The notes under the pieces are model-generated. The model saw nothing but the letters and a program-made list of their open reading frames with translations. It was not told the DNA's origin and did not search any database. This document shows positions 1 to 64,000 of a DNA stretch of 64,000 bases, one piece after another. The first letter of the stretch is position 1. Each line of letters opens with the position of its first letter. The stretch covers positions 2,301,001 to 2,365,000 of the forward strand of contig NZ_AP028031.1 in assembly GCF_030296915.1 (NCBI RefSeq), read 5' to 3'. The translations under genes and the position numbers were made by a program. The DNA is from Anaerostipes hadrus ATCC 29173 = JCM 17467. GTDB taxonomy: Bacteria > Bacillota > Clostridia > Lachnospirales > Lachnospiraceae.

Positions 1-638
1 TTTCTTCCATCCACACTTAATACAACGTTATCCATCTCTTTATTGGCAAATTCCATGATATCATCGTTTAGTAATACACCATTTGTTGTCAATGTAAAAC
101 GGAACTTCTTATCATGTGTTTCTTCCAAAGAACGTCCATATGCAACGATCTCTTTCACTACATCAAAGTTCATCAAAGGCTCTCCACCAAAGAAATCAAC
201 TTCCAGATTTCTACGGTTTCCTGAATTCTCTACAAGAAAATCTAATGCTTTCTTACCAACTTCAGCACTCATTAATGCACGTCTTCCCTTGTATTCTCCT
301 TCTTCTGCGAAACAGTATCGGCAGGCAAGGTTACAATCATGTGCAATATGAAGACAGAGTGCCTTTACAACTGTTGGTCTATCTTTGAATCCACAAATGT
401 ATTCTTCATAACAGTCTTCTGTAAATAATACACCTGCATCTTTTAATTCTGTAACTTCTCCATAAGATTCTTTGACATCTTTCTCATCCCAGGATGATAA
501 TTCTTTGATGATCTCTTCTAATGTATGATCCTCATATAAAGCAATCACCTCATATGTCAGGTCATCAACCACATGGACAGATCCACTTGCTACATCAAGG
601 ACCATGTTATATCCATTATTTTTATACTGGTGAACCAT
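1..638 (-). CDS. scfB: SCIFF peptide radical SAM maturase, 3' part outside window
   Basis: Radical SAM enzyme that forms thioether cross-links in the six-cysteine SCIFF peptide encoded just upstream. Seen: a CxxxCxxC cluster (DCNLACRYC) near residue 110 that would bind the SAM 4Fe-4S cluster, followed by FFGGEP, a typical motif of the SPASM/sulfatase-maturase subgroup. The start ATG at 638 is preceded by GGGAG, and the N-terminal region of about 100 residues before the cluster matches the peptide-recognition part of this family. The C-terminal SPASM domain lies beyond position 1. The gene follows scfA with a hairpin between them. Function follows from the family and from the neighbouring peptide, so I am confident. 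Confidence 0.93.
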   Translation of the reverse strand, partial: MVHQYKNNGYNMVLDVASGSVHVVDDLTYEVIALYEDHTLEEIIKELSSWDEKDVKESYGEVTELKDAGVLFTEDCYEEYICGFKDRPTVVKALCLHIAHDCNLACRYCFAEEGEYKGRRALMSAEVGKKALDFLVENSGNRRNLEVDFFGGEPLMNFDVVKEIVAYGRSLEETHDKKFRFTLTTNGVLLNDDIMEFANKEMDNVVLSVDGR

Positions 639-682
639 TGTTTCTTTCTCCCTTTATCTGTTATTTTCTTTCATCGAAAAAA

Positions 683-708
683 TGAGGCGGCCCACAAGGA
701 ACGCCTCA
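683..708 (-). terminator. hairpin with U-run between scfA and scfB
   Basis: On the minus strand a 7-bp stem (TGAGGCG / CGCCTCA) with a 12-nt loop is followed directly by six T. It sits in the gap between the peptide gene and its maturase, so it probably lets most transcripts end after scfA and only some read into scfB. This would give many peptides per enzyme. The role is inferred from position. Confidence 0.7.
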
Positions 709-733
709 AGCACAAAGTCTTTGTTCGATTTGA

Positions 734-877
734 CTATTTGCTGTGTTCGCAGGTCTGGTTACCTACTGTACAAGATGTTTTACATGCTGACTGGCAAGAT
801 GTCTGGCATTCACCACATCCACCTTTTTTCACTGTGTTCTGTAATGTTTTATTTGTCAGAGTTTTAATATGTTTCAT
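734..877 (-). CDS. scfA: six-cysteine ribosomal peptide (SCIFF)
   Basis: A 47-residue precursor peptide, too short for ordinary gene calling. Cysteines at residues 21, 24, 28, 32, 36 and 43 form the family pattern (GGCGECQTSCQSACKTSC), and the N-terminal leader MKHIKTL is close to the highly conserved SCIFF leader. A strong AGGAGG lies 9 nt before the ATG at 877. The ScfB enzyme encoded downstream installs Cys-to-Thr thioether bridges. The peptide is nearly universal in Clostridia, but its biological role is not established. The next gene downstream is the maturase, beyond a hairpin. Confidence 0.95.
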   Translation of the reverse strand: MKHIKTLTNKTLQNTVKKGGCGECQTSCQSACKTSCTVGNQTCEHSK

Positions 878-933
878 CTTATCGTCCTCCTAATTCTCAT
901 AAAATAACTTGCTATATTGTATCATATTCATTT

Positions 934-1299
934 TCAAATAGCAAGCATTCCACCTAAAGTTCCTCCTGCAATACATAAGAAACATGCTGTGATCCTTTCT
1001 GTGGAAAACAGAACGATATTTTTTTGAAAAATCCACGAGATCAAAGTCAAGATCATAAAGTATAACATTCCTGCTGCAAATCCCCATAAAAACTTCTTTT
1101 TTCCGATCTTACTTCCGATCAGCATGCCAGCAAAAACAGATGCAAGAATATATGTAAGTGTGACCCCAAGATTCGCGATCTTCATTCCTGCATTGCTTTG
1201 ATAGATGATAAATGCAAGAAGACACAATAAAATTCCTGTGGCAATGTAGGCAAATACCAGACTTTGTATCATATAGAGTCCCTTTTTCCCCATGTCCAT
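934..1299 (-). CDS. TIGR04086-family small membrane protein
   Basis: A 121-residue protein with four hydrophobic segments, roughly residues 9-32, 41-63, 71-90 and 102-120. Families of this size and layout (TIGR04086) are found beside the SCIFF peptide genes in Clostridia, and this one lies 56 bp upstream of scfA on the same strand. A link to the SCIFF pathway is only suggested by this repeated neighbourhood. It diverges from the PHP gene on the other strand. I see no catalytic motif. The family call rests on topology, size and context. Confidence 0.72.
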   Translation of the reverse strand: MDMGKKGLYMIQSLVFAYIATGILLCLLAFIIYQSNAGMKIANLGVTLTYILASVFAGMLIGSKIGKKKFLWGFAAGMLYFMILTLISWIFQKNIVLFSTERITACFLCIAGGTLGGMLAI

Positions 1300-1396
1300 A
1301 ACAATTGCTCCTTTTTCTATTTAATCTATGAATGGTATTTTGAATCTATACCTTTTTGTGATAAACTGACATTAAAAATACGAAAGGAGTTTTCCT

Positions 1397-2224
1397 ATGA
1401 TCGATCTTCATATACATTCTACTTGTTCCGATGGAACTTTTACACCAAAACAGATTGTTCAAAAAGTGATAGCAAAAAGATTATATGGATTTTCTCTGAC
1501 AGATCATGATACTGTCGATGGAATTCCGGAAATTCTTGCTATGGATCTTCCAGATGATCTGAAATTCATTCCTGGAATTGAAATTTCATGTGATGCACTT
1601 CATCGTGAGATTCATGTATTAGGATACGGAATCAACTATAAGGATCAGCAGTTAAATCATACTCTCAACATGCTCCGTGACAAACGGTTTCAGAGAAATC
1701 TTGATATGATCGAACTCTTTCAAAAAGACGGTTATCCGATTACGCTTGAAAAACTGCAAAATGGTGATCCTCATACTGTGATCACACGAGCTCACTTTGC
1801 AAGAACTTTGATCTCAGAAGGCATTTGTTCTTCCATGGATCAGGCTTTTTCCAAATATCTTGGTGAAAAGTGTAAATATTATGTTCCAAAACCATTTTTT
1901 GATCCAAAAGATTGCTTAAGATTAATCCTTGATGCTGGCGGAATTCCGGTTCTTGCACATCCATTTTTATATAAATTCTCAAATGAAGATACCAAACATC
2001 TCATTCATGATCTGAAAGAAGAAGGGCTCGCAGGAATCGAAGTTTATCATTCTTCCCATCATATCGGCCAGATCACAAAACTTCGCCAATGGCAGAAAGA
2101 ATATGATCTTCTTGCAACTGGAGGATCAGACTTCCATGGAACGAATAAACCAGATATCGAAATCGGAACCGGACGCGGACCGTTATTTGTCCCAGATCAT
2201 TTGATTGATGATCTGATGAATTAA
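1397..2224 (+). CDS. PHP-domain phosphoesterase (TrpH/YciV type)
   Basis: A 275-residue metal-dependent phosphoesterase. The PHP signature is clear: DLHIHSTCSDG at residues 3-13, LTDHDT at about 34-39, an EI-C segment with IPGIEIS, HVLGYG, AHP (VLAHPF) and near the end GGSDFHG, which supply the histidines and aspartates of a trinuclear metal site. The size and motif order match the family of E. coli RNase AM (YciV), which attacks 5',3'-bisphosphonucleotides and RNA 5' ends; the exact substrate here is unknown. GAAAGGAG precedes the ATG. It stands alone on the plus strand and ends at a terminator shared with yajC. Confidence 0.88.
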   Translation: MIDLHIHSTCSDGTFTPKQIVQKVIAKRLYGFSLTDHDTVDGIPEILAMDLPDDLKFIPGIEISCDALHREIHVLGYGINYKDQQLNHTLNMLRDKRFQRNLDMIELFQKDGYPITLEKLQNGDPHTVITRAHFARTLISEGICSSMDQAFSKYLGEKCKYYVPKPFFDPKDCLRLILDAGGIPVLAHPFLYKFSNEDTKHLIHDLKEEGLAGIEVYHSSHHIGQITKLRQWQKEYDLLATGGSDFHGTNKPDIEIGTGRGPLFVPDHLIDDLMN

Positions 2225-2238
2225 TATTAAGAAACAAA

Positions 2239-2284
2239 AAAAGAATCTGAAATACAGATACTATTCTCTGTCTCAGATTCTTTT
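2239..2284. terminator. bidirectional terminator between PHP gene and yajC
   Basis: Inverted repeat AAAAGAATCTGA / TCAGATTCTTTT separated by 22 nt. A-rich and T-rich flanks on both sides let it work for both converging genes. Confidence 0.85.
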
Positions 2285-2304
2285 CTTTTGATCAAATATT
2301 CATC

Positions 2305-2598
2305 TTATTCTTCAGATGATGATGCATTCGCTTTTTCCATTGCCTGGATTGCTGATTTCTCCATTGGGATACGGCAATGTTTGTCGTTACCAAATTCAAC
2401 AATGATCGTTGTTTCATCAACTTTATCTACAACAACTCCGTAAAATCCGCTTGTTGTCAACACGCTGTCTCCAACTTCCAGAGTTTCCATCATCTGTTTT
2501 AATTCTTCTTCTTTTTTCTTCTGTGGTCTGATCGTTAAAAAGTACATTAATCCAAAACAAACAACCAACATTAGAATTGTCATTGTAACCTGATCCAT
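2305..2598 (-). CDS. yajC: preprotein translocase subunit YajC
   Basis: A 97-residue single-pass membrane protein, the size usual for YajC. The hydrophobic segment at residues 4-21 (MTILMLVVCFGLMYFL) is followed by the family motif RPQKKKEEE and then by a small soluble domain with LEVGDSVLTTSGFYG. YajC associates with SecDF and the Sec translocon. It lies 26 bp downstream of tgt, a very common pairing in bacteria (tgt-yajC). Confidence 0.95.
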   Translation of the reverse strand: MDQVTMTILMLVVCFGLMYFLTIRPQKKKEEELKQMMETLEVGDSVLTTSGFYGVVVDKVDETTIIVEFGNDKHCRIPMEKSAIQAMEKANASSSEE

Positions 2599-2624
2599 TT
2601 TCTTCCTCCATCTTTCTAATAAGA

Positions 2625-3752
2625 TTACTGGTTCATCATGCCATCGATCTTACGTTTCTTGTATTCCTTATAATTGCCTTCTTCGATTGCCTGACGAATC
2701 TCACTCATCATTGTATTATAAAAATACAAGTTATGCAAGACACATAATCTCATTCCTAGCATTTCTTTTGCTTTTAAAAGATGTCGAATATAGGCTCTGC
2801 TGTAACTTCTACAGGCTGGGCACTGGCATCCTTCTTCGATCGGGCGATGGTCCAGTTCGTATTTTTTATTGAACATATTAAGTTTTCCCTGATTCGTATA
2901 TACATGTCCATGACGGCCATTTCTTGTTGGATATACACAATCAAAGAAATCAACTCCACGGTCAACTGCTTCTAAAATATTCACCGGTGTTCCAACCCCC
3001 ATCAGGTAAGTTGGTTTATCTTCTGGCAGATATGGCACTGTCTTTTCAAGGATATTGTACATCTCTTCATGTGTTTCTCCAACCGCAAGTCCACCTAATG
3101 CATATCCATCTAGATCCATCTTGGAAATCTCTTTGGCGTGTTCGATTCGGATATCTTCAAATGTTCCACCCTGATTGATCCCAAATAACATCTGATGTGG
3201 ATTGACTGTATCTTCCAGAGAATTTAAGCGGTCCATCTCTTTTTTGCATCGTCTCAACCATCTTGTTGTACGATCAACAGAATTCTGCATATACTCTCTT
3301 GTTGCAGGATGTGGCGGACATTCGTCAAATGCCATCGCGATCGTTGATCCTAAGTTTGACTGGATCTGCATACTTTCTTCTGGTCCCATGAAAATCTTTC
3401 TTCCATCAATATGAGAAGCAAAAGAAACGCCTTCTTCTTTGATCTTACGAAGCTTCGCCAATGAAAACACCTGAAATCCGCCAGAATCTGTAAGGATTGG
3501 GCGGTCCCAGTGCATAAACTTATGCAGCCCTCCAAATTCCTTGATCAGCTTATCTCCTGTTCTTACATGCAGATGATATGTATTAGATAACTCCACCTGT
3601 GTTCCAATATCTTTGAGATCATCTGTACTGACTGCACCTTTGATCGCTGCCACAGTCCCGACATTCATAAATACTGGTGTTTCGATCACACCATGGACCG
3701 TTGTTAAACGGCCTCTTTTTGCTCTTCCGTCTTTTTTGATTAATTCATACAT
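2625..3752 (-). CDS. tgt: queuine/preQ1 tRNA-guanine transglycosylase
   Basis: A 375-residue enzyme that exchanges guanine 34 for preQ1 in tRNAs with GUN anticodons, a step of queuosine synthesis. Seen: the active-site region DSGGFQVFSL at about residues 89-98, the second catalytic aspartate region (DFFDCVYPTRNGRHG), and the zinc site CxCxxC...H in the C-terminal part (CQCPACRSY ... CVLHN). Length matches bacterial Tgt. The stop is 2 bp before aroC's end region, so tgt, yajC and aroC are probably co-transcribed. Confidence 0.97.
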   Translation of the reverse strand: MYELIKKDGRAKRGRLTTVHGVIETPVFMNVGTVAAIKGAVSTDDLKDIGTQVELSNTYHLHVRTGDKLIKEFGGLHKFMHWDRPILTDSGGFQVFSLAKLRKIKEEGVSFASHIDGRKIFMGPEESMQIQSNLGSTIAMAFDECPPHPATREYMQNSVDRTTRWLRRCKKEMDRLNSLEDTVNPHQMLFGINQGGTFEDIRIEHAKEISKMDLDGYALGGLAVGETHEEMYNILEKTVPYLPEDKPTYLMGVGTPVNILEAVDRGVDFFDCVYPTRNGRHGHVYTNQGKLNMFNKKYELDHRPIEEGCQCPACRSYSRAYIRHLLKAKEMLGMRLCVLHNLYFYNTMMSEIRQAIEEGNYKEYKKRKIDGMMNQ

Positions 3753-3754
3753 TC

Positions 3755-4855
3755 TTATTCACCATAAATTTTCTTAATATTATCCATTGTTGCACCAAGA
3801 TTCTTTAAAACTCCATCAAGAATCGTAACAGCTGCCATTGATTCTACCACAACTACAGCTCTTGGCACGATCATTGGATCATGACGGCCATGAATTTCAA
3901 TCTCTACATTATCAAGATCACGATTGACTGTCTTCTGTGTCTGTGCGATCGATGGTGTCGGTTTGATAGCTGCACGGAATACGATCGCACTTCCATCACT
4001 CATTCCTCCAAGAACTCCTCCAGAATGATTTGTCTCTTTTGCTACCTTCCCATCAACACAGATAAAATCATCATTATTCTCTGACCCTCGCAGGTTGGCA
4101 GCCTCAAATCCATCTCCGATCTCGAAGCCTTTTACTGATCCAATGGACATAATGGCTTTCGAAAGTTCTGCATCCAGTTTATCAAAAACGGTTTCCCCGA
4201 TTCCAACTGGCATTCCTGTGATCTGACATTCAATGATACCACCGATGGAATCCATCTCTTTAATCATCTGGTCTGCTTTCTCCTGTACAAGTTTTGCTGC
4301 CTCTTTATCTGGCATGTTAAATGGATTGTTATTCATCTCCGCAAAGTCAAAATGATCCTTAGATACTTCAATTCCGGCGATTGCTTTTGCATAAGCTTTG
4401 ATCTCAATTCCCAGTTCTTTCAAAACTTTCGCTGCTACAGCTCCTGCTGCTACACGTCCGATTGTCTCTCGTCCAGAAGATCTGCCGCCACCGCGGTAAT
4501 CTCTGAATCCATATTTCATGTCAAATGTAAAATCTGCATGTCCTGGACGGTAAATATCTTTGATATTGCTGTAATCTTTAGACCTCTGATCCTTGTTATA
4601 TACAACCATGGAGATCGGAGTCCCTGTTGTTCTTCCTTCGAAGATACCAGAAAGGATCTCAACCTGATCTCCTTCTTTTCTCTGTGTTGTATACTTTGAC
4701 TGCCCTGGTTTTCTGCGGTCCAGATATTTCTGAACATCTTCTCTCTCAAGAGGTAATCCAGCCGGACATCCATCTACCACGACACCTACGCCTGCACCAT
4801 GAGTTTCCCCCCATGTTGTAATTCGAAAATTTGTGCCAAAACCTGATCCTGCCAT
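3755..4855 (-). CDS. aroC: chorismate synthase
   Basis: A 366-residue enzyme that converts 5-enolpyruvylshikimate 3-phosphate to chorismate, with reduced FMN as cofactor. The N-terminal signature WGETHGAGVG and the downstream RASGRE-like region (GGRSSGRETIGRVAAGAVA) are clear, as is RHDPMIVPRA near the C-terminus. It is the last step of the shikimate pathway; the first step enzyme (DAHP synthase) lies at 22313-23341. It lies between the S1-domain gene and tgt with almost no spacing. Confidence 0.97.
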   Translation of the reverse strand: MAGSGFGTNFRITTWGETHGAGVGVVVDGCPAGLPLEREDVQKYLDRRKPGQSKYTTQRKEGDQVEILSGIFEGRTTGTPISMVVYNKDQRSKDYSNIKDIYRPGHADFTFDMKYGFRDYRGGGRSSGRETIGRVAAGAVAAKVLKELGIEIKAYAKAIAGIEVSKDHFDFAEMNNNPFNMPDKEAAKLVQEKADQMIKEMDSIGGIIECQITGMPVGIGETVFDKLDAELSKAIMSIGSVKGFEIGDGFEAANLRGSENNDDFICVDGKVAKETNHSGGVLGGMSDGSAIVFRAAIKPTPSIAQTQKTVNRDLDNVEIEIHGRHDPMIVPRAVVVVESMAAVTILDGVLKNLGATMDNIKKIYGE

Positions 4856-4867
4856 ATATGTTCCTTC

Positions 4868-5566
4868 CTATAATTTGATATTTGCAAGTAAGTCACCAAG
4901 ACTTGTTCCAGCTGCATCTTCTGTGTATTCCACACCAGTTTCTTCTGCTTTCTTAGCTGCTTCTTTATCATCTTCTAATGCTTTGATACTTAAACTTACT
5001 TTTCCATTTGCAACTTTAATGATCTTAACTGTAACAGCATCTCCTTCTTTCACAACTTCTTCTGGAGATTTTACTCTCTTCTGGCTTAACTGTGAAATAT
5101 GAACTAATCCACTGATTCCATCACCGATATCAACAAATGCTCCATATGGCATGATATTTTCAACTGTACCTTCTACAACTGTACCAACTTTTAATTCATT
5201 GATCTTATTCTCGCGTTCTTTTCTTTCTTTTTCCTTCTCAACAGCTTTTGCAGATAAGACAAGTCTCTGTTCTTCTGGTTCTACTGTGATGATCTTTGCT
5301 TCCACATCTTTCTGTAACCATACGTTCAGATCTTCTACATATTTTGTTGATAATAAAGATGCTGGAATAAATCCACGGATTCCTTCGACATAAACGATAA
5401 CTCCACCATTTACAACACCGCCAACTGTCAATGCCAGAACATCCCCATCTTCTTTCATCTGCTCTAAACGGTTCCATACTGCGTCTTCATTTGTTGATGC
5501 TTTATTTAAAGATTCTTCTAACTGTGCTTCGAAATCTTCTCTTGTTTCTTTTACTTCTTCTGCCAT
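4868..5566 (-). CDS. S1 RNA-binding domain protein (short ribosomal-S1-like)
   Basis: About 232 residues with two S1 domains, roughly residues 28-98 and 120-192; the second is a good match (VGTVVEGTVENIMPYGAFVDIG ... SGLVHISQLS is split around residues 123-155). I chose the ATG at 5566 because GGAGG is 10 nt upstream, while the ATG at 5575 directly abuts it. Short S1 proteins of this type occur in Firmicutes in place of the six-domain S1 of Proteobacteria and associate with RNA or ribosomes. The exact role is unknown. The C-terminal tail is acidic and looks disordered. Confidence 0.85.
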   Translation of the reverse strand: MAEEVKETREDFEAQLEESLNKASTNEDAVWNRLEQMKEDGDVLALTVGGVVNGGVIVYVEGIRGFIPASLLSTKYVEDLNVWLQKDVEAKIITVEPEEQRLVLSAKAVEKEKERKERENKINELKVGTVVEGTVENIMPYGAFVDIGDGISGLVHISQLSQKRVKSPEEVVKEGDAVTVKIIKVANGKVSLSIKALEDDKEAAKKAEETGVEYTEDAAGTSLGDLLANIKL

Positions 5567-5633
5567 AATATCCATTCCTCCATTTGATTGAACTATATAC
5601 GTAACCTTTATTATAACATAGAATGAAAAAGAT

Positions 5634-7739
5634 TCAAGAATGCCTGGATTTCCTATAACTACAAAACATTTTTACAGATACGAAAATGCTTGTTCCTATG
5701 AGAAATAAAATCCATAAATTGTGGTGTGTTTGTTTTTTTTCATCTTTTTTTGATGGTATTTTATCTTGTTTTACCACAATTTGTTTCACTGCTTTTGGAA
5801 GGACTTTTGTAATCTTAAATGTGATCCTTTGATCAGTTTTATTTCCTGCCTGATCCACTGCTTTCAGATGAAGAACATGCTTTCCAGGAGCCAATTCTTT
5901 CCATGTGATCTTATGATGTTCCAGTTTTTGTTCTTTTCCATCCAAAATAACCTTCTCCCACTGATCTGTTTTATTTTCCAGAAGAATGCTGATCTGTTTT
6001 CCATATTCACATTCAGATTTCTGATCAAGCCCTTCTATTTTGATCACCGGTTTTTGTGTGTCATAAAAAAACTGTATTTCTTCACTTGTTTTTTCATTTC
6101 CGGCACTGTCTTTTACATGCAGACTGACACTGCATTTCCCATTTTCTGTGATAGGATCTTTTATATAAACTTTATCTTCTTTCCATTGATATTCCTTTTT
6201 TTGCCCATTCACAAGAAATGCCCTTACCTGCACTGGTTCCAGACTTTCAATGCGAAATCCTGGCTTCAGATTTTTTGTTGATATCTGTTTTTCCTTTAAA
6301 TCCTCCTGCAGAAAATGAATCTGTATGCCTTTTTGATTGACAGTAAATTTTCTGCTGCACCTATTTTGATTTCCTGCAAGATCTTCAGTTTTCACATCAA
6401 TGGTATAATATCCATCCTTTTTGATCATAACGGAATTCATCTTCTTTCCGTTAAGATAAATATATGTCTTATCTGGATTCAGATTTTGATCTTTCACATC
6501 TACTTGAATTTTTACAGGCTTTGAATATGATCTTCCATTGTCAATTCCTTGAATTTTAATCCTTGGTTTTTGTGTATCAATGATAAACGACTTTTCCTGT
6601 ATGGTCATCTTATTTCCTGCCAGATCTTCTGCCTGAACAGACAATGTCTGTTTTCCGTCCTTTAAAAATATAACTTCTGTTTCATAATGATCACCTTCCA
6701 ACTTCCATGGCTTTACCTGTTTCCCCGATGTTCTTAAGATCATATTCCCCTTTTTCAGATTTTCATCCTTAACTATGATCTGAGCTTTCTGGTATTTTAA
6801 AATTTCTAATCTTGGATTTTGATAGCGAACAAAAATCTCTGGATTATCTGTATCCACAAAACAAGTCGTTTGGTAGAGTTGTTCTGATCGATTTCCAGAT
6901 TCATCTTTCGTATAGATGTCAAGCTGATATCTTCCATCCTTCCTGATCCTAGGAATCTGATCGATTCCTGTCAGTATCTCTTTTGTCTTCAAATCTGTAA
7001 GCTGCGCATAAAGATGCACCTGTGGTCCTTCTTTTTCCTTCAGATCATATGAGAAAACAGGAATTTTCGAATACCATCCACCAATAGGTTCCTGATCACA
7101 TTGGATCTTTGCAAATTCTGGTTTTTGTTTCCATACTCTCACTGGAATCTGACTGATCACTCCTTCTCTTCCAGCCTTCGAAACTGCCCTGATATAAACA
7201 AAATCATCAAAATCTTTGCTGATCTCTAACTTGTTATTTTTCATCTGCTTCCATTCATCTTGTCCTATTTTATATTCATAAAATTGAATATCAGAAACTG
7301 CTTTGGCTCCATAAGCTTCCAATACCACATTCTTTTTGCTCCATGCTCCTGGAATATACGCTCCCGCTGTGATCTTGGCTGTTGTTGGATTATTTAATTC
7401 GACCATAACCTGCCTTATTTCTTCATATCCATTTTTATGAACAATATGAACCTTATAAATCCCTTCTTCCTGAAAACTGATCTGTGTACTTTGTTCGTAA
7501 TCCCAGATCGGATTTATTTTCTGTTGATTCACGAAAATTGTAACATCCTTTGGTGCTGTCCCATTTTTTAGAAATATTTCCATCACTGTACTGCTTCGAA
7601 ATGCAGGATCATTCCCTTCTCCTTCCAGAGTAATGTCCCAAGGGATTTCCCAATCTCCCTTCGTATCGACCGGTAAAACCATAAAAAGAAGAAGTACTGT
7701 GATTCCCATGATGATATATATCTTATATTTTCTGATCAT
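5634..7739 (-). CDS. membrane-anchored surface protein with repeated Ig-like domains
   Basis: A 701-residue protein with an N-terminal signal anchor (residues 8-22) and a C-terminal transmembrane helix (about 672-692) followed by a short basic tail. Between them are several Ig-like beta-sandwich units, recognised by the recurring phrases DTQKPxIKIxG, VDTDNPEI and DxAGNK. Such domains sit outside the cell wall and bind or space other proteins. The start overlaps the end of the kinase gene by 4 nt, so the two are translationally coupled. This makes it a candidate partner or target of the kinase, but that is inference. Confidence 0.72.
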   Translation of the reverse strand: MIRKYKIYIIMGITVLLLFMVLPVDTKGDWEIPWDITLEGEGNDPAFRSSTVMEIFLKNGTAPKDVTIFVNQQKINPIWDYEQSTQISFQEEGIYKVHIVHKNGYEEIRQVMVELNNPTTAKITAGAYIPGAWSKKNVVLEAYGAKAVSDIQFYEYKIGQDEWKQMKNNKLEISKDFDDFVYIRAVSKAGREGVISQIPVRVWKQKPEFAKIQCDQEPIGGWYSKIPVFSYDLKEKEGPQVHLYAQLTDLKTKEILTGIDQIPRIRKDGRYQLDIYTKDESGNRSEQLYQTTCFVDTDNPEIFVRYQNPRLEILKYQKAQIIVKDENLKKGNMILRTSGKQVKPWKLEGDHYETEVIFLKDGKQTLSVQAEDLAGNKMTIQEKSFIIDTQKPRIKIQGIDNGRSYSKPVKIQVDVKDQNLNPDKTYIYLNGKKMNSVMIKKDGYYTIDVKTEDLAGNQNRCSRKFTVNQKGIQIHFLQEDLKEKQISTKNLKPGFRIESLEPVQVRAFLVNGQKKEYQWKEDKVYIKDPITENGKCSVSLHVKDSAGNEKTSEEIQFFYDTQKPVIKIEGLDQKSECEYGKQISILLENKTDQWEKVILDGKEQKLEHHKITWKELAPGKHVLHLKAVDQAGNKTDQRITFKITKVLPKAVKQIVVKQDKIPSKKDEKKQTHHNLWILFLIGTSIFVSVKMFCSYRKSRHS

Positions 7740-9331
7740 AACCCAAGTTTCCTCCTCAATTCCTCTGCTCTTTTGCTTGTCATTCCTGTCTGTTTTCTAC
7801 CTTCCCTATAGACCCTTTGTGCCTGTGTCATTTTATTGTTCCTGCATAAATAAATACTATACTCCACATAGGCATCCATAACTTTTGGATATTTCTTTAG
7901 AAATCGTTCAAACTCCCTGCTGATATCTGGCTGTTTTGATTCCAGATAAACAAGCTTTCTTTCATACAATTTCCATGCAGGATCTCCTTTAAGATTTTCT
8001 TTGAAAACCCGGTCTGTTTCCTCTAAAAACTTTCTATCATCTCCTTTTTCTGCTTCTCTTTCATATAAATTGATCCGGTCTGCTTCCACTAATTTCTGAT
8101 ATTCTTCCTTTTGTGGATATTTTTGTATCTGTTCTAACATTTTTTCTGCTTCTTTCCATACATTCTCTGACAGTTTTGCTGTATTTACTGTATAAAAATG
8201 AAGATAAAAATATGCCGACCAGAAATCATGCACATCGGTCTGACAATCCTGTACGATCTTCATAAGTTTTTCCGCACTTATATCATTTCTCCTGCCATCT
8301 AAAACATCTAAAAGCACCAAATACGATGACACATTCTTTTTCATCCCTCTACATCTTTCAAGATACACTCGTGCCAATTGTGTATTCTTTTGTATCTGAT
8401 CCGTTCCATAAAAATAAGCCATTGCCTTTTTTATCTCTCTTTGAGACTTTTTCTGTACAATGACTTCTTTCTCTCTTTGCTCTTCCCTCTGTATCTGATT
8501 CCAGAGATTCTGGATACAAAAAACAGCAATCACCACCATGAACCCTTTCTTCATACGACAGATTCTCAATATTCTCTCAAAATCTGCCTGAATCTGCCTT
8601 ATGTTGTGATATCTTTTTGCATCGTCATCGATCAGACATTTTTCTATGATCTTTTGGACAGCATCTGTTGCTTTCAATAAAGATTCCATTGTTTTTCCTA
8701 AACTATATATATCAAAATAAATGTCTGCTCTTTCTTCTGTCTTTGCCTGTTTTTTGGATGCATAGTTTTTGGTTCCATATCCACTTAATTTTTCTCCCGC
8801 AAACAATGCCGCTCCAAAATCGATCAAGTATATATTTCCAGATCGATCAAGCATGATATTTTCTGGTTTCAGATCCATATGAATGATTCCTTGTTCATGA
8901 ATCTTATTCAGCACTTTGCAGATTTTGATCATCCACAATAAACTTTTCTTTTTATAAAGTTTTCCACAGACTCTGCCATATCGTTTTAACGAATTTCCAA
9001 GAATATATTCCATCACCAGAAAAAGTTCCTTTTCCTTTCCTGCAAAAAATAATTCCGGCACACCTTTGGTATGTTTTAATTTTTGCAAGATCACCCTCTC
9101 CCTGTCCCACTGTTTTTGATCCTTCACGATCTTCACAGCAACCTCTTTTCCGGTCTTTTGATCCAGTGCAAGAAAAACTTTACCCATTCCGCCTTCTCCA
9201 AGTATTTTTCGGACTTGATAACGTTGGTGATAAATCTTTCCTATTTCTTGTTCGGAACTTTGACGATCACACAGGACAGATTGTCTAATTCTCCTCTTCT
9301 TTTTACTTTCTGAAAACATTTCTGCACCCAT
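7736..9331 (-). CDS. membrane-bound Ser/Thr protein kinase (PknB-like)
   Basis: A 531-residue Hanks-type kinase. Glycine loop GEGGMGKVF at residues 45-53, catalytic lysine about 67 (VAVKIVK), catalytic loop HMDLKPEN at 151-158 (HMD in place of the usual HRD) and DFG at 171-173. A transmembrane helix follows at about 263-277. The outside part lacks PASTA domains and instead is a helical, TPR-like region of about 250 residues. The ORF overlaps the phosphatase gene by 91 nt; a downstream non-ATG start is possible, but no in-frame ATG lies between residue 5 and the kinase domain, so I keep the long form. It pairs with the PP2C phosphatase encoded just upstream. Confidence 0.88.
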   Translation of the reverse strand: MGAEMFSESKKKRRIRQSVLCDRQSSEQEIGKIYHQRYQVRKILGEGGMGKVFLALDQKTGKEVAVKIVKDQKQWDRERVILQKLKHTKGVPELFFAGKEKELFLVMEYILGNSLKRYGRVCGKLYKKKSLLWMIKICKVLNKIHEQGIIHMDLKPENIMLDRSGNIYLIDFGAALFAGEKLSGYGTKNYASKKQAKTEERADIYFDIYSLGKTMESLLKATDAVQKIIEKCLIDDDAKRYHNIRQIQADFERILRICRMKKGFMVVIAVFCIQNLWNQIQREEQREKEVIVQKKSQREIKKAMAYFYGTDQIQKNTQLARVYLERCRGMKKNVSSYLVLLDVLDGRRNDISAEKLMKIVQDCQTDVHDFWSAYFYLHFYTVNTAKLSENVWKEAEKMLEQIQKYPQKEEYQKLVEADRINLYEREAEKGDDRKFLEETDRVFKENLKGDPAWKLYERKLVYLESKQPDISREFERFLKKYPKVMDAYVEYSIYLCRNNKMTQAQRVYREGRKQTGMTSKRAEELRRKLGL

Positions 9332-10002
9332 TCTTTGATCTGTTCTTTTGATGCCTCTACCTGATAGATTTCTTCTTCCTCAAGCAGCCCATAAAAGCCA
9401 TCAGTACATAATAAAAACTCCATTCCTGGATTTAATCTGCCTTTGTAACAATCAATCCGGATATCTTTTGTCACACCTACACACTGGATCAAAATATGTC
9501 TTCTCGGATCTTTTTTTGCCTGTTCTTTTGTGAGATGTCCAGCACGCAGTTCCAACTCTGCCAGAGTGTGATCTGTCGTTACAAATTTACGGTCCCTGTC
9601 AAACCAGTAAGTTCTCGAATCACCGACATTTAAGACAAAAAATTCATGTTCTTCAACAAACAATAAGGTTAATGTGCTTCCCATGGATTTTGTTTCTTCC
9701 ATCCGACGACTCATTAACAAAAGATTCTGGTTGATCCTGCGGATCAGATCGATCAGATTCTGCTCGATCATATCAATTCCCATAGTTTCTAATCCATCAA
9801 ACAACGTTTCGTCAAACCATTGTTTTAATACTTCCACGATATAATGACTGGCAATCTCTCCTTTTTTCAAACCTCCCATGCCGTCACAGACGACTGCGAG
9901 CAGATAAAGCTTTCCGTTCCTTTCCTTCTGACGCAACAGATAAGCATCCTGATTGGATGGTCTCCCATTCCCAATATCTGTCATTCCAATTGTATCTATC
10001 AT
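9241..10002 (-). CDS. PP2C-family Ser/Thr protein phosphatase
   Basis: A 253-residue manganese-dependent phosphatase (PrpC/Stp1 type), the usual partner of a PknB-like kinase. Metal-binding motifs are present: SNQDAY with Asp19, VCDGMGG at residues 38-44, LCTDGFYGLL near 205 and DNLSCVIV at the C-terminus. GGAGG lies ahead of the ATG at 10002. The gene overlaps the kinase, so both are made from one message. A hairpin terminator lies only about 17 bp upstream, so expression may depend on read-through or on a promoter I could not place. Confidence 0.92.
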   Translation of the reverse strand: MIDTIGMTDIGNGRPSNQDAYLLRQKERNGKLYLLAVVCDGMGGLKKGEIASHYIVEVLKQWFDETLFDGLETMGIDMIEQNLIDLIRRINQNLLLMSRRMEETKSMGSTLTLLFVEEHEFFVLNVGDSRTYWFDRDRKFVTTDHTLAELELRAGHLTKEQAKKDPRRHILIQCVGVTKDIRIDCYKGRLNPGMEFLLCTDGFYGLLEEEEIYQVEASKEQIKEWVQKCFQKVKRRGELDNLSCVIVKVPNKK

Positions 10003-10018
10003 AAATTCCTCCTAAATG

Positions 10019-10053
10019 AAAAAAAGCTCATAAAGATAAATCTTTACAAGCTT
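10019..10053 (-). terminator. terminator upstream of the phosphatase-kinase operon
   Basis: Minus-strand hairpin AAGCTTGTAAAGAT / ATCTTTATGAGCTT (two small mismatches) followed by seven T. It ends the 105-residue protein's transcript, but is so close to the phosphatase start that it may act as an attenuator for that operon. Confidence 0.7.
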
Positions 10054-10084
10054 CTTTCACTGTTTTGTTGTGTTTGTTAATAGT

Positions 10085-10402
10085 TTATTCCTCGATATCT
10101 TCGATATCTTCTTCCGCCGCTTCGTCGTCTCCTCCGTCAATCTCCTGCTTCAGGATTTCGATATCTCCACGAAGCTTCTCGATCAGATTAAACAGGTCAA
10201 TATACTCTGCCTGTGGGTAATCCATATGTTCTTCAAAATACTTCTCTCCCACCTGACGGTACAGATCATTTAAATCTCTCTTGGCGACTCTTAGATCATT
10301 GTGTCTTTTTGCGGAATCTGCGACTTCTTTAGCTTTCTGCGCCGCTGCTTTCCCTGTGGTCTGAATCGTTTCTTCCAGACGTCCGAAAAAATCTTTTGCC
10401 AT
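10085..10402 (-). CDS. small helical (coiled-coil) protein of unknown function
   Basis: 105 residues, almost all predictable as helix. The N-terminal half is alanine and lysine rich (TTGKAAAQKAKEVADSAK), the middle is amphipathic (DLYRQVGEKYFEEH), and the last 17 residues are nearly all Asp or Glu. No cysteines, signal peptide or membrane segment. Similar short proteins occur in many Clostridia near cell-envelope genes. I do not recognise a function. It has its own promoter and ends at a terminator before the phosphatase gene. Confidence 0.7.
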   Translation of the reverse strand: MAKDFFGRLEETIQTTGKAAAQKAKEVADSAKRHNDLRVAKRDLNDLYRQVGEKYFEEHMDYPQAEYIDLFNLIEKLRGDIEILKQEIDGGDDEAAEEDIEDIEE

Positions 10403-10430
10403 ATACGCTCACTCCCAACATTTTTCTTTC

Positions 10431-10459
10431 ATTGTACCTTATCCTCAGTGTTTCGTAAA
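10431..10459 (-). promoter_or_regulatory. sigma-A-type promoter for the 105-residue protein
   Basis: Minus-strand -35 TTTACG (10454-10459), 17-bp spacer, -10 TACAAT (10431-10436), about 30 bp before the start codon. Confidence 0.55.
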
Positions 10460-10478
10460 GGCTTTGTCCCTAGAATTA

Positions 10479-13400
10479 CTAGTGTTTTTTCTTCTTTTTC
10501 CAATATATAAAACTTCCACCTAAAGATGCTGCCAACAATGCAAAAATCCATTTCTCATCGAAGGAATCTCCTGTTTTTGGTGTGCTCGCTGCATCCCTTG
10601 TTCCTGGTGATCTTTTATATTCAGAAGTATTGGATCGATCTGCTTTATTTCCCGTTGTCACTGTTGATTTCGATTCTTTTTTGATCTTCACTAAACGTAC
10701 TGCACTGACTGGTTTGACAAAATCTGCTTTTCCTGTCGCTGTATTTTTTAATGTCTTTCCAGAAAGTGATGCTTCTTTTAGTTTTACCTGATACGATACT
10801 TTTATGGATTCATCATAAGATAAATTCTTTCCTGTCTCAATGACATACTTATTTTCTCCTGCAGTGATCGTGCACTGTCTGGTAATATCTGACCCATCTG
10901 GTGCATAAATCTTAATGCTGTTCTTGATCACCTTAGCTCCATTTCTTGAAAGCTGATCTTCGATCACAATATTTTTTGCGATCGCATCTTTGATCGTCTG
11001 CATAACAACCAGCTGATACTCGCAGATATCACCAACTTTATATGTTGTTTTATCAACCTTCTTGGTGATCATCAATGCTGGCTGTACAGCTTCCATTACT
11101 ACCACTTGATCATCTCTGACTTTATCCGCATCATCACTATAGCTTTCCGCAATGTTTTTGATATCTCCTGTGATCATCTTCTTAAATGCTGTCTGATATA
11201 TTACCAGAAGTTCATCTTTGTCACTGACATCTTTTCCTGTGATGATCTTAAATTTTCTAAGATTCTCATCTATTATGATCTCACATTGCTTGGTGATATC
11301 TTCCCCATTGTATTTTACACGGATCTGTGAAATCTCCATTCCTTCTTGTTCAAAATGATCTTCTACGACTACCTGATGTGCTGTCATATTCTCATTTCTC
11401 TGTGTTACACGGATCTTGTATTCTCCGCTTTGTCCTTCTTTGTAAGACTTATGCGCAGTACTTTTTTTAATCTTTAACACAGGTGGTTTTACAACGACTG
11501 TATTTTCATCCTGATCATCTTCTGTATTATCACTTCCTGCAACTGCTGTATTCTTCACGGCTCCTTCAATCCTCTTTTCAAATACAACCTGATAAGCTAC
11601 CGTCATCACATCATTTTCACCAAGATCTTTTCCTGTTTCAATCGTAAACCGATGGTCTTTCGCATCAATCTTGCAATCCGATGTAATATCTTTTTCATTA
11701 AGTTTTACTTCGATCTTCTGAACCTTCATACCTTCTTTTTCGAACTCATCCACGACTTTTACATTCTGTGCTGTCATGCCTTCTTTTCCTTGTGTGATAT
11801 GAAGTTTATAATATCCAGTTTCTCCTACTGCATAAACCTTTTTATCCGATTGTTTTGTGATTTGCAGTTTTGGTGCTTTCACCTTGATCGTCTCATCTGC
11901 CATCCCGCTTCCTGACGGAATCTCTTTATCTTCCCGGATCAGATCTCCATTGCTGTTTTTTGTCGCAGCAACGTGCATAATATTCTTTACTTCCTGTCCT
12001 TCGAGTCCATCTTCTTCAATCACTGCCTGATAAGTGATCTCTATCTTATCCGTCATGCGAAGATTTTCATAAGATCCTGTTTTCTTTCCTTCTTCCGAAC
12101 CCATTGCTGGAATCGTACCATTTTTCAGTGCAAGTGGTGTTATGATCTCATAACTTCTTCCACTTGGATCAAATGTGATCTTACACTCAGATGCAATGTT
12201 TTTCCCACCAGATATAACCGCTACGGTTCCTGGTATGATCTTGATCCCTTCTGCCTGAAGTTCATCCTGAATCTCCAAATTTCTCATAAAAGTTCCCGGA
12301 TTTGGATTGGTGATCACTGCCTGATAAGTTACATGATCTCCTTTTTTATAAAGCTGTACTGGAGCTGATTTTATCACATTATTTTTTGGCGAGTTGATAT
12401 ACACCTGCCTTGATGCCCTTGTTTCTGGAATTCCTGCTGCCCATGCAGATGCAGTATTATCGATCACTTTTCCATTTGTAAGGACTCCACTTTTTACTGT
12501 ATATGTAATCTCGATCGTCTGTCCATATGGAAGGGCATAATCACCTTTTGACTTCAAAATAAATCCATTATTTTCTGTCTGTAATATGTAATCCTTCTTA
12601 TCAAGACCATTGATTTTTATATCCTGTAACTTCATATCCATCACACTTGCAAAGGATGTATCCTGAATCGTAAAATAAGCTGTCTTTGCTTTTTCGTTTT
12701 GATTTTTCACTGTTACCTTATAGGTGATCTCATCTTTTGCCTGATATTCATATTGTTTTGTCTCTTTCCTGATCAAAAGACCCGGCGTATCTCCATTTTC
12801 TTTTGGCAGCTCGATATCTACACGAACCTCATTGGTCATTTCTATCTTATCATTAATGATCGTTTTCGCTGTATTTTTTTCTGTGATCATCGTTTCCTTT
12901 GTATTATAATGCCCATGTTCTTTCCATATCTTACGCAATTGATCTAACTGTTCTTTGGATGCATTCTCCGGAATATTCATCTTTACTTTGATCTTTAATT
13001 TATAAACAGATTTTTTATAAAATTCGGCATCTTTCGGATTCTTAAGTTCTGCTCTTACAAGATTGCCGTTTTGTGAAATATCAAACTGACTGCTTACATC
13101 CTCATCATCTCCGTAAACCTTGATATCCAGAATCTTTAAACAGGATTCGATCTGATCTTCAAATGCAAACTTATCAAAATAATGTGCCTTTGGAATTTCT
13201 CCCGCAATTACCTGACTGACTTCATAATCCCAAGATTTTGCCAGATCTTGCACTCTTAGATGTTCCGTCTTGGTCCCATCTTCTCCGATCACCTCTTTGG
13301 TTGGGTCAACTGGGTCAAAGCGGATCATATTCTGTCCATATCCTACATATTGCTCCTCTTTTGTTGGTGCTTTTTCAAGACTCCTTCCGAATGTATATTC

Positions 13401-14189
13401 AAAAGAATCTGATGCAAATGTAAATCCTACACAAGTAAAATCTTCACTACTGTAATTATCTGGAAAATCCGCATAATAAATACTAGTTTCCCCTGATCTT
13501 TTACAACTTAATTTTGTATTCTTTGATACATATTCTCCGTGAATCTTGTTTGCTTTGATCCCGATATACTGATATGTATCAATATCCTTTAACGTCATAT
13601 TACTTTTGATCGTTACTGGTGTATTCGTTCCTGCTTTATAAAAATCACTTTTTAATGTCATCTCTTCGATTCCAACATAAGCACATCCATTGATGCCGCT
13701 TCCAATCGCCACATAACCGTCTTGATTCTTATACTTTTCGATTCCAGTAACCGTCATGACCAAATCTAATTTTTCCCAATGGCCATTACTTCCATCGGCT
13801 TTGCATTGATAGATCTCCATATTTGTTTTTCGGATTTTAATATTCCCTGCGGTATTTTGTGAAGTCTGAAACCATGTATACTTTTTAAGGAAATCCGGCA
13901 TCTCGATCTCTGGTAATTTTGCTGCTTTCTTTCCTGCTTCTATGATCGTCTTCGTCTGATCTGTTGCATGCATCTTAAAACCGTAGGATGCATCCACTGA
14001 AAGTGCTTTTTCATCGTCAAATGATGAGAAAATATGTTTCTCATCTGCCCAACTGCTTGTGATCTTCCCCGCATTCTCAGTATTTAACTGTGCTTTCACC
14101 TTTCGCTGTCCAAACACAGATAAGATTACGGATGCCGTAAAAACTCCGATCATCCCAAGGCACATGAACCATTGTCTCTTTTTCTTCAT
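10479..14189 (-). CDS. large sortase-anchored surface adhesin with DUF11-like repeats
   Basis: 1236 residues. N-terminal signal peptide (KKKRQWFMCLGMIGVF, cleavage after about residue 33), C-terminal sorting signal TPKTGDS, hydrophobic helix and KKKKKH tail, so it should be covalently attached to the cell wall. The middle holds at least five related beta domains. The last three are close repeats of about 115 residues, each with a phrase like KxYxxGxxxxYKLxxTQ, a DITxxC segment and a TGK phrase. Repeats of this kind stabilise pili and adhesins. The ribosome site GGAGAG at about 14200 is intact, but an IS607 element ends about 24 bp upstream of the start codon. Confidence 0.85.
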   Translation of the reverse strand: MKKKRQWFMCLGMIGVFTASVILSVFGQRKVKAQLNTENAGKITSSWADEKHIFSSFDDEKALSVDASYGFKMHATDQTKTIIEAGKKAAKLPEIEMPDFLKKYTWFQTSQNTAGNIKIRKTNMEIYQCKADGSNGHWEKLDLVMTVTGIEKYKNQDGYVAIGSGINGCAYVGIEEMTLKSDFYKAGTNTPVTIKSNMTLKDIDTYQYIGIKANKIHGEYVSKNTKLSCKRSGETSIYYADFPDNYSSEDFTCVGFTFASDSFEYTFGRSLEKAPTKEEQYVGYGQNMIRFDPVDPTKEVIGEDGTKTEHLRVQDLAKSWDYEVSQVIAGEIPKAHYFDKFAFEDQIESCLKILDIKVYGDDEDVSSQFDISQNGNLVRAELKNPKDAEFYKKSVYKLKIKVKMNIPENASKEQLDQLRKIWKEHGHYNTKETMITEKNTAKTIINDKIEMTNEVRVDIELPKENGDTPGLLIRKETKQYEYQAKDEITYKVTVKNQNEKAKTAYFTIQDTSFASVMDMKLQDIKINGLDKKDYILQTENNGFILKSKGDYALPYGQTIEITYTVKSGVLTNGKVIDNTASAWAAGIPETRASRQVYINSPKNNVIKSAPVQLYKKGDHVTYQAVITNPNPGTFMRNLEIQDELQAEGIKIIPGTVAVISGGKNIASECKITFDPSGRSYEIITPLALKNGTIPAMGSEEGKKTGSYENLRMTDKIEITYQAVIEEDGLEGQEVKNIMHVAATKNSNGDLIREDKEIPSGSGMADETIKVKAPKLQITKQSDKKVYAVGETGYYKLHITQGKEGMTAQNVKVVDEFEKEGMKVQKIEVKLNEKDITSDCKIDAKDHRFTIETGKDLGENDVMTVAYQVVFEKRIEGAVKNTAVAGSDNTEDDQDENTVVVKPPVLKIKKSTAHKSYKEGQSGEYKIRVTQRNENMTAHQVVVEDHFEQEGMEISQIRVKYNGEDITKQCEIIIDENLRKFKIITGKDVSDKDELLVIYQTAFKKMITGDIKNIAESYSDDADKVRDDQVVVMEAVQPALMITKKVDKTTYKVGDICEYQLVVMQTIKDAIAKNIVIEDQLSRNGAKVIKNSIKIYAPDGSDITRQCTITAGENKYVIETGKNLSYDESIKVSYQVKLKEASLSGKTLKNTATGKADFVKPVSAVRLVKIKKESKSTVTTGNKADRSNTSEYKRSPGTRDAASTPKTGDSFDEKWIFALLAASLGGSFIYWKKKKKH

Positions 14190-14212
14190 AATGTACTCTC
14201 CGTTACTGAAAA

Positions 14213-14231
14213 CTTATAAAAAAGTTATAAA
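14213..14231 (+). repeat. right terminal inverted repeat of IS607 element 1
   Basis: CTTATAAAAAAGTTATAAA reading inward from the right end (low-coordinate side); matches the other end with a single-base gap. Confidence 0.6.
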
Positions 14232-14247
14232 CCTTTATGTTTCATTC

Positions 14248-14375
14248 CTACTTCAACGAGTATGCTTTTGTAACGAATCAATTCATGTACTACTCACAAG
14301 TTCCTGTACTCTCCATAGGCGTTAATTCCTGACTAACGTATCAGTACATATCTGTAATCACTTGAATATATTATG
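14248..14375 (-). ncRNA. predicted omega RNA (reRNA) of TnpB 1
   Basis: TnpB proteins use an RNA that overlaps the 3' end of tnpB and runs to the element's right end, with the guide supplied by flanking DNA. The block 14248-14352 is strongly conserved with 31784-31888 downstream of the second TnpB (shared plus-strand phrases ACTCACAAGTTC and CTCCATAG), although it is non-coding. Conservation downstream of two diverged tnpB genes is what an RNA scaffold would show. The exact ends are not determined. Confidence 0.65.
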
Positions 14376-15546
14376 CTACAGATCGTTTCAGAACATCCTC
14401 TCCATATTTTTTAAGATTCAAAGCTGCCTGAAGATCTCTGTCAACTACATTTCCACATTCACATTTGTAAATACGTTCTGATAACTTCAGATCTTTTTTG
14501 ATCTTTCCACAACAACTGCATAATTTTGAACTTGGAAAAAATCGATCTGCAATGATCACCTGAATATTGTTCCACTTAGATTTATATTCCATCTGCCGCC
14601 TAAATTCATAAAATCCCTGTTGTTGAACTGTTTTGGATAAATGTCTGTTTTTCATCATTCCATTTACATTTAGATCTTCGATACAGATAAAACTTGGTTC
14701 TCGTTTTACGATCTCTGATGTTATATGATGTAAATGATCATGACGGATATTTGTCAGTCTGTGATTTAATGTTAATAAAAGTTTTTCCTTTTTGATCACA
14801 TTCTTCGTTTTACAGTATTCCTTTCCTTGTTTATTGTTCTCGTATGAACGAGAGATGCTACGCTGTAATCTGCGTTTTTGTTTCTCTAGTTTCTTAACTT
14901 TTTTCGTTTTATTGATGTTCTTATATTTATTACCGTCAGAACATATCGCTAGATCTTTGATCCCTAAATCGATCCCTATCCCATCATTGGAGGGAACGGT
15001 AACAGAGTCTTCGTATTCAATGCCTACTGTGATCCACCAGTTGATCCCATCATATCTAATGCGGGGATTACTATAGTTACAATCCGTAGGTATCCGATTC
15101 TTTTCCGCAAGTCTGATCCAGTTTATCTTTTGCTTATTCTTCTTTTTGGAAGCAGCAAAACCCTCAATTTTTACATGCGTATCTGAAAATTGGATTTTTA
15201 CATTATCCTGATAAAAAGATGGTATAGAAAATTTTCGGCTTTTGAATTTAGGAAACTTTGAACATCCTTTGAAAAATCTCTTATATGCATGACAAGCATC
15301 TTTGATCGCTTGTTTTGTTACATTATTTGAAACTTCATTTAACCAGGAATATTCCTCTGTTTTCTTTAATTGTGTAAATTCTTTTCTCAGATCACTATCC
15401 GATAGGAACTCACCACCATTTTTATAGTTTTCTTTTTCTCTTCCTAACGCCCAGTTATAAGCGAATCTGGCAGTATTGGCATATCGAAAGAGTTTTGTAT
15501 TCTGTTTATTATTTGGGATCAGCATGACTCGAATTGTTTTTATCAT
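14371..15546 (-). CDS. tnpB: TnpB RNA-guided nuclease of IS607 element 1
   Basis: About 391 residues, the usual TnpB size. It is an RNA-guided DNA nuclease that helps the element persist at its site. RuvC residues are intact: Asp in GIDLGIKDLAI, Glu in CIEDLNVNG and Asp in VDRDLQAALNL. The zinc-ribbon cysteines CSCCG ... CECG lie between the last two. I take the ATG at 15546 (MIKTIRV), which overlaps the end of tnpA, as usual in IS607; the longer form from 15564 is also open. The 3' end runs into the predicted omega RNA. Confidence 0.9.
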   Translation of the reverse strand: MIKTIRVMLIPNNKQNTKLFRYANTARFAYNWALGREKENYKNGGEFLSDSDLRKEFTQLKKTEEYSWLNEVSNNVTKQAIKDACHAYKRFFKGCSKFPKFKSRKFSIPSFYQDNVKIQFSDTHVKIEGFAASKKKNKQKINWIRLAEKNRIPTDCNYSNPRIRYDGINWWITVGIEYEDSVTVPSNDGIGIDLGIKDLAICSDGNKYKNINKTKKVKKLEKQKRRLQRSISRSYENNKQGKEYCKTKNVIKKEKLLLTLNHRLTNIRHDHLHHITSEIVKREPSFICIEDLNVNGMMKNRHLSKTVQQQGFYEFRRQMEYKSKWNNIQVIIADRFFPSSKLCSCCGKIKKDLKLSERIYKCECGNVVDRDLQAALNLKKYGEDVLKRSVA

Positions 15547-16162
15547 CTTCTTCACCACCATCATCTATCAGTTCTTTTACAAGTTTTCTTGCTTTATTGG
15601 CACGTTTGCCTTGTAATTTACAACTAAATACAGTTATTATCTGAACTAAATCTTCAACAATTTCTTGTTGCTCTGTCTTTTCAGTATGATCGATGATTTC
15701 AATATCACAATCATATAGACTTGCAATATATTCAACTAATTCAAATCCAAATCGTAACAATCTGTCTTTATAAAAAACAACCACCTTGTCCACTTTATTT
15801 TGAGATATTCGTTTCATAAGTTCTTTTAATCCTTTTTTCTTATAGTCTATACCAGAACCTATATCACTAATTATTTCAAATGGTTTTCCCTGTGCAGTAA
15901 GATACAATTTCATATTCTCTATTTGTCGTTCCAGATCATCTTTTTGTTTATTACTTGAAACTCTGCAATAACCTATTACAATTCTATCTAAATTAGGTTT
16001 TATATTCATAACTTGATTTAATTGCTCATGCGAATAATATCTATATCCATTACTGGAAGTGTGATGTGGATGAAGTTTACCCTTTTTATCCCAATTCCTT
16101 AATGTTTGAGCCGATACACCTAATATTTTTGAAAATTTATTGATAGAATAATATTTACTCAT
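15509..16162 (-). CDS. tnpA: IS607-family serine recombinase TnpA (MerR HTH + resolvase)
   Basis: 217 residues from the ATG at 16162, chosen because GGAGG lies 7 nt upstream. N-terminal MerR-like helix-turn-helix (INKFSKILGVSAQTLRNWD) is followed by a resolvase catalytic domain with the nucleophile serine in YCRVSSNKQKDDLERQ, and a C-terminal helix. This small serine recombinase moves IS607 elements without duplicating the target. No stop or frameshift, so it looks active, unlike its counterpart in element 2. Confidence 0.9.
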   Translation of the reverse strand: MSKYYSINKFSKILGVSAQTLRNWDKKGKLHPHHTSSNGYRYYSHEQLNQVMNIKPNLDRIVIGYCRVSSNKQKDDLERQIENMKLYLTAQGKPFEIISDIGSGIDYKKKGLKELMKRISQNKVDKVVVFYKDRLLRFGFELVEYIASLYDCDIEIIDHTEKTEQQEIVEDLVQIITVFSCKLQGKRANKARKLVKELIDDGGEEDDKNNSSHADPK

Positions 16163-16228
16163 AAGCAAATCCTCCATATAATATTTATAATTTATTCTAC
16201 CAATAAAAATTATAAAATCCAACACATA

Positions 16229-16246
16229 TTTATAATTTTTTATAAG
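16229..16246 (-). repeat. left terminal inverted repeat of IS607 element 1
   Basis: On the minus strand CTTATAAAAAATTATAAA, reading inward from the left end (high-coordinate side). Confidence 0.6.
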
Positions 16247-16704
16247 ATTATTTTAACAGTTAAACACCTCCTTGTCATATCTTTATATTTCCCTCATTCT
16301 CCAACAGACAAAATGTCTCATAGCCTCCCGGCTCCCCTCATTCTTATGACAGGCTGCACTCACCTCCATGACCATGCAGAAGTCTCATTATCATATCCTT
16401 GTTCGCTCCCTGTGCTCTTCGTGGTATCATAAAAGAACCTCCATCCTATTGTTCATGGCATAAAATTCATTGCCCGCAGATCATGGCGGAATATGTCCTC
16501 CCGGACTGTGCCGGAAAATGGTCTTATTCAATTGTCAGTTTCCCTTGGATTCATCATCATTCGATCATCATATGTCGTGAATGGATTTGTCAGATCTGAT
16601 CGATCTCATCTTAGATTTATCTTGTTGATATGTTTTTAGAATTATCTGATATTGTATTCTCTTCCATTTATTCCCTATCTTGGTTTATCATAACATTTTC
16701 GTAT
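16247..16704 (-). other. long non-coding stretch upstream of IS607 element 1 (original adhesin leader)
   Basis: About 460 bp with no convincing large gene. Before the insertion this would have been the leader and promoter region of the adhesin gene. It holds an orphan minus-strand ribosome site AAGGAGGTG near 16270 and a possible 28-residue minus-strand ORF at 16344-16430 preceded by GGATGGAGG. I cannot support either as a real gene. No known riboswitch pattern is apparent to me. Confidence 0.45.
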
Positions 16705-16743
16705 AAAAAAAGCAACCCATTTTCTTCCATGGGTTGCTTTTTT
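16705..16743 (-). terminator. thrC terminator
   Basis: Hairpin AGCAACCCA / TGGGTTGCT with a long T-run on the minus strand, immediately after the thrC stop. Confidence 0.9.
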
Positions 16744-16751
16744 ATGATTCA

Positions 16752-18242
16752 TTAGATTCCAAGAATCTTCTTCACTTCGTCTTCCATTGCTGCTGTCTCA
16801 CATACCGTATCATGAAGAACTGGTGCAGTTCTGATCTCTTCGATCGCTTTTGGAATTGCTGTCTTAGATACTTTGTTAAGTTCATCAACTAATTCAAAGT
16901 CATCTTCTGCATCATATGCTGGATCGATCGCATCCATAACACTTCTTGTGAATTTGTATGGACTTGCTGTAGAAGCGATCACTGTTGGAGTCTTGTCATC
17001 TCCTGTCGCTGCTTTATATTTGTCATATGCAACTGCTGCGACTGCTGTATGTGTATCCATCACATATCCTTCTTTGTCATAGACTTCTTTGATCTTCACT
17101 GCTGTTTCTTCTTCACTTCCGAAAGCTCCAAAGAACTCAGATAATTCTGCTTTCATGGCATCTGTGATCACATATTCACCGTCTTTTGTCAATGCTGCCA
17201 TAAATTTGGCACACTGTTTTGCATCATTTCCTGCGATTCTATAGATCATACGCTCTAAGTTACTTGAGATCAGAATATCCATAGATGGAGATGTTGTAAC
17301 ATAGAATTCTCTGTTGCGATCGTATTTTCCTGTCTCAAAGAAATCAAATAATACTTTATTCTTATTAGATGCGCAGACAAATTTGCCGATTGGAATACCC
17401 ATCTGTTTTGCATAATAAGAAGCTAAAATATTACCAAAGTTTCCTGTTGGAACGACTACATTCATAGGTTCTCCGGCCTTTAATGCACCCTGTTTTAATA
17501 AATCAGCATAAGCCTTTACATAATATACAACCTGTGGCACTAAACGTCCGATGTTGATTGAGTTTGCAGATGAGAACTGGAATCCGTTGTCATTCATCAC
17601 TTTCGCTAACTCTTTGTTAGAGAACATCTTCTTAACACCTGTCTGAGCATCATCAAAGTTTCCTTTGATTCCGATCACGTATGTATTGTCACCCTTCTGT
17701 GTTACCATCTGTTTTTCCTGAATTGGGCTGACTCCAGACTTTGGATAGAATACGATGATCTTTGTTCCCGGTACATCTGCAAATCCTGCTAAAGCCGCTT
17801 TTCCTGTGTCTCCGGATGTTGCTGTTAAGATCACGATCTCATTCTTTACATTATTCTTTCTTGCTGATGTTACAAGTAAATGTGGCAGAATAGATAATGC
17901 CATATCTTTAAATGCGATGGTTGCTCCATGGAATAATTCCAGATAATATGCTCCATCTACTTTCTTTGTCACTGCGATCTCTTCTGTATCGAATTTGCTG
18001 TCATATGCATTATTAATGCATGTCTTTAATTCTTCTTCTGTAAAATCTGTAAGGAATTCTTTCATGACTGCATAAGCAATTTCCTGATAGGACATCTGTG
18101 TCAGATCTTCCAACGATACATTTAATTTTGGAATGCTGTCTGGTACAAATAATCCTCCATCGCTTGTTAATCCTTTTAAAATAGCTTCAGAGGCGGTTGC
18201 TGTTTCTTCACTATTTCTTGTACTGTGGTATACTAAATTCAT
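16752..18242 (-). CDS. thrC: threonine synthase
   Basis: 496 residues, the long bacterial form. A PLP enzyme that makes L-threonine from O-phosphohomoserine. The PLP lysine lies in LFHGATIAFKDMALS (about residue 117), followed by the phosphate-binding segment TATSGDTGKAALAG and by VPTGNFGNI further on. The N-terminal phrase YHSTRN is typical. It stands alone with a strong terminator after it; no other thr genes are nearby. Confidence 0.96.
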   Translation of the reverse strand: MNLVYHSTRNSEETATASEAILKGLTSDGGLFVPDSIPKLNVSLEDLTQMSYQEIAYAVMKEFLTDFTEEELKTCINNAYDSKFDTEEIAVTKKVDGAYYLELFHGATIAFKDMALSILPHLLVTSARKNNVKNEIVILTATSGDTGKAALAGFADVPGTKIIVFYPKSGVSPIQEKQMVTQKGDNTYVIGIKGNFDDAQTGVKKMFSNKELAKVMNDNGFQFSSANSINIGRLVPQVVYYVKAYADLLKQGALKAGEPMNVVVPTGNFGNILASYYAKQMGIPIGKFVCASNKNKVLFDFFETGKYDRNREFYVTTSPSMDILISSNLERMIYRIAGNDAKQCAKFMAALTKDGEYVITDAMKAELSEFFGAFGSEEETAVKIKEVYDKEGYVMDTHTAVAAVAYDKYKAATGDDKTPTVIASTASPYKFTRSVMDAIDPAYDAEDDFELVDELNKVSKTAIPKAIEEIRTAPVLHDTVCETAAMEDEVKKILGI

Positions 18243-18342
18243 ATTTCCCTACCTTTTCTTCTATTAAATATACGTGTTTCTGTTGGTTTTTGATTATATC
18301 ATATGTTGTTCCTGTCTACAACTGATTTTCATGAACTATATC

Positions 18343-19479
18343 CTATACAATTACAAATGTCAGCATGAGACGGACACCACTGATCAATGCTTTTTCATCA
18401 AAATCAAACTTTCCATGATGGTTTGCAGGGTGGTCGCCGCCACCGATAAATGCAAAACATCCATCCATTTCTTCCAGATAATTTGCAAAATCTTCTCCTA
18501 ACATCATTGCTTCAACATGGGTAAACTCTGACGGATCAAAGACTTCCCCTGCTTTCTCCATGACATCTTCTACAACACCCGGATCATTGATCAGTGCCCC
18601 ATGGCTTGATTGTTGAAAATCAACCGAAACATCTACTCCATACATCTGTTCATGGGCTTTCGCGATCTCTTTGACTCTGCGCTCGATCATCTCCTGAGCT
18701 TGTCTGGAAAATGTTCTTGCAGTCCCTTCGATCTTTGCTTCCCCTGCGATCACATTTCTCGCTGTCCCGGCTTCGACCTTTCCGATCGTTAAAACTGCTG
18801 GATCTAATGGATTTAAATTCCTGCTGATGATGCTCTGAAAATTCATAACCATGGAAGATACTGCCACTGCAGTATCAATCCCTTCATGTGGTTTCCCTGC
18901 ATGTCCTGATCTTCCGTATAAATGAACTGCCAGCCAGTTTGTCGCTGCCATTCTTGGGCCTGCTTCCAATGAAATCTTGCCAGACGGTATACCGTTAAAA
19001 ATATGGATTCCATAAATGCGTTTCACACTGTCCAAAACTCCTGTCTTCAACATGAATCTGGCTCCTTCTGCGGTTTCTTCCGCAGGCTGAAATACAAGAT
19101 ATACTCTGCGATCAAGTTCTGATTCATGTTTCTTCAATATCTTTGCTGTTGCAAGTAAGATTGCTGTGTGTCCATCATGTCCACATGCATGCATACATCC
19201 GTGATTCAAAGATGCAAAATCAAGTCCTGTCTCTTCCTGTACTTCCAGTGCGTCCATATCTGCCCTTAATGCGATCGTTTCTTTCTTGCCATTGCCAACA
19301 ACTGCAATGATTCCTGATGGATCAAAAATCTTATAAGAAATCTCCCATTCTTCCAGATGTTCTCTGATATATTCCATCGTCATCGTTTCATGAAATGCTA
19401 TCTCAGGACAACGGTGCAGTGCTCTTCGAAATTCGACCACTTCTTCCTGTATCGCATATGCTTCTTCATTTATATCCAT
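18343..19479 (-). CDS. M20-family amidohydrolase (N-acyl amino acid / hippurate hydrolase type)
   Basis: 378 residues. The metal site is clear: MHACGHDGHTA at about residues 93-103, the catalytic Glu in QPAEETAEGA and the C-terminal HHGKFDFDE. This family (IAA-amino acid hydrolase, AbgA, hippurate hydrolase) removes acyl groups from amino acids; the real substrate cannot be read from sequence. A dimerisation insert lies around residues 180-290. It is followed 22 bp upstream on the strand by the HAAS-domain gene, so they may share a message. Confidence 0.9.
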   Translation of the reverse strand: MDINEEAYAIQEEVVEFRRALHRCPEIAFHETMTMEYIREHLEEWEISYKIFDPSGIIAVVGNGKKETIALRADMDALEVQEETGLDFASLNHGCMHACGHDGHTAILLATAKILKKHESELDRRVYLVFQPAEETAEGARFMLKTGVLDSVKRIYGIHIFNGIPSGKISLEAGPRMAATNWLAVHLYGRSGHAGKPHEGIDTAVAVSSMVMNFQSIISRNLNPLDPAVLTIGKVEAGTARNVIAGEAKIEGTARTFSRQAQEMIERRVKEIAKAHEQMYGVDVSVDFQQSSHGALINDPGVVEDVMEKAGEVFDPSEFTHVEAMMLGEDFANYLEEMDGCFAFIGGGDHPANHHGKFDFDEKALISGVRLMLTFVIV

Positions 19480-19501
19480 ATTGATTCCTTTCTTTGTTTC
19501 C

Positions 19502-19960
19502 TTACCTTCCTGTGATCTTCATGATCAAAGCTACGATCACACCGATAATGATCACGGGGCCTAACACAACCATCATTGCACTAAATACATGAAATAGTAA
19601 ATAAATGATAAAAATAAATATGATCACTGACAGAAGACATCCAAGTTTGAACTTTGTAGAATTCATCGTAAAAATATGTGTGTTACCACCAAACATATCT
19701 TCTGGTGTTCCTTCATCCTGTTCCTCTTCGTAATACTCTGTCTGTACATAGTCATCATCCTCACCTTTGGCATCAATGATCGATCTGGCGATCAGTCTCG
19801 GACTTCCTAATTCATTCAATACATCCTGTTCGTTCTTTCCATTTCGGATCTGCTCATTGATATAATCCTCATAGTAATTCATGTTCTCCTGAATCACTGC
19901 CTGTGATACCATTCCCTCTAAGGAAGATCTTAACTCCTCCATAAATTGTCTTTTTGTCAT
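19502..19960 (-). CDS. HAAS/DUF1700-type membrane protein
   Basis: 152 residues. N-terminal helical domain of the HAAS type (MTKRQFMEELRSSLEG ... LNELGSPRLIARSII, residues 1-62), an acidic linker (DDDYVQTEYYEEEQDEG), and two close hydrophobic segments at about 107-128 and 130-147. DUF1700 proteins often accompany PadR regulators and ABC systems; no PadR gene is visible here. Function unknown. The start lies 4 bp after the histidine phosphatase stop, so the genes are co-transcribed. Confidence 0.75.
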   Translation of the reverse strand: MTKRQFMEELRSSLEGMVSQAVIQENMNYYEDYINEQIRNGKNEQDVLNELGSPRLIARSIIDAKGEDDDYVQTEYYEEEQDEGTPEDMFGGNTHIFTMNSTKFKLGCLLSVIIFIFIIYLLFHVFSAMMVVLGPVIIIGVIVALIMKITGR

Positions 19961-19963
19961 ATA

Positions 19964-20584
19964 TCATTCTCCATCTTTATTGTAGAAAATCTCTGATTCC
20001 TTTAATACATGGCAGACACCATCTTCAATCTGGATCGTTGTCACACCACAGTTTTCCTGTCTTGGCGCATGCCAGTATTCCTTAATCTCTCTCTGATAAA
20101 TATATGTAAGTAAACTGTGGATCCATGCTCCATGAGAAAATACTGCTATATGTTGATATTTTTTCTCATTTGGCAAGATCATATCATTGAAAAAATCAGA
20201 TGATCTTGCGATCACCTCTTCGTGTGTCTCACATCCTTCAATTTTTTTAAATTCTTCTGGCGCATCAAAGAATTTGAGAAATGGATCCTGTCTTTCTCTC
20301 AATTCCTTTAATGTTGCACCCTCAAACGATCCAAAACACGCTTCTTGAACCCGTTTATCTTCATATAGCGGAATATTCCTGCCTCCAAGAATGATCTCTG
20401 CTGTTTCCTTCGCACGTTTCAACGGACTGGTATATGCGATATCAAATGGAATATGTCTAAGACCTTCTCGCGTAATAAATGCCAATTCTCTTCCATATTC
20501 ATTCAATTCGATGTCTGAACTTCCCTGAATCTTAAATTCCTTGTTCCAATCTGTTTCTCCATGTCTGATCAAATATAATTTCAA
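19964..20584 (-). CDS. histidine phosphatase (phosphoglycerate mutase-like)
   Basis: About 206 residues. The catalytic phrase LYLIRHGETDWN lies at the start, with the second histidine in VFSHGAWIHSL. I chose a TTG start at 20584 because GGAGGTG is 8 nt upstream; the longer reading from 20599 would begin inside that site. Members act on small phosphorylated compounds such as cobalamin or sugar phosphates; the substrate is not clear. It transcribes away from the thioesterase gene. Confidence 0.85.
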   Translation of the reverse strand: MKLYLIRHGETDWNKEFKIQGSSDIELNEYGRELAFITREGLRHIPFDIAYTSPLKRAKETAEIILGGRNIPLYEDKRVQEACFGSFEGATLKELRERQDPFLKFFDAPEEFKKIEGCETHEEVIARSSDFFNDMILPNEKKYQHIAVFSHGAWIHSLLTYIYQREIKEYWHAPRQENCGVTTIQIEDGVCHVLKESEIFYNKDGE

Positions 20585-20704
20585 ACCAAGCACCTCCAAT
20601 TTACCAATAGCATACCTTATTTTTCAAATCGAGTCCAGTCTTTCTTCTTTGTGCAATTTTTTGTAAAAATGTGAAAAAACTATGGAATTTTTAACGAACT
20701 TTGC

Positions 20705-20710
20705 TATACT
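20705..20710 (+). promoter_or_regulatory. -10 box for the thioesterase gene
   Basis: TATACT with TG one base before it (TTGCTATACT); the -35 is weak. It is about 40 bp ahead of the start codon. Confidence 0.5.
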
Positions 20711-20750
20711 AAAGATATACATATAAACTAAAATTTTAGGAGAGAAAATT

Positions 20751-21143
20751 ATGAACATTCATGTTGGAGACGAAATCGAATTAACAGAAGAAGTAGTTCC
20801 AGAAAACACTGCTGAGAAATGGGGAAGCGGAAGCCTTCCTGTTTATGCCACACCTGCCATGATCTCTTTGATCGAGCAGTCTGCAGTTAATCTACTAGCT
20901 GGAAAACTTGAAGAAGGACAGACTACTGTTGGAACAAATTTAAACATTGCGCATGTTTCCGCAACACCAGTTGGTGGAACGATCAAATGTCATTGTTCCT
21001 TAACAGAGATCGACCGCAAACGTCTGGTATTCCATATAGAAGTAACTGATAACAAAGGACGTGTTGGAATCGGTACTCACGAAAGATTCATCGTTGCCAG
21101 TGAACCTTTTATGGAAAAAGCAGCTAAAAAATTAGAAGATTAA
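20751..21143 (+). CDS. hotdog-fold thioesterase (FlK-like)
   Basis: 130 residues with hotdog-fold character: the catalytic-type region SLIEQSAVNLL at about residues 43-53, a TVGTNLNIAHVSATPVG segment at 62-78 and a C-terminal beta sheet (RVGIGTHERFIV). Similarity in motif order to fluoroacetyl-CoA thioesterase FlK suggests acyl-CoA hydrolysis, but in gut Clostridia the substrate is unknown. Ribosome site TTAGGAGAG is strong. A monocistronic gene with a terminator shared with ribU. Confidence 0.85.
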   Translation: MNIHVGDEIELTEEVVPENTAEKWGSGSLPVYATPAMISLIEQSAVNLLAGKLEEGQTTVGTNLNIAHVSATPVGGTIKCHCSLTEIDRKRLVFHIEVTDNKGRVGIGTHERFIVASEPFMEKAAKKLED

Positions 21144-21162
21144 TTTTTAACTCTGTGTACGC

Positions 21163-21197
21163 AAAAGGTGCCGGAATTCTTATTCCGACACCTTTTT
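21163..21197. terminator. bidirectional terminator between thioesterase and ribU
   Basis: Hairpin AAAAGGTGCCGGAAT / ATTCCGACACCTTTTT with one mismatch. Confidence 0.85.
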
Positions 21198-21206
21198 CTT
21201 ATCTTC

Positions 21207-21824
21207 TTATCTGTTTGTTCCCTTTAAGATTGGAGAAATCTTCTTGTAGATAAAGAATGTGATCACAACACTGCACATTCCTTTGATAAATGTAAATGGC
21301 ATATTAAACCAGATCAATGCATCCCATAATGTCTTTACATTCTTGTTGATCGCCTGATATGCTCCAAGAATTGCCTGCATTGGCATGAAGTTTGTGTATA
21401 CTGGATATACAACAAAGTAGTTTGAAAATACACTGACTACTGACATCAGGACTGCTCCTGCTAATGCTCCGATCATTGCACTCTTCTGTGTTTTCTTTCT
21501 CTTATAAATAAGTCCTGCTGGTAATACAAAGCATACACCTAAGATAAAGTTAGATAGTTCTCCGACTCCACCTGTCTGTGTATGAAGAAGGTTGATCGCA
21601 TTCTTGATAAAACATACTGCAATTCCAGATACCGGTCCCATCGCATATGCTGCCAGTAATGCTGGAAGTTCTGAAAAGTCAAACTTGATAAATGGTGGTA
21701 TCAACATTGGAATTGGAAATTCCAAAAACATCAGCACAGTTGCTAATGCTCCTAACATACCTGTCACTGCGATCGTTCTGATATTGAACTTCGTTCTCTT
21801 CATTGTCATTGTGTCTCCTGCCAT
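21207..21824 (-). CDS. ribU: ECF transporter S component for riboflavin
   Basis: 205 residues with about six transmembrane helices. The N-terminal phrase RTIAVTGMLGALATVL and the loop FIKFDFSELPALLAAYAMGP match RibU, which binds riboflavin or FMN outside and works with a shared EcfAA'T module encoded elsewhere. The specificity call is strongly supported by the FMN riboswitch directly upstream. GGGAG precedes the ATG at 21824. Confidence 0.92.
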   Translation of the reverse strand: MAGDTMTMKRTKFNIRTIAVTGMLGALATVLMFLEFPIPMLIPPFIKFDFSELPALLAAYAMGPVSGIAVCFIKNAINLLHTQTGGVGELSNFILGVCFVLPAGLIYKRKKTQKSAMIGALAGAVLMSVVSVFSNYFVVYPVYTNFMPMQAILGAYQAINKNVKTLWDALIWFNMPFTFIKGMCSVVITFFIYKKISPILKGTNR

Positions 21825-21880
21825 GATAATTCTCCCTTTCTGATTTAAAATCTTAGCTTTATAGGGTCTCCCTATAAATT

Positions 21881-21917
21881 AAAAAATCCTGTCCATTTAT
21901 CTACATAAACGACAGGG
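21881..21917 (-). terminator. expression-platform terminator of the FMN riboswitch
   Basis: On the minus strand a CCCTGTC / GACAGG stem with a 17-nt loop followed by ATTTTTTA. It lies between the aptamer and ribU, so ligand binding should favour it and stop transcription. Confidence 0.75.
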
Positions 21918-21975
21918 CTTCTGACTTGATCACATATCTTCTATCTGCATAACATCTTAAGATATGTCATCCAAC

Positions 21976-22110
21976 TACTTCTTTCATCCAGACTATACTG
22001 TTGGTTCAGGATTCTAACCTGATCGGCCAAACGCTCGCGGACTTGCCTCTCTTGGAGTATCACCGCCAGTCGAGAATTGATACTTTCGTATCTCACTCTG
22101 CCCTGAAGTT
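21976..22110 (-). promoter_or_regulatory. FMN riboswitch (RFN element)
   Basis: The minus strand shows the conserved RFN blocks in order: CTTCAGGGCAGAGTGAGAT, a TCGACTGGCGGTGAT block (usually CCGACCGGCGG), AGTCCGCGAGCG, and AGTCTGGATG with a closing AGAAG. The gene 3' of it is a riboflavin transporter, which is a standard target. FMN binding should switch ribU off. Confidence 0.95.
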
Positions 22111-22232
22111 GGAGAATCAATCTTCTCTACTTCAATATTCAATTACCAGAAAATGAAAGTGTTTCCTGTTTATAAATTTTATTATAATAACTCCTGTCTA
22201 TTTTGTAAAGTCCCATTTCACATTTCCTTATC

Positions 22233-22261
22233 TTTACACAAAGATTATTATTTGTTAAAAT
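22233..22261 (+). promoter_or_regulatory. promoter of DAHP synthase gene
   Basis: -35 TTTACA (22233-22238), 17-bp spacer, -10 TAAAAT (22256-22261), about 50 bp before the start. Confidence 0.55.
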
Positions 22262-22312
22262 ATACACAAGCAAATTTGCTTTATTGTATGAATTGTTAAG
22301 GAGAAAACAACT

Positions 22313-23341
22313 ATGGGAATGCACAAAATCGCTAAAATGCCTTCTCCAGAGGAACTAAAAGAAGAGATGCCTCTGAGTGAAGAAGCAAAACAAATCAAAG
22401 CTGCAAGAGACAAAGAAATCCGTGATGTATTCACAGGCGCATCTGATAAATTCTTAGTTATCATCGGGCCATGTTCTGCAGATAATGAAACTGCTGTTAT
22501 GGATTATCTCGGACGTTTGGCAAGAGTTCAGAAAGATCTTGCTGATAAGTTACTGATCATCCCTCGTATTTATACAAACAAACCTCGTACAACAGGTGAC
22601 GGATACAAAGGTATGGTTCATCAGCCAGACCCTGAGAAAGCACCAGATATGGCTAGTGGACTTCGTTCTGTCCGCAAACTTCATATGGAAGCATTAGAAG
22701 AATTCCATATGCCTGCTGCAGACGAAATGCTTTATCCAGGAAACTGGCCATATATGGAAGATCTTTTATCTTATGTGGCCGTTGGAGCTCGTTCTGTAGA
22801 GAACCAGCAGCATCGTTTAACAGTTAGTGGATTTGATATTCCTGCCGGAATGAAGAACCCAACTGGTGGTGACTTAACTGTTATGATGAACTCTATCACA
22901 GCTGGACAGCACCAGCATGATTTCATTGCAAATGGATATGAAGTCAAGACAGATGGTAACCCTCTGACACATGCCATCTTACGTGGATCTGTCAACCGTC
23001 ATGGAAACAATATTCCAAACTACCATTATGAAGATCTGACTCGTGTTGCTTATATGTACGAGAAATTCCAGTTAAAGAACCCTGCTGTTATCGTTGATGC
23101 AAACCACTCTAACTCTGGGAAACAATGGGATCAGCAGCCTCGTATCGTACAGGAAGTTCTTCACAGCAGAAGTTTCTTACCTGAGATCAAATCTCTTGTT
23201 AAGGGTATCATGATCGAAAGTTATATCGAAGATGGCAACCAGTCCATCGGTAACGGTGTATATGGACAGTCTATCACTGATCCTTGTCTTGGATGGGACA
23301 AATCTGCTGCTCTGCTTTACCGCATGGCAGATTATATATAG
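22313..23341 (+). CDS. aroF: 3-deoxy-7-phosphoheptulonate (DAHP) synthase
   Basis: 342 residues, class I AroFGH type. It joins phosphoenolpyruvate and erythrose 4-phosphate to start the shikimate pathway. Seen: IIGPCSADN at about residue 49, the PEP-binding region RIYTNKPRTTGDGYKG at 86-101, GARSVENQQHR and the metal-binding VDANHSNSGK with a C-terminal IMIESYIEDGNQ. AAGGAG precedes the ATG at 22313. Which amino acid inhibits it cannot be told from sequence. The symbol is assigned by family, not by regulation. Confidence 0.94.
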   Translation: MGMHKIAKMPSPEELKEEMPLSEEAKQIKAARDKEIRDVFTGASDKFLVIIGPCSADNETAVMDYLGRLARVQKDLADKLLIIPRIYTNKPRTTGDGYKGMVHQPDPEKAPDMASGLRSVRKLHMEALEEFHMPAADEMLYPGNWPYMEDLLSYVAVGARSVENQQHRLTVSGFDIPAGMKNPTGGDLTVMMNSITAGQHQHDFIANGYEVKTDGNPLTHAILRGSVNRHGNNIPNYHYEDLTRVAYMYEKFQLKNPAVIVDANHSNSGKQWDQQPRIVQEVLHSRSFLPEIKSLVKGIMIESYIEDGNQSIGNGVYGQSITDPCLGWDKSAALLYRMADYI

Positions 23342-23364
23342 AAACGTATAAGATCCTAGATATA

Positions 23365-23928
23365 TCACTTCCAAAGGTTCAGGATTCCTGACATGATCGA
23401 CGGATTGATGAAACTTTCCAGGATGCATCCCAGTATTATAAATGTTATTTCAAACCAAATACTGAAACGAAATAAGAAGGAATGTCTCTGTTCATAGAGC
23501 ATTTCTTCTTTTTTTTGGGCATAAAAGTTTCGCTTGATCAGCAGCAGCAAGGTGATCACATAACAGATAAAATGTGGAAATAAACTCATAAATACAAGAA
23601 CCAGTCCTTTGATGCCCATTTGCACGATCTGCAAAGATAACATTGATCCAAAGAAAAATGCCATACAAAATGCAAAACTGTATAAAAAAATCCAAGGTTG
23701 CAAAAGATATGCCCCCAGATAAATAAATGCATATTGTTTTCCCCTTTTAAACAAAATATAAAAAAACAGACTGATACTTGCTTTATATAGATCCGTATTA
23801 TTTAAAACCAGTGATCTTACGGTACCTCCATATGCGAGATAATCCTGGTATACAAAATTCGTAAATACACTCCCAAAGATTAACCCAATGATGATCCATA
23901 ATCCTGAAAAGAATTTCTCTTTTTCCAC
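23365..23928 (-). CDS. SpoIIM-like membrane protein
   Basis: 187 residues with about five transmembrane segments. Topology, length and the N-terminal phrase (GLIFGSVFTNF) fit the SpoIIM/DUF95 family, whose sporulation member acts with SpoIID and SpoIIP in engulfment. The neighbour upstream is a NUDIX gene, as in the nudF-spoIIM region of Bacillus. Without alignment I cannot exclude a non-sporulation DUF95 relative. It converges with the DAHP synthase gene with a 23-bp gap. Confidence 0.65.
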   Translation of the reverse strand: MEKEKFFSGLWIIIGLIFGSVFTNFVYQDYLAYGGTVRSLVLNNTDLYKASISLFFYILFKRGKQYAFIYLGAYLLQPWIFLYSFAFCMAFFFGSMLSLQIVQMGIKGLVLVFMSLFPHFICYVITLLLLIKRNFYAQKKEEMLYEQRHSFLFRFSIWFEITFIILGCILESFINPSIMSGILNLWK

Positions 23929-23996
23929 AATTTTTTCCTCCTGTCATATCTTATGCAGTGCCTGTCTTTTATATTCTGTTTTCCTGATCTTGTCTT

Positions 23997-24527
23997 TTAT
24001 TTCTCCATGTTCAGATATCCAAGAACTCCTGAAATTGTTTTTGCATCAATGATCTTTCCAGAAAAGATCATATCTTTGATCTCATCGATTGTATATTCTT
24101 CTACATCGATAAATTCATCCTCATCCAAATGCTGTTTAGACAGCTTTAGATCAGTTGCAACATAAATCGGAATCTTTTCATCACAGAAACCGATGGCTGT
24201 GATCACGGTCATTAGGTGGGTCATTTTTCCAGCAATAAAACCTGTTTCTTCTTCAATCTCTCTTGTGACACACTCCAGAGGTGTTTCCCCGGGTTCAATT
24301 CCACCTGCCGGGATTTCCAGTGTTTCCTGATCAAGGGCATTACGGTATTGTCTTACAAGTAAGATTGTTCCTTTGTCTGTAACAGGAACAACAGCTGCTG
24401 CCCCTTTATGTTTGACCAGATCCCATGTGACAACTTTGCCGCTTGGAAGTTTTACAATATCCTCATAAAATCCAACAACTTTTCCCTGATGTATCAGATG
24501 TTGTTCTAGTTTCTCGTATCCTTTCAT
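23997..24527 (-). CDS. nudF: NUDIX hydrolase, ADP-ribose pyrophosphatase type
   Basis: 176 residues. Full NUDIX box: G(x5)E(x7)REUxEExGU is seen as GGIEPGETPLECVTREIEEE and the following TGF, at about residues 77-99. The upstream region RQYRNALDQETLEIPAG is typical of ADP-ribose pyrophosphatases. It would clear ADP-ribose or related nucleotide sugars. The gene sits upstream of the SpoIIM-like gene, probably in one message. Confidence 0.9.
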   Translation of the reverse strand: MKGYEKLEQHLIHQGKVVGFYEDIVKLPSGKVVTWDLVKHKGAAAVVPVTDKGTILLVRQYRNALDQETLEIPAGGIEPGETPLECVTREIEEETGFIAGKMTHLMTVITAIGFCDEKIPIYVATDLKLSKQHLDEDEFIDVEEYTIDEIKDMIFSGKIIDAKTISGVLGYLNMEK

Positions 24528-24605
24528 AAAAAATCTCCTTTATTTATACTTTTAACACTCACGTTATAAATTGGAAAAAGCGATAGATTTCTCTATCGCT
24601 TCTTG

Positions 24606-26153
24606 TTATTTCGCATAGTCAACAACTCGTGACTCTCTGATCACATTGACCTTGATCTGTCCTGGATAATCCAGATTCTCTTCGATCTGGTTTGAGATAT
24701 CTCTCGCCAGTAAGATCATATCATCGTCACTGATTTGTTCAGGAACTACCATAACTCGAATTTCTCGACCTGCCTGAATTGCAAAAGTTTTATCAACACC
24801 CTGGAAGGAGTCTGCGATCTCTTCCAGCTGTTTTAATCTTGTTGTATAACTTTCCAGTGTCTCGCTTCTTGCACCTGGACGTGCTGCTGAGATTGCATCA
24901 GCTGCCTGTACCAGACATGCGATCAATGATTCTGGCTCTTCATCCCCATGATGAGATGCCACTGCATTGATGACAATTGGATTCTCCTTATACTTCTTAC
25001 ACAGATTCACACCAAGTTCTACGTGAGAACCTTCTACTTCGTGGTCGATGGATTTACCAATGTCATGAAGCAGACCTGCTCTCTTGGCCATTCTCACATC
25101 GACACCGATCTCTGCTGCTAAAAGTCCGGATAACTGAGCAACTTCCATGGAATGCTTTAACGCATTCTGTCCATAGCTTGTACGGAACTTCATTCTTCCA
25201 AGAAGTCTGACAAGTTCTGGATGGATTCCATGAACCCCAAGTTCTAATGTTGCTGCTTCCCCTTCTTCGCGCATCATAGTTTCGACTTCTTTTGTAGCTT
25301 TCTCAACCATCTCCTCGATGCGTGCTGGATGGATTCTTCCATCCACGATCAATTTCTCTAAAGCGATTCTTGCGATCTCGCGTCGAACCGGATTAAAGCT
25401 TGACAGTACAACAGCTTCCGGTGTATCATCGATGATCAATTCAACTCCCGTAGCGTTCTCAATGGAACGGATATTACGTCCTTCACGACCGATGATCCTT
25501 CCTTTCATCTCATCGTTTGGAAGCTGTACCAGCGAAATCGTTGTCTCTGCCACATGATCAACTGCACACTTCTGAATTGCAGTTACCACATATTCCTTGG
25601 CTTTCTTTCGGGCATCTTCTTTCGCTCTTGTCTCCATTTCTTTGACATACATTGCTGTCTCGTGTTTCACATCTTCTTTTACTGCTGATAATAATTGCTC
25701 TTTTGCCTGATCAGAGGTCAACCCAGAAATTCTTTCCAGTTCCTGTAGATGTTTTGCCTGCAGTTCCTGCAACTGAGCTTTCTCTGTATCGATGTTCTTT
25801 TCTTTGGCTGTTAATGACTGTTCTTTGCGTTCCAGCACGGTTGCTTTCTTCTCGACAGTCTCTTCCTTAGAAAGAACTCTCTGCTCATACTTCTGCAGTT
25901 CTGCCCTGCGTTCTTTTGTCTCTTTTTCGAAGTCATGTCTCGCTTTTATAGTTTCTTCTTTTACTTCCAAAGAAGCTTCACGTTTCTTCGCATCTGCTGC
26001 TTTGATTGCTTCATCTATAATCTCTCTTGCTTTATCTTCTGCATTCCCGATCGTAATTTCCATTGCCTTCTTGCTTCTTGTATTCGCTACATAGGCAGAT
26101 ACCGGAACTGCGATAACCAGAGTTGCGATAATGGCTATAATAATACCAACCAC
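24606..26153 (-). CDS. rny: ribonuclease Y
   Basis: 515 residues, the usual length. N-terminal membrane anchor (residues 2-24), a long coiled coil to about residue 200, a KH domain with the GREGRNIR phrase near 220, then an HD domain with [12 protein letters not shown] around 365. RNase Y starts mRNA decay at the membrane in Firmicutes. The gene is alone between the NUDIX and amylase genes. Confidence 0.97.
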
Positions 26154-26222
26154 AGGTTTCCTCCTTATTCAATTTTTTGTGTATTCACACTCATTTAATT
26201 TTATATGTTTTTAACATAAAAG

Positions 26223-27539
26223 TCAAGGAAGGGATACCTCTTCTGTTCGAATTATCATTGCTGTTTTTCCTTGGATCGTAAGTCCCCCTCCAAAATCAAC
26301 GGAATCTCCTGTGATCAGATCAATCCCGCATCCTGCCTGAGCATCAAAATGTGCTGTAAATTCGCCATCACCACAGTTCATTGCAAAAATGATGCGGTCT
26401 TCATTCGTTCTTCTCTGGAATACAAGAACATCTGGTGCGATCGCTAATTGTAAGTAATCTCCGTATTTTAAAGCTGGTGATCCAGCTCTTACTTTTGCCA
26501 ATTGTGCAATATAGTTTGTTAATTCATTTTCTACTAAATCTTCTTTATGGATTCTTGGACGCAAGCTGTCATCACTTCCCTGTTCTTTCTTTCCTTCCAT
26601 TCCCCATTCACTTCCATAGTAAACACCCGGAACTCCTGGCATCGCAAATTCCATTGCATAGATCAATGGTAAATGCTCTTTATCCTCTAACTGACTTGCG
26701 ATTCTCTCCACATCATGGTTATCTACAAAATTATATAATGGAAGTCCTTTGTACAACGTCCATTCTTCTGGTCCAAACTGACGGTTTAGGGAATATCCGA
26801 TCTCATGCATATTGTGTGTATTGAAACTTGAATACAAACCTTTATAACATTCATAATTTGTCACAGAATCCAACAGCTCTGGATTCACAAGCTGTGTGTA
26901 ATCACCATGAAGCATTTCTCCGATCATCAAAAATTCTGGTTTCTTGCTGTGAACAAAGTCAACCAACACTTTCATGAAATTGCGGTTTAACATATAAGCA
27001 ACATCCAGTCTTAATCCATCAATCCCTAATTTATCGATCCATATTCCGACAGATTCTAATAAATAATTTCTAACCTGTTCGTTGTCAAGATTTAATTTGA
27101 CCAGTTCAAAATGTCCTTCCCATCCTTCGTACCAGAATCCATCATCATAGCAGCTATTCCCATCAAAATTAATATAGAACCAATCTTTATATGGAGAATC
27201 CCATTTCTTTTCTCTCACATCTTCAAATGCAAAGAACTCTCTTCCGACATGATTAAATACCCCGTCTAAGATCACCTGGATTCCTTCTTCATGCATGGCA
27301 TCACACATCTTTTTAAAGTCTTCATTGGTTCCAAGTCTCTCATCGATCTTCTGATAATCTTTTGTATCATATCCATGATCACTGGATGAAAATACAGGTG
27401 AAAAATATACTGCATTCATTCCTAATTTTTTAATATGTGGAATCCAGTCTATCATCTCGAGAATTCCATGAGATGGCTGCCCATCTGTTAATGCTCTTAG
27501 TGGAAACACTTGATAAATCATTAATTCGTTCATTTTCAT
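26223..27539 (-). CDS. alpha-amylase-family glycoside hydrolase (GH13)
   Basis: 438 residues, cytosolic (no signal peptide). The four GH13 regions are present: DGVFNHVG (about residue 113), GLRLDVAY with the nucleophile Asp near 178, the acid/base Glu in MIGEML near 207 and FVDNHDVER near 270. The compact size and N-terminal phrase (YQVFPLRALTDGQP) resemble intracellular cyclomaltodextrinase or neopullulanase-like enzymes. The substrate is likely a short alpha-glucan. No other sugar genes are beside it. Confidence 0.88.
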   Translation of the reverse strand: MKMNELMIYQVFPLRALTDGQPSHGILEMIDWIPHIKKLGMNAVYFSPVFSSSDHGYDTKDYQKIDERLGTNEDFKKMCDAMHEEGIQVILDGVFNHVGREFFAFEDVREKKWDSPYKDWFYINFDGNSCYDDGFWYEGWEGHFELVKLNLDNEQVRNYLLESVGIWIDKLGIDGLRLDVAYMLNRNFMKVLVDFVHSKKPEFLMIGEMLHGDYTQLVNPELLDSVTNYECYKGLYSSFNTHNMHEIGYSLNRQFGPEEWTLYKGLPLYNFVDNHDVERIASQLEDKEHLPLIYAMEFAMPGVPGVYYGSEWGMEGKKEQGSDDSLRPRIHKEDLVENELTNYIAQLAKVRAGSPALKYGDYLQLAIAPDVLVFQRRTNEDRIIFAMNCGDGEFTAHFDAQAGCGIDLITGDSVDFGGGLTIQGKTAMIIRTEEVSLP

Positions 27540-27557
27540 AGTCTCTTTTCCTTTCTG

Positions 27558-30500
27558 TCACTCTGTGCTTTTTAACGATTCAACCATATCGATCTTCTTC
27601 AATTGGAAATACACGAAGGCATTTACAAGAATCGAAAAAGCGATTGTTAGTAAAATACTGTAAATATAGCTTTGCACATAAATCTGCCTTCCAAACATGA
27701 TCAAGTCAACTTCTGTTGTGAAGATTACGTATTTGTGTAAAATAATTCCTAAAATAATTCCTGCGATCGTTCCAAGGATCGTTAAAAGGATATTCTCTCG
27801 ATACACATACGCTCCGACTTCACCGTCATAGAATCCAAGAACTTTGATCGTTGCAAGTTCCATTCTACGCTCGGAAATGTTAATGTTATTTAAGTTATAT
27901 AATACCACAAATGCAAGAAGTCCTGCAGATACGATCAGAACAACCACCACAATATTTAAGTTATTGACCATATCTGACATTGTCTTCTCATCGTCGGCAC
28001 AAAAATGCAGTGTTGAGGCTTCATCTCTTGCAAGAATCTGTTTTCCATTTTCCTGCATCTTTTTCTTAGATATATTCTTTTCAATACAATATATACCTGT
28101 CGTTTGTGCTTTTTTATGATACAGTTTCTCATAAAGTTTTGGTGTCATGTAGACTTTATGCTGCATGTAATTTTCTGTGATCTGACTTATTTTTGCTGTG
28201 ATCTGTTTATCTCCAGACCGTTGGATCTTGATCGAATCTCCTTTTTTCACACCAAGCAGGGACGCTGCCTTTTCTGTTAAGATGATCCCATCATCATCTA
28301 ACTGATACTTTGTTTTACTCTTTCGATCCTGAAGGCTGATATAGCCATTCAGATCTTTTTTGGACATTGGCTGGATCATCGTTGCATCCTGTTTTTTCCC
28401 ATTAGCACGGATCGTCACTGCAGATTCGCTTACTTCTATCAAATCTGTCATATGTTCTTGTTTCTTTGCATACTGGATCAGATCTTCTTTCTTTGTCTCG
28501 CTGATCCCGTCTTTGTGTGTGATCGAGAAATCATAAGTAATGATCTCCCCATACTGCTTTTCTGAGATTGCTGAAATCGAATCTTTGATTCCAAATCCTA
28601 AGAGTAATAATGCCATACATCCACCGATTCCAAAGATCGTCATAAAGAATCTCTTCTTGTAGCGGAAGAGGTTTCGCATCGTTGCTTTCCAGATAAAACT
28701 TAATCGTTTCCAGATAAATGGAATCCGTTCTAACAAAATCCTTTTTCCTTCTTTTGGAGCAACTGGACGCATCAGCTGTGCAGGTTTTTCTCTTAATTCT
28801 TTATAACATGCAGATAATACTGCTAAAACAACAACTCCAACCGCCAGTCCACCTGCCATCACAGAATATTCGATCTCTAATGGCGTATAGACATCTCCCA
28901 GTCCTGTATACATCATTTTATAAGCGTTAATGATGATCCATGGAAGCAGTTTTTCACCGATCACTGCCCCTAGAATACTTCCACTAAGCGTTGCTGCGAG
29001 GGCATAGGTCACATATTTCATTGCAATATGAACTCCACTGTATCCCAATGCTTTCATCATACCGATCTGTGTTCTCTGCTCTTCGACCATACGTGTCATC
29101 GCTGTTAAGCTTACCAGTGCTGCAACTAAGAAAAAGATGACCGGTACCACTCGTCCTAACGCTGCAATTCTGTCTGCTTCCTGTCCGTATTCCACATAAG
29201 ACTGCATCTTCTCACGGTTTAAGACATACCATTTCCCTTTCTTGATATCCTTAACATCCTGTCTGGCATCTGCAATCTTCTGCTCGGCTTCCTTGAATTT
29301 CTTTTCTGCTTTCTTTCTTGATCTCTTTAATTTTTTCTCCCCGGATGAAAGTTTTGATTCTGCTTTTGCAATCTTTTTTTCTCCAGAGGTGATCTGTTTT
29401 CTTGCTGATACTAATTTTGCTTCATTTGTTTTAATCGTTTGCTTTGCTTTCTTTAGCTGGCTGCTTTTTTGATCCAAGGTTGTTTCAGCCTTTGCAATCT
29501 TTGTCTTTGCCCTGCTGATCTGTTTTTTCCCTACATTGATCTTGCTTCTTGCTGTCTTGATCTGTTCTTTTCCTGCATTAATCTGTGCTAAGGAAGCTTT
29601 CGCTTCTGCCTGTGAGATCATTCCAGCCTGCATGGCACCCTGAATCTGCTGTTCTTTTGTCTGTAAGTTCTTCTCCTGTGTCTTTAGCTTTGCCTCCTGT
29701 GTTTTTAATTCTTTGCTTTTTGACCGAATTGTTTGTTTCTGTGTCTTTAACTGCTTTCTGGCATTCTGAATCTGTCTGATTCCTGACTGATACTGAGCTT
29801 TTGCATTCTTGATCTGCTGCTCTCCATCAGAGATCTCTTTCTTGCTTTTCGCTAATTTTGCTTTGGAATCTTTGATCCTTTGTCTGGACTTCTTTAGCTT
29901 TTTCTCGGCCTGATCTAGTTTCTTATATGCTTTTTTTCGTTCTTTTTTGAATTTCTTTTCTTTCTTGTCGATCTTCTCTTCGGCTTCTTTCTGAACAGAT
30001 CTTAACCGTTTCTCATTTTCTATTTTGGAAATATCTTTGATCTCTTCTTCCAGCTGTTTTACTTTGTTTTTGTAAGCATCACTGTAGGCTCTCTCTTGCT
30101 TCGCTCCCTTCGCAGTCAGATAAACTTCTGTATAGATATCTGAGGAAAATTCTAATGGTTGCACCACAATAAAGCCTGACAACGTTCCCGTTCCAATGCC
30201 AGTGCTTCCTCTGGATCTTGAAAGATATTCTGATGAACTTCCGATTCCTGTGATCTTATAAGTTGTATCTTTCAGAGTATCCTTAAGATCATCTTCATTT
30301 CCAGAAGATAAATTTAAAACATCCCCTGTTTTCAGATCATTTTGCTGGGCATACCATTCATCTACCAGACATTCTCCCGATGCTTGTGGAAGTTTTCCAT
30401 CTATGATCGTTATCTGGTTTAATTTATCAGTCTTCCCCATAACTTTGATCGCATGTTCTTCGTCACTTCCCTGCTTCCTTGCGATCACATCTACAGAATG

Positions 30501-30767
30501 TCCTCCTTCAACCGACTGCACATTTTTTAACTTCCGAAGGACTGTCAGATTCTCTTCTGAAATCCCAAGTGTTCCCATGACTTTGACATCCATCAGCCGA
30601 CTTCCATCAAACTGGTGGTCTGCTGTGATATGCATATCTTTTTGTGTCACACGGATTCCTGAATAGAATGCAACGCCCAGTACAACGATAAAAAAGATTG
30701 ATAAAAATCTCGGAAGGGTTCCTGTGATCGTTCTGTATATATCTTTATGTAATGCCGTTTTCTTCAT
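27558..30767 (-). CDS. FtsX-type ABC transporter permease with a long coiled-coil insert
   Basis: About 1069 residues. One transmembrane helix near the start, an outside domain, then a very charged coiled coil at roughly residues 225-515, then a three-helix FtsX block (about 535-660), a second outside domain and a final FtsX block (about 945-1060). The duplicated FtsX layout is typical of single-chain permeases exporting or sensing lipophilic molecules. I prefer the ATG at 30767, which is better spaced from AGGAA than the one at 30773. Its ATPase partner is encoded directly upstream. Confidence 0.85.
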   Translation of the reverse strand: MKKTALHKDIYRTITGTLPRFLSIFFIVVLGVAFYSGIRVTQKDMHITADHQFDGSRLMDVKVMGTLGISEENLTVLRKLKNVQSVEGGHSVDVIARKQGSDEEHAIKVMGKTDKLNQITIIDGKLPQASGECLVDEWYAQQNDLKTGDVLNLSSGNEDDLKDTLKDTTYKITGIGSSSEYLSRSRGSTGIGTGTLSGFIVVQPLEFSSDIYTEVYLTAKGAKQERAYSDAYKNKVKQLEEEIKDISKIENEKRLRSVQKEAEEKIDKKEKKFKKERKKAYKKLDQAEKKLKKSRQRIKDSKAKLAKSKKEISDGEQQIKNAKAQYQSGIRQIQNARKQLKTQKQTIRSKSKELKTQEAKLKTQEKNLQTKEQQIQGAMQAGMISQAEAKASLAQINAGKEQIKTARSKINVGKKQISRAKTKIAKAETTLDQKSSQLKKAKQTIKTNEAKLVSARKQITSGEKKIAKAESKLSSGEKKLKRSRKKAEKKFKEAEQKIADARQDVKDIKKGKWYVLNREKMQSYVEYGQEADRIAALGRVVPVIFFLVAALVSLTAMTRMVEEQRTQIGMMKALGYSGVHIAMKYVTYALAATLSGSILGAVIGEKLLPWIIINAYKMMYTGLGDVYTPLEIEYSVMAGGLAVGVVVLAVLSACYKELREKPAQLMRPVAPKEGKRILLERIPFIWKRLSFIWKATMRNLFRYKKRFFMTIFGIGGCMALLLLGFGIKDSISAISEKQYGEIITYDFSITHKDGISETKKEDLIQYAKKQEHMTDLIEVSESAVTIRANGKKQDATMIQPMSKKDLNGYISLQDRKSKTKYQLDDDGIILTEKAASLLGVKKGDSIKIQRSGDKQITAKISQITENYMQHKVYMTPKLYEKLYHKKAQTTGIYCIEKNISKKKMQENGKQILARDEASTLHFCADDEKTMSDMVNNLNIVVVVLIVSAGLLAFVVLYNLNNINISERRMELATIKVLGFYDGEVGAYVYRENILLTILGTIAGIILGIILHKYVIFTTEVDLIMFGRQIYVQSYIYSILLTIAFSILVNAFVYFQLKKIDMVESLKSTE

Positions 30768-30776
30768 ACGCATTTC

Positions 30777-31478
30777 CTACCATTCAATCGTCTCCACCGG
30801 CTGAGGGTGTTCGTTTATCGTAATGTTGCTGATCTTTCCGTTCTTCATCTCGATCACACGGTCTGCCATCGGTGCGATCGCAAGGTTATGTGTGATCACA
30901 ACCACTGTTTTTCCTTTCTTGTGACAGGTATCCTGCAATAATTTTAAAATAGATTTTCCTGTCTGATAATCCAGGGCACCAGTTGGCTCATCACAGAGCA
31001 AGATCTTTGGATTCTTTGCCAATGCACGTGCAATAGAAACTCTCTGCTGTTCCCCACCAGATAACTGCGCAGGAAAATTATTCAGACGGTGTCCAAGTCC
31101 CACATCTTTTAATACTTCTTCTGCTTTCAGAGGATTCTTACTGATCTGAAGTGCCAATTCTACATTCTCTGTTGCAGTAAGATTGGGCACCAGATTGTAA
31201 AACTGAAATACAAATCCTATGTCATCTCTTCGATATCCTGTCAGTTGTTTTTTATTCCATTTGGAGATATCTTCTCCATCAATATAAACAGCGCCACTGG
31301 TCGCAGTATCCATACCTCCTAAAATGTTCAAAACGGTAGTTTTTCCTGCACCACTGGCGCCAATGATCAAGGCGAACTCACCCTGATCCACCGTAAAATC
31401 GATCCCATCTACGGCTTTGGTGATCACCTCTCCTGTCTGATATATTTTCTTTACATTTTCTAACCGAATCAACTCCAT
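30777..31478 (-). CDS. ABC transporter ATP-binding protein (MacB/LolD type)
   Basis: 233 residues from the ATG at 31478, chosen for AAAGGAG 9 nt upstream. Walker A GASGAGKTT, signature LSGGEQQR, Walker B ILLCDEPT and the H-loop VVITHNL are all present. It powers the FtsX-type permease encoded next on the same strand, 9 bp away. Substrate unknown; families like this include peptide-antibiotic resistance exporters and lipoprotein handlers. Confidence 0.93.
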   Translation of the reverse strand: MELIRLENVKKIYQTGEVITKAVDGIDFTVDQGEFALIIGASGAGKTTVLNILGGMDTATSGAVYIDGEDISKWNKKQLTGYRRDDIGFVFQFYNLVPNLTATENVELALQISKNPLKAEEVLKDVGLGHRLNNFPAQLSGGEQQRVSIARALAKNPKILLCDEPTGALDYQTGKSILKLLQDTCHKKGKTVVVITHNLAIAPMADRVIEMKNGKISNITINEHPQPVETIEW

Positions 31479-31535
31479 AAATATGTTCTCCTTTACGTAC
31501 AATTTTAACATATTTTCATTGATTCGACTAGTCTA

Positions 31536-31709
31536 CTACTTAAACTGATTTAATGATTCATCATATTCGTATCCGATCATGGAAAGCTTTTGTTTTACTT
31601 CATTTTGATCGAGATCGAGTGACTTACACAGGTCTTCGTATGAATCGTAAAAATCTCGTAATTGTGTATTGATGTAGCTTAATAACATCACTGGGTCTTT
31701 TGGTATCAT
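31536..31709 (-). CDS. DUF4250 protein
   Basis: A 57-residue protein, missed by length cut-offs. MIPKDPVMLLSYINTQLRD at the start and YEYDESLNQF at the end match the well-conserved DUF4250 family of Clostridia and relatives. No function is established. No clear Shine-Dalgarno sequence precedes the ATG at 31709, and the end of an IS607 element lies about 16 bp upstream, so its original leader may have been displaced. Confidence 0.88.
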   Translation of the reverse strand: MIPKDPVMLLSYINTQLRDFYDSYEDLCKSLDLDQNEVKQKLSMIGYEYDESLNQFK

Positions 31710-31725
31710 GTCTGTCTGCTACTCA

Positions 31726-31738
31726 AAATGTGATTAAA
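31726..31738 (+). repeat. right terminal inverted repeat of IS607 element 2
   Basis: AAATGTGATTAAA, reading inward from the right end; perfectly complementary to 33699-33711. Confidence 0.7.
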
Positions 31739-31783
31739 CATACTCACATCGAGATAATGTAGACTCTCACGAGTTCTACTTAC

Positions 31784-31905
31784 TACTTCATCGTGTATGC
31801 TTTGGATTGACCGAAATCATATCTACTCACAAGTTCTTGTACACTCCATAGTCGTAAATTCCCGAAATAGCCTTCGGTACATACCTACGTTTGCATTTAT
31901 TTATG
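31784..31905 (-). ncRNA. predicted omega RNA (reRNA) of TnpB 2
   Basis: The 3' non-coding block after the second tnpB resembles that of element 1 over about 100 nt. On the plus strand both contain CTACTCACAAGTTC, a TGTAC.CTCCATAG segment and a TATGCTTT block in the same order. This supports a conserved RNA scaffold rather than chance. The guide would come from beyond the right end of the element. Confidence 0.65.
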
Positions 31906-33064
31906 CAATTTCGTAAGTCGTAGCATCTCTCAAATTAAGTGCAGCATTGAAATCTCTATCTTCGCTATAACCACAATCACATTTGAAAATTCTATCTGAA
32001 AGTTTTAAATCTTTCTTGATTGCTCCGCAACAGTGACAGGTTTTAGATGATGGATACCATCTGTCTACAACTCGAAGTTCAATTCCGTTTTCATTGCATT
32101 TCGCCTGAAGCTTTATTCTGAATTCATAAAACTTCTGCGAAGCAACTGCCTTTGAAAGATGTTTGTTCTTCATCATTCCTGATATATTTAAATCTTCTAT
32201 CGTTATATAAGATGGTTTGGTTTTCACTATCTCTGCGATTGTTTTATTGATGTGATCCGTACGAATGTTATCAATTTTATGATGAAGTTTCTGTACTTTA
32301 AGCCTCTGTTTTTGTATATTTGCTTTTTGAGTAGATTCTCCTTTCTTTAAATTTTCATACTTTCGAGAAAGATTTTTCTGTTCTCGAATAAGTTGTTTTC
32401 CAAGTTTTTTTAATCTTACTGATCTATTAATGTTCTTATAAATTTTACCATTGGAAACAATGGCAAAATCCTTTATCCCTAGGTCGATACCAATTCCTTC
32501 ATTGAAACTATTAGCTATCTTGTTATTTGGAATTTCTACAAGAGCTGAAACATAGTATCTACCAGCTTTTATTGACACATGACCGCTTTTAATTACATAT
32601 CCATCTTTTGTTGTTGGAATATATCCTTTTTCTTTAATGCGAACCCAACCAAGTGATGGAATATTGATCCTGTGTCTTTGACAACGGCAATCTTTTGGAT
32701 TGTTCTTTACAAAATACATTTTCACATCAGATCTATTCTTCTTTTTGAATCTAGGGAAACTACTCTGATGTTTAAAAAATCTTATAAATGCGGCTTGTCC
32801 ATTATTTACTGCTTGTGTTACTGCTTTTGAATAAGCTTCCTTAATCCAAAAACATTCTGGATGCTTTGGAAGATACTCATTGTTAAGCCATACTCTAAAT
32901 TGGTTACTGCTCATAAACTTTTCGCCTTTATTATAAAGCTCTTTATTATGAGCAAGGTAGAAGTTGTAAATATATCTACAAGTTCCTATTGTTTTACGAA
33001 TTTTGGCTTTCTGCTCCTCTGTTGGATTTATTTCTGTCTTGAAGCTCTTTAGCAATTTCCTCAT
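31901..33064 (-). CDS. tnpB: TnpB RNA-guided nuclease of IS607 element 2
   Basis: 387 residues with intact catalytic sites: GIDLGIKDFAI, TIEDLNISG and EDRDFNAALNL, plus zinc-ribbon cysteines CHCCG ... CDCG. It shares the phrase GMMKNKHLSK with TnpB 1 but is clearly diverged overall. The start overlaps the end of the broken tnpA. The nuclease seems preserved although its recombinase is disrupted. Confidence 0.9.
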   Translation of the reverse strand: MRKLLKSFKTEINPTEEQKAKIRKTIGTCRYIYNFYLAHNKELYNKGEKFMSSNQFRVWLNNEYLPKHPECFWIKEAYSKAVTQAVNNGQAAFIRFFKHQSSFPRFKKKNRSDVKMYFVKNNPKDCRCQRHRINIPSLGWVRIKEKGYIPTTKDGYVIKSGHVSIKAGRYYVSALVEIPNNKIANSFNEGIGIDLGIKDFAIVSNGKIYKNINRSVRLKKLGKQLIREQKNLSRKYENLKKGESTQKANIQKQRLKVQKLHHKIDNIRTDHINKTIAEIVKTKPSYITIEDLNISGMMKNKHLSKAVASQKFYEFRIKLQAKCNENGIELRVVDRWYPSSKTCHCCGAIKKDLKLSDRIFKCDCGYSEDRDFNAALNLRDATTYEIA

Positions 33065-33665
33065 CCCTTTCTATTTGTTTTTTATACTTACGAAGCCCAT
33101 ACAGCCTACAAGAGAACACATGGAGTATTGAAACAATATCCTGCACAAGTTCTTCTTGTGGTGATAGTTCCTCATTGTTTACTACCACTATAGTCGTATT
33201 AAACTTCATACAGAATTTTTCAAACCAATCATAACTAAATCTAATAAATCTATCTTTATGGGTTACTATTATGGTTTTAATTTTTTGTTCCATTACTTCA
33301 TCTAATAATTTGTTCCACTTTTTACGGTTGTAATTAAGACCACTTCCATAATCTTCAATACACTGGTCTACAATAATTCCTTTTGCGTTACAAAACTGTC
33401 TTAAAAATGCAACTTGATTTAGTAAATCATCTTTTTGATTTCTTGTAGACACTCTAGCATAAATAACTACATGACGCTTATCATTTTCAGTATTTATACC
33501 TTTAAATTGTAGATACTGGTCATAAGTGTAATAGCGTCTATTAGTTGGAGTTCGGTTTGCTTTTAGAGTTCCTTCTCTGTCCTAACGTTGTAATGTCTTA
33601 ACAGATACACCTAAAAATTCAGCAAAATCTTTTGGCTTATAATTTGTGATATTTGATGTATTCAT
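32994..33665 (-). pseudogene. tnpA: IS607-family serine recombinase TnpA with amber stop at codon 28
   Basis: From ATG 33665 (AAAGGAG upstream) the frame reads an HTH (FAEFLGVSVKTLQR), then TAG at 33582-33584, then continues in frame as DREGTLKANR and the resolvase domain with YARVSTRNQKDD. The matching position in element 1 is Trp (LRNWDKKG), so a TGG to TAG change best explains it. Translation from an internal GTG near 33452 would give only the catalytic domain, without DNA-binding part. Confidence 0.9.
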
Positions 33666-33698
33666 TATAGCACTCTCCTTTGAGTATATTTAAATACA

Positions 33699-33711
33699 TT
33701 TAATCACATTT
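33699..33711 (-). repeat. left terminal inverted repeat of IS607 element 2
   Basis: AAATGTGATTAAA on the minus strand, reading inward; perfect partner of 31726-31738. Confidence 0.7.
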
Positions 33712-33777
33712 GTTAATTATTTTAGATTCTTAATATTTCCTCCTAATATCTTTGTCTTTATACTTCTGTCACTTATA

Positions 33778-34173
33778 TCATAAAATATTATTTAAAAAAT
33801 TGGTTGTAGACCCGCCATTGTTGATCAGTGATGATAAAACAAACTCTTTCAAAACAAAATATGATATAAATGTTGCAACCAATATGGGGATCAATACAAC
33901 ATATGCGATCATATCTTTCTTCGTATTCGGATAACTCATCATTGCAACGATCATATAGATCATACCAAGGACTCCTCCAACTACAATGATCAGAATCGCG
34001 AACTGATACATTCCTAAAAACAATCCTAAAATTCCAAGGATCCATCCTAGACTTAATCCCAAAGATCTCATTCCTGCGATCTGACAGCTTTGAAACCAAT
34101 TGATATCCGCTTCTGCCACCGCTTTCATTAATCCCATGACAAGTGCTGCGATCACAAGTGATACGATGATCAC
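33778..34173 (-). CDS. small multi-pass membrane protein of unknown function
   Basis: 131 residues with four hydrophobic segments (about 1-17, 36-57, 59-80, 87-112). It seems to start at GTG 34173, just past the stop of the amidase gene; the ribosome site is weak, suggesting translational coupling. I do not recognise the family. The last 20 residues are polar and asparagine rich. The gene is the last host gene before IS607 element 2. Confidence 0.6.
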   Translation of the reverse strand: MIIVSLVIAALVMGLMKAVAEADINWFQSCQIAGMRSLGLSLGWILGILGLFLGMYQFAILIIVVGGVLGMIYMIVAMMSYPNTKKDMIAYVVLIPILVATFISYFVLKEFVLSSLINNGGSTTNFLNNIL

Positions 34174-34179
34174 GATAAT

Positions 34180-35031
34180 TCATTTTTCTTCATTCTTTTC
34201 TCCTCTTCTCTCGTAATACCGGTCAACACCATCTGCAATTCCTTCTGCAAGCATTGATTGATAATGATTGTCCGATAACTTCTGGTCTTCCTCTGGGTTT
34301 GACATAAATCCCATCTCAACGATCGTCACTGGAATCTTACTCCAGTTGATCCCTGTCATCTCATCTGTCTGCGTTACACCGCGGTTCACTGCCCCGGTCC
34401 TTCTGCATAATGTACTTACCACACATTCTGAAAGTTCCTGACTATCTGCCGCGATCGATCTGCAATATGGATTCGATAATGTCGGACTCATTGTCAACGC
34501 CCCATTTGCAGACTGAGAATCTGCACTATTGCAATGAATCCTTAATAAAATATCTGAACCACTTTCATTTGCCATAAGAGCACGCTTTTTATTGCTGAGT
34601 GACACATCATTCGTCTCACGGATCATATATACGTCATATCCTCTCGCGATCAATGCACTTTTTAGCTTTAACGAAACTTCCAAATTCACCTGATATTCTG
34701 TTCGTTTTGTGACAACACCTTCGGTTCCTGAGGATACCATCGGTTTTGTCTTATCAGAACCAGGTCCGATCGCTTCTTTTTCACTCATCTGTTTCTTTTG
34801 GTGTCCTGCATCGATTGCAATCTTTATACGATCTTCCTGTTGTTTTGATTGTTCCTGATCAACCGTTACTTCATTCTTTTTTTGTGTTGTCTTTTGCTTG
34901 ATAATCTCTGTTCTTTTTTCTGTTGTTGGTTTTGGATGATCTTCACTGATCATTTCATCATCATTGCTGCATCCAGCACAGAAAAAACAAAGGATCATAC
35001 ATAAGATCATGATCTTCCATATCTTTTTCAT
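34180..35031 (-). CDS. N-acetylmuramoyl-L-alanine amidase lipoprotein
   Basis: About 283 residues. Lipoprotein signal with FCAGC near residue 21, a low-complexity linker, then an Amidase_3 zinc hydrolase domain: IAIDAGHQ (first His), the Glu in GTEGVVTKRTEYQVN, LLRIHCNSAD (second His) and the catalytic Glu in VTIVEMGFMSNPEE. It cleaves between muramic acid and the peptide stem on the outer face of the membrane. I chose ATG 35031 because a GAGGG lies at a suitable distance; the ATG at 35049 has none. CwlD-like enzymes act in spore cortex formation, which is possible here. Confidence 0.88.
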   Translation of the reverse strand: MKKIWKIMILCMILCFFCAGCSNDDEMISEDHPKPTTEKRTEIIKQKTTQKKNEVTVDQEQSKQQEDRIKIAIDAGHQKKQMSEKEAIGPGSDKTKPMVSSGTEGVVTKRTEYQVNLEVSLKLKSALIARGYDVYMIRETNDVSLSNKKRALMANESGSDILLRIHCNSADSQSANGALTMSPTLSNPYCRSIAADSQELSECVVSTLCRRTGAVNRGVTQTDEMTGINWSKIPVTIVEMGFMSNPEEDQKLSDNHYQSMLAEGIADGVDRYYERRGEKNEEK

Positions 35032-35068
35032 ACCTTTTATCCCTCTCATTTATAATGCTGCAGTTGTT

Positions 35069-35614
35069 CTATGGCTCTACAACATGAAGCTCTCCTGTCA
35101 CAGAATCCATAACATATCCAGATATCTTCACATCTTTTGGGATCAATGGATGTTTTCTCAACATTTCCACAGAATCTTTTACAGAACTTTCCACACAGTC
35201 AAATCCTTCCAGCCATGTATCAAAATCAATACCACAATGACGGATCAGCTCAATCTTCTCCTCATCGACTCCTCGATCCATCATATGTTTTATCATCATA
35301 TCACTATTAATATGCTGTACTCCACAGTCAGTGTGTCCAATGACCATGACTTCTTCAATCCCAAGTTCAAAGATTCCGACTAAAACACTTCGTACCACAC
35401 TTCCGAAGGCATGACTTACTACCCCACCGGCATTCTTGATGATCTTCACATCTCCATTCCTGATCCCAAGGGCTGCCGGCAAAAGTTCTGTCAGTCTTGT
35501 ATCCATACAAGTGATAATTGCGATCTTCTTGTCTGGATATTTACTTGTCTTGTATTGTTCATACTTCTTTTCTTCTACAAATTCTTTGTTATATTTTAAG
35601 ATTTCATCTATCAT
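35069..35614 (-). CDS. can: beta-type carbonic anhydrase
   Basis: 181 residues. Zinc ligands CxDxR in ITCMDTRLTEL (about residues 35-40) and HxxC in VIGHTDCGV near 94-97. Interconverts carbon dioxide and bicarbonate, supplying bicarbonate for carboxylases. Short beta class common in Clostridia. It sits 12 bp from the deacylase gene. Confidence 0.93.
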   Translation of the reverse strand: MIDEILKYNKEFVEEKKYEQYKTSKYPDKKIAIITCMDTRLTELLPAALGIRNGDVKIIKNAGGVVSHAFGSVVRSVLVGIFELGIEEVMVIGHTDCGVQHINSDMMIKHMMDRGVDEEKIELIRHCGIDFDTWLEGFDCVESSVKDSVEMLRKHPLIPKDVKISGYVMDSVTGELHVVEP

Positions 35615-35626
35615 AACTTCTACTCC

Positions 35627-36109
35627 CTACCTCAATGTAATATCTGCCGTTTTTCCCTTGCAGGCTTTTAAATAATCTTCGGTCGTAAGTTCAATCTGGA
35701 TTCCATTTTTACCGCCGCTTACAATGATCTTCTCCTGTGCATTGGCACTTTCATCGAGCACTGTTGGATAGTCTTTCTTCATCCCGATCGCTGTGCATCC
35801 ACCACGGATATATCCCGTGATCTTGTTGATATCCTTGACATGGATCATCTCCACAGACTTCTCACCTGCTGCCTTCGCTGCTTTCTTAAGATCTAATTCC
35901 TGATCGATCGGAATGACAAATACAAAATACCCTCCACCTTTTCCTTCAGTCACGAGGGTTTTAAATACTCTTTCATATGGTTCATTTAACATATCTGCGA
36001 TGGTAATTCCATCAATAAATTCTTTACATTCATAACGATGTACTTCAAATGGGATCTTTGCTCTCTCAAGCATCCGCATTGCATTTGTTTTTGGTTCTTT
36101 CTTTGCCAT
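35627..36109 (-). CDS. ybaK: Cys-tRNA(Pro)/Cys-tRNA(Cys) deacylase YbaK
   Basis: 160 residues with typical YbaK/EbsC features: TNAMRMLERAKIPFEVHRYE at the start, KTLVTEGKGGGYFVFVIP, and the glycine region GYIRGGCTAIGMKK. It hydrolyses mischarged Cys-tRNA(Pro). Length fits the family. Confidence 0.93.
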   Translation of the reverse strand: MAKKEPKTNAMRMLERAKIPFEVHRYECKEFIDGITIADMLNEPYERVFKTLVTEGKGGGYFVFVIPIDQELDLKKAAKAAGEKSVEMIHVKDINKITGYIRGGCTAIGMKKDYPTVLDESANAQEKIIVSGGKNGIQIELTTEDYLKACKGKTADITLR

Positions 36110-36175
36110 CTTATAATGTCCTCCTTACTGATCGTTTTATCTGGCAAAATTTGCTTTTGACATTCTCATCATATT

Positions 36176-36562
36176 TTACCTTGCAAATACTCCATAGATC
36201 AAAGAAACATAACATGCAAAATCTCCGATTCTTTTTCTTTGATATCCAAGTTCTTCTCTCCATTTTGCTTCTTTGCCATGCTCTTTTGTATATGCTGCCA
36301 ATTCATCTAAAGAATGGATCACGCTATCGTGCATCACTGTCCTGTCATCATTGCTTCTGTCTGTCTTCGGTGTGATCTTCCAATGTGCGCGGAGGCTTCC
36401 ATAATCGATCATACAATGAAGTGCATGATCCCATAACTTGTCATAGATCTCATCTTCTTCAAGATTCTCTTCTAACAGTTCTTCATAAACCTTCATCGCC
36501 TGCTCAAATTCAAGATCATCTGGCATTTTTAGATAATTCTCATATATAAAATCTTTCTGCAT
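36176..36562 (-). CDS. uncharacterised helical protein
   Basis: About 128 residues from ATG 36562, which has AAAGGAGG upstream. Mostly helical and acidic; contains MPDDLEFEQAMKVYEELL and DYGSLRAHWKI, with one cysteine. No signal peptide, membrane segment or catalytic motif. I do not recognise the family. It diverges from the SpoIID-like gene. Confidence 0.72.
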   Translation of the reverse strand: MQKDFIYENYLKMPDDLEFEQAMKVYEELLEENLEEDEIYDKLWDHALHCMIDYGSLRAHWKITPKTDRSNDDRTVMHDSVIHSLDELAAYTKEHGKEAKWREELGYQRKRIGDFACYVSLIYGVFAR

Positions 36563-36666
36563 AGTGGCCTCCTTTATTTCTTTGGCATACATTTTTACAC
36601 TACTTGTGCACATTATATCATATTTTCTCATATAGTGAGAGTAAAAGATCTTCCGAGGATATTTTT

Positions 36667-37554
36667 ATGCCAGAAATACAAACTAACAATCTTGTCGATC
36701 ATGGACAGTTAAAAATACAGGTAACTTCAGGACAAAGAGCCGTCCCGATCCCTAACGCTACGATCGAGATTTCTTATACTGGTGATCCTGATTCTGTTCT
36801 TGAGACTGTATCTACTGATGAAAATGGGCAGACACCTGTCGTTGACCTCCCTGCTCCTCCCGTGGAATACAGCATGTCTCCGAGTGAAAATCAGCCTTAT
36901 TCTGAATATAATCTAAAAATACATTCTGATGAATATAAACCTGTCACGATCTCAGGTGCACAGATTCTTTCTGGTGTGGAAGGCCTGCAGCCTGTTTCCA
37001 TGATTCCTGAAGAAACCCACACTCCAACAGAAGAACACCCGATCGTGATCGGTCCGCATACCTTATGGGGTAATTATCCTCCCAAGATTGCGGAATCTGA
37101 GATCAAGCCAGTCAACGAAAGTGGTGAGATTGTTTTAAGCAGGGTTGTGATCCCTGAATATATTATTGTTCATGATGGTCCTGTCGGTGATAAAACTGCG
37201 CAAAATTATTATGTCCGCTACAAAGATTACATCAAAAATGTTGCTGCCTGTGAGATTTATTCCACTTGGCCAAGGGCAACGCTTGAAGCAAATATTCTTG
37301 CGATCATGTCATTTACTTTGAATCGTGTGTATACAGAATGGTATAGAAATAAAGGGCATGATTTTACGATCACATCTTCTACAGCTTATGATCATAAATT
37401 CATTCCTGGAAAAACAACTTATAATTCTATTAATACGATCGTTGATGAGATTTTTGCAGATTATCTGTCTCGTCCAAATGTGAGACAGCCGATCCTTACT
37501 CAGTATTGTGATGGGAAGAAGGTGTCTTGTCCGGAATGGATGACCTTACTGTAA
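36667..37554 (+). pseudogene. SpoIID-like/spore cortex-type protein, truncated at the prophage boundary
   Basis: About 295 residues from ATG 36667 (GAGG upstream). The C-terminal half holds a SpoIID/LytB-like domain (VRYKDYIKNVAACEIYSTWP, ANILAIMSFTLNRV, TSSTAYDHKF). Relatives continue past the phrase CPEWM with a WGSKYLG-like stretch and then a peptidoglycan-binding part. Here the frame ends four residues later (TLL, stop at 37552-37554). The break coincides with the start of phage DNA, so integration most likely removed the 3' end. Which function was lost is inferred. Confidence 0.75.
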
Positions 37555-37560
37555 GTGCGT
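37528..37560. other. probable left attachment junction of the prophage
   Basis: The last host-like codons (TGT CCG GAA TGG ATG) give way to unrelated bases and a stop at 37554, followed by a terminator and phage genes on the other strand. The attachment core should lie in this stretch. The matching right junction is outside the window, so it cannot be delimited. Confidence 0.5.
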
Positions 37561-37566
37561 ATTAAG

Positions 37567-37596
37567 AAAAATAGCCAGGAAATCCCTGACTATTTT
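37567..37596. terminator. bidirectional terminator at the prophage left end
   Basis: Inverted repeat AAAATAGCCAGG / CCTGACTATTTT (one mismatch) with a short loop. Confidence 0.8.
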
Positions 37597-37784
37597 CGCT
37601 TTTCAACAAACTCTTTCATCATCTTTGTTAACTGGCTTGCCTGGCTGACGCCTTCTTCTTCACAAGCTCTCGCAAATTCTTCTACTACTTCTCTTTTTAA
37701 TTTATAAGATTTTGACATCCAACCAGCTTTTTTCTCATATTTTTTTGTTGCTATTGTTTGTGGTGTTGGTTTTCCTACTGGCAC
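37590..37784 (-). CDS. small ribbon-helix-helix (Arc-like) regulator
   Basis: 64 residues, starting at GTG 37784 with AAGGAG 7 nt upstream. The pattern SYKLKREVVEEFARACEEEG followed by VSQASQLTKMMKEFVEK fits a ribbon-helix-helix fold: a short strand and two helices. Such proteins bind palindromic operators as dimers. It is the last of a three-gene operon whose promoter carries a 20-bp palindrome, so autoregulation is likely but unproven. Confidence 0.68.
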   Translation of the reverse strand: MPVGKPTPQTIATKKYEKKAGWMSKSYKLKREVVEEFARACEEEGVSQASQLTKMMKEFVEKRK

Positions 37785-37788
37785 GCTA

Positions 37789-37953
37789 TCACTCCTTTTC
37801 TTTTAAAAGATATATCATATTTATTACATTACTTACAATATTGGTAATCAATGCTATACCTGTAAACAAATCTAATCCATTTTTGACTGCCAAATAACAC
37901 AAGCACATAAATGTTATCCAGGTTGATATTGTTATTACTTTAACCATAGACAT
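37789..37953 (-). CDS. small membrane protein of the prophage left-end operon
   Basis: 54 residues with two hydrophobic stretches (about 4-23 and 29-49) and a charged end (LLKEKE). Its stop overlaps the ribosome site of the regulator gene, which argues for a real, coupled gene. The ribosome site of its own is weak. Function unknown. Confidence 0.55.
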   Translation of the reverse strand: MSMVKVITISTWITFMCLCYLAVKNGLDLFTGIALITNIVSNVINMIYLLKEKE

Positions 37954-37977
37954 TTTTTCACAGATGATTTAAAATAG

Positions 37978-38007
37978 GCAGTGGGTAGTGGGATTTACCC
38001 ACCGCCT
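37978..38007 (-). terminator. hairpin between small phage genes
   Basis: Ten-base-pair stem GGCGGTGGGT / ACCCACTGCC with one G-U pair; the following T-run is weak, so it may allow read-through to the next small genes. Confidence 0.6.
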
Positions 38008-38012
38008 TGCGA

Positions 38013-38123
38013 TTACTTAAAGAATGCTTCGTATATCATGCATATCGTAGTTACCACACTTTGAATGATGCTGAATACGAGAACCGCTTCTTTAAGTTTT
38101 CGCTTTTTCTTTTTCTTGCTCAT
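38013..38123 (-). CDS. 36-residue membrane peptide
   Basis: Begins MSKKKKKRKLKEA, then one hydrophobic stretch (VLVFSIIQSVVTTICMIY, residues 14-31). Preceded by a full AGGAGGTGAGAA ribosome site. It is the first gene behind the palindrome promoter. The size and charge resemble small toxic or signalling membrane peptides, but nothing here proves that. Confidence 0.6.
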   Translation of the reverse strand: MSKKKKKRKLKEAVLVFSIIQSVVTTICMIYEAFFK

Positions 38124-38148
38124 CTGCTTCTCACCTCCTTATGTATAT

Positions 38149-38177
38149 ATAATAACATATGGTGCACCATATGTCAA
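38149..38177 (-). promoter_or_regulatory. consensus promoter with a perfect 20-bp palindrome operator
   Basis: Minus-strand -35 TTGACA (38172-38177), 17-bp spacer, -10 TATTAT (38149-38154). A perfect palindrome, ACATATGGTG joined to CACCATATGT, occupies 38155-38174 and so fills the spacer and overlaps the -35. A bound dimeric repressor would block it. The ribbon-helix-helix protein of the same operon is a natural candidate. Confidence 0.85.
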
Positions 38178-38210
38178 TGTTTTTCCTAAATTTTCATTAT
38201 TTTTTTGCAT

Positions 38211-38240
38211 AAAAAAAGACCAGGGATTTCTCCCTGGTTT
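38211..38240 (-). terminator. endolysin gene terminator
   Basis: Hairpin ACCAGGGA / TCCCTGGT followed on the minus strand by seven T and then ATGCAAAAA. The plus-strand phrase TTTTTTGCATAAAAA beside it recurs at 39461 and 41907. Confidence 0.9.
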
Positions 38241-38242
38241 CA

Positions 38243-38941
38243 TTATTTTTTTCTGTTTGCGTACAATGCTTTGCATGTCTTCTTGCCACAGTAAGATCCT
38301 GCTGTGCTCCATCCTAATCGTTTCCAATATCTCTTAAGCTGTGCAGTCGTCATTTTTTCCCAAATACCATCTACTTCGATATTTGTTCCTGGTGTTAATT
38401 CGTTCAATTTTTTCTGCATCCATTTAATCGCACCTTTATCGGACGTCTTCTTTACTGTTGTATATTTCTCTGGATCATACGCTGGTCTTGCAAATCCGCG
38501 GATTACACTCTTGCTTCTTGTTCTTCTCATTACTGCACCGCCGTTATCATCGCTACTCTTAGATGTATTTCCTTCAATTGTCGTATATGTTCCATCCTTG
38601 TTTGCTTTTTCCACAATTCCAATATGACTCGCTCTTCCTTTTCCAAAATCCATCAAGCAGAGATCGCCTGCCTGTCCAGTTGAGTGCCAGCGATCATGTT
38701 TTTTGTAATAATTCTCTACATCCGGACAATATGCTGTTTTTTTGCCCCCGAAGAACAGATCGGATGCATTACACATCCTAAAGATATCCCATACAAATGC
38801 GCAGCACCAAGGATAAGAACTCCCTTTTACACTGTGCCCATAGTAATCTGTGTTAAATTTTACATTATTGCTGTTTGCTGGGTTTTCTTTTGTTCCAATG
38901 TAGCTTTTTGCTTTTTTAAGAATTGTGCTTGCTTTTGCCAT
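38243..38941 (-). CDS. phage endolysin (CHAP domain + C-terminal binding domain)
   Basis: 232 residues. N-terminal CHAP domain (about 1-155) with catalytic Cys in SYPWCCAFVWDIF and His in ASHIGIVEK. A C-terminal region of about 70 residues (KGAIKWMQKKLNEL ... DGIWEKMTTAQLKRYWKRLGW) looks like a wall-binding module. It cuts peptidoglycan to release phage. The holin gene is adjacent, stop to start. Confidence 0.88.
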   Translation of the reverse strand: MAKASTILKKAKSYIGTKENPANSNNVKFNTDYYGHSVKGSSYPWCCAFVWDIFRMCNASDLFFGGKKTAYCPDVENYYKKHDRWHSTGQAGDLCLMDFGKGRASHIGIVEKANKDGTYTTIEGNTSKSSDDNGGAVMRRTRSKSVIRGFARPAYDPEKYTTVKKTSDKGAIKWMQKKLNELTPGTNIEVDGIWEKMTTAQLKRYWKRLGWSTAGSYCGKKTCKALYANRKK

Positions 38942-39424
38942 TTATTCTTCCTCCTCATCATTTTCCAGAATATCCGTCTGGTGCTCTACCTGTGATCTAA
39001 TATTTTTCACTAATGGTTTTAAAAATCCTGGAATTGGAACACCGATATCTTGGATGTTCTCCAAAATTGATATCACCTCATTACATGTAATCCAGATCGC
39101 CACAATGCTTGCAATCAAAAACTGAACCTTTATGTCAATTCCTATTTGTGCAGTTGAATACTTAATCATTTCATCGACGATCGCACCAACTACGACAAGC
39201 AACCACATTGCAATTTTTTTAAATATTCCACGAATAGATCTATAAGAATTTATATCCTGGTTTCTAAATTTGCTTGCGATCAATCCAGTTCCATAATCAA
39301 CCAGATTGCTTGATACCATTAGTCCGCATGGAATTGCTAATATTCCTAACAAAGACGATAAGAATGCCAATATTCCCGTTATGATTGCTTTAACATAATT
39401 TGCCTGTTCCATATTTTTCTTCAT
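38942..39424 (-). CDS. phage holin, TcdE/family 4 type
   Basis: 160 residues with three to four hydrophobic segments (about 10-36, 70-85, 99-118) and a charged C-terminus ending in EEEE. The phrase DYGTGLIASKF is typical of this holin family. It forms the membrane lesion that lets the endolysin through. Start could be either Met1 or Met5. Confidence 0.8.
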   Translation of the reverse strand: MKKNMEQANYVKAIITGILAFLSSLLGILAIPCGLMVSSNLVDYGTGLIASKFRNQDINSYRSIRGIFKKIAMWLLVVVGAIVDEMIKYSTAQIGIDIKVQFLIASIVAIWITCNEVISILENIQDIGVPIPGFLKPLVKNIRSQVEHQTDILENDEEEE

Positions 39425-39462
39425 GACCTCACTTTCCTTTCCTTAAAGAAAATTTAATTTTT

Positions 39463-39490
39463 GCATAAAAATAAGACCATTCCTGGTCTT
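39463..39490 (-). terminator. terminator upstream of holin
   Basis: Stem AAGACCA / TGGTCTT with a four-base loop followed by ATTTTTATGC on the minus strand; second copy of the TTTTTGCATAAAAA phrase. Confidence 0.75.
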
Positions 39491-39503
39491 TCTCTAATTC
39501 TTA

Positions 39504-39671
39504 TCATGTTGTTCCTCTGTCTTTCAACTGTTTATGTGTATAAGTCGCTAACTGTTTGTGTGTATAATTTTTGTTTAAGTAATTATGCGTAACAATCGTT
39601 ACAGAAATCTTTACTTTTCCATTTACAACAACGGGATTTGGAGACAATTCAACTTTTTCAATTTTTATCAT
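39504..39671 (-). CDS. small Ig-like/tail-associated protein
   Basis: 55 residues, missed by length cut-offs. The start overlaps the stop of the upstream gene (TAATG) and GGAGG is well placed. The N-terminus (VELSPNPVVVNGKVKISV) resembles the last strands of the 303-residue Ig-like protein (VTITPNPVDCGKTFVISV), so this is a small paralogue. It ends with repeated YTHKQL phrases, also seen at the end of the XkdU-like protein. Role unknown. Confidence 0.65.
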   Translation of the reverse strand: MIKIEKVELSPNPVVVNGKVKISVTIVTHNYLNKNYTHKQLATYTHKQLKDRGTT

Positions 39672-39955
39672 TAAATTACCTCCATCTTCTCCCTGTTTTT
39701 TATAATTTCATCTGCAATTTTTAATTCTATTTCTAAGGTGTACATCCTGCTTTTTTGCACTGGTTGTATTTTTGCATCAACATAATAACCATTTTTCTCT
39801 TCGTCTTTTTCGATTGTACAAACGCCTGCTGCCTCTTGCTTGCCATTATGCAACAACGAAAATTTTGCATCCTTTATCACAAAATAATCATATTGACCTA
39901 TTGAATGAACAAAATACTTTACATGTCTGTCCTCTCCTAATATGAAAGTTATCAT
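39671..39955 (-). CDS. phage protein of unknown function
   Basis: 94 residues, soluble, beta-rich (VHSIGQYDYFVIKDAKFSLL). Contains a single cysteine. Overlaps its neighbours by a few bases, so it belongs to the fibre-region operon. No recognised domain; beta content and location suggest a tail or receptor-binding accessory. Confidence 0.6.
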   Translation of the reverse strand: MITFILGEDRHVKYFVHSIGQYDYFVIKDAKFSLLHNGKQEAAGVCTIEKDEEKNGYYVDAKIQPVQKSRMYTLEIELKIADEIIKNREKMEVI

Positions 39956-40251
39956 CTTTGTACCTCCTTACATTTTGGGTACATCCTATTGAAGCATATT
40001 TTCCTTTCAACTTTTTCAAACAAGTATCCGGAAAGTGGCAACTGATGCACGCAAATGTTTTCACCTTTTACAGTATATAATAATCTTGTTATAAAGCTTT
40101 GGTTCCCTGCTTCGTCCTCTGCTATTACTTCGATCACATATTCTCCATCTATATCAAGTGGGACTGGTACATTCCACCAGTCCCCTTTGCTATGATCATA
40201 ATTCACTTCTATGCCATCGACCTTTCCGAATACTCTTTTGACCATACTCAT
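39952..40251 (-). CDS. phage Ig-like fold protein
   Basis: 99 residues. The phrase DIDGEYVIEVIAEDEAGNQSFITRLLYTV is a typical bacterial Ig-like strand pattern (the Asp-Glu-Ala-Gly-Asn turn). Ends with a lysine and arginine rich tail. Likely an accessory surface protein of tail or capsid. Confidence 0.6.
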   Translation of the reverse strand: MSMVKRVFGKVDGIEVNYDHSKGDWWNVPVPLDIDGEYVIEVIAEDEAGNQSFITRLLYTVKGENICVHQLPLSGYLFEKVERKICFNRMYPKCKEVQR

Positions 40252-40254
40252 CTC

Positions 40255-41166
40255 CTAGTTTGTAACTTCTACACTGATCACGAATGTTTTTCCACAATCT
40301 ACTGGATTTGGTGTAATCGTTACGCTCTTAATCGTAGGTGCCACTGTATTTAACGTAACGGTACGTGTTACTGTAGTTGTCTTACCAGCACCATCTTTTG
40401 CGACAACTATAATTGTGTTTGTACCTTCTGCAAGAGTAAGAGCCTTGTTGAAACTTCCATCGCTTCCAACTGTGACTGCTTCTGCTGCTCCAGAATTAAG
40501 CTTAACTGTAACTGTTACAGGACTTGAGGTTGCATCGTTGGTTGTACCTTTTACTGTGCATGCAGACTGATTTGTAACAAGTTTGTCCGTTGGGCTGGAC
40601 AATGTTAATGCAGGTGGAACTGTATCTACCTTAAATGACATTGAGCTTGTAGCTGCTGCATTTCCATCATAATCACTTGCATCAAGTTTGATTGTGTGAC
40701 TACCATCAGATAATGCTGTTGTCGGTGTATATGTACACTGATATCCTTCGGTGATTGCCGTTTTGGCAATTGAATCTCCTGTTATTTTTGTTCCACTATC
40801 AATCGTAATTCCAATTGTTGCCGGATTAACTCCTGAATCTGCATCTGTTACCTTCCAGGTAATCGTTGGTTTATTATTCGTTAAGTATGTTCCAACTGTC
40901 GGTGCTGTTATCGCAATAATAGGTGCAACTTTTTCTTTTACTTGTAAACGTAAAGATTTTCCAAGAGTTGCATCTGCTGCATCTTTTGTTGTTATGTTTC
41001 CTGCAACGTCGGTTGCTTTTACTGTTACTCCGTAATAATGTCCGGATTGATTGTACGAGCTCTTAGACGGAGCTGTTACCGTAGCTTCATACTTTCCACT
41101 TGTACTGTTAAGTGTTAACGTATACGTTTGACCGTTAATAGTCGCTTGTACTGTTTTTATAGCCAT
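40255..41166 (-). CDS. multi-domain Ig-like phage surface protein
   Basis: 303 residues from ATG 41166 (AAAGGAG upstream; the ORF could start further up at 41205, but without a ribosome site). About three to four Ig-like domains marked by DVAGN, DYDGN, DGAGK turns and PTIKSVTITPNP at the end. Many tailed phages carry such domains on tail proteins, where they bind carbohydrate. The gene begins 30 bp below crossover site A. Confidence 0.75.
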   Translation of the reverse strand: MAIKTVQATINGQTYTLTLNSTSGKYEATVTAPSKSSYNQSGHYYGVTVKATDVAGNITTKDAADATLGKSLRLQVKEKVAPIIAITAPTVGTYLTNNKPTITWKVTDADSGVNPATIGITIDSGTKITGDSIAKTAITEGYQCTYTPTTALSDGSHTIKLDASDYDGNAAATSSMSFKVDTVPPALTLSSPTDKLVTNQSACTVKGTTNDATSSPVTVTVKLNSGAAEAVTVGSDGSFNKALTLAEGTNTIIVVAKDGAGKTTTVTRTVTLNTVAPTIKSVTITPNPVDCGKTFVISVEVTN

Positions 41167-41195
41167 ATCTTTTTCTCCTTTTTCTCTGTTTTTAC

Positions 41196-41218
41196 TCAAT
41201 AGCACAACTAAATTCTGA
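41196..41218 (+). repeat. crossover site A
   Basis: Contains GCACAACTAAATTCTGA. Identical over 23 bp to site B in inverted orientation. The in-frame reading is SIAQLNSD, matching the fibre gene's crossover. Confidence 0.85.
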
Positions 41219-41543
41219 CTTAAATAACAGAATAGAATTTACAATTACTAGCATAGATTCAAAATATGCATTCACCGGAAACAGTTATAAACATAATGGA
41301 AAAGTATATATAAATGGATATTTCCATTGCAATTCTCCTAGTGTTGGGATTACAACTTGTTTTTTTGTTCCAGAAGGTTTTAGACCTAAAATAAAATGCG
41401 GATCGGCTTGCTATACCGATGATGATGTTAATTTTAATAATATTGGTGCTGTTAAAATTGACACAAATGGTGATATAACAATATATTTTCCTACAGTGTA
41501 CTCAACATGTGTATATACCTCCATAGTATATGATATAGATTAA
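41196..41543 (+). CDS. silent alternative tail-fibre C-terminus, cassette A
   Basis: Open from the crossover site to TAA at 41541-41543 but with no start codon or ribosome site. After SIAQLNS it encodes 108 residues, rich in aromatic and Gly residues, including FTGNSYKHNGKVYINGYF and FFVPEGFRPK, which resemble receptor-binding fibre tips. It is on the plus strand and would be expressed only after inversion joins it to the fibre gene start (43582-43709). Confidence 0.75.
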   Translation, partial: SIAQLNSDLNNRIEFTITSIDSKYAFTGNSYKHNGKVYINGYFHCNSPSVGITTCFFVPEGFRPKIKCGSACYTDDDVNFNNIGAVKIDTNGDITIYFPTVYSTCVYTSIVYDID

Positions 41544-41848
41544 TTTAATTTACGATAAATCATAAAATTAATCCTAACAACACCGTTTGTATCACTGGAT
41601 AATCCTATGTTTATATTTAAATTTGTATTATCCCATTGTAAAGCAGCACCTGTTACCAGACCTTGATACGCATTCCAATCACCGTTGCAAGCTGCTATAT
41701 ATAACTTTTCGTTATTTATGTCTGATATTTGCATGCCTAATGCTTTTGCAATTTCAGACTGACATCTTTGCCAGTAAATCATTTTGTTGCTTGTTCCAGA
41801 AAATACTTTTGATAAAAATGCTCTTTCAGAATTTAGTTGTGCTATTGA
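41540..41848 (-). CDS. silent alternative tail-fibre C-terminus, cassette B
   Basis: Reads SIAQLNS then 95 residues to TAA at 41540-41542 with no start at the crossover. The internal Met at 41782 is unlikely to be a true start. It ends AALQWDNTNLNINIGLSSD ... INFMIYRKLN. It faces the same way as the fibre gene but lies beyond the recombinase. Overlaps cassette A's stop by two bases, so the pair is a compact head-out unit. Confidence 0.75.
   Translation of the reverse strand, partial: SIAQLNSERAFLSKVFSGTSNKMIYWQRCQSEIAKALGMQISDINNEKLYIAACNGDWNAYQGLVTGAALQWDNTNLNINIGLSSDTNGVVRINFMIYRKLN
41826..41848 (-). repeat. crossover site B
   Basis: Inverted copy of site A, identical over 23 bp. Confidence 0.85.
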
Positions 41849-41980
41849 TATTTAATTTTTCATATTTTCTAAACAAATACATGGAGATCTGCTTCTAAAT
41901 TTAATTTTTTGCATAAAAATAAAATCTCCTTCCCTTTTAAGCAGATTTAATAGTTTATATATTAGATTGATTATTATTCT

Positions 41981-42976
41981 TTAAGCTGCATAACGAATAT
42001 ATTCATATTCAATCATATCGTCCGAAGCATCATAGTATGTACCGGCAGTCATATTAATGTCTGCATGACCTAACAAAATCGCAACATCCTGAAGCGGCAT
42101 GCCTCGCTTAATCAATTGCGTACATAACGTCCGTCGGAATTTATGCGGATGTGCATATACATTACATGATTTTCCTAAATCTCTTACAATTCGCTCGATT
42201 CCGTCTTTTCTTAATTGATCATATGGATGCCTCTTAGAAACAAAAAGTGAAATGTTATTATCTTGTCTGGCTTCTAAATATCTATTCAGATAAATCATTG
42301 CCTGATCTGATATAAACACCGTTCGCTCTTTATCTCCTTTACCAATGATCCGCACTTTCTTTCGAATAAAATCTATATCGTTTAGCTTTATACTGCTTAG
42401 TTCTGAGACACGACAACCTGTGGATGCTAACATCTCTATCAACGCCCGATCACGAATATCCTTACATGCTATACGCATACGTTCCATTTCATCAGCTGTA
42501 AACGCCTTCTTCTTTTTCTTTGTTACTTTGATTTTCTTAATTTTTCGAGTTGGATCTTTGTCAATGTACTCCTCATCAGCCAGCCAACTAAAAAACGAGG
42601 ATATCGCTGATTGCTTATTGTTTAATGATAAATTCGATATGCCTCTGCTTTGCTTATACGCATATAAAAATCCCCTAATATCGGTTGCATCTATGTCTTT
42701 TGCTTCTTTTCCAGTGAAATAATCTACAAACTGTGTTAGATGTAAATTATACTGTTCAATCGTTCTGTTGGATTTATTTTCTACAATCAGCGTTGCAAGG
42801 AACGTATCTTTTAGCTTCTTTAAACTGTCATTGTATTCCGTCAATTCCGTCGATTCTTTCTTAATCTGTACATCTCGGAACTCTTCTACCAGCACATTTT
42901 CAAGATAATCTAGCTCTTTTTTCTTGATTCTATTGCCCATTTTAATCAAAACATTGCTTATAATTCTGTCACGCAT
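41981..42976 (-). CDS. tyrosine recombinase within the fibre shufflon
   Basis: 331 residues from ATG 42976 (AAAGGAG upstream). N-terminal SAM-like core-binding domain (TIEQYNLHLTQFVDYF ... LNNKQSAISSFFSWL) and catalytic domain with Arg in STGCRVSELSS, Lys in GKGDKERTVFI, HPHKFRRTL (His-x-x-Arg), GHADI and the Tyr in AGTYYDAS. Likely carries out inversion at the A-D crossover sites. It could instead be the phage integrase, but its position between the inverted cassettes favours the shufflon role. Confidence 0.88.
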   Translation of the reverse strand: MRDRIISNVLIKMGNRIKKKELDYLENVLVEEFRDVQIKKESTELTEYNDSLKKLKDTFLATLIVENKSNRTIEQYNLHLTQFVDYFTGKEAKDIDATDIRGFLYAYKQSRGISNLSLNNKQSAISSFFSWLADEEYIDKDPTRKIKKIKVTKKKKKAFTADEMERMRIACKDIRDRALIEMLASTGCRVSELSSIKLNDIDFIRKKVRIIGKGDKERTVFISDQAMIYLNRYLEARQDNNISLFVSKRHPYDQLRKDGIERIVRDLGKSCNVYAHPHKFRRTLCTQLIKRGMPLQDVAILLGHADINMTAGTYYDASDDMIEYEYIRYAA

Positions 42977-43006
42977 AATACATTCTCCTTTGTGTGTTAT
43001 GTGTGC

Positions 43007-43050
43007 ATTATACTCTTTTCCGCTGCGGAGGATTCGTAGACTTCCGCAGC
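43007..43050 (-). promoter_or_regulatory. recombinase promoter region with hairpin next to site C
   Basis: Minus-strand -10 TATAAT at 43007-43012 about 30 bp before the start; no good -35. Just upstream an 8-bp inverted repeat GCTGCGGA / TCCGCAGC (43022-43029 and 43043-43050) overlaps crossover site C. It may regulate the recombinase or mark the site. Confidence 0.5.
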
Positions 43051-43060
43051 TAAATTCTGA
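43044..43060 (+). repeat. crossover site C
   Basis: CCGCAGCTAAATTCTGA; shares 16 of 17 bases with site D (inverted) and the last 11 bases (CTAAATTCTGA) with all four sites. Confidence 0.85.
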
Positions 43061-43298
43061 TACAAAAAGCATAATACAGTTTTTAGGCAATATGACCACA
43101 CCTAATAACTCAGAAGGTATCATTCATGCCAATTGGCCCGATAACATGGTGCCAGTAGCTATAAGAGTGAAAAAGTATGATCAATGGCGTTATAACGTAT
43201 TAGGCATGGCATTGTATGGAAAAGAATTATATTTGATAGAAATCCCTTCTGCATATCAAGGATGTCCTTGTGAAGTTATATGCTATAAGTCAAATTAA
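43044..43298 (+). CDS. silent alternative tail-fibre C-terminus, cassette C
   Basis: Reads PQLNSDTKSIIQFLGNMTTP and on to TAA at 43296-43298; 79 residues after the QLNS crossover, no start codon. Contains NWPDNMVPVAIRVKKYDQWR and two cysteines near the end. On the plus strand, tail to tail with the expressed fibre end. A C-D inversion would make it the expressed tip. Confidence 0.78.
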   Translation, partial: PQLNSDTKSIIQFLGNMTTPNNSEGIIHANWPDNMVPVAIRVKKYDQWRYNVLGMALYGKELYLIEIPSAYQGCPCEVICYKSN

Positions 43299-43304
43299 AA
43301 TATT

Positions 43305-43709
43305 TTAATTCCATAGGAAGTTTTCTTTGATCCATACAAGATCACAGCCAATTTTTTTGTTTTGTGGATAACTATTATTTGTCCATAACACATAACAATT
43401 CTCATTGTTAACTTCCTGAGATATTGCTTCAACACGTATATAACCAGTATCATATACATGCAATATCGCAGAACTCAAGCGATAACCTTGTTTACGATCA
43501 ACATAAAAATAGTTGTTTCCAGTACCATTCAATTCGGCATATTGAGTTACAAGTGCATCTTTTAAGTCAGAATTTAGCTGCGCAATATCATTCGCATTTG
43601 CTTTCATCTGCTTATCAATAATATCCATGTTATCATTCTGCACATCGACATCGTAGAAATCTGCTCCGTCCGGTTTTGTTAATCCGTAGTTCATTGTCTT
43701 TGTTGCCAT
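43305..43709 (-). CDS. phage tail fibre protein with switchable C-terminus
   Basis: 134 residues. Constant part 1-47 (MATKTMNYGLTKPDGADFYD ... DIAQLNS), with the phrase YGLTKPDGADFYDV typical of the N-terminus of Firmicutes tail-fibre proteins. The QLNS crossover lies at residues 44-47. The present variable part (48-134, cassette D) ends ENFLWN. AAAGGAG precedes the ATG at 43709. The last gene of the baseplate run, so it likely attaches to the baseplate. Confidence 0.82.
   Translation of the reverse strand: MATKTMNYGLTKPDGADFYDVDVQNDNMDIIDKQMKANANDIAQLNSDLKDALVTQYAELNGTGNNYFYVDRKQGYRLSSAILHVYDTGYIRVEAISQEVNNENCYVLWTNNSYPQNKKIGCDLVWIKENFLWN
43567..43583 (-). repeat. crossover site D (expression site)
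   Basis: GCGCAGCTAAATTCTGA on the minus strand, inside the fibre gene, encoding AQLNSD. Confidence 0.85.
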
Positions 43710-43711
43710 CT

Positions 43712-44248
43712 TTATTCTCCTTTCAGAACAGTATTTCTAACCTGTTCATGTGTATATTTTTTCAAATAATCGTGTGTAAATGCATGTAGTGTTTCGTGCT
43801 GGTTGTATCGCAGTCCTATATCCATCGTCATGTTCATCGGAACAATTTCATCCATTAACTTTTCAAAATCTGCATACATTTGTTTTCTGGTCAGTTCAAC
43901 CAGGCATTTTAGTTCCATTTCTTCTGGCAATACTACCAGTGTATAATTTCCATTGCCCAGTAGATTATTTAAGCGATTTAAGAGATCGTTGTATGTATAT
44001 GGATAATCGTCGTACCATTTTATTAGCACTCTAAATCTTCGATCTTCCAGGCTATCTGTATCCTGCGGCTGTATTTTTAGGATTTTTTCTCGTCTCGATA
44101 TTCCGTATTCGGTTGCTGTGCGAATACAAGTATCAAGATCTCTATCCCTTATTTCTTTTTCCAGGCGTTGCCCAACCTTTTCTTCTGCTGCATAAATTGC
44201 CATGATTTCATCTATGTTTTCTATTGCTGCCGGGATTTCTAACTGCAT
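43712..44248 (-). CDS. XkdU/YmfQ-like tail protein (DUF2313)
   Basis: 178 residues. Sequence IRDRDLDTCIRTATEYGISRREKILKI and RFRVLIKWYDDYPYTYNDLL match the DUF2313 baseplate family, which sits between baseplate J and fibre genes in Mu-like and PBSX-like phages. Ends with YTHEQVRNTVLKGE, a phrase related to the 55-residue protein at 39504. GGGGGC ribosome site. Confidence 0.83.
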   Translation of the reverse strand: MQLEIPAAIENIDEIMAIYAAEEKVGQRLEKEIRDRDLDTCIRTATEYGISRREKILKIQPQDTDSLEDRRFRVLIKWYDDYPYTYNDLLNRLNNLLGNGNYTLVVLPEEMELKCLVELTRKQMYADFEKLMDEIVPMNMTMDIGLRYNQHETLHAFTHDYLKKYTHEQVRNTVLKGE

Positions 44249-45297
44249 GACACCGCCCCCTTTATTGGTATTACATTTTCTTGCAACGTAATGTTTTCAG
44301 TACCGCCATTTATGAGTACGTTTGTTACGTCTGTAATTCCGTCAATATTGTATATCGCGTTTTCTATTGCTGCCCTTCTCACAATAATCGAAGTTGTATC
44401 AACCCATGTTTTTCGCAGTGATAACATATATTCTTCGATCGCATCTTCAATCTGCGTTTTCAAACCTTCTGCTGAGTATCCAGTATCGTAAGTCGCTACT
44501 GCTGATACATTTACTGTATACTCATTTACGGTTGATATGATCACATCATGACCTATCGGAGCAATTCCAATTCCTTCTCCATGATTTTGTACCGGATCTA
44601 CTTGCGTCTGTACTGAATCTATCAGCTCCTTCGATGCTTTTCTGTATTCATCTGATATGATAACAGTTGATATACTGCTGCCTTTTCTCCTGTATGTCTT
44701 TTCTCCACCAACTCCATCGATCGCTTCTACTTCTTCTTTGTAGTATGCTTTGTTTCCTGCAAACGGTTTAATTCCAAAAGAATCTTCTATTCGCATCCTG
44801 TAAGATTCTTCATCTTCTTCGTCTGTTCCTGGAACCAATAATTTCGTCAACTGTGCATCTTCTAACTCGTCGATGTCGTCCAGGCACATAAGATCTCCGG
44901 TCCATCCATTTGGTTCTGTTCCTGCATCTTCACATTCCAGTCTATACTTATGTTCTTCTTCATTGATCACATCTGTTACAATGTAGTTGTAATCATCTCC
45001 GCTGAATTCCGTTCCAATCGGTACAGTTGCATTAAATACACCTTCAAATTGTGCTGGTGTTGCTTCTTCTATGTACACACCTTTTTCTTGTCCGAATCTT
45101 ACCAAATGATCCAGATCAGCAGTGTCGCTGTACTGATTATCAACAAGTGCCGACAATTCTGTATATACTTCTTCCAGTCTTGCTCCGTGTTTTGCACATG
45201 AGTGATAAATTAGTGATCCCTCAGATGTATCCAATCCATCTGGCATTTCTTCCATCATTTCTTCCATGATCACATCCATTGTCATATCTTCATACAT
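44239..45297 (-). CDS. baseplate assembly protein J (XkdT-like)
   Basis: 352 residues. N-terminal MYEDMTMDVIMEEMMEEMP and DTSEGSLIYHSCAKHGARLEEVY, middle ALLVPGTDEEDEESYRMRI, and C-terminal GITDVTNVLINGG match baseplate J. It builds the wedge of contractile baseplates. Overlaps the XkdU gene by 10 nt. Confidence 0.9.
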   Translation of the reverse strand: MYEDMTMDVIMEEMMEEMPDGLDTSEGSLIYHSCAKHGARLEEVYTELSALVDNQYSDTADLDHLVRFGQEKGVYIEEATPAQFEGVFNATVPIGTEFSGDDYNYIVTDVINEEEHKYRLECEDAGTEPNGWTGDLMCLDDIDELEDAQLTKLLVPGTDEEDEESYRMRIEDSFGIKPFAGNKAYYKEEVEAIDGVGGEKTYRRKGSSISTVIISDEYRKASKELIDSVQTQVDPVQNHGEGIGIAPIGHDVIISTVNEYTVNVSAVATYDTGYSAEGLKTQIEDAIEEYMLSLRKTWVDTTSIIVRRAAIENAIYNIDGITDVTNVLINGGTENITLQENVIPIKGAVSCS

Positions 45298-45697
45298 CTA
45301 TATTCATCTCCTCATCTCCATACTCTGTTAGCAATCTGAATTTTATATTCATTGTTTCTTTGCTTCTGTCTACTTCAAGATCTGTTATGCCTGTGATATA
45401 GGCATTCGGTTCCAAGCATTCTGTTATGAGTCGATTTATCTCGCTTTTTACATATTCATCAGAATGCGTATATCCTATCAAATCATTGATTTCTGATCCG
45501 TATTCCCACGAATACTGCACAAAACGATATCTTTCAATTTTAATTGTAAAATACGCCCATACAGCTAACGCTCTTGCTCCTTCTGCTATTTTCCCATTTA
45601 GTTTTCCAGAAGAGAAATCAATATCATATTCTTTCGGATAATATTCAATTTCTTCTTCCTCTTCTAATTCTTCTGTATCTTTCTCAAACGGAAACAT
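45290..45697 (-). CDS. XkdS-like baseplate protein (DUF2634)
   Basis: 135 residues from ATG 45697, coupled to the preceding stop (TAATG). Acidic start, then YDIDFSSGKLNGKIAEGARALAVWAYFTIKIERYRFV and YSWEYGSEINDLIG, as in gp25-like wedge proteins of the XkdS type. Fits its place between XkdR and XkdT genes. Confidence 0.87.
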   Translation of the reverse strand: MFPFEKDTEELEEEEEIEYYPKEYDIDFSSGKLNGKIAEGARALAVWAYFTIKIERYRFVQYSWEYGSEINDLIGYTHSDEYVKSEINRLITECLEPNAYITGITDLEVDRSKETMNIKFRLLTEYGDEEMNIDV

Positions 45698-45933
45698 TAC
45701 GCACTCACCACCTTGCATATAACTACATATTCTTCATCGTTTATCTGTACGATCAGAACTTTATCTCCATTTTTCAGAGATAATCCTTCTGTAATTAAAT
45801 AATCATCTTTGTCCAATTTCTGTCCATGATGGATTACTTGTCCATCTGAGACATAAGCAATTTCAATTGATGCCGGATTATCTTTTTTTCCTTGTTTTCT
45901 CATAACTTCTAACATTCTTTCATATGCGTTCAT
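45697..45933 (-). CDS. XkdR-like protein (DUF2577)
   Basis: About 78 residues from ATG 45933 (AAGGAG upstream). PASIEIAYVSDGQVIHHGQKL and DKVLIVQINDEEYVVICKV are typical of DUF2577, an OB-like spike-region component. Coupled to both neighbours. Confidence 0.85.
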   Translation of the reverse strand: MNAYERMLEVMRKQGKKDNPASIEIAYVSDGQVIHHGQKLDKDDYLITEGLSLKNGDKVLIVQINDEEYVVICKVVSA

Positions 45934-47651
45934 TACAAGATTCTCCTTCCCTGCATCCAATGTTTTGCATAGTAACCATTTTGTAAGCTACTTATTCTTA
46001 CTCCAGCATTAGAACAATGAATAAATTTATTAGATCCGATGTAAATGCCAACATGCGATGGTCCTGCTTTGTATGTTCCCTGGAAGATTACAAGATCTCC
46101 TTTTCTCAGATCTTTTTTCTGTACCTTACTTCCTCTTGTCGCCTGAACGTTTGCACTTCTTCCTATCTGCTTCCCTGTCGCCTTTCGAAATACAAATGAC
46201 GTAAAACCTGAACAATCACTTTTTCCCAAATCAGGTGACGATGCTCCAAATACATAGTTTACTTTTCCTATGTATTTTTTGGCTTTTGATATTACTTTAT
46301 CTGCTTGCTTGGTATCAACTTTCTTTTGTTTGAATCCTGTTCCATTTCCTATGATCGCATATCCTGTTCGTTTTCCAAATCTGTTGCACTGAGCTTTTGT
46401 TTTCATGAGCAAGTCAAAGTGATACACGCCATTTACAATTTTTATTGCGCCACCACGATCATTAACCTTATGAACTTTTTTATCTCTGCTCGTTTTTGTT
46501 CCAAGCACTTGTATTTGCGTTCCATATTTCACAGAACCAGGTGCAGCACATGTATATTTACTTGGATCAAGCTTCTTTCCTTTACAATCATAATGTCCAC
46601 CCTCCATTTTATTTGATGCCGGATAATATGCTGTAAATAAGGCTTTCACTTTTCTTCCGTTTAATATGCCTGTACTTACAGTTCCAGAACTTGAACTTGA
46701 TTCGGTATCATCACTTTCTGTTTCCATGATATTTTTAAACGCCAGTTCTAGCGTCATTGTATGGATTCCATTTTCAAAAGTGTGTGAATCATTTTCAATC
46801 CAAAAATTTCCGTCAAGTCCAGAATCTACATCGTGAATTTTGATTCCATAACCAGAGATACACCTTATATCTCCAATTGCTGTTAGAGATGCTGTTTTTT
46901 CTAATCCTGTTAATGTATTCTTTGCTTCTTTTTTTCCATTTCCTTTTTCAACAGATAAAGAATCCTGAAATGTTCCATATGTGCTGATCCAGTTTTTATT
47001 AGATACTGTACCGATTTTTTTGTTCTTGGAGTTGTAAATTGCAACCTTGTTGATCATGTTATCAGTTGTTTCTTCATAACTTGATTCTGTTATGCCTTCG
47101 CTTTGATTTAGCGTAACATCTAACATTTTTCCTTTTTTGATCACTGATAATTGATCACCTTCCATTAAGATCTGGTAGTTTGTTCCTGTTTTTTTTCGGG
47201 CTTTTGTATACGCTGCAAGAATCATGTTGTAATATTCTTTATCTGTAAAAAGCATTTTCTTAATTTTTACTTTTGTTTTTGCAATGTTTTTTACTTTAAT
47301 TTTCAGATCTTTGCAAATCAGTCTTGTGATCTGTTCAGGCGTTTTTTTCTTGAATTTGTACGTTCCTTTGCTCCTGGTCAGATACAATAAATAATCGTAC
47401 GCTGTATAGCTTATTGTACCTGCTTCGCCTTTTCGTTCTCTTTTTGTAACTTTTCCATGAAACTTTTTCTTGGAACTATCATAAAAACAAATAAGATCGC
47501 CTGTTTTTATGTTTGGCGTTTTTACATTCGGATCTCCTGCTGGATTTAGAAGAGCAAATTCTAAGGATCGTGCAGATGAATAAGCACTTCCTGACCACGT
47601 TACTGTATTAACCAGATCAGATATGTCATTTCCTTTCCATGTAATTTTCAT
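45933..47651 (-). CDS. baseplate hub (XkdQ-like) fused to 3D and NlpC/P60 wall-degrading domains
   Basis: 572 residues. Residues 1-310 are XkdQ-like (MKITWKGNDISDLVN ... YTAYDYLLYLTRSKGTYKF). A 3D-type domain follows (about 335-425; TAYYPASNKMEGG, VNDRGGAIK, FDLLM), then NlpC/P60 (about 445-572; Cys in GKSDCSGFTSFVF and His in GPSHVGIYIG). The hub would carry its own wall-cutting tools for cell entry, so few phages need two. No break in frame. Confidence 0.88.
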   Translation of the reverse strand: MKITWKGNDISDLVNTVTWSGSAYSSARSLEFALLNPAGDPNVKTPNIKTGDLICFYDSSKKKFHGKVTKRERKGEAGTISYTAYDYLLYLTRSKGTYKFKKKTPEQITRLICKDLKIKVKNIAKTKVKIKKMLFTDKEYYNMILAAYTKARKKTGTNYQILMEGDQLSVIKKGKMLDVTLNQSEGITESSYEETTDNMINKVAIYNSKNKKIGTVSNKNWISTYGTFQDSLSVEKGNGKKEAKNTLTGLEKTASLTAIGDIRCISGYGIKIHDVDSGLDGNFWIENDSHTFENGIHTMTLELAFKNIMETESDDTESSSSSGTVSTGILNGRKVKALFTAYYPASNKMEGGHYDCKGKKLDPSKYTCAAPGSVKYGTQIQVLGTKTSRDKKVHKVNDRGGAIKIVNGVYHFDLLMKTKAQCNRFGKRTGYAIIGNGTGFKQKKVDTKQADKVISKAKKYIGKVNYVFGASSPDLGKSDCSGFTSFVFRKATGKQIGRSANVQATRGSKVQKKDLRKGDLVIFQGTYKAGPSHVGIYIGSNKFIHCSNAGVRISSLQNGYYAKHWMQGRRIL

Positions 47652-48331
47652 ACCGTTATCACCAACTTCGTTCCCTGATAAATATATCTTCCTTTACTAC
47701 TGCTTCTTCTACCATGTTTTTTTGCCGCTTTTTCGATCACGCTTTTATTCTTTGCATAGATCTTCGAAGCGTTGGCAGATTTTCCTGTTTTGCTCTTGGC
47801 AATCTTTTTTAATGTATCTCCAGATCGAACGGTATATTTTATAGTCTTTTTACTCTTTGAGTTTCTTTTCTTTCCAGATTTCTTTTTTACTTTTTTCCCT
47901 CCCGATGTTTTTTTCTTTGTTTCTGAATAAGATATTGTGATGTACTCTTTTAAACTGATTGTAAATGCTGCATCTCCTGATCCATCTTCTTCTCCATACT
48001 CCAAAGATTCTATAGATACATACTTGTTAAAATCGGCTCTTCCAGTTATCACAAGTGTCGGAGTGATCTTGTTCTGTTTCCAGTCCTTTATCTTATTGAT
48101 GTACGTATATGGATTTGTATTAAATCCTTTGTACTGACAAAAATCATATTCCTGAGCTGGAAAAAAGGAACTTAGCTCTACTGTTTCTAAGTTCCTTTCG
48201 CCTAACAGATTTATTTCTCCTTTTCTATGCACATTTTCTGACGTGTTGTTTTGTGACGTTCCGATTTTGAAACTTGATGGCAATACCGGGAACCGGATCT
48301 TGTCATTTCCATTGTTTAACCATATTTCCAT
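47648..48331 (-). CDS. XkdP-like tail protein with C-terminal LysM
   Basis: 227 residues. Baseplate/tail part (MEIWLNNGNDKIRFPVLPSS ...), a Lys/Ser linker, then a LysM module (YTVRSGDTLKKIAKSKTG ... YIYQGTKLVI) that binds glycan chains. Placement between tape measure and hub matches PBSX XkdP. Confidence 0.88.
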   Translation of the reverse strand: MEIWLNNGNDKIRFPVLPSSFKIGTSQNNTSENVHRKGEINLLGERNLETVELSSFFPAQEYDFCQYKGFNTNPYTYINKIKDWKQNKITPTLVITGRADFNKYVSIESLEYGEEDGSGDAAFTISLKEYITISYSETKKKTSGGKKVKKKSGKKRNSKSKKTIKYTVRSGDTLKKIAKSKTGKSANASKIYAKNKSVIEKAAKKHGRRSSSKGRYIYQGTKLVITV

Positions 48332-48341
48332 AACGTTCTCC

Positions 48342-50537
48342 TTATGCTGGTACTGCTTCTAGTTTGTCTGCAATTCTTTCAGCAATTTTATCAATGTCAG
48401 CTTCTTCTCTTACGATGATTGTGTCCGCAAGTTTTTCTATCTTGTAGACTTTCTTTCCTTCATTCCGTGCCATTCTGACAGAATCGTCGTGTGGATAAAC
48501 TCTGCTTCCTCTTGGAAGATCTACAATTTCTCCACCTTTCTCATTGATCTGCGCAATTCCACCGCTCCAGTTATTTGTTCCTTTTGCTAGCATTGGAATC
48601 TTAGGAATATTGATACCGTATTGTTTTCCACCATATTTTCCAGGCACCCATGATGGAATTTTTACGCTAACTTTATTTAATCCACTGATCGCTGTATTCA
48701 CAAGTCCAATCACTGTATTAAGTGGAGCTTTTGCAATGCCAACAAGTGCTTCAAACGCTCCCTTGAATATATTTTTTACTCCATTCCACGCCTTTTTCCA
48801 GTTTCCAGTAAATACGCCTGAAATAAATTCTATAATTCCTTTAAATGCTGTTGTGACTCCATGTACAACATCAATCGTCGATTTTAGCCATCCTGAGTAT
48901 CTTGCTACTACAAATGATAAAACGATAGTAAATGCTTTTTTAAATGCTCCAGAAAGAAATGTTGCTACTGGTCTTAAGCCACTTATAATCTTTCCTGCTC
49001 CTTTTCCTATCGTTCCAAATGCTGAACTAGCTGTCTTAGCAATGCTCTTTACAGTTGATCCTAGTTTTTTCGTATCAACGCCTGCTGCATTCAATGCTGT
49101 GACTGCCGTTTTTTGCATATTTTTTGCTGCTGCCGTAATTTTATTCCAATTTTTGTAAACCAAAACCGCAGCAATTGCAATTCCTGTCAAGATCAAAACA
49201 ATTTTTCCACCCGGAGTAATTAAAGAAGCAAAACTTTCTGCCCCTTGGACAGTTTTTATCATTCTTCCGACATTCCAATACAGCGCACCAACTCCTTGTG
49301 TTAGTTTCGCGATAATCACGATCGCCGGACCAACTGCCGCTACAATCAATGCTACTTTCACAATAAATTTCTGCGTTTCTGGAGACAACTTCGAAAATCT
49401 ATCTGTCAACTCGCTGAGCTTGTTCGCTGCCTTTGTTGCTGGCCGTACTACTACCTGTAATACTGCACTTCCAAATACAGTTAATGAATTTTTTACAACA
49501 TTGATTGTTTTTCGAAGCTTACTCATAGATGTCTGCATATCTTGTAAAGCTTTTTCCGTTGATCCCTGAGCTTTCCCCATCTTTGCAGTCTTCTCTTTGA
49601 ACGTTTCATACTGGCTTCCAGTCAGTGCCAACGCTGCGGTTAATGCTCTTGAATTGCTAAAAAGCTGAGCCATCTTATTTGACTGCCCACCTGTTTCTTT
49701 CTGCAAGATTTTCAGCACTCCCTGCATTCCTTCTGCTTTTATCATAGCCTGACCATTTTCATAGCCGTATTTCTGCATCAGTTTGCTCATGGATTCTGTT
49801 GGTTTTAACAAACCTGTGAACAACCCTTTCATCTGTGTTGTAACTTCCGCAGTATTGCCAGTAACACCTGTCAAGGTTGCCATAGATCCAAAGAGTTCTT
49901 GGTATGACACATTTAATGATTTTCCCAACGGGAATAGCGGTTGCATCGATGCCGCTAATTCTTTATAGGTTGTGACCCCTAATTTCTGAGTCTGAAAAGC
50001 CATGTCTGAGATGCTTTGTGCTGTTTTTACATTTACACTGTCATACCCCTTCATAGCAGAGCTGATCAGTGCCACGGATTCCTGTACAGATGATCCGCCA
50101 CCCTTTGCAGCTTTTGCCGCAACATTGAAAATCTTTTGTGTTTTTGTTCCAGAGTCTCCAATACTGGAAATCATCTGGTAAACTCCTTCGGATATCGTAT
50201 GCAGTGCTATGCCTGTTTCATTTGATGTCTTGATTGCCATGTTTTTATAGCTTTTCAAGTGATTATGATTATCGAGCAGTGTGTTTACCTGCCCCATATC
50301 CTTTTCAAATGTGTCCGCCATTTTTCCAGAAGCGGCCATGATTCCGATAATCGGCACCGTTACCTTTTTTTCCAACGATGTCCCTACGGATTCTAAGTTT
50401 TTTCCAGTTCTTTTGATGCTATTTGCCGTTTTCTGGATCTGTCTTCCCTTCGCTTGCATTTCTGCGGTTGCTTTGGAAAGCGGAGAGGAGAACTTATCCA
50501 CTAAACGCAACGTTGCATCTACAAATCTATTTGCCAT
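48342..50537 (-). CDS. tail tape measure protein
   Basis: 731 residues. Mostly helical with several hydrophobic stretches (about 383-400, 450-470, 560-580), and TAEVTTQMKGLFTGLLKPTESM, typical of the TP901 family. It sets tail length; at this length the tail would be about 100 nm. Starts 11 nt inside the end of the frameshifted chaperone frame, as in many tailed phages. Confidence 0.92.
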   Translation of the reverse strand: MANRFVDATLRLVDKFSSPLSKATAEMQAKGRQIQKTANSIKRTGKNLESVGTSLEKKVTVPIIGIMAASGKMADTFEKDMGQVNTLLDNHNHLKSYKNMAIKTSNETGIALHTISEGVYQMISSIGDSGTKTQKIFNVAAKAAKGGGSSVQESVALISSAMKGYDSVNVKTAQSISDMAFQTQKLGVTTYKELAASMQPLFPLGKSLNVSYQELFGSMATLTGVTGNTAEVTTQMKGLFTGLLKPTESMSKLMQKYGYENGQAMIKAEGMQGVLKILQKETGGQSNKMAQLFSNSRALTAALALTGSQYETFKEKTAKMGKAQGSTEKALQDMQTSMSKLRKTINVVKNSLTVFGSAVLQVVVRPATKAANKLSELTDRFSKLSPETQKFIVKVALIVAAVGPAIVIIAKLTQGVGALYWNVGRMIKTVQGAESFASLITPGGKIVLILTGIAIAAVLVYKNWNKITAAAKNMQKTAVTALNAAGVDTKKLGSTVKSIAKTASSAFGTIGKGAGKIISGLRPVATFLSGAFKKAFTIVLSFVVARYSGWLKSTIDVVHGVTTAFKGIIEFISGVFTGNWKKAWNGVKNIFKGAFEALVGIAKAPLNTVIGLVNTAISGLNKVSVKIPSWVPGKYGGKQYGINIPKIPMLAKGTNNWSGGIAQINEKGGEIVDLPRGSRVYPHDDSVRMARNEGKKVYKIEKLADTIIVREEADIDKIAERIADKLEAVPA

Positions 50538-50700
50538 TTAGTTGTTCATTCTCCTTCCTAATGTCCTCAATCTCTTGATGTACAAAAGCAGCCATGATCA
50601 TTTGTTCATGACTGCTCATTTCTGTAAAATCTCTTGGTAAAATATTATGAAGACGAAATAACCAATACATTGTGTTGATTTCTCCGTCTTCATAGATTAG
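50527..50700 (-). CDS. -1 frameshift extension of the tail assembly chaperone
   Basis: Open for 57 codons from the slip point to TAG at 50527-50529, with no usable start. The frame reads LIYEDGEINTMYWLFRLHNI and ends RKENEQLNGK. It overlaps the tape measure start by 11 bp. Together with the upstream ORF it gives a protein of about 191 residues, the gpGT type. Confidence 0.82.
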   Translation of the reverse strand, partial: LIYEDGEINTMYWLFRLHNILPRDFTEMSSHEQMIMAAFVHQEIEDIRKENEQLNGK

Positions 50701-51101
50701 TTTTTTACATCATTCTCTGTTGCTTCGTCTTCCTGGTCCTTGTAAAAATTATTGATTGCATCTGAGATCTCCTGTATCTCTCCATCAAACAATAATTCAG
50801 CTAAGTCTTTTGGTGTTGCTGCTCCAAAATGTTCTAAAAGTCTTTCATCTTTTAGGTTTGGTTCTTTTACTCCGTCCATCAATACAAGGAGATCTGAATC
50901 ATGTGCATTTACCAGGAGTAAGTTTCCTTTCTTGTCCAATGTATTTAATGCACGTTCTCTCAGCTTTCTTTCTTTGACTTTTCGCAGCGTAATCTCTCCA
51001 TCTCCAGTCAGTCGTTCCATGTTCTTACTGTGATATGTTTTTGTACATTCTTTTGTCAGTTCTTCTTTGTCTACGCTTAATAATTTATCAATTAAATTCA
51101 T
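50697..51101 (-). CDS. tail assembly chaperone (XkdN-like), short form
   Basis: 134 residues. Helical, acidic; FGAATPKDLAELLFDGEIQEISDAINNFYKD at the end. Located between tube and tape measure, as for lambda gpG/T-like chaperones. Its last codons are GTA AAA AAC TAA, so a slippery A AAA AAC precedes the stop. Binds the tape measure and recruits tube protein. Confidence 0.9.
   Translation of the reverse strand: MNLIDKLLSVDKEELTKECTKTYHSKNMERLTGDGEITLRKVKERKLRERALNTLDKKGNLLLVNAHDSDLLVLMDGVKEPNLKDERLLEHFGAATPKDLAELLFDGEIQEISDAINNFYKDQEDEATENDVKN
50700..50706 (-). promoter_or_regulatory. -1 ribosomal frameshift site A AAA AAC
   Basis: Minus-strand heptamer in the X XXY YYZ form, phased exactly with the zero frame and followed directly by TAA. 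A one-base slip continues into the 57-codon extension. I did not define a downstream pseudoknot. Confidence 0.8.
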
Positions 51102-51114
51102 TCTTTTTCTCCTT

Positions 51115-51549
51115 CTAATCGTCGATTGTATCCAGCATTTCGGCTGTTGTAAATGTAAATGGAATACTTTCTTCTCCTAACTTGTTTGCTTCCCAGTCAA
51201 CAAGTTTCACTTCGTCGAACGTACAATTCGTCAATTTAACTCGCTCATTTCCATTCACTGTCGGATCATCTAAGTTCGAAATAATCGTGCATGGTGTGTT
51301 TTTTCCATTTTTGATATCTGTCAGAATTCTTTTTTTGAAATAAGATGAAGCGTGATTTAATTTCAGCGTTCCGCTTCCTTCGATACCTGTTACTTTTTTT
51401 CCTGAATTCAATCTTCCTGTCTGCGGTACGTCTGTTTTTGTAAATTTGATTGTTGCTTCCAGTGCTGTTGCTTGTGCCATATAATCATTATCGACCCATA
51501 CTTCTCCCCATGAGCCGTTGATTACGTCATTATCTTCAAATGTCTTCAT
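51115..51549 (-). CDS. tail tube protein (XkdM-like)
   Basis: 144 residues. Contains GSWGEVWVDNDYMAQATALEATI and TAEMLDTIDD, as in PBSX tail core proteins. Forms the inner tube under the sheath. GGAGG precedes the ATG. Confidence 0.92.
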   Translation of the reverse strand: MKTFEDNDVINGSWGEVWVDNDYMAQATALEATIKFTKTDVPQTGRLNSGKKVTGIEGSGTLKLNHASSYFKKRILTDIKNGKNTPCTIISNLDDPTVNGNERVKLTNCTFDEVKLVDWEANKLGEESIPFTFTTAEMLDTIDD

Positions 51550-51558
51550 TTGTACCTC

Positions 51559-52617
51559 CTAAACTACAATGTCTATATTAAAGTTTTCCATTGCGTCAAG
51601 AATTCCCATCTGTGAACTTAAGAAAACATTTTCCCCGGTAAGTGCTTTTTTGATCTGATCTTCTGTCATGTTCACAGTGTCTTCGTTTTTGCTCTCTAGG
51701 TATTTCTTGTTTCCTTCGATGTCAATTTCGATTGACGCACTTGATAAAATTGTTCTTGATACAAGTCCATCCAAATATTCTTGGCAATTCGCTAATAGTA
51801 AGCATTTGTTGTCATAATTATTCGGATACTGCCCTAACCAGTTGTTTTTGATCGTATCTGTAAGATCGGTCGAAACGTGATCCATCACATCAATCATCTT
51901 TATTTTTTTAAAATCATCTGTTTTTGTATCTGATACAGTTGTTAATGAATTGATGCCCCTTGCAACACGGATGTAATCACCATCCCTAAACACAATAAAC
52001 TCCCCTGCATCAATCTTTTCATCCATTTCTTTTTTGGATAATTTTGTACAGCTTTCTGCATCTTCCAGAACTGTGTACGTGCAGCTCATTGTAAGCGGTG
52101 TTCCTGCAAGGATTCCTGCAATCCTTGAGCAAAACTTGTCAGCATCATATTCTTCTCCACTAATCGTCACACTTTCAGTCGTGTAGTTGATAATTCCTTC
52201 ATCGTTCGCTGTTGTATTTGCAAGAACTGCCTTTACTTTCTTTCCTGATTCTCTTTTTTCTTTGATCCATTTCGTTACTTTTGCTTTCTGATCTTCCTGT
52301 AATGCTGATCCGAATGTAAGATAATCGAATTTTACATTGTCTAGTTCATCCAGGATCGTATCAAGATCTGCATATTCAGACTGTCCAAAAAAGCAGATTA
52401 CTTTCTGCGGCTTTTCTCTTCCACCTTCCATTGCAAACTGGATTTGTATTTTTGCATCTTTTGCAATCGAAGCATCCAGATCATCTCCCGGTCTGTATTC
52501 TTTCGGATTCATTCCAGAATTATTTGCAAGGACTAAAGCAACAATTCCGTTGTCATTTCTCTGTTCAAATGTCTTTGCAAGTTCTCTGAATATAATGTTA
52601 ATGCTTGGCATTCCCAT
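51559..52617 (-). CDS. tail sheath protein (XkdK-like)
   Basis: 352 residues. N-terminal PSINIIFRELAKTFEQRNDNG and the C-terminal phrase SSQMGILDAMENFNIDIVV fit the sheath family. Its presence marks a contractile tail. Ribosome site AGGAGG with start at 52617. Confidence 0.9.
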   Translation of the reverse strand: MGMPSINIIFRELAKTFEQRNDNGIVALVLANNSGMNPKEYRPGDDLDASIAKDAKIQIQFAMEGGREKPQKVICFFGQSEYADLDTILDELDNVKFDYLTFGSALQEDQKAKVTKWIKEKRESGKKVKAVLANTTANDEGIINYTTESVTISGEEYDADKFCSRIAGILAGTPLTMSCTYTVLEDAESCTKLSKKEMDEKIDAGEFIVFRDGDYIRVARGINSLTTVSDTKTDDFKKIKMIDVMDHVSTDLTDTIKNNWLGQYPNNYDNKCLLLANCQEYLDGLVSRTILSSASIEIDIEGNKKYLESKNEDTVNMTEDQIKKALTGENVFLSSQMGILDAMENFNIDIVV

Positions 52618-53056
52618 TGTTTAGGTCCTCCTTCATTTCTAATTCTTTCATTAGCGGTGCATCCGATGGCTTGTATAAGTCGTCCAGGAATTCTGAATCA
52701 AATGTGATCCGTGGAACATTTCCACGTTCTCCGGTGTATTCCATTCCAAAATTCATGATCGGAACCTTTTTCTTTTCCGTCTGCATCGCAAATAAAAAGA
52801 TTTGCTTTATTTTTTCAATATCTTTCAATACTTTGATTTCCTGTCCATACTCGCCTCTTTCATGCATAAGAACAATTTCTACAGCGTAACGCTGTTGATA
52901 CCTGTTTTTCGTGTATAGCTCTCCATTTTCCGTGATTCGTACAAAGAAACACGGATATTCCATTTGTTCTACGACTCCAAATTCGTAACATGGATAATCA
53001 AAGTTCTCATTTAATGCGGCTACGACCGCTTTTTTCATGTCATCAATCGTGATCAT
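52598..53056 (-). CDS. tail terminator / DUF6838-type protein
   Basis: 152 residues, beta-rich (YPCFFVRITENGELY, RYAVEIVLMHERG). Place between HK97-gp10-like and sheath genes fits the tail terminator. Confidence 0.78.
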   Translation of the reverse strand: MITIDDMKKAVVAALNENFDYPCYEFGVVEQMEYPCFFVRITENGELYTKNRYQQRYAVEIVLMHERGEYGQEIKVLKDIEKIKQIFLFAMQTEKKKVPIMNFGMEYTGERGNVPRITFDSEFLDDLYKPSDAPLMKELEMKEDLNNGNAKH

Positions 53057-53523
53057 AGTCCTGCATCATCCTTTACTCTTTGTAAGACTCTTCTTAGTCG
53101 TTCTTCGTGCTTTCCGCCCCAGTTTTTCAGAACTGCTGATACAATTCTTTTTCCTGGGACAAAGCCAACACATTTACCACCATTTTTGAGTTTTTTCCCA
53201 TTCTTTTTAAATGGCGTTATGATCTCATGACCATTTTCAACCAGATGCCAGTGCGGATTTTTTCTTCCCTCTGCCATAAATTCTTCCAGGATTACACCAT
53301 TGATATGCTTTACTGGTCCTAGTCGGAATCCTTTTGTAAGATTTCCTGTGTGTTTATCTGTAGCGGATAAAGCTTCTTTTCTTACAGCCTTGCTGAATTC
53401 TCTTCCTTCTTTTTTTAGTTCTTTTTCTGCATAATCCGGATACCTCTTTGCTACTTTCTCCAGACTCTCTCGTAATTCATCGAACGTAGCAGTGTCGAAT
53501 TCAAAATCAATTTCATCTGACAT
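53053..53523 (-). CDS. HK97 gp10-family head-tail component
   Basis: 156 residues from ATG 53523 (GGAG upstream). ATFDELRESLEKVAKRYPD, TGNLTKGFRLG and the PHWHLVENGH segment are family features. It lies at the head-to-tail junction between the small phage protein and the tail terminator. Confidence 0.85.
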   Translation of the reverse strand: MSDEIDFEFDTATFDELRESLEKVAKRYPDYAEKELKKEGREFSKAVRKEALSATDKHTGNLTKGFRLGPVKHINGVILEEFMAEGRKNPHWHLVENGHEIITPFKKNGKKLKNGGKCVGFVPGKRIVSAVLKNWGGKHEERLRRVLQRVKDDAGL

Positions 53524-53698
53524 CGTTTTTTTGCTCCATTGTGTCCGAATCGGACACCGATTCTTTTTCTTCTGGTACATCTTCTACTAATCCAAGTTTT
53601 TTCAGATCATTTACGACTCTTCGATCGTCACATTCTTTGATCTCATCTTTTTTCATGTTAAATGTACCTACAAATGTTGTTTTCGCTCTTATTTTCAT
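53513..53698 (-). CDS. small phage head-tail region protein
   Basis: 61 residues; GGAGG lies 9 nt before the ATG at 53698. TFVGTFNMKKDEIKECDDRRVVNDLKKLGLV resembles small proteins between connector genes, but the family is not recognised. Overlaps both neighbours, so it is likely real. Confidence 0.7.
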   Translation of the reverse strand: MKIRAKTTFVGTFNMKKDEIKECDDRRVVNDLKKLGLVEDVPEEKESVSDSDTMEQKNDVR

Positions 53699-54017
53699 CT
53701 TCTACAGCCTCCGCATGCAGTATCAGAAATCTATCCGCTTCGTTTTCATTTTCTACCGAATCAATTCCATACATTTGATCCTTGTATCGAATTTTCATGT
53801 TTTTATCAATTCCTTTTCGATATCTGATCGTAAATTGCATTTCTTCCGTTGCTTCGTTTTTCAGAAGCTTGATTGATTCGGAAGATCGGATCAGGCGAAC
53901 TTTTGCCCATACTCTGGCAATTAACTTTTCTTTTCTGATTTTTTGTCCAAGTTCATCCTTATCCCATCCAAAACCATAGATCTCTATTTTTTTATTCATG
54001 TCTCCGATGTTAATCAT
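53658..54017 (-). CDS. phage head closure protein
   Basis: About 119 residues from ATG 54017 (GGAGG 6 nt upstream). NKKIEIYGFGWDKDELGQ and the VWAKVRLIRSSE segment fit the SPP1 gp16-like family that closes the head after packaging. Confidence 0.82.
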   Translation of the reverse strand: MINIGDMNKKIEIYGFGWDKDELGQKIRKEKLIARVWAKVRLIRSSESIKLLKNEATEEMQFTIRYRKGIDKNMKIRYKDQMYGIDSVENENEADRFLILHAEAVEDENKSENNICRYI

Positions 54018-54309
54018 CTTCATCCTCCGAATAATTTTCCAATTGTAACTGCAATAAGATCGTTCTTGCAATACACGAAATTTTCTCGTTATTCTTTGTT
54101 TCCAGGATAGATCGGTTATCATACAATTGCTGCATGATCAAAAACAGTGCAAGTTTCATCCTTGCACTGTTTTCATCAAACTTTCCAACTGCTGCCGCCA
54201 CTGTTTCACATGCTGCATCGAACGCAAGATTGAATACTACATCATCTTCTTCAACTTTCAGATACTCGCTTGCTTCTTCAAGAAGCTGTGAACGTACATC
54301 AGCATCCAT
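54010..54309 (-). CDS. head-tail connector protein
   Basis: 99 residues, helical (SQLLEEASEYLKVEEDDVVFN). Size and position after the capsid gene match gp6-like connectors. Confidence 0.82.
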   Translation of the reverse strand: MDADVRSQLLEEASEYLKVEEDDVVFNLAFDAACETVAAAVGKFDENSARMKLALFLIMQQLYDNRSILETKNNEKISCIARTILLQLQLENYSEDEDD

Positions 54310-54312
54310 TTA

Positions 54313-55614
54313 TCATCCTTTCTGAGCTGTGATAAACTCTTCAATGATCTCATCTTTCTTTGTCTTTGTAATTGTGTAGCTCTTAGTTGTTGCAAGCTGT
54401 TTAATTTCGTCTACAGTCATTGCTTCCAGTTCTGATCTTCTGTATTTTTTTGTTGGTTCTGAGATCTGATCTGCCGGAATTTCTGCTTTATATACCGCCA
54501 TATCATCGACGATCTGGCAGTCTAATCGTTCACGTACTTTAATTCCAGTCTGGTCTTTACTCCATAAATCTCCTGCTTCTGTAGAAATTCCGATTGTAAG
54601 CTTTTCTCTGTCAAACAGTGTGATCGCTTCTTCAAAGTTTCCGCAATAAATCGGCACCTTTCCAGTAGCTCCATTTTTGATCGTCTTATTAGACATAACT
54701 GCAACCGGATATGTGCCGAATAATAATCTTTTGGACGGATTTGTTACATCTTTCTGTAAGATGTAATTTCCTTCTTTGTCTTTTAATTTGTCTAACCAGT
54801 TAAAACCACTCTGGTTTGTTAACACTTTCGATCCTGCGACTAATGCCGGATCTAATTCGACGTTAAAGATGTTTTTCAGATCATCGACAGATGTTGCTTC
54901 AATTTCAAAACCATCCGTCATTTCATCCAATTTTTTAATGATTAGTGCATTTCTTGTTGCTTTTACTTTTCTTGCAATCCAGTTTTCCAGGTAAGAAATA
55001 ATATTTTCGTCGGAATCCTCCAGCAGTTCATATGTAGCTTTTAAGATTCCACCGAATTTTTTTATCACATACTCAACTTTCTTTAAAACTGGAGTTGCAA
55101 CATCAGGAAACTGGCTTTCTTCGTCTACTGTATCGAATGGAACTGAATCTGCATTCACTTCGTACACTCTGCTGCCTTTTACCTTTGTTGTGCGTTCTGT
55201 CCTTACGATCGTTTCTAAGGCATCTTCGGAACGTCTTAGTGTTCTAATCGTTGTAGAGATATCCGCTGGTACTGTTAAGCCTCCATCTTCGTCAGATCCC
55301 TCTTTCATAGCATCCAGCACTTCCATATCTTCCTTTGCAACTGGTTTCTTTTTAAACCCAGCTCTTAATGCATTTACAAGTGCAGATACTACGTTTTTCT
55401 TTCCTTTGATTTCGTTTACTTTTCCTGCTGCTGCCTGGTTCTTTACACTATCTCCTTCTTCTTTTTCCATTTCATCAAGAAGATCATACTTCTCCTGAAG
55501 CTCCTGCATTTCTTTTCTTGCATTCTTTGCATCTTCTAACTTATCCTGGGAGATCAGATTCTTGATCTCTTCTTTCTTCTGTGTAATTTTTGCTGCAATT
55601 TCTCTCTTATCCAT
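54313..55614 (-). CDS. major capsid protein, HK97 fold
   Basis: About 433 residues from ATG 55614 (AAGGA 6 nt upstream). N-terminal 110 residues are a helical delta (scaffold) region (KITQKKEEIKNLISQDKLED), cut off by the protease; the rest is HK97-like (GGLTVPADISTTIR, FGTYPVAVMSN). Followed by connectors. Confidence 0.93.
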   Translation of the reverse strand: MDKREIAAKITQKKEEIKNLISQDKLEDAKNARKEMQELQEKYDLLDEMEKEEGDSVKNQAAAGKVNEIKGKKNVVSALVNALRAGFKKKPVAKEDMEVLDAMKEGSDEDGGLTVPADISTTIRTLRRSEDALETIVRTERTTKVKGSRVYEVNADSVPFDTVDEESQFPDVATPVLKKVEYVIKKFGGILKATYELLEDSDENIISYLENWIARKVKATRNALIIKKLDEMTDGFEIEATSVDDLKNIFNVELDPALVAGSKVLTNQSGFNWLDKLKDKEGNYILQKDVTNPSKRLLFGTYPVAVMSNKTIKNGATGKVPIYCGNFEEAITLFDREKLTIGISTEAGDLWSKDQTGIKVRERLDCQIVDDMAVYKAEIPADQISEPTKKYRRSELEAMTVDEIKQLATTKSYTITKTKKDEIIEEFITAQKG

Positions 55615-56452
55615 TCTGTTTCCTTTCTCCATACTTGTTTAAGCTTTCTAATAGTTCTTTTTTCTCTTTTTCCCTTGCCTGGTACTCGCTAAAAGATTCG
55701 TTGAAAATTTCTTTTATATCCTGTCTGCTTAAAGGCCTCTGCTCATCCTTTTTCTTGGCATTTTTACCCTGCGCAGTCAGGCTTGTTGGGACATTTTTGT
55801 AACAAAAAAACATGGAGCTTCCGGCACATGCGACTGCATCGTTTGCTTCTTCGACTTTTATGTCAAATAACTCTGCTGCCTCTTCTCCGGTTAACCATGT
55901 TTCATCATTTACTTTTTGTTCAATTTCTTCTTTGTCTACCTTGGCTTTTGTCATGTATGTCTGCATTATCGCTTCCTGGCAAGTATCCAGAGATTCTGCA
56001 TCCTTTCGCAGATCATCCGCATTTTTTGTTGTAAAAAAATAGCTTGCCGATGGCTTATGGATCATAACTGTTGCATTTTTAGGCATTACGATCTCATCTC
56101 CTGCCATCATAATGACGGATGCGATGCTTGCTGCTAATCCATCAACATACACTGTCTTGTGTGCATTGTTGCGGCGTAGCATGTTGTAGATTGCAATACC
56201 GCCAAACACGGAACCACCGCCAGAATTGATATGGATGTTAATGTTTTCAGTTCCGTCCAACTGATCAAGGAATTTTTTTACATCTCCCGGTGCCATATCG
56301 TCTTCATACCATTCGCTCTGCCATGTTTCGCTTACAATATCCCCATAAAAAAACAGATCCGCTGAGGAATCTGTCTGGTTCTTAATCGTCATAGATCCAC
56401 AAACTTTTGTGTTTCCGTCACGATCTTTGTTATAAAATTTTAGTTCTTTCAA
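55607..56452 (-). CDS. head maturation protease, ClpP-like
   Basis: 281 residues. INIHINSGGGSVFGG, the serine in DGLAASIASVIMMAG and the histidine in MIHKPSASYF are the S14 catalytic set. It trims the capsid delta region. The gene order portal-protease-capsid is standard. Confidence 0.93.
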   Translation of the reverse strand: MKELKFYNKDRDGNTKVCGSMTIKNQTDSSADLFFYGDIVSETWQSEWYEDDMAPGDVKKFLDQLDGTENINIHINSGGGSVFGGIAIYNMLRRNNAHKTVYVDGLAASIASVIMMAGDEIVMPKNATVMIHKPSASYFFTTKNADDLRKDAESLDTCQEAIMQTYMTKAKVDKEEIEQKVNDETWLTGEEAAELFDIKVEEANDAVACAGSSMFFCYKNVPTSLTAQGKNAKKKDEQRPLSRQDIKEIFNESFSEYQAREKEKKELLESLNKYGERKQNG

Positions 56453-57696
56453 GCACTCGTTTCTCCTTTCTTATATTGTTCTCCTGCCATTTTGACCGGA
56501 ATAAAGTTTCCATTCATAAGAAGCACGTCTCCATCCGGATCTCTTGGAAGATCTAACAGTTCTCGTGCTTCATTTACCTTACGCATTCCGTTTTGAACTC
56601 CCTGAGCAAGTATTTCCATCTGTGTCTTGGAGTCTGTCCTCAGGATCGCTTTTTCGTTGAATTTACAGCTTTTATCTGTTCCTATGTACAATTTGTACGT
56701 TAATTCCTCTTCGTACTGTTTCAGAGGGAATAACATAGTATCAACTAAGAATGACAGCTGCTGCATTTCGCTGTTTGCATAGGACGACTTTTCATAATCA
56801 TTGATCTGATTCGGCTTGACTCCGAACGCTCCTGCAATTTGCAACGCTGTATATTTCTTCAGTTCAAAGAACTGTGCATCTGTCAGCTTGTAATTTAATG
56901 GCTGTAGCTGCATACCTGCTGGTACTGGCACAATCTTTCCGGCATTCTTCGGGCCTGAAAGATACTTATCATACTTCTTTTGCAATAATTTGATCCTTGA
57001 TTCATCAATTTCTCCAGAATACTGTAGTGCCATCGATGCAGTCATTCCGCCTTTGTACAGATTCGACATGTACTGTTGGCTCTGTGATGCCCCTTCTACC
57101 ACATCTCCAAGCATATCTCGTACCGGGATTCCTGTTAATCCATCTAACGTCATTGACGTTTTAAAGTGCAGCACATCCATTTCTGGAAATACATACATTT
57201 CTCCATCCAGCGGATCTGTATATTGATAATAGATCTTGCCTTCTCCAGCAAATATTCCCTTGTTATCATAGATCGGTGTCACGCAATTTGACTGCATAAT
57301 CCAAAGGCCTACGTTTTCGCTTCCATTCCTGGAAATTCTTCGTTGAATCCATACATATCCATTCCCATAATGATTTCTATTGTTCTCAACTGTTGCAAAG
57401 AATATAGATGGTGTCATATGTGGATTCGGTCTTTCATTTAGTAGTTTGGATGTATCGTCCGGATCTGCTCTAACCTTTCCTTTGCTCCCTTGCCATTCAT
57501 AAACCTTAATTGGCAGTTTCCCCATTGTTTCCGATAAGATTTTCATGCAAGTGTAGTAAGTTACCTCTCGCAATTCACTCTTATTTCTGTATCCAATTCC
57601 AAGCCATTCTGCAAAGTCCTCTTCTGACATTCCCTTTGTTGGAGATCCTCTAAACCAATTTGTTATTTTATTTATAATGTTTGCTGCTATTCCCAT
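56449..57696 (-). CDS. phage portal protein
   Basis: About 415 residues from ATG 57696, chosen because AGGAAG is 5 nt upstream. WLGIGYRNKSELREVTYYTCMK and KPNQINDYEKSSYAN are typical of HK97-type portals (pfam Phage_portal). Forms the ring through which DNA enters the head. Confidence 0.93.
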   Translation of the reverse strand: MGIAANIINKITNWFRGSPTKGMSEEDFAEWLGIGYRNKSELREVTYYTCMKILSETMGKLPIKVYEWQGSKGKVRADPDDTSKLLNERPNPHMTPSIFFATVENNRNHYGNGYVWIQRRISRNGSENVGLWIMQSNCVTPIYDNKGIFAGEGKIYYQYTDPLDGEMYVFPEMDVLHFKTSMTLDGLTGIPVRDMLGDVVEGASQSQQYMSNLYKGGMTASMALQYSGEIDESRIKLLQKKYDKYLSGPKNAGKIVPVPAGMQLQPLNYKLTDAQFFELKKYTALQIAGAFGVKPNQINDYEKSSYANSEMQQLSFLVDTMLFPLKQYEEELTYKLYIGTDKSCKFNEKAILRTDSKTQMEILAQGVQNGMRKVNEARELLDLPRDPDGDVLLMNGNFIPVKMAGEQYKKGETSA

Positions 57697-57704
57697 TTTT
57701 CTTC

Positions 57705-59438
57705 CTACCATTCATTTGCTAAAAATTCATCTAACGCTTCTTGTCTGATATTGTTAAATTCGTGATACCTTGCTAATTTATAGCCACACAGCGTCGCATC
57801 TACTGGATCAATCTTCTTGGATGTTGCATCCTTATCGATCTTGATCAGTCCATTATTTTTTTTAATCACCGCATTACTCATTGAGTAATTCAAAACCGGA
57901 TTATACAAATAGCATACAGTTCCCATGTACACTTCTTCCCTGAATCCCTCTGTTGCTTCATTCAAGGATTTGTGGCTCTGATAAACTTCTTCAACAATAT
58001 AGCCTTCATTCGATAAATCAATCATGATCTTACTTGCATTTGCCGGATCAAAGCATAATGTCTGGATATCCAGTTCATTTTCTTTGCAAAAATTAAGAAC
58101 GTAATCCATTACTACGTTTTGGTCCACGATTTCGCTATTTGTTATTGTTATGAATCCTTGTCTCTCCCATGCATCATATGGAACTTTATCCCTGAATACT
58201 CTTTCCATTAGTTTTTCTTGGTTTGGAATAAACGAATGAGATAATACAATGTATTCTGTGATTTCTCTTCCTGTCTGGTCCAGTTTCCCATTTCTATACG
58301 GAATCACAAACGCTACTGACGTTAAATCAATTTTGGAAGACATATCGAAGCCAACATAAACTGGCTTCCCTTTGATGTCGATCGGAAGTTTTTTCACTTC
58401 ACATTTCTTCCATTTTTCCATATTCATGTAGCCATTTTCCTTCTGCTGTACCCACATGTTCAGCATTTTTGTTAAAAAGGCTATCATTTTTTCTGGAATT
58501 ACCTTTGCGATCTCGTAATCTCCACGGATTTTTTCTCGCCCGGCCGGATATGACATTCTGATTGGATTCGCTTTCTTCCAGTTTTCTTCATCTCCAATAT
58601 CATCTCCCTGGTCAATTTCCATGATGTCAATCAGATATGTATCATTTTCAACATCAATATTAGAATCTAACACCTTGCTGCAGTAATCGTATTCCTGTGT
58701 ATAGCAAGGATACGTCAGATCCATTCCAGCTGTTGTGATGATCATCAACAAAGATTCTTTTGTATTCGATCCAAGTCCAAGGTCAAGAAACTCTGTTGTT
58801 TTGTGCTGGTGGTACTCGTCTACAATCAGCCCGGCTGGGTTCGTTCCGTCTCCAGTTTTTCCATCTTCTTTTGACAATGCTTTTATATAGCTTCCTGTTT
58901 TTACATGTGTGATCGCATTATTTGTAAGTTTAAACTTCTTTCTCAATGGCGATCCGTTCAGCATCAGTTTTGCTTCTTCAAATACGATCTTAGACTGATC
59001 TCGTTTCACACCTGCTGTATAGTATTCATAAACTTCTTTATTTTTTGTTGCCTGCACAGAAATCTCATACAATGCAACGCCTGCTTCTTCCTGGCTCTTT
59101 GCGTTTTTTCGTGCAACCTCTATAAAACTTTTCTTAAACCGCTTATACCCATCCTCTTTTCTTCTCCAACCATACAATTGGCACAAATGAAACTGCTGCC
59201 ATTCTGTCAGCTTGATCGGCTTTCCTGCTAGGACTCCTTTTGAATGTCGCAGTAAGCTAAACCATTTGATAATTTTTTGTGCTTCCTGGTCGTCCCAGTA
59301 AAAAGAGGCTTCCCCACTTTCTTCCCTTTTCACATCTCTCAAGAATCTGCTGCATGCCTGTTTATGCTTCTTGCAAGAGATTATATTTCCGCTAATGCAG
59401 TCGGTTGCATACCTGATCAGCCTGTTTTTTACTGTCAT
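57705..59438 (-). CDS. terminase large subunit
   Basis: 577 residues. ATPase part with ARKNAKSQEEAGVALYEIS (Walker A-like) and GLIVDEYHQHKT (Walker B); nuclease part with YVGFDMSSKIDLTSV. Cuts and pumps phage DNA. Directly after the small subunit, overlapping by four bases. Confidence 0.95.
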   Translation of the reverse strand: MTVKNRLIRYATDCISGNIISCKKHKQACSRFLRDVKREESGEASFYWDDQEAQKIIKWFSLLRHSKGVLAGKPIKLTEWQQFHLCQLYGWRRKEDGYKRFKKSFIEVARKNAKSQEEAGVALYEISVQATKNKEVYEYYTAGVKRDQSKIVFEEAKLMLNGSPLRKKFKLTNNAITHVKTGSYIKALSKEDGKTGDGTNPAGLIVDEYHQHKTTEFLDLGLGSNTKESLLMIITTAGMDLTYPCYTQEYDYCSKVLDSNIDVENDTYLIDIMEIDQGDDIGDEENWKKANPIRMSYPAGREKIRGDYEIAKVIPEKMIAFLTKMLNMWVQQKENGYMNMEKWKKCEVKKLPIDIKGKPVYVGFDMSSKIDLTSVAFVIPYRNGKLDQTGREITEYIVLSHSFIPNQEKLMERVFRDKVPYDAWERQGFITITNSEIVDQNVVMDYVLNFCKENELDIQTLCFDPANASKIMIDLSNEGYIVEEVYQSHKSLNEATEGFREEVYMGTVCYLYNPVLNYSMSNAVIKKNNGLIKIDKDATSKKIDPVDATLCGYKLARYHEFNNIRQEALDEFLANEW

Positions 59439-59923
59439 ATGTCACCGAATTCATCATTGATCTCGTTATCAATGCCTTCTCTCGCAATCGTTGCCGCTTT
59501 CAGTCTCGAATCTATCGTGAGTCCACACATCGATGCGAACTTCCTCATCTCCTCTGAATACATTTTTTGCAGATCACACAGTGGATTTTTAACCAAAATT
59601 TCGCCATTTTGAGTCGGTTTTTTAATCACTTTATTCTCTTTTTTGAGCTGTTTTGTAACTGAAATATAGTAAGAAAACGCATTACAATAGCACCCCAGGT
59701 TGTTCACATCCAGGTTACCGATCACATCAATTTCCATTTTTTCGAACTCTTTTACAAGTCTTTTAAATTCATTTTTAGCCCTGGCATCAATGAGCCAAGT
59801 TGGCGGTTTTGCTAGGGTTTCCTTGCCTGTGAGCACAAGTCGTTCTTCCAGTTTTTTGTCTTCCTGTTGTGCAACTGTCAGATTCCCTTTTTGTGTTGCA
59901 AGTGGTTTTCGTTTGCGTGGCAT
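59435..59923 (-). CDS. terminase small subunit, P27 family
   Basis: 162 residues from ATG 59923 (AAAGGAG upstream). PPTWLIDARAKNEFKRLVKEF and NPLCDLQKMYSEEMRKFASMCGL match the P27-like family. It recognises the packaging site. Confidence 0.9.
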   Translation of the reverse strand: MPRKRKPLATQKGNLTVAQQEDKKLEERLVLTGKETLAKPPTWLIDARAKNEFKRLVKEFEKMEIDVIGNLDVNNLGCYCNAFSYYISVTKQLKKENKVIKKPTQNGEILVKNPLCDLQKMYSEEMRKFASMCGLTIDSRLKAATIAREGIDNEINDEFGDI

Positions 59924-60004
59924 TTTCTCACTCCTTTCATTTTTCAAATTTTATATTTAGAATTTTGTGAAAAGAAATCTAGGGCGTGCGGTCTATAGGA
60001 ATGA

Positions 60005-60472
60005 TCAAAACAATTTGACCACCCCTCCCACCTCTGAATTTTCCTTTTTCTTCCATTTCTCTTTGTATTCAAGAAGCAAGCGGATCATCTCTTCTTCTCT
60101 TCCTTCTCTCATTGCTTTATGCACTATCCCATGACTCTTGTCGCTTAGCGCTATAAGATTCCCTCTGTCTAGTCTCTTCGCATAGTCTGTCGATATCGGA
60201 ACAATGTGATGAACCATTGTCGCTGGTATGAATTTGCCATCGTGATAGTATGCATAGAGATCTATATACATGTAATGTGTGAGTACATCTTCCTTTGTCA
60301 GTCTCCAAGCTTTTGTCTTGTAGAATGCAGCGCGTGTCTTGTTCCTTCGGTGCTGATCGTAGTCCTTATCTCGTTCCTTCTTCTGCTGCCGTCTGATCTG
60401 CTTAATGCATTCACATGTTGTACCGGATGGAATTCTTTTCCCACATTTGCTGCATCGTTTATAAATTGGCAT
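60005..60472 (-). CDS. HNH endonuclease
   Basis: 155 residues. N-terminal zinc pair CSKCGKRIPSG; HNH motif MVHHIVPIS ... NLIALSDKSHGIVH. In many cos-type phages an HNH protein next to the terminase is needed for packaging-site cutting. Lies between the tRNA gene and terS. Confidence 0.9.
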   Translation of the reverse strand: MPIYKRCSKCGKRIPSGTTCECIKQIRRQQKKERDKDYDQHRRNKTRAAFYKTKAWRLTKEDVLTHYMYIDLYAYYHDGKFIPATMVHHIVPISTDYAKRLDRGNLIALSDKSHGIVHKAMREGREEEMIRLLLEYKEKWKKKENSEVGGVVKLF

Positions 60473-60490
60473 TGTATCACTTCCTTCTAC

Positions 60491-60564
60491 TGGACCTCCA
60501 GGGACTCGAACCCTGGACCGATCGGTTATGAGCCGACTGCTCTGACCTACTGAGCTAGAGGTCC
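60491..60564 (-). tRNA. tRNA with CAU anticodon (Met or Ile2 type)
   Basis: 74 nt with full cloverleaf: acceptor GGACCTC / GAGGTCC, D-arm GCTC/GAGC, anticodon loop CTCATAA, and T-arm CAGGG TTCGAGT CCCTG. CCA is not encoded. The CTCATAA loop fits elongator Met or lysidine-modified Ile2; I cannot choose. It is on the late-gene strand between the half-S subunit and the HNH gene. Confidence 0.92.
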
Positions 60565-60568
60565 ATAA

Positions 60569-61006
60569 TTAAATCATCATCTTTTTCAGATACCATCTTT
60601 TCTGTTCTTTCTCTAATCGTATCTGTTCTTCTAATAGCTGTATCTCATCATTAACCATCCTCATATTATTAACCACATATCTCTGCACATCCTCGTTGTC
60701 ATGCCAATAAATTTGGAAGTGTTTTAATGTCCCAAATTGTAAATTGATTGTTGTCCTGTATCGTCTTAAGAAGTTTGGAAAACACCTCTCAATTGCAATA
60801 AACATATAATCAGTATTGATCTTATCTTTTGGTTCAAACACTGCATATCTTTGATCTATCAATCCTTTATCCTTAATTTGTCCAACACTTTCATCTACCG
60901 CACTCAGCTTTATAAAGCAAGTACCTGCTTTATACTCTTTCCCAGATACTGCACGTTCTACATTACATATGTCATAAATATTTATTTTTCTTGTATTTAA
61001 ATTCAT
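60569..61006 (-). CDS. half-size HsdS-like DNA specificity subunit
   Basis: 145 residues: one target-recognition-like domain, then a C-terminal helix (NDEIQLLEEQIRLEKEQKRWYLKKMMI) as in type I S subunits. The start overlaps the end of the methylase gene by four bases. A half subunit would work as a dimer, giving a palindromic or two-fold target. Confidence 0.75.
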   Translation of the reverse strand: MNLNTRKINIYDICNVERAVSGKEYKAGTCFIKLSAVDESVGQIKDKGLIDQRYAVFEPKDKINTDYMFIAIERCFPNFLRRYRTTINLQFGTLKHFQIYWHDNEDVQRYVVNNMRMVNDEIQLLEEQIRLEKEQKRWYLKKMMI

Positions 61007-62235
61007 AACAATCCCTCAAATGATAACTGTCCAATTACTTCTTTTGCTGGTTTCTTTGGTTTTAATATGTTTTTATGCATCTCTACAACTTCCATATCTT
61101 CCTTACTTTCTGTCAAATCATTCAACATGCTATACAGATCGGCTTTTATTTTTGTTTCTTCTTCATCTATTTGTTTCAGATCTTTCAAAATCTGTCTAAC
61201 ATCCGGAAGTGGTTCTTCTTCAAATGTGTCTACATATCTTGGGATATTTAGGTTAAAATCATTCTCTTCAATCTCTTCATAGCTTGCAATGTATGAATAT
61301 TTTTCAACCTCTTTCCTGTTTAAAAATGTATTCACTACTTTTTCGATATGTTTTTCTTCCATATCGTTTTGTGCTGCTTTCTTTATAAATTCTTTTGATG
61401 CGTCTATAAAAAGCACATCTTTTGAATTATGTTCAATCACTAGCAAAAAAACTGGAATCGAAGTATTCAAGAACAATTTATCAGGAACTCCGATCACTGC
61501 GCTGATCATATGGTTTTCAATTAACCATCTTCTTATCTTTCCTTCCTGTGCTCCTCTAAATAATATTCCATGTGGCAGCACTGCAATCTGCCTTCCATCT
61601 TCCTTTAGATGTTGCACACCTCTTAATATAAAGCCAAAATCTGCTTTGCTCTTTGGAATCTTCCAGCCTAATATTTCATAATCGTCTGTATCCGGAAACT
61701 TCATTGAATATGGCGGATTCATAATAATGTTTTTATATTGATCTGGATTCTGTCTTTCTACCTGTCTTGGTATTGATATTTCTCCGCACTGTTCAAGCGC
61801 ATAGCTTTCAAATATCTGTGATCTTAAGCAATCAGCTCTACTAATCATTCCGGTCATTCCATTTACACATGCATCCAATAACGCAAACGGAATTGTTCTT
61901 TCCGAATATTCGTATTCGTTGATTTTTATTCCTCTTGTTTTATTCGCCCATTTACTCAATGCTCCTGTGCCTGAACACATGTCAATATTGTCTCCATCTT
62001 TCATAATTTCGGCTACAATCTGGCATATGCAATCTGGTGTGAAATCCTGTTTAAGATTTTTTCTATCTCCTTGCTCTTCCTGGAAGATGTCCCGAATTTC
62101 TGTATATCCTTCATCTTTAACTTCTTGTATCTTATCTGCTGCCTGATCAGATAGCAGATATTCCAATATTTTATCCGACAGTTTATAGCTTTCTTTTACT
62201 CCAAATATCTCTAACAGACTTTTTCTATCTTCCAT
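61003..62235 (-). CDS. phage-encoded N6-adenine DNA methylase (HsdM-like)
   Basis: 410 residues. TPDCICQIVAEIM, motif I DMCSGTGALS and motif IV IIMNPPYSM identify an adenine-N6 methylase of type I M subunit form. No restriction subunit is nearby, so it probably protects phage DNA or alters host epigenetics. Overlaps the half-S gene. A partial promoter-like region lies upstream at about 62320-62350. Confidence 0.9.
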   Translation of the reverse strand: MEDRKSLLEIFGVKESYKLSDKILEYLLSDQAADKIQEVKDEGYTEIRDIFQEEQGDRKNLKQDFTPDCICQIVAEIMKDGDNIDMCSGTGALSKWANKTRGIKINEYEYSERTIPFALLDACVNGMTGMISRADCLRSQIFESYALEQCGEISIPRQVERQNPDQYKNIIMNPPYSMKFPDTDDYEILGWKIPKSKADFGFILRGVQHLKEDGRQIAVLPHGILFRGAQEGKIRRWLIENHMISAVIGVPDKLFLNTSIPVFLLVIEHNSKDVLFIDASKEFIKKAAQNDMEEKHIEKVVNTFLNRKEVEKYSYIASYEEIEENDFNLNIPRYVDTFEEEPLPDVRQILKDLKQIDEEETKIKADLYSMLNDLTESKEDMEVVEMHKNILKPKKPAKEVIGQLSFEGLL

Positions 62236-62388
62236 TACTTATTCTCCATGTTGTAAATTAAAAAAGGAAACCAGATCTGCTGCCGTATGGCTTACATTCT
62301 CGTTCCCTTTTTTATTCATGCTACTATAATAGCACTTTGAATTGTATGTGAGTCCCTCTCTTTCCTTTATTTTCTTTAATTTACATTT

Positions 62389-62802
62389 TTAGTCGTCTAA
62401 CTTTTTGGATAGGATGTAGTAGAACTTTCTTCGCTTTTCATAGAAGTAGTTCCTTCCGGCTGGTATATTCATCACCGTTTTCAGGTACTTGTATGTTATT
62501 CCTTCTTCTGTTACTGCTTTTAGAATGTACTTATACAGCTGATGATCCGCTTGCTTTGCTGATTCTTCTATCATCTTGCAATTCTTCTTTGCCCATGCTC
62601 TTTTGATTGCCAATTCCTCTGTTACACTCTTTGTTACTCCAGATCCTGTCGTATCTCCAAATTTTGGACTACCAACAGTATTTGTTTTGTATCTAAGAAT
62701 GTCCTTAAATTCTTTGTATCTCATTGCAAAATGATACGCTTGATAAAACGCGTGATTGCTTATGTCCCATTTCTTTTCTGATACCGGTCTTATATTCTGC
62801 AT
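62389..62802 (-). CDS. phage early/late switch-type protein, function unknown
   Basis: About 137 residues from ATG 62802 (GGAGGAGATAGG upstream). Helical, basic; C-terminus YKYLKTVMNIPAGRNYFYEK is compatible with a DNA-binding role such as ArpU- or RinA-like late regulators, but I cannot confirm this. Lies just before the methylase gene. Confidence 0.6.
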   Translation of the reverse strand: MQNIRPVSEKKWDISNHAFYQAYHFAMRYKEFKDILRYKTNTVGSPKFGDTTGSGVTKSVTEELAIKRAWAKKNCKMIEESAKQADHQLYKYILKAVTEEGITYKYLKTVMNIPAGRNYFYEKRRKFYYILSKKLDD

Positions 62803-62827
62803 CCTATCTCCTCCAGTCGACGATCTG

Positions 62828-63049
62828 CTACCTTTTCCGTCCAAATTTTTTGCTCATCGCTTTTCGCCTGTAATATTTTAGTTTCGTTTCCGAATAGAAT
62901 TTATTCTTATCTTCTTTCTTCTTTTCTCTTATCGCCTGCATACTTAGTTTCCATGCAACAAACTCTGTGCACTTTCTTCTGCATTCGACTCGCTTTTCTC
63001 TTTCTCCTCCGTGATCGCATTTAAGGCACGGACAATCTTGCTGCCCCAT
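62828..63049 (-). CDS. small cysteine-rich, basic phage protein
   Basis: 73 residues with a CPCLKCDHGG and CRRKC pattern followed by a very lysine-rich tail; could bind zinc. AAAAGGAG precedes the ATG at 63049. Function unknown. Confidence 0.65.
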   Translation of the reverse strand: MGQQDCPCLKCDHGGEREKRVECRRKCTEFVAWKLSMQAIREKKKEDKNKFYSETKLKYYRRKAMSKKFGRKR

Positions 63050-63312
63050 TTTGTATCACTCCTTTTGTTCAATTCTTCCGGCTTCTTTTCTTTCTCTTGC
63101 ATTTCTATTTTTTGCTCTATTATCGTCATTTTTTCCCATACATTATCTATTTCTTGTTTTGTTAATGCTGCTCCAACTGAAACTGCCATTAATACCGTCA
63201 ATGTTAAAAATCTTAGGCTTTGGTAGACATTCTTTTTATAAGCATAATAAAAATGCATTCCTGCATCTATTACCATTACTGTAATAAGTGCTTTTATTAA
63301 TAAATTGTTCAT
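62944..63312 (-). CDS. phage membrane protein of unknown function
   Basis: About 122 residues from ATG 63312 (GGAGG upstream). Two hydrophobic segments (about 4-20 and 34-50), then a charged helical tail with several Glu-Lys stretches. Overlaps the cysteine-rich gene extensively in another frame (106 nt), so one of the two may be shorter than drawn. Confidence 0.6.
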   Translation of the reverse strand: MNNLLIKALITVMVIDAGMHFYYAYKKNVYQSLRFLTLTVLMAVSVGAALTKQEIDNVWEKMTIIEQKIEMQEKEKKPEELNKRSDTKWGSKIVRALNAITEEKEKSESNAEESAQSLLHGN

Positions 63313-63320
63313 TTTGCCTC

Positions 63321-63626
63321 CTAACATTCAATCTTAATTTTGCCAAATTTCCTTATCTTGTCATAAGCTTCATTTGCCAGCTTATTAACGTTATCCATAT
63401 CTTTCATGAGCCTGTCCAATTCTTCACGTTCCACAGATACTCTAATTTTTACTTGGTTTTCTTTGTTTCCGCGTACAGTCGGAACTCCTAGCATCCGAAG
63501 TGGTCCGCCTCCACATTGCGAACAGCTTTCTCCGTCTCTCCATTTCCTGAAATACACATGTATTCTTCCGCAATTTGCGCACTGTACAACCAAGCACGCA
63601 TTTTCTTCATCATTCCTCTTGTTCAT
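63321..63626 (-). CDS. zinc-ribbon phage protein
   Basis: 101 residues with CANCGRIHVYFR and CSQCGGGP, a likely zinc ribbon at the N-terminus, and a helical C-terminal half. Similar small proteins occur in phage early regions; function unknown. Confidence 0.7.
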   Translation of the reverse strand: MNKRNDEENACLVVQCANCGRIHVYFRKWRDGESCSQCGGGPLRMLGVPTVRGNKENQVKIRVSVEREELDRLMKDMDNVNKLANEAYDKIRKFGKIKIEC

Positions 63627-63636
63627 TTTTTTCCTC

Positions 63637-64000
63637 CTATAATTTATTTAACGGACATTCCATGCAAGGACTGTCATCCGCAAATAGATCTTCTCTGTCA
63701 TTTACAATAGTTGGATACTTGCAATAATCATCGCATATCTCCTGCTTCACTTCTTCCAGGATGTCAGTTACCGTTTTGCTTTTCTCTCGATCTTCTTTTA
63801 CAGCTCCTGCGATTCCGGCAATGGTTTTTTGTTCCTTCGTGATATCTTCTTCTGTCCCCAATAAGTAATCAGAAGTGGTGTGTAACGCATTTGCTATATT
63901 GGAAATAGTTGGTCCTTTAGGGATTCGGCCTCCGCTGATATATCGTGACATGGAAGCTTCAGTAACACCAACTTTGTTAGCAAGCTCTCTCTGTGTCAGT
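63637..64000 (-). CDS. XRE-family regulator, 5' end outside window
   Basis: The frame is open through 64000 and reads an HTH (QRELANKVGVTEASMSRYIS, then KGPTISNIANAL) typical of cI/XRE proteins. The C-terminal half has C-x3-C...CMEC cysteines. Likely a phage early repressor or switch regulator. Reads in the same direction as the structural genes. Confidence 0.82.
   Translation of the reverse strand, partial: LTQRELANKVGVTEASMSRYISGGRIPKGPTISNIANALHTTSDYLLGTEEDITKEQKTIAGIAGAVKEDREKSKTVTDILEEVKQEICDDYCKYPTIVNDREDLFADDSPCMECPLNKL

What the first reader, a model, noticed from the sequence alone, without database searches (positions are those of the whole stretch)
41196..43709. Compact phage tail-fibre shufflon: one expressed and three silent C-terminal cassettes around a tyrosine recombinase
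Seen directly: four copies of a site with the common core CTAAATTCTGA, in alternating orientation A(+), B(-), C(+), D(-). A and B are identical over 23 bp; C and D differ by one base over 17. Site D lies inside the fibre gene. At each of the other sites the reading frame after Gln-Leu-Asn-Ser is open (108, 95 and 79 residues for A, B and C) and ends in a stop, but has no start codon. A and B, and C and D, are tail to tail. Known: R64-type shufflons switch pilus tips with a tyrosine recombinase in a similar layout. Inference: this phage switches its receptor-binding tip among four versions. I do not know whether this exact family has been described.
Basis: partly seen in the sequence, partly recalled or inferred. 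Interest (0 to 1): 0.95.

Follow-up and report, generated by a model that had tools for sequence, protein, structure and literature searches.

The report
Four-tip phage tail-fibre switch
A gut-type prophage carries a DNA-flipping switch that can put any of four different tips on its tail fibre, and related prophages hold the same tips in other arrangements, so the switch does move in nature and tips may be traded between phages.

Summary
Four copies of an 11-bp core, in alternating orientation, bound two segments, each with two tail-to-tail fibre C-terminal cassettes; a third segment between them holds a tyrosine recombinase. One cassette is fused to a short fibre N-terminus in a contractile-tailed prophage.

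Natural variants support inversion. Two IMG/VR contigs are identical over 4111 bp up to the end of the core and then carry cassette A or B. A second, remnant prophage in the same chromosome has the same four cassettes rearranged; core to core the pairs differ by 0 of 627 and 0 of 526 bases, whereas flanks are 80-90% alike or unrelated. Pair A/B sits in three phage backbones with 0-1 differences and none of the flanks. All 26 cassettes are open; dN/dS is 0.05-0.21.

Recombinase relatives occur in the same four-site layout at other tail loci and at hsdS (type I restriction) loci: 19 of 40 loci pass a strict test, 0 of 480 shuffles.

Closest known: Rin (Bifidobacterium, Eggerthella phages), from which the layout differs. 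Exchange of tips between phages is the newest, unproven element. No reads were available.

The parts
43305..43709 (-). expressed tail fibre gene (134 aa): constant N-terminus (43578-43709) joined at site D to cassette D
   Evidence: ORF; follows gp48-like 43712-44248 and baseplate J 44239-45297; PHROG 37900, unknown function, residues 1-51
43567..43577 (-). site D (core CTAAATTCTGA), inside the fibre gene
43050..43060 (+). site C
41826..41836 (-). site B (23-bp match to A: 41826-41848)
41208..41218 (+). site A (23-bp match to B: 41196-41218)
43305..43580 (-). cassette D with QLNS (91 aa), expressed
43047..43298 (+). cassette C with QLNS (83 aa), silent
41540..41839 (-). cassette B with QLNS (99 aa), silent
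41205..41543 (+). cassette A with QLNS (112 aa), silent
41981..42976 (-). tyrosine recombinase (331 aa), XerC/XerD-like
   Evidence: PF00589 E 1.6e-37 with SAM-like N-terminal domain; PDB Xer proteins to E 1.8e-31
43023..43049 (-). dyad CTGCGGA-N13-TCCGCAG between site C and the recombinase start; role unknown
   Evidence: sequence; RNA fold z -1.9, 8 of 200 shuffles as good; the dyad is also present in L012, where the loop differs

Best explanation
This is a four-site DNA-inversion array (shufflon), worked by its own tyrosine recombinase, that chooses the C-terminal tip of a phage tail fibre. The sites alternate in direction, so recombination between neighbouring or outermost sites inverts a cassette pair, the recombinase segment or the whole array. 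Inversions alone reach 16 arrangements and all four expressed proteins and always leave the recombinase in the middle. Shown: the anatomy; open cassettes kept under purifying selection; natural variants that differ exactly at the sites. Inferred: that this recombinase catalyses it, that it happens in growing lysogens or during phage growth, and that the tips decide to which cells the phage adsorbs.
For: L087 and L008: 4111 of 4111 bp identical up to the end of the core, then cassette A or B, and the last 60 bp of L087 match the other end of the pair in L008 in inverted orientation. L020 in the same chromosome: same four cassettes, other arrangement, identity breaking at the core at all 4 borders; pairs differ by 0 of 627 and 0 of 526 bases. 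L010 and L011: pairs in swapped positions. L081 and L083 in genome G080: distal segment inverted, 98.8%. 26 cassettes in 7 loci, 9 types, all open; dN/dS 0.05-0.21 in 14 comparisons, several of which share a sequence. Four-site layout around relatives of the recombinase in 13 of 33 distant loci, 0 of 480 shuffles.
Against: No reads and no bench work. L087 ends 44 bases past the core, so only one junction is seen there. The recombinase segment has one orientation in 7 of 7 close loci although its flip is allowed; it is reversed in 1 of 7 distant tail loci, L070. The cassettes and the window's fibre have no informative domain hit, and no usable structure was obtained.
Confidence: 0.92

Rival explanations
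1. Besides flipping within one phage, the recombinase swaps cassette pairs between different phages in one cell: a pair flanked by two inverted sites is exchanged by a double crossover, a natural form of recombinase-mediated cassette exchange. This adds to the best explanation and does not contradict it.
For: Pair A/B occurs in three backbones (I: window, L011; II: L020, L010; III: L008) with 0, 0, 0 and 1 differences over 627 bp to the L020 copy. The constant part and the flanks of sites 3 and 4 stay backbone-specific in 6 of 6 loci. Two prophages in one chromosome share both pairs.
Against: The recombinase gene is a mosaic with breakpoints inside it, so ordinary homologous recombination also acts here; it could import a pair, with later inversions hiding the path. 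Pair partners change over longer times (A' with C' in L012, D' with E in L008), which neither inversion nor exchange at the sites explains. No exchange was observed directly.
Confidence: 0.48
2. Homologous recombination between prophages and later decay made a static collection of fibre ends; the sites are only conserved coding sequence for Gln-Leu-Asn-Ser.
For: The core encodes QLNS in the fibre; the recombinase gene shows mosaic exchange; L020 is a remnant prophage.
Against: The core is conserved also where it is not read as fibre, in front of silent cassettes in both orientations; the L087/L008 junction is an inversion; silent cassettes are under purifying selection; the same layout surrounds related recombinases at hsdS loci.
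Confidence: 0.05
3. The arrangements differ because of assembly errors: identical cassettes present twice in a genome let the assembler join the wrong ends.
For: Identical cassettes occur twice in this genome, and contigs L009, L012 and L087 end in or near an array.
Against: The window's genome is a single contig. L081 and L083, in another single-contig genome (G080), repeat the pattern with a different core and other cassettes. A misjoin would not explain silent open cassettes under selection.
Confidence: 0.04

Closest known systems
Rin system of bifidobacterial prophages (PMC6109161; abstract and passages read) and of Eggerthella lenta prophages (PMC8778435; abstract and passages read)
   Same: Phage receptor-binding/tail protein with constant N-terminus and exchangeable C-termini; short repeated crossover sites (11 bp and 8 bp there); a tyrosine recombinase beside the array, not the integrase; other arrangements in related prophages.
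   Different: There the cassettes are described as tandemly oriented with the recombinase flanking them; here two tail-to-tail pairs lie on either side of a central recombinase and all four sites alternate. Other host group, other site sequence. Homology of the two recombinases was not tested.
Shufflon of plasmid R64 (features recalled; cited in PMC5903667)
   Same: Segments with two back-to-back C-terminal cassettes bounded by short inverted sites; tyrosine recombinase.
   Different: Acts on the pilus tip PilV, recombinase outside the segments (recalled); here a phage fibre and the recombinase inside the array.
Inverting type I restriction loci (hsdS), such as pneumococcal ivr and tvr (PMC6265443 passages read; PMC4948785 seen in a listing only)
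   Same: Relatives of this recombinase sit in the same four-site layout beside hsdM/hsdS.
   Different: Target is DNA-recognition specificity of a restriction enzyme; in the tree these loci form a supported branch without tail loci.
Gin of Mu, Cin of P1, Min of p15B (named in PMC6109161)
   Same: Switching of phage tail-fibre C-termini by inversion.
   Different: Serine recombinases; this is a tyrosine recombinase.

Membership tests
Rin-type phage shufflon | tyrosine recombinase with core-binding and catalytic domains, no arm-type domain | tested here: met
   PF00589 plus SAM-like domains, no arm-type hit; nearest solved structures are Xer proteins. About 57 N-terminal residues are unassigned.
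Rin-type phage shufflon | short repeated sites, one inside the fibre gene and one before each spare C-terminus | tested here: met
Rin-type phage shufflon | spare cassettes in tandem with the recombinase at one side of the array | tested here: not met
   alternating cassettes, recombinase in the centre
Rin-type phage shufflon | other arrangements in related prophages | tested here: met
Rin-type phage shufflon | recombinase homologous to Rin as a group | not tested
Rin-type phage shufflon | mixed arrangements within one culture or virion pool | not testable with these tools
   no reads available
R64 shufflon | two back-to-back cassettes per inverted-site segment | tested here: met
R64 shufflon | acts on a pilus tip gene (pilV) | tested here: not met
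   phage tail genes around it
Gin/Cin/Min inversion systems | serine recombinase | tested here: not met
   PF00589 tyrosine recombinase
hsdS inversion loci | hsdM/hsdS as target of the array | tested here: not met
   the array lies among tail genes; hsdM/hsdS only in other loci of the recombinase family

The most novel reading that the evidence does not exclude
The array is a natural cassette-exchange hub: phages of unrelated backbone that share a host group draw on a common pool of tail-tip pairs and trade them site to site, without flanking DNA, whenever two of them share a cell; even a tail-only prophage remnant serves as a bank of tips.
Probability: 0.48. Interest if true: 0.82.

Novelty: new variant of a known kind. 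Interest (0 to 1): 0.62.

Why it matters
It extends tyrosine-recombinase tail-fibre switching, reported in phages of two actinobacterial genera, to another bacterial group, with a compact symmetric design that recurs around related recombinases. It ties phage receptor choice and bacterial restriction specificity (hsdS) to one recombinase family with one layout. If pairs are traded between phages at the sites, what a phage can adsorb to would depend on which other prophages its host carries, which can be tested in strain collections and metagenomes.

Tried and rejected
Structure: an expressed fibre (L010) was predicted from its single sequence; the model is unusable (mean pLDDT 32.9) and no fold search was run. 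A PDB sequence search of the same fibre gave one weak, irrelevant hit (E 0.0085). Single cassettes: best PHROG hit E 0.0017, unknown function; best Pfam hit E 0.0067, a phage DUF below its cut-off; two cassettes of relatives without a hit.

Rejected readings: a static set of fibre remnants; the recombinase as the prophage integrase (central place, same layout at hsdS loci); serine-recombinase inversion. I first thought the recombinase segment too is swapped exactly at the sites; one search shows breakpoints inside its gene, so I dropped that.

Rows outside the count of 19 of 40: L026 and L079 have four looser copies and L068 five in another layout; L067 has three and is cut by a contig end; L029 has three; L009 is cut after the recombinase. 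The zones of the strict test were set after I had seen the site positions, and some positives are near-copies (L060, L078 and L082; L081 and L083), so the count is not of independent events. L067 was put with the tail loci in the tree, but its fibre-like gene has no PHROG hit; I leave it unassigned.

Other dead ends: the genome-contig scan found one remote integrase; DNA search of phage records found no match to the array; none of the 10 other genomes of the genus has pair A/B.

Full report
WHAT IS THERE. The window lies at 2301001-2365000 of a 2.80-Mb, single-contig genome. The array sits in a contractile-tailed prophage: terminase, portal, protease, capsid, sheath, tube, tape measure, baseplate J and gp48-like genes precede it, an Ig-like protein, holin and endolysin follow. 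In the direction of the phage genes (minus strand) the order is: constant fibre N-terminus (44 codons), site D, cassette D; cassette C reversed, site C; recombinase; site B, cassette B; cassette A reversed, site A; Ig gene. The core occurs exactly four times in the window and 12 times in the genome, 8 of them in this array and a second one. In L009 and L011 the constant part has T as first base of the core, where the cassettes' other sites have C; so, by inference, the exchange falls within TAAATTCTGA.

NATURAL REARRANGEMENTS. (1) Same chromosome: L020 has a second array with the same four cassettes, constant-A><B-recombinase-C><D, against constant-D><C-recombinase-B><A in the window. BLAST gives 531 of 531 and 631 of 632 for the pairs, 89.8% for the recombinase segment and 80.7% for the Ig region; core to core the differences are 0 of 627 and 0 of 526. 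Identity stops at the core at all four borders. (2) L087 and L008, two IMG/VR contigs with the same backbone: 4111 of 4111 bp identical up to the end of the core, then A in L087 and B in L008; the last 60 bp of L087 match the other end of the pair in L008, inverted, 60 of 60. L087 ends there. (3) L010 and L011 carry pairs A/B (99.84%) and E/F (93.5%) in swapped positions. (4) In G080, two prophages (L081, L083) have the distal segment inverted at 98.8%, with the recombinase segment at 97.5% and the DNA beyond at 84.9%. Treating the array as three segments and four alternating sites, inversion alone reaches 16 arrangements and four expressed ends and never moves the recombinase from the centre.

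SELECTION. The 7 close loci (window, L020, L008-L012) hold 26 cassettes of 9 types, all open for 83-113 residues. The 14 comparisons with more than 8 differences give dN/dS of 0.05-0.21; several share a sequence, so they are not 14 independent tests. Cassettes that are silent where found are among them, so they must be expressed often enough to be kept.

EXCHANGE BETWEEN PHAGES. By constant part and by the flanks of sites 3 and 4, the 6 complete close loci form three backbones: I (window, L011), II (L020, L010, L012), III (L008); flanks agree within each, 6 of 6. Pair A/B is found in 5 of the 6, in all three backbones, with 0, 0, 0 and 1 differences over 627 bp to the L020 copy; L012 has a diverged A' paired with C'. 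Against a simple picture: the recombinase gene is a mosaic with internal breakpoints, and pair partners change over longer times. I rate exchange at the sites at about even odds. L020 is a remnant, tail-tip and lysis genes between integrase-like fragments (fragments judged from the translations), yet its array is whole.

RECOMBINASE FAMILY. In relatives, 6 of 61 genomes match at E <= 1e-50, and 21 of 397 family genomes at E <= 1e-60, the own genome included in both. I examined 33 distant loci (8, 5 phage records) and the 7 close ones; they were chosen by recombinase score and are not a random sample. The strict four-site test is passed by 13 of 33 and 6 of 7, and by 0 of 480 shuffles. The 13 are 7 tail loci (L064, L069, L070, L071, L076, L081, L083) and 6 hsdS loci (L060, L061, L074, L078, L080, L082; L061 by a weak hsdS hit only). 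For L071 and L083 the constant part matches only PHROGs of unknown function, and the assignment rests on neighbours. The constant part lies on the 5' side of the recombinase in 7 of 7 close and 6 of 7 distant tail loci, on the 3' side in L070. In the tree the hsdS loci fall in one supported branch of 16 rows without tail loci; the window clade is a long branch whose place is unsure. Motifs of the catalytic residues are kept in 39 or 40 of 40 sequences at R189, K213, H278, R281, H304 and Y314 of the window protein (their roles recalled).

PRECEDENTS. [quoted passage not shown] E. lenta has a similar locus (PMC8778435, abstract and passages). A survey (PMC5903667, passages) reports inversions in prophage regions, particularly tail fibres, of 4 Proteobacteria species. 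PMC2647930 (passages) notes an Rci-like integrase in a Pseudomonas prophage; the passages describe no fibre shufflon. The tvr locus (PMC6265443, abstract and passages) shuffles hsdS parts through circles and has an attenuator before its recombinase, which the dyad here may resemble; that is only suggestive. Nine searches for a phage shufflon or fibre inversion by tyrosine recombinase, including terms for Lachnospiraceae, Clostridia, Firmicutes, Anaerostipes and cassette exchange, listed no paper on such an array outside the two actinobacterial genera; most subscription papers and preprints are not held.

VERDICT. A real and very probably working tail-fibre shufflon, a new variant of a known kind, with good evidence for inversion in nature and suggestive evidence for exchange of tips between phages.

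Noticed in passing
L020 3038-13180: Second prophage of the same chromosome is a remnant with baseplate, fibre, array and lysis genes only, between integrase-like fragments; it keeps a whole cassette array.
   Followed up: partly
window 60569-62235: An N6 DNA methylase (PF02384) with a short neighbour that looks like half an HsdS, inside the phage beside the terminase region.
   Followed up: no
window 60490-60565: tRNA-Met gene within the prophage region.
   Followed up: no
window 43023-43049; L012 same place: Dyad between the recombinase-side site and the recombinase start, with a TATAAT-like hexamer at 43012-43007; the dyad is kept in L012 with another loop. Could be an attenuator or operator.
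   Followed up: partly
6 complete close loci, sites 3 and 4: About 12 bases before the core agree between the two distal sites of each locus but differ between backbones; unexplained, perhaps part of the recombination site.
   Followed up: partly
L059 5986-6981 (Terrisporobacter phage TPELB_ph1, PP197244.1): A relative of the recombinase, annotated integrase, between a long hypothetical gene after the tail genes and the holin, while the phage has a second integrase gene; no four-site array by the strict test.
   Followed up: partly
L029, L030, L031 (three loci of genome G023): Recombinase relatives with fibre-like C-termini and another repeated motif (around GCACTTAGGGCTTG); three copies around L029, perhaps a three-site variant.
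   Followed up: partly
window 31901-33452: Adjacent ORFs that look by eye like TnpB and a serine recombinase of an IS607-like element.
   Followed up: no
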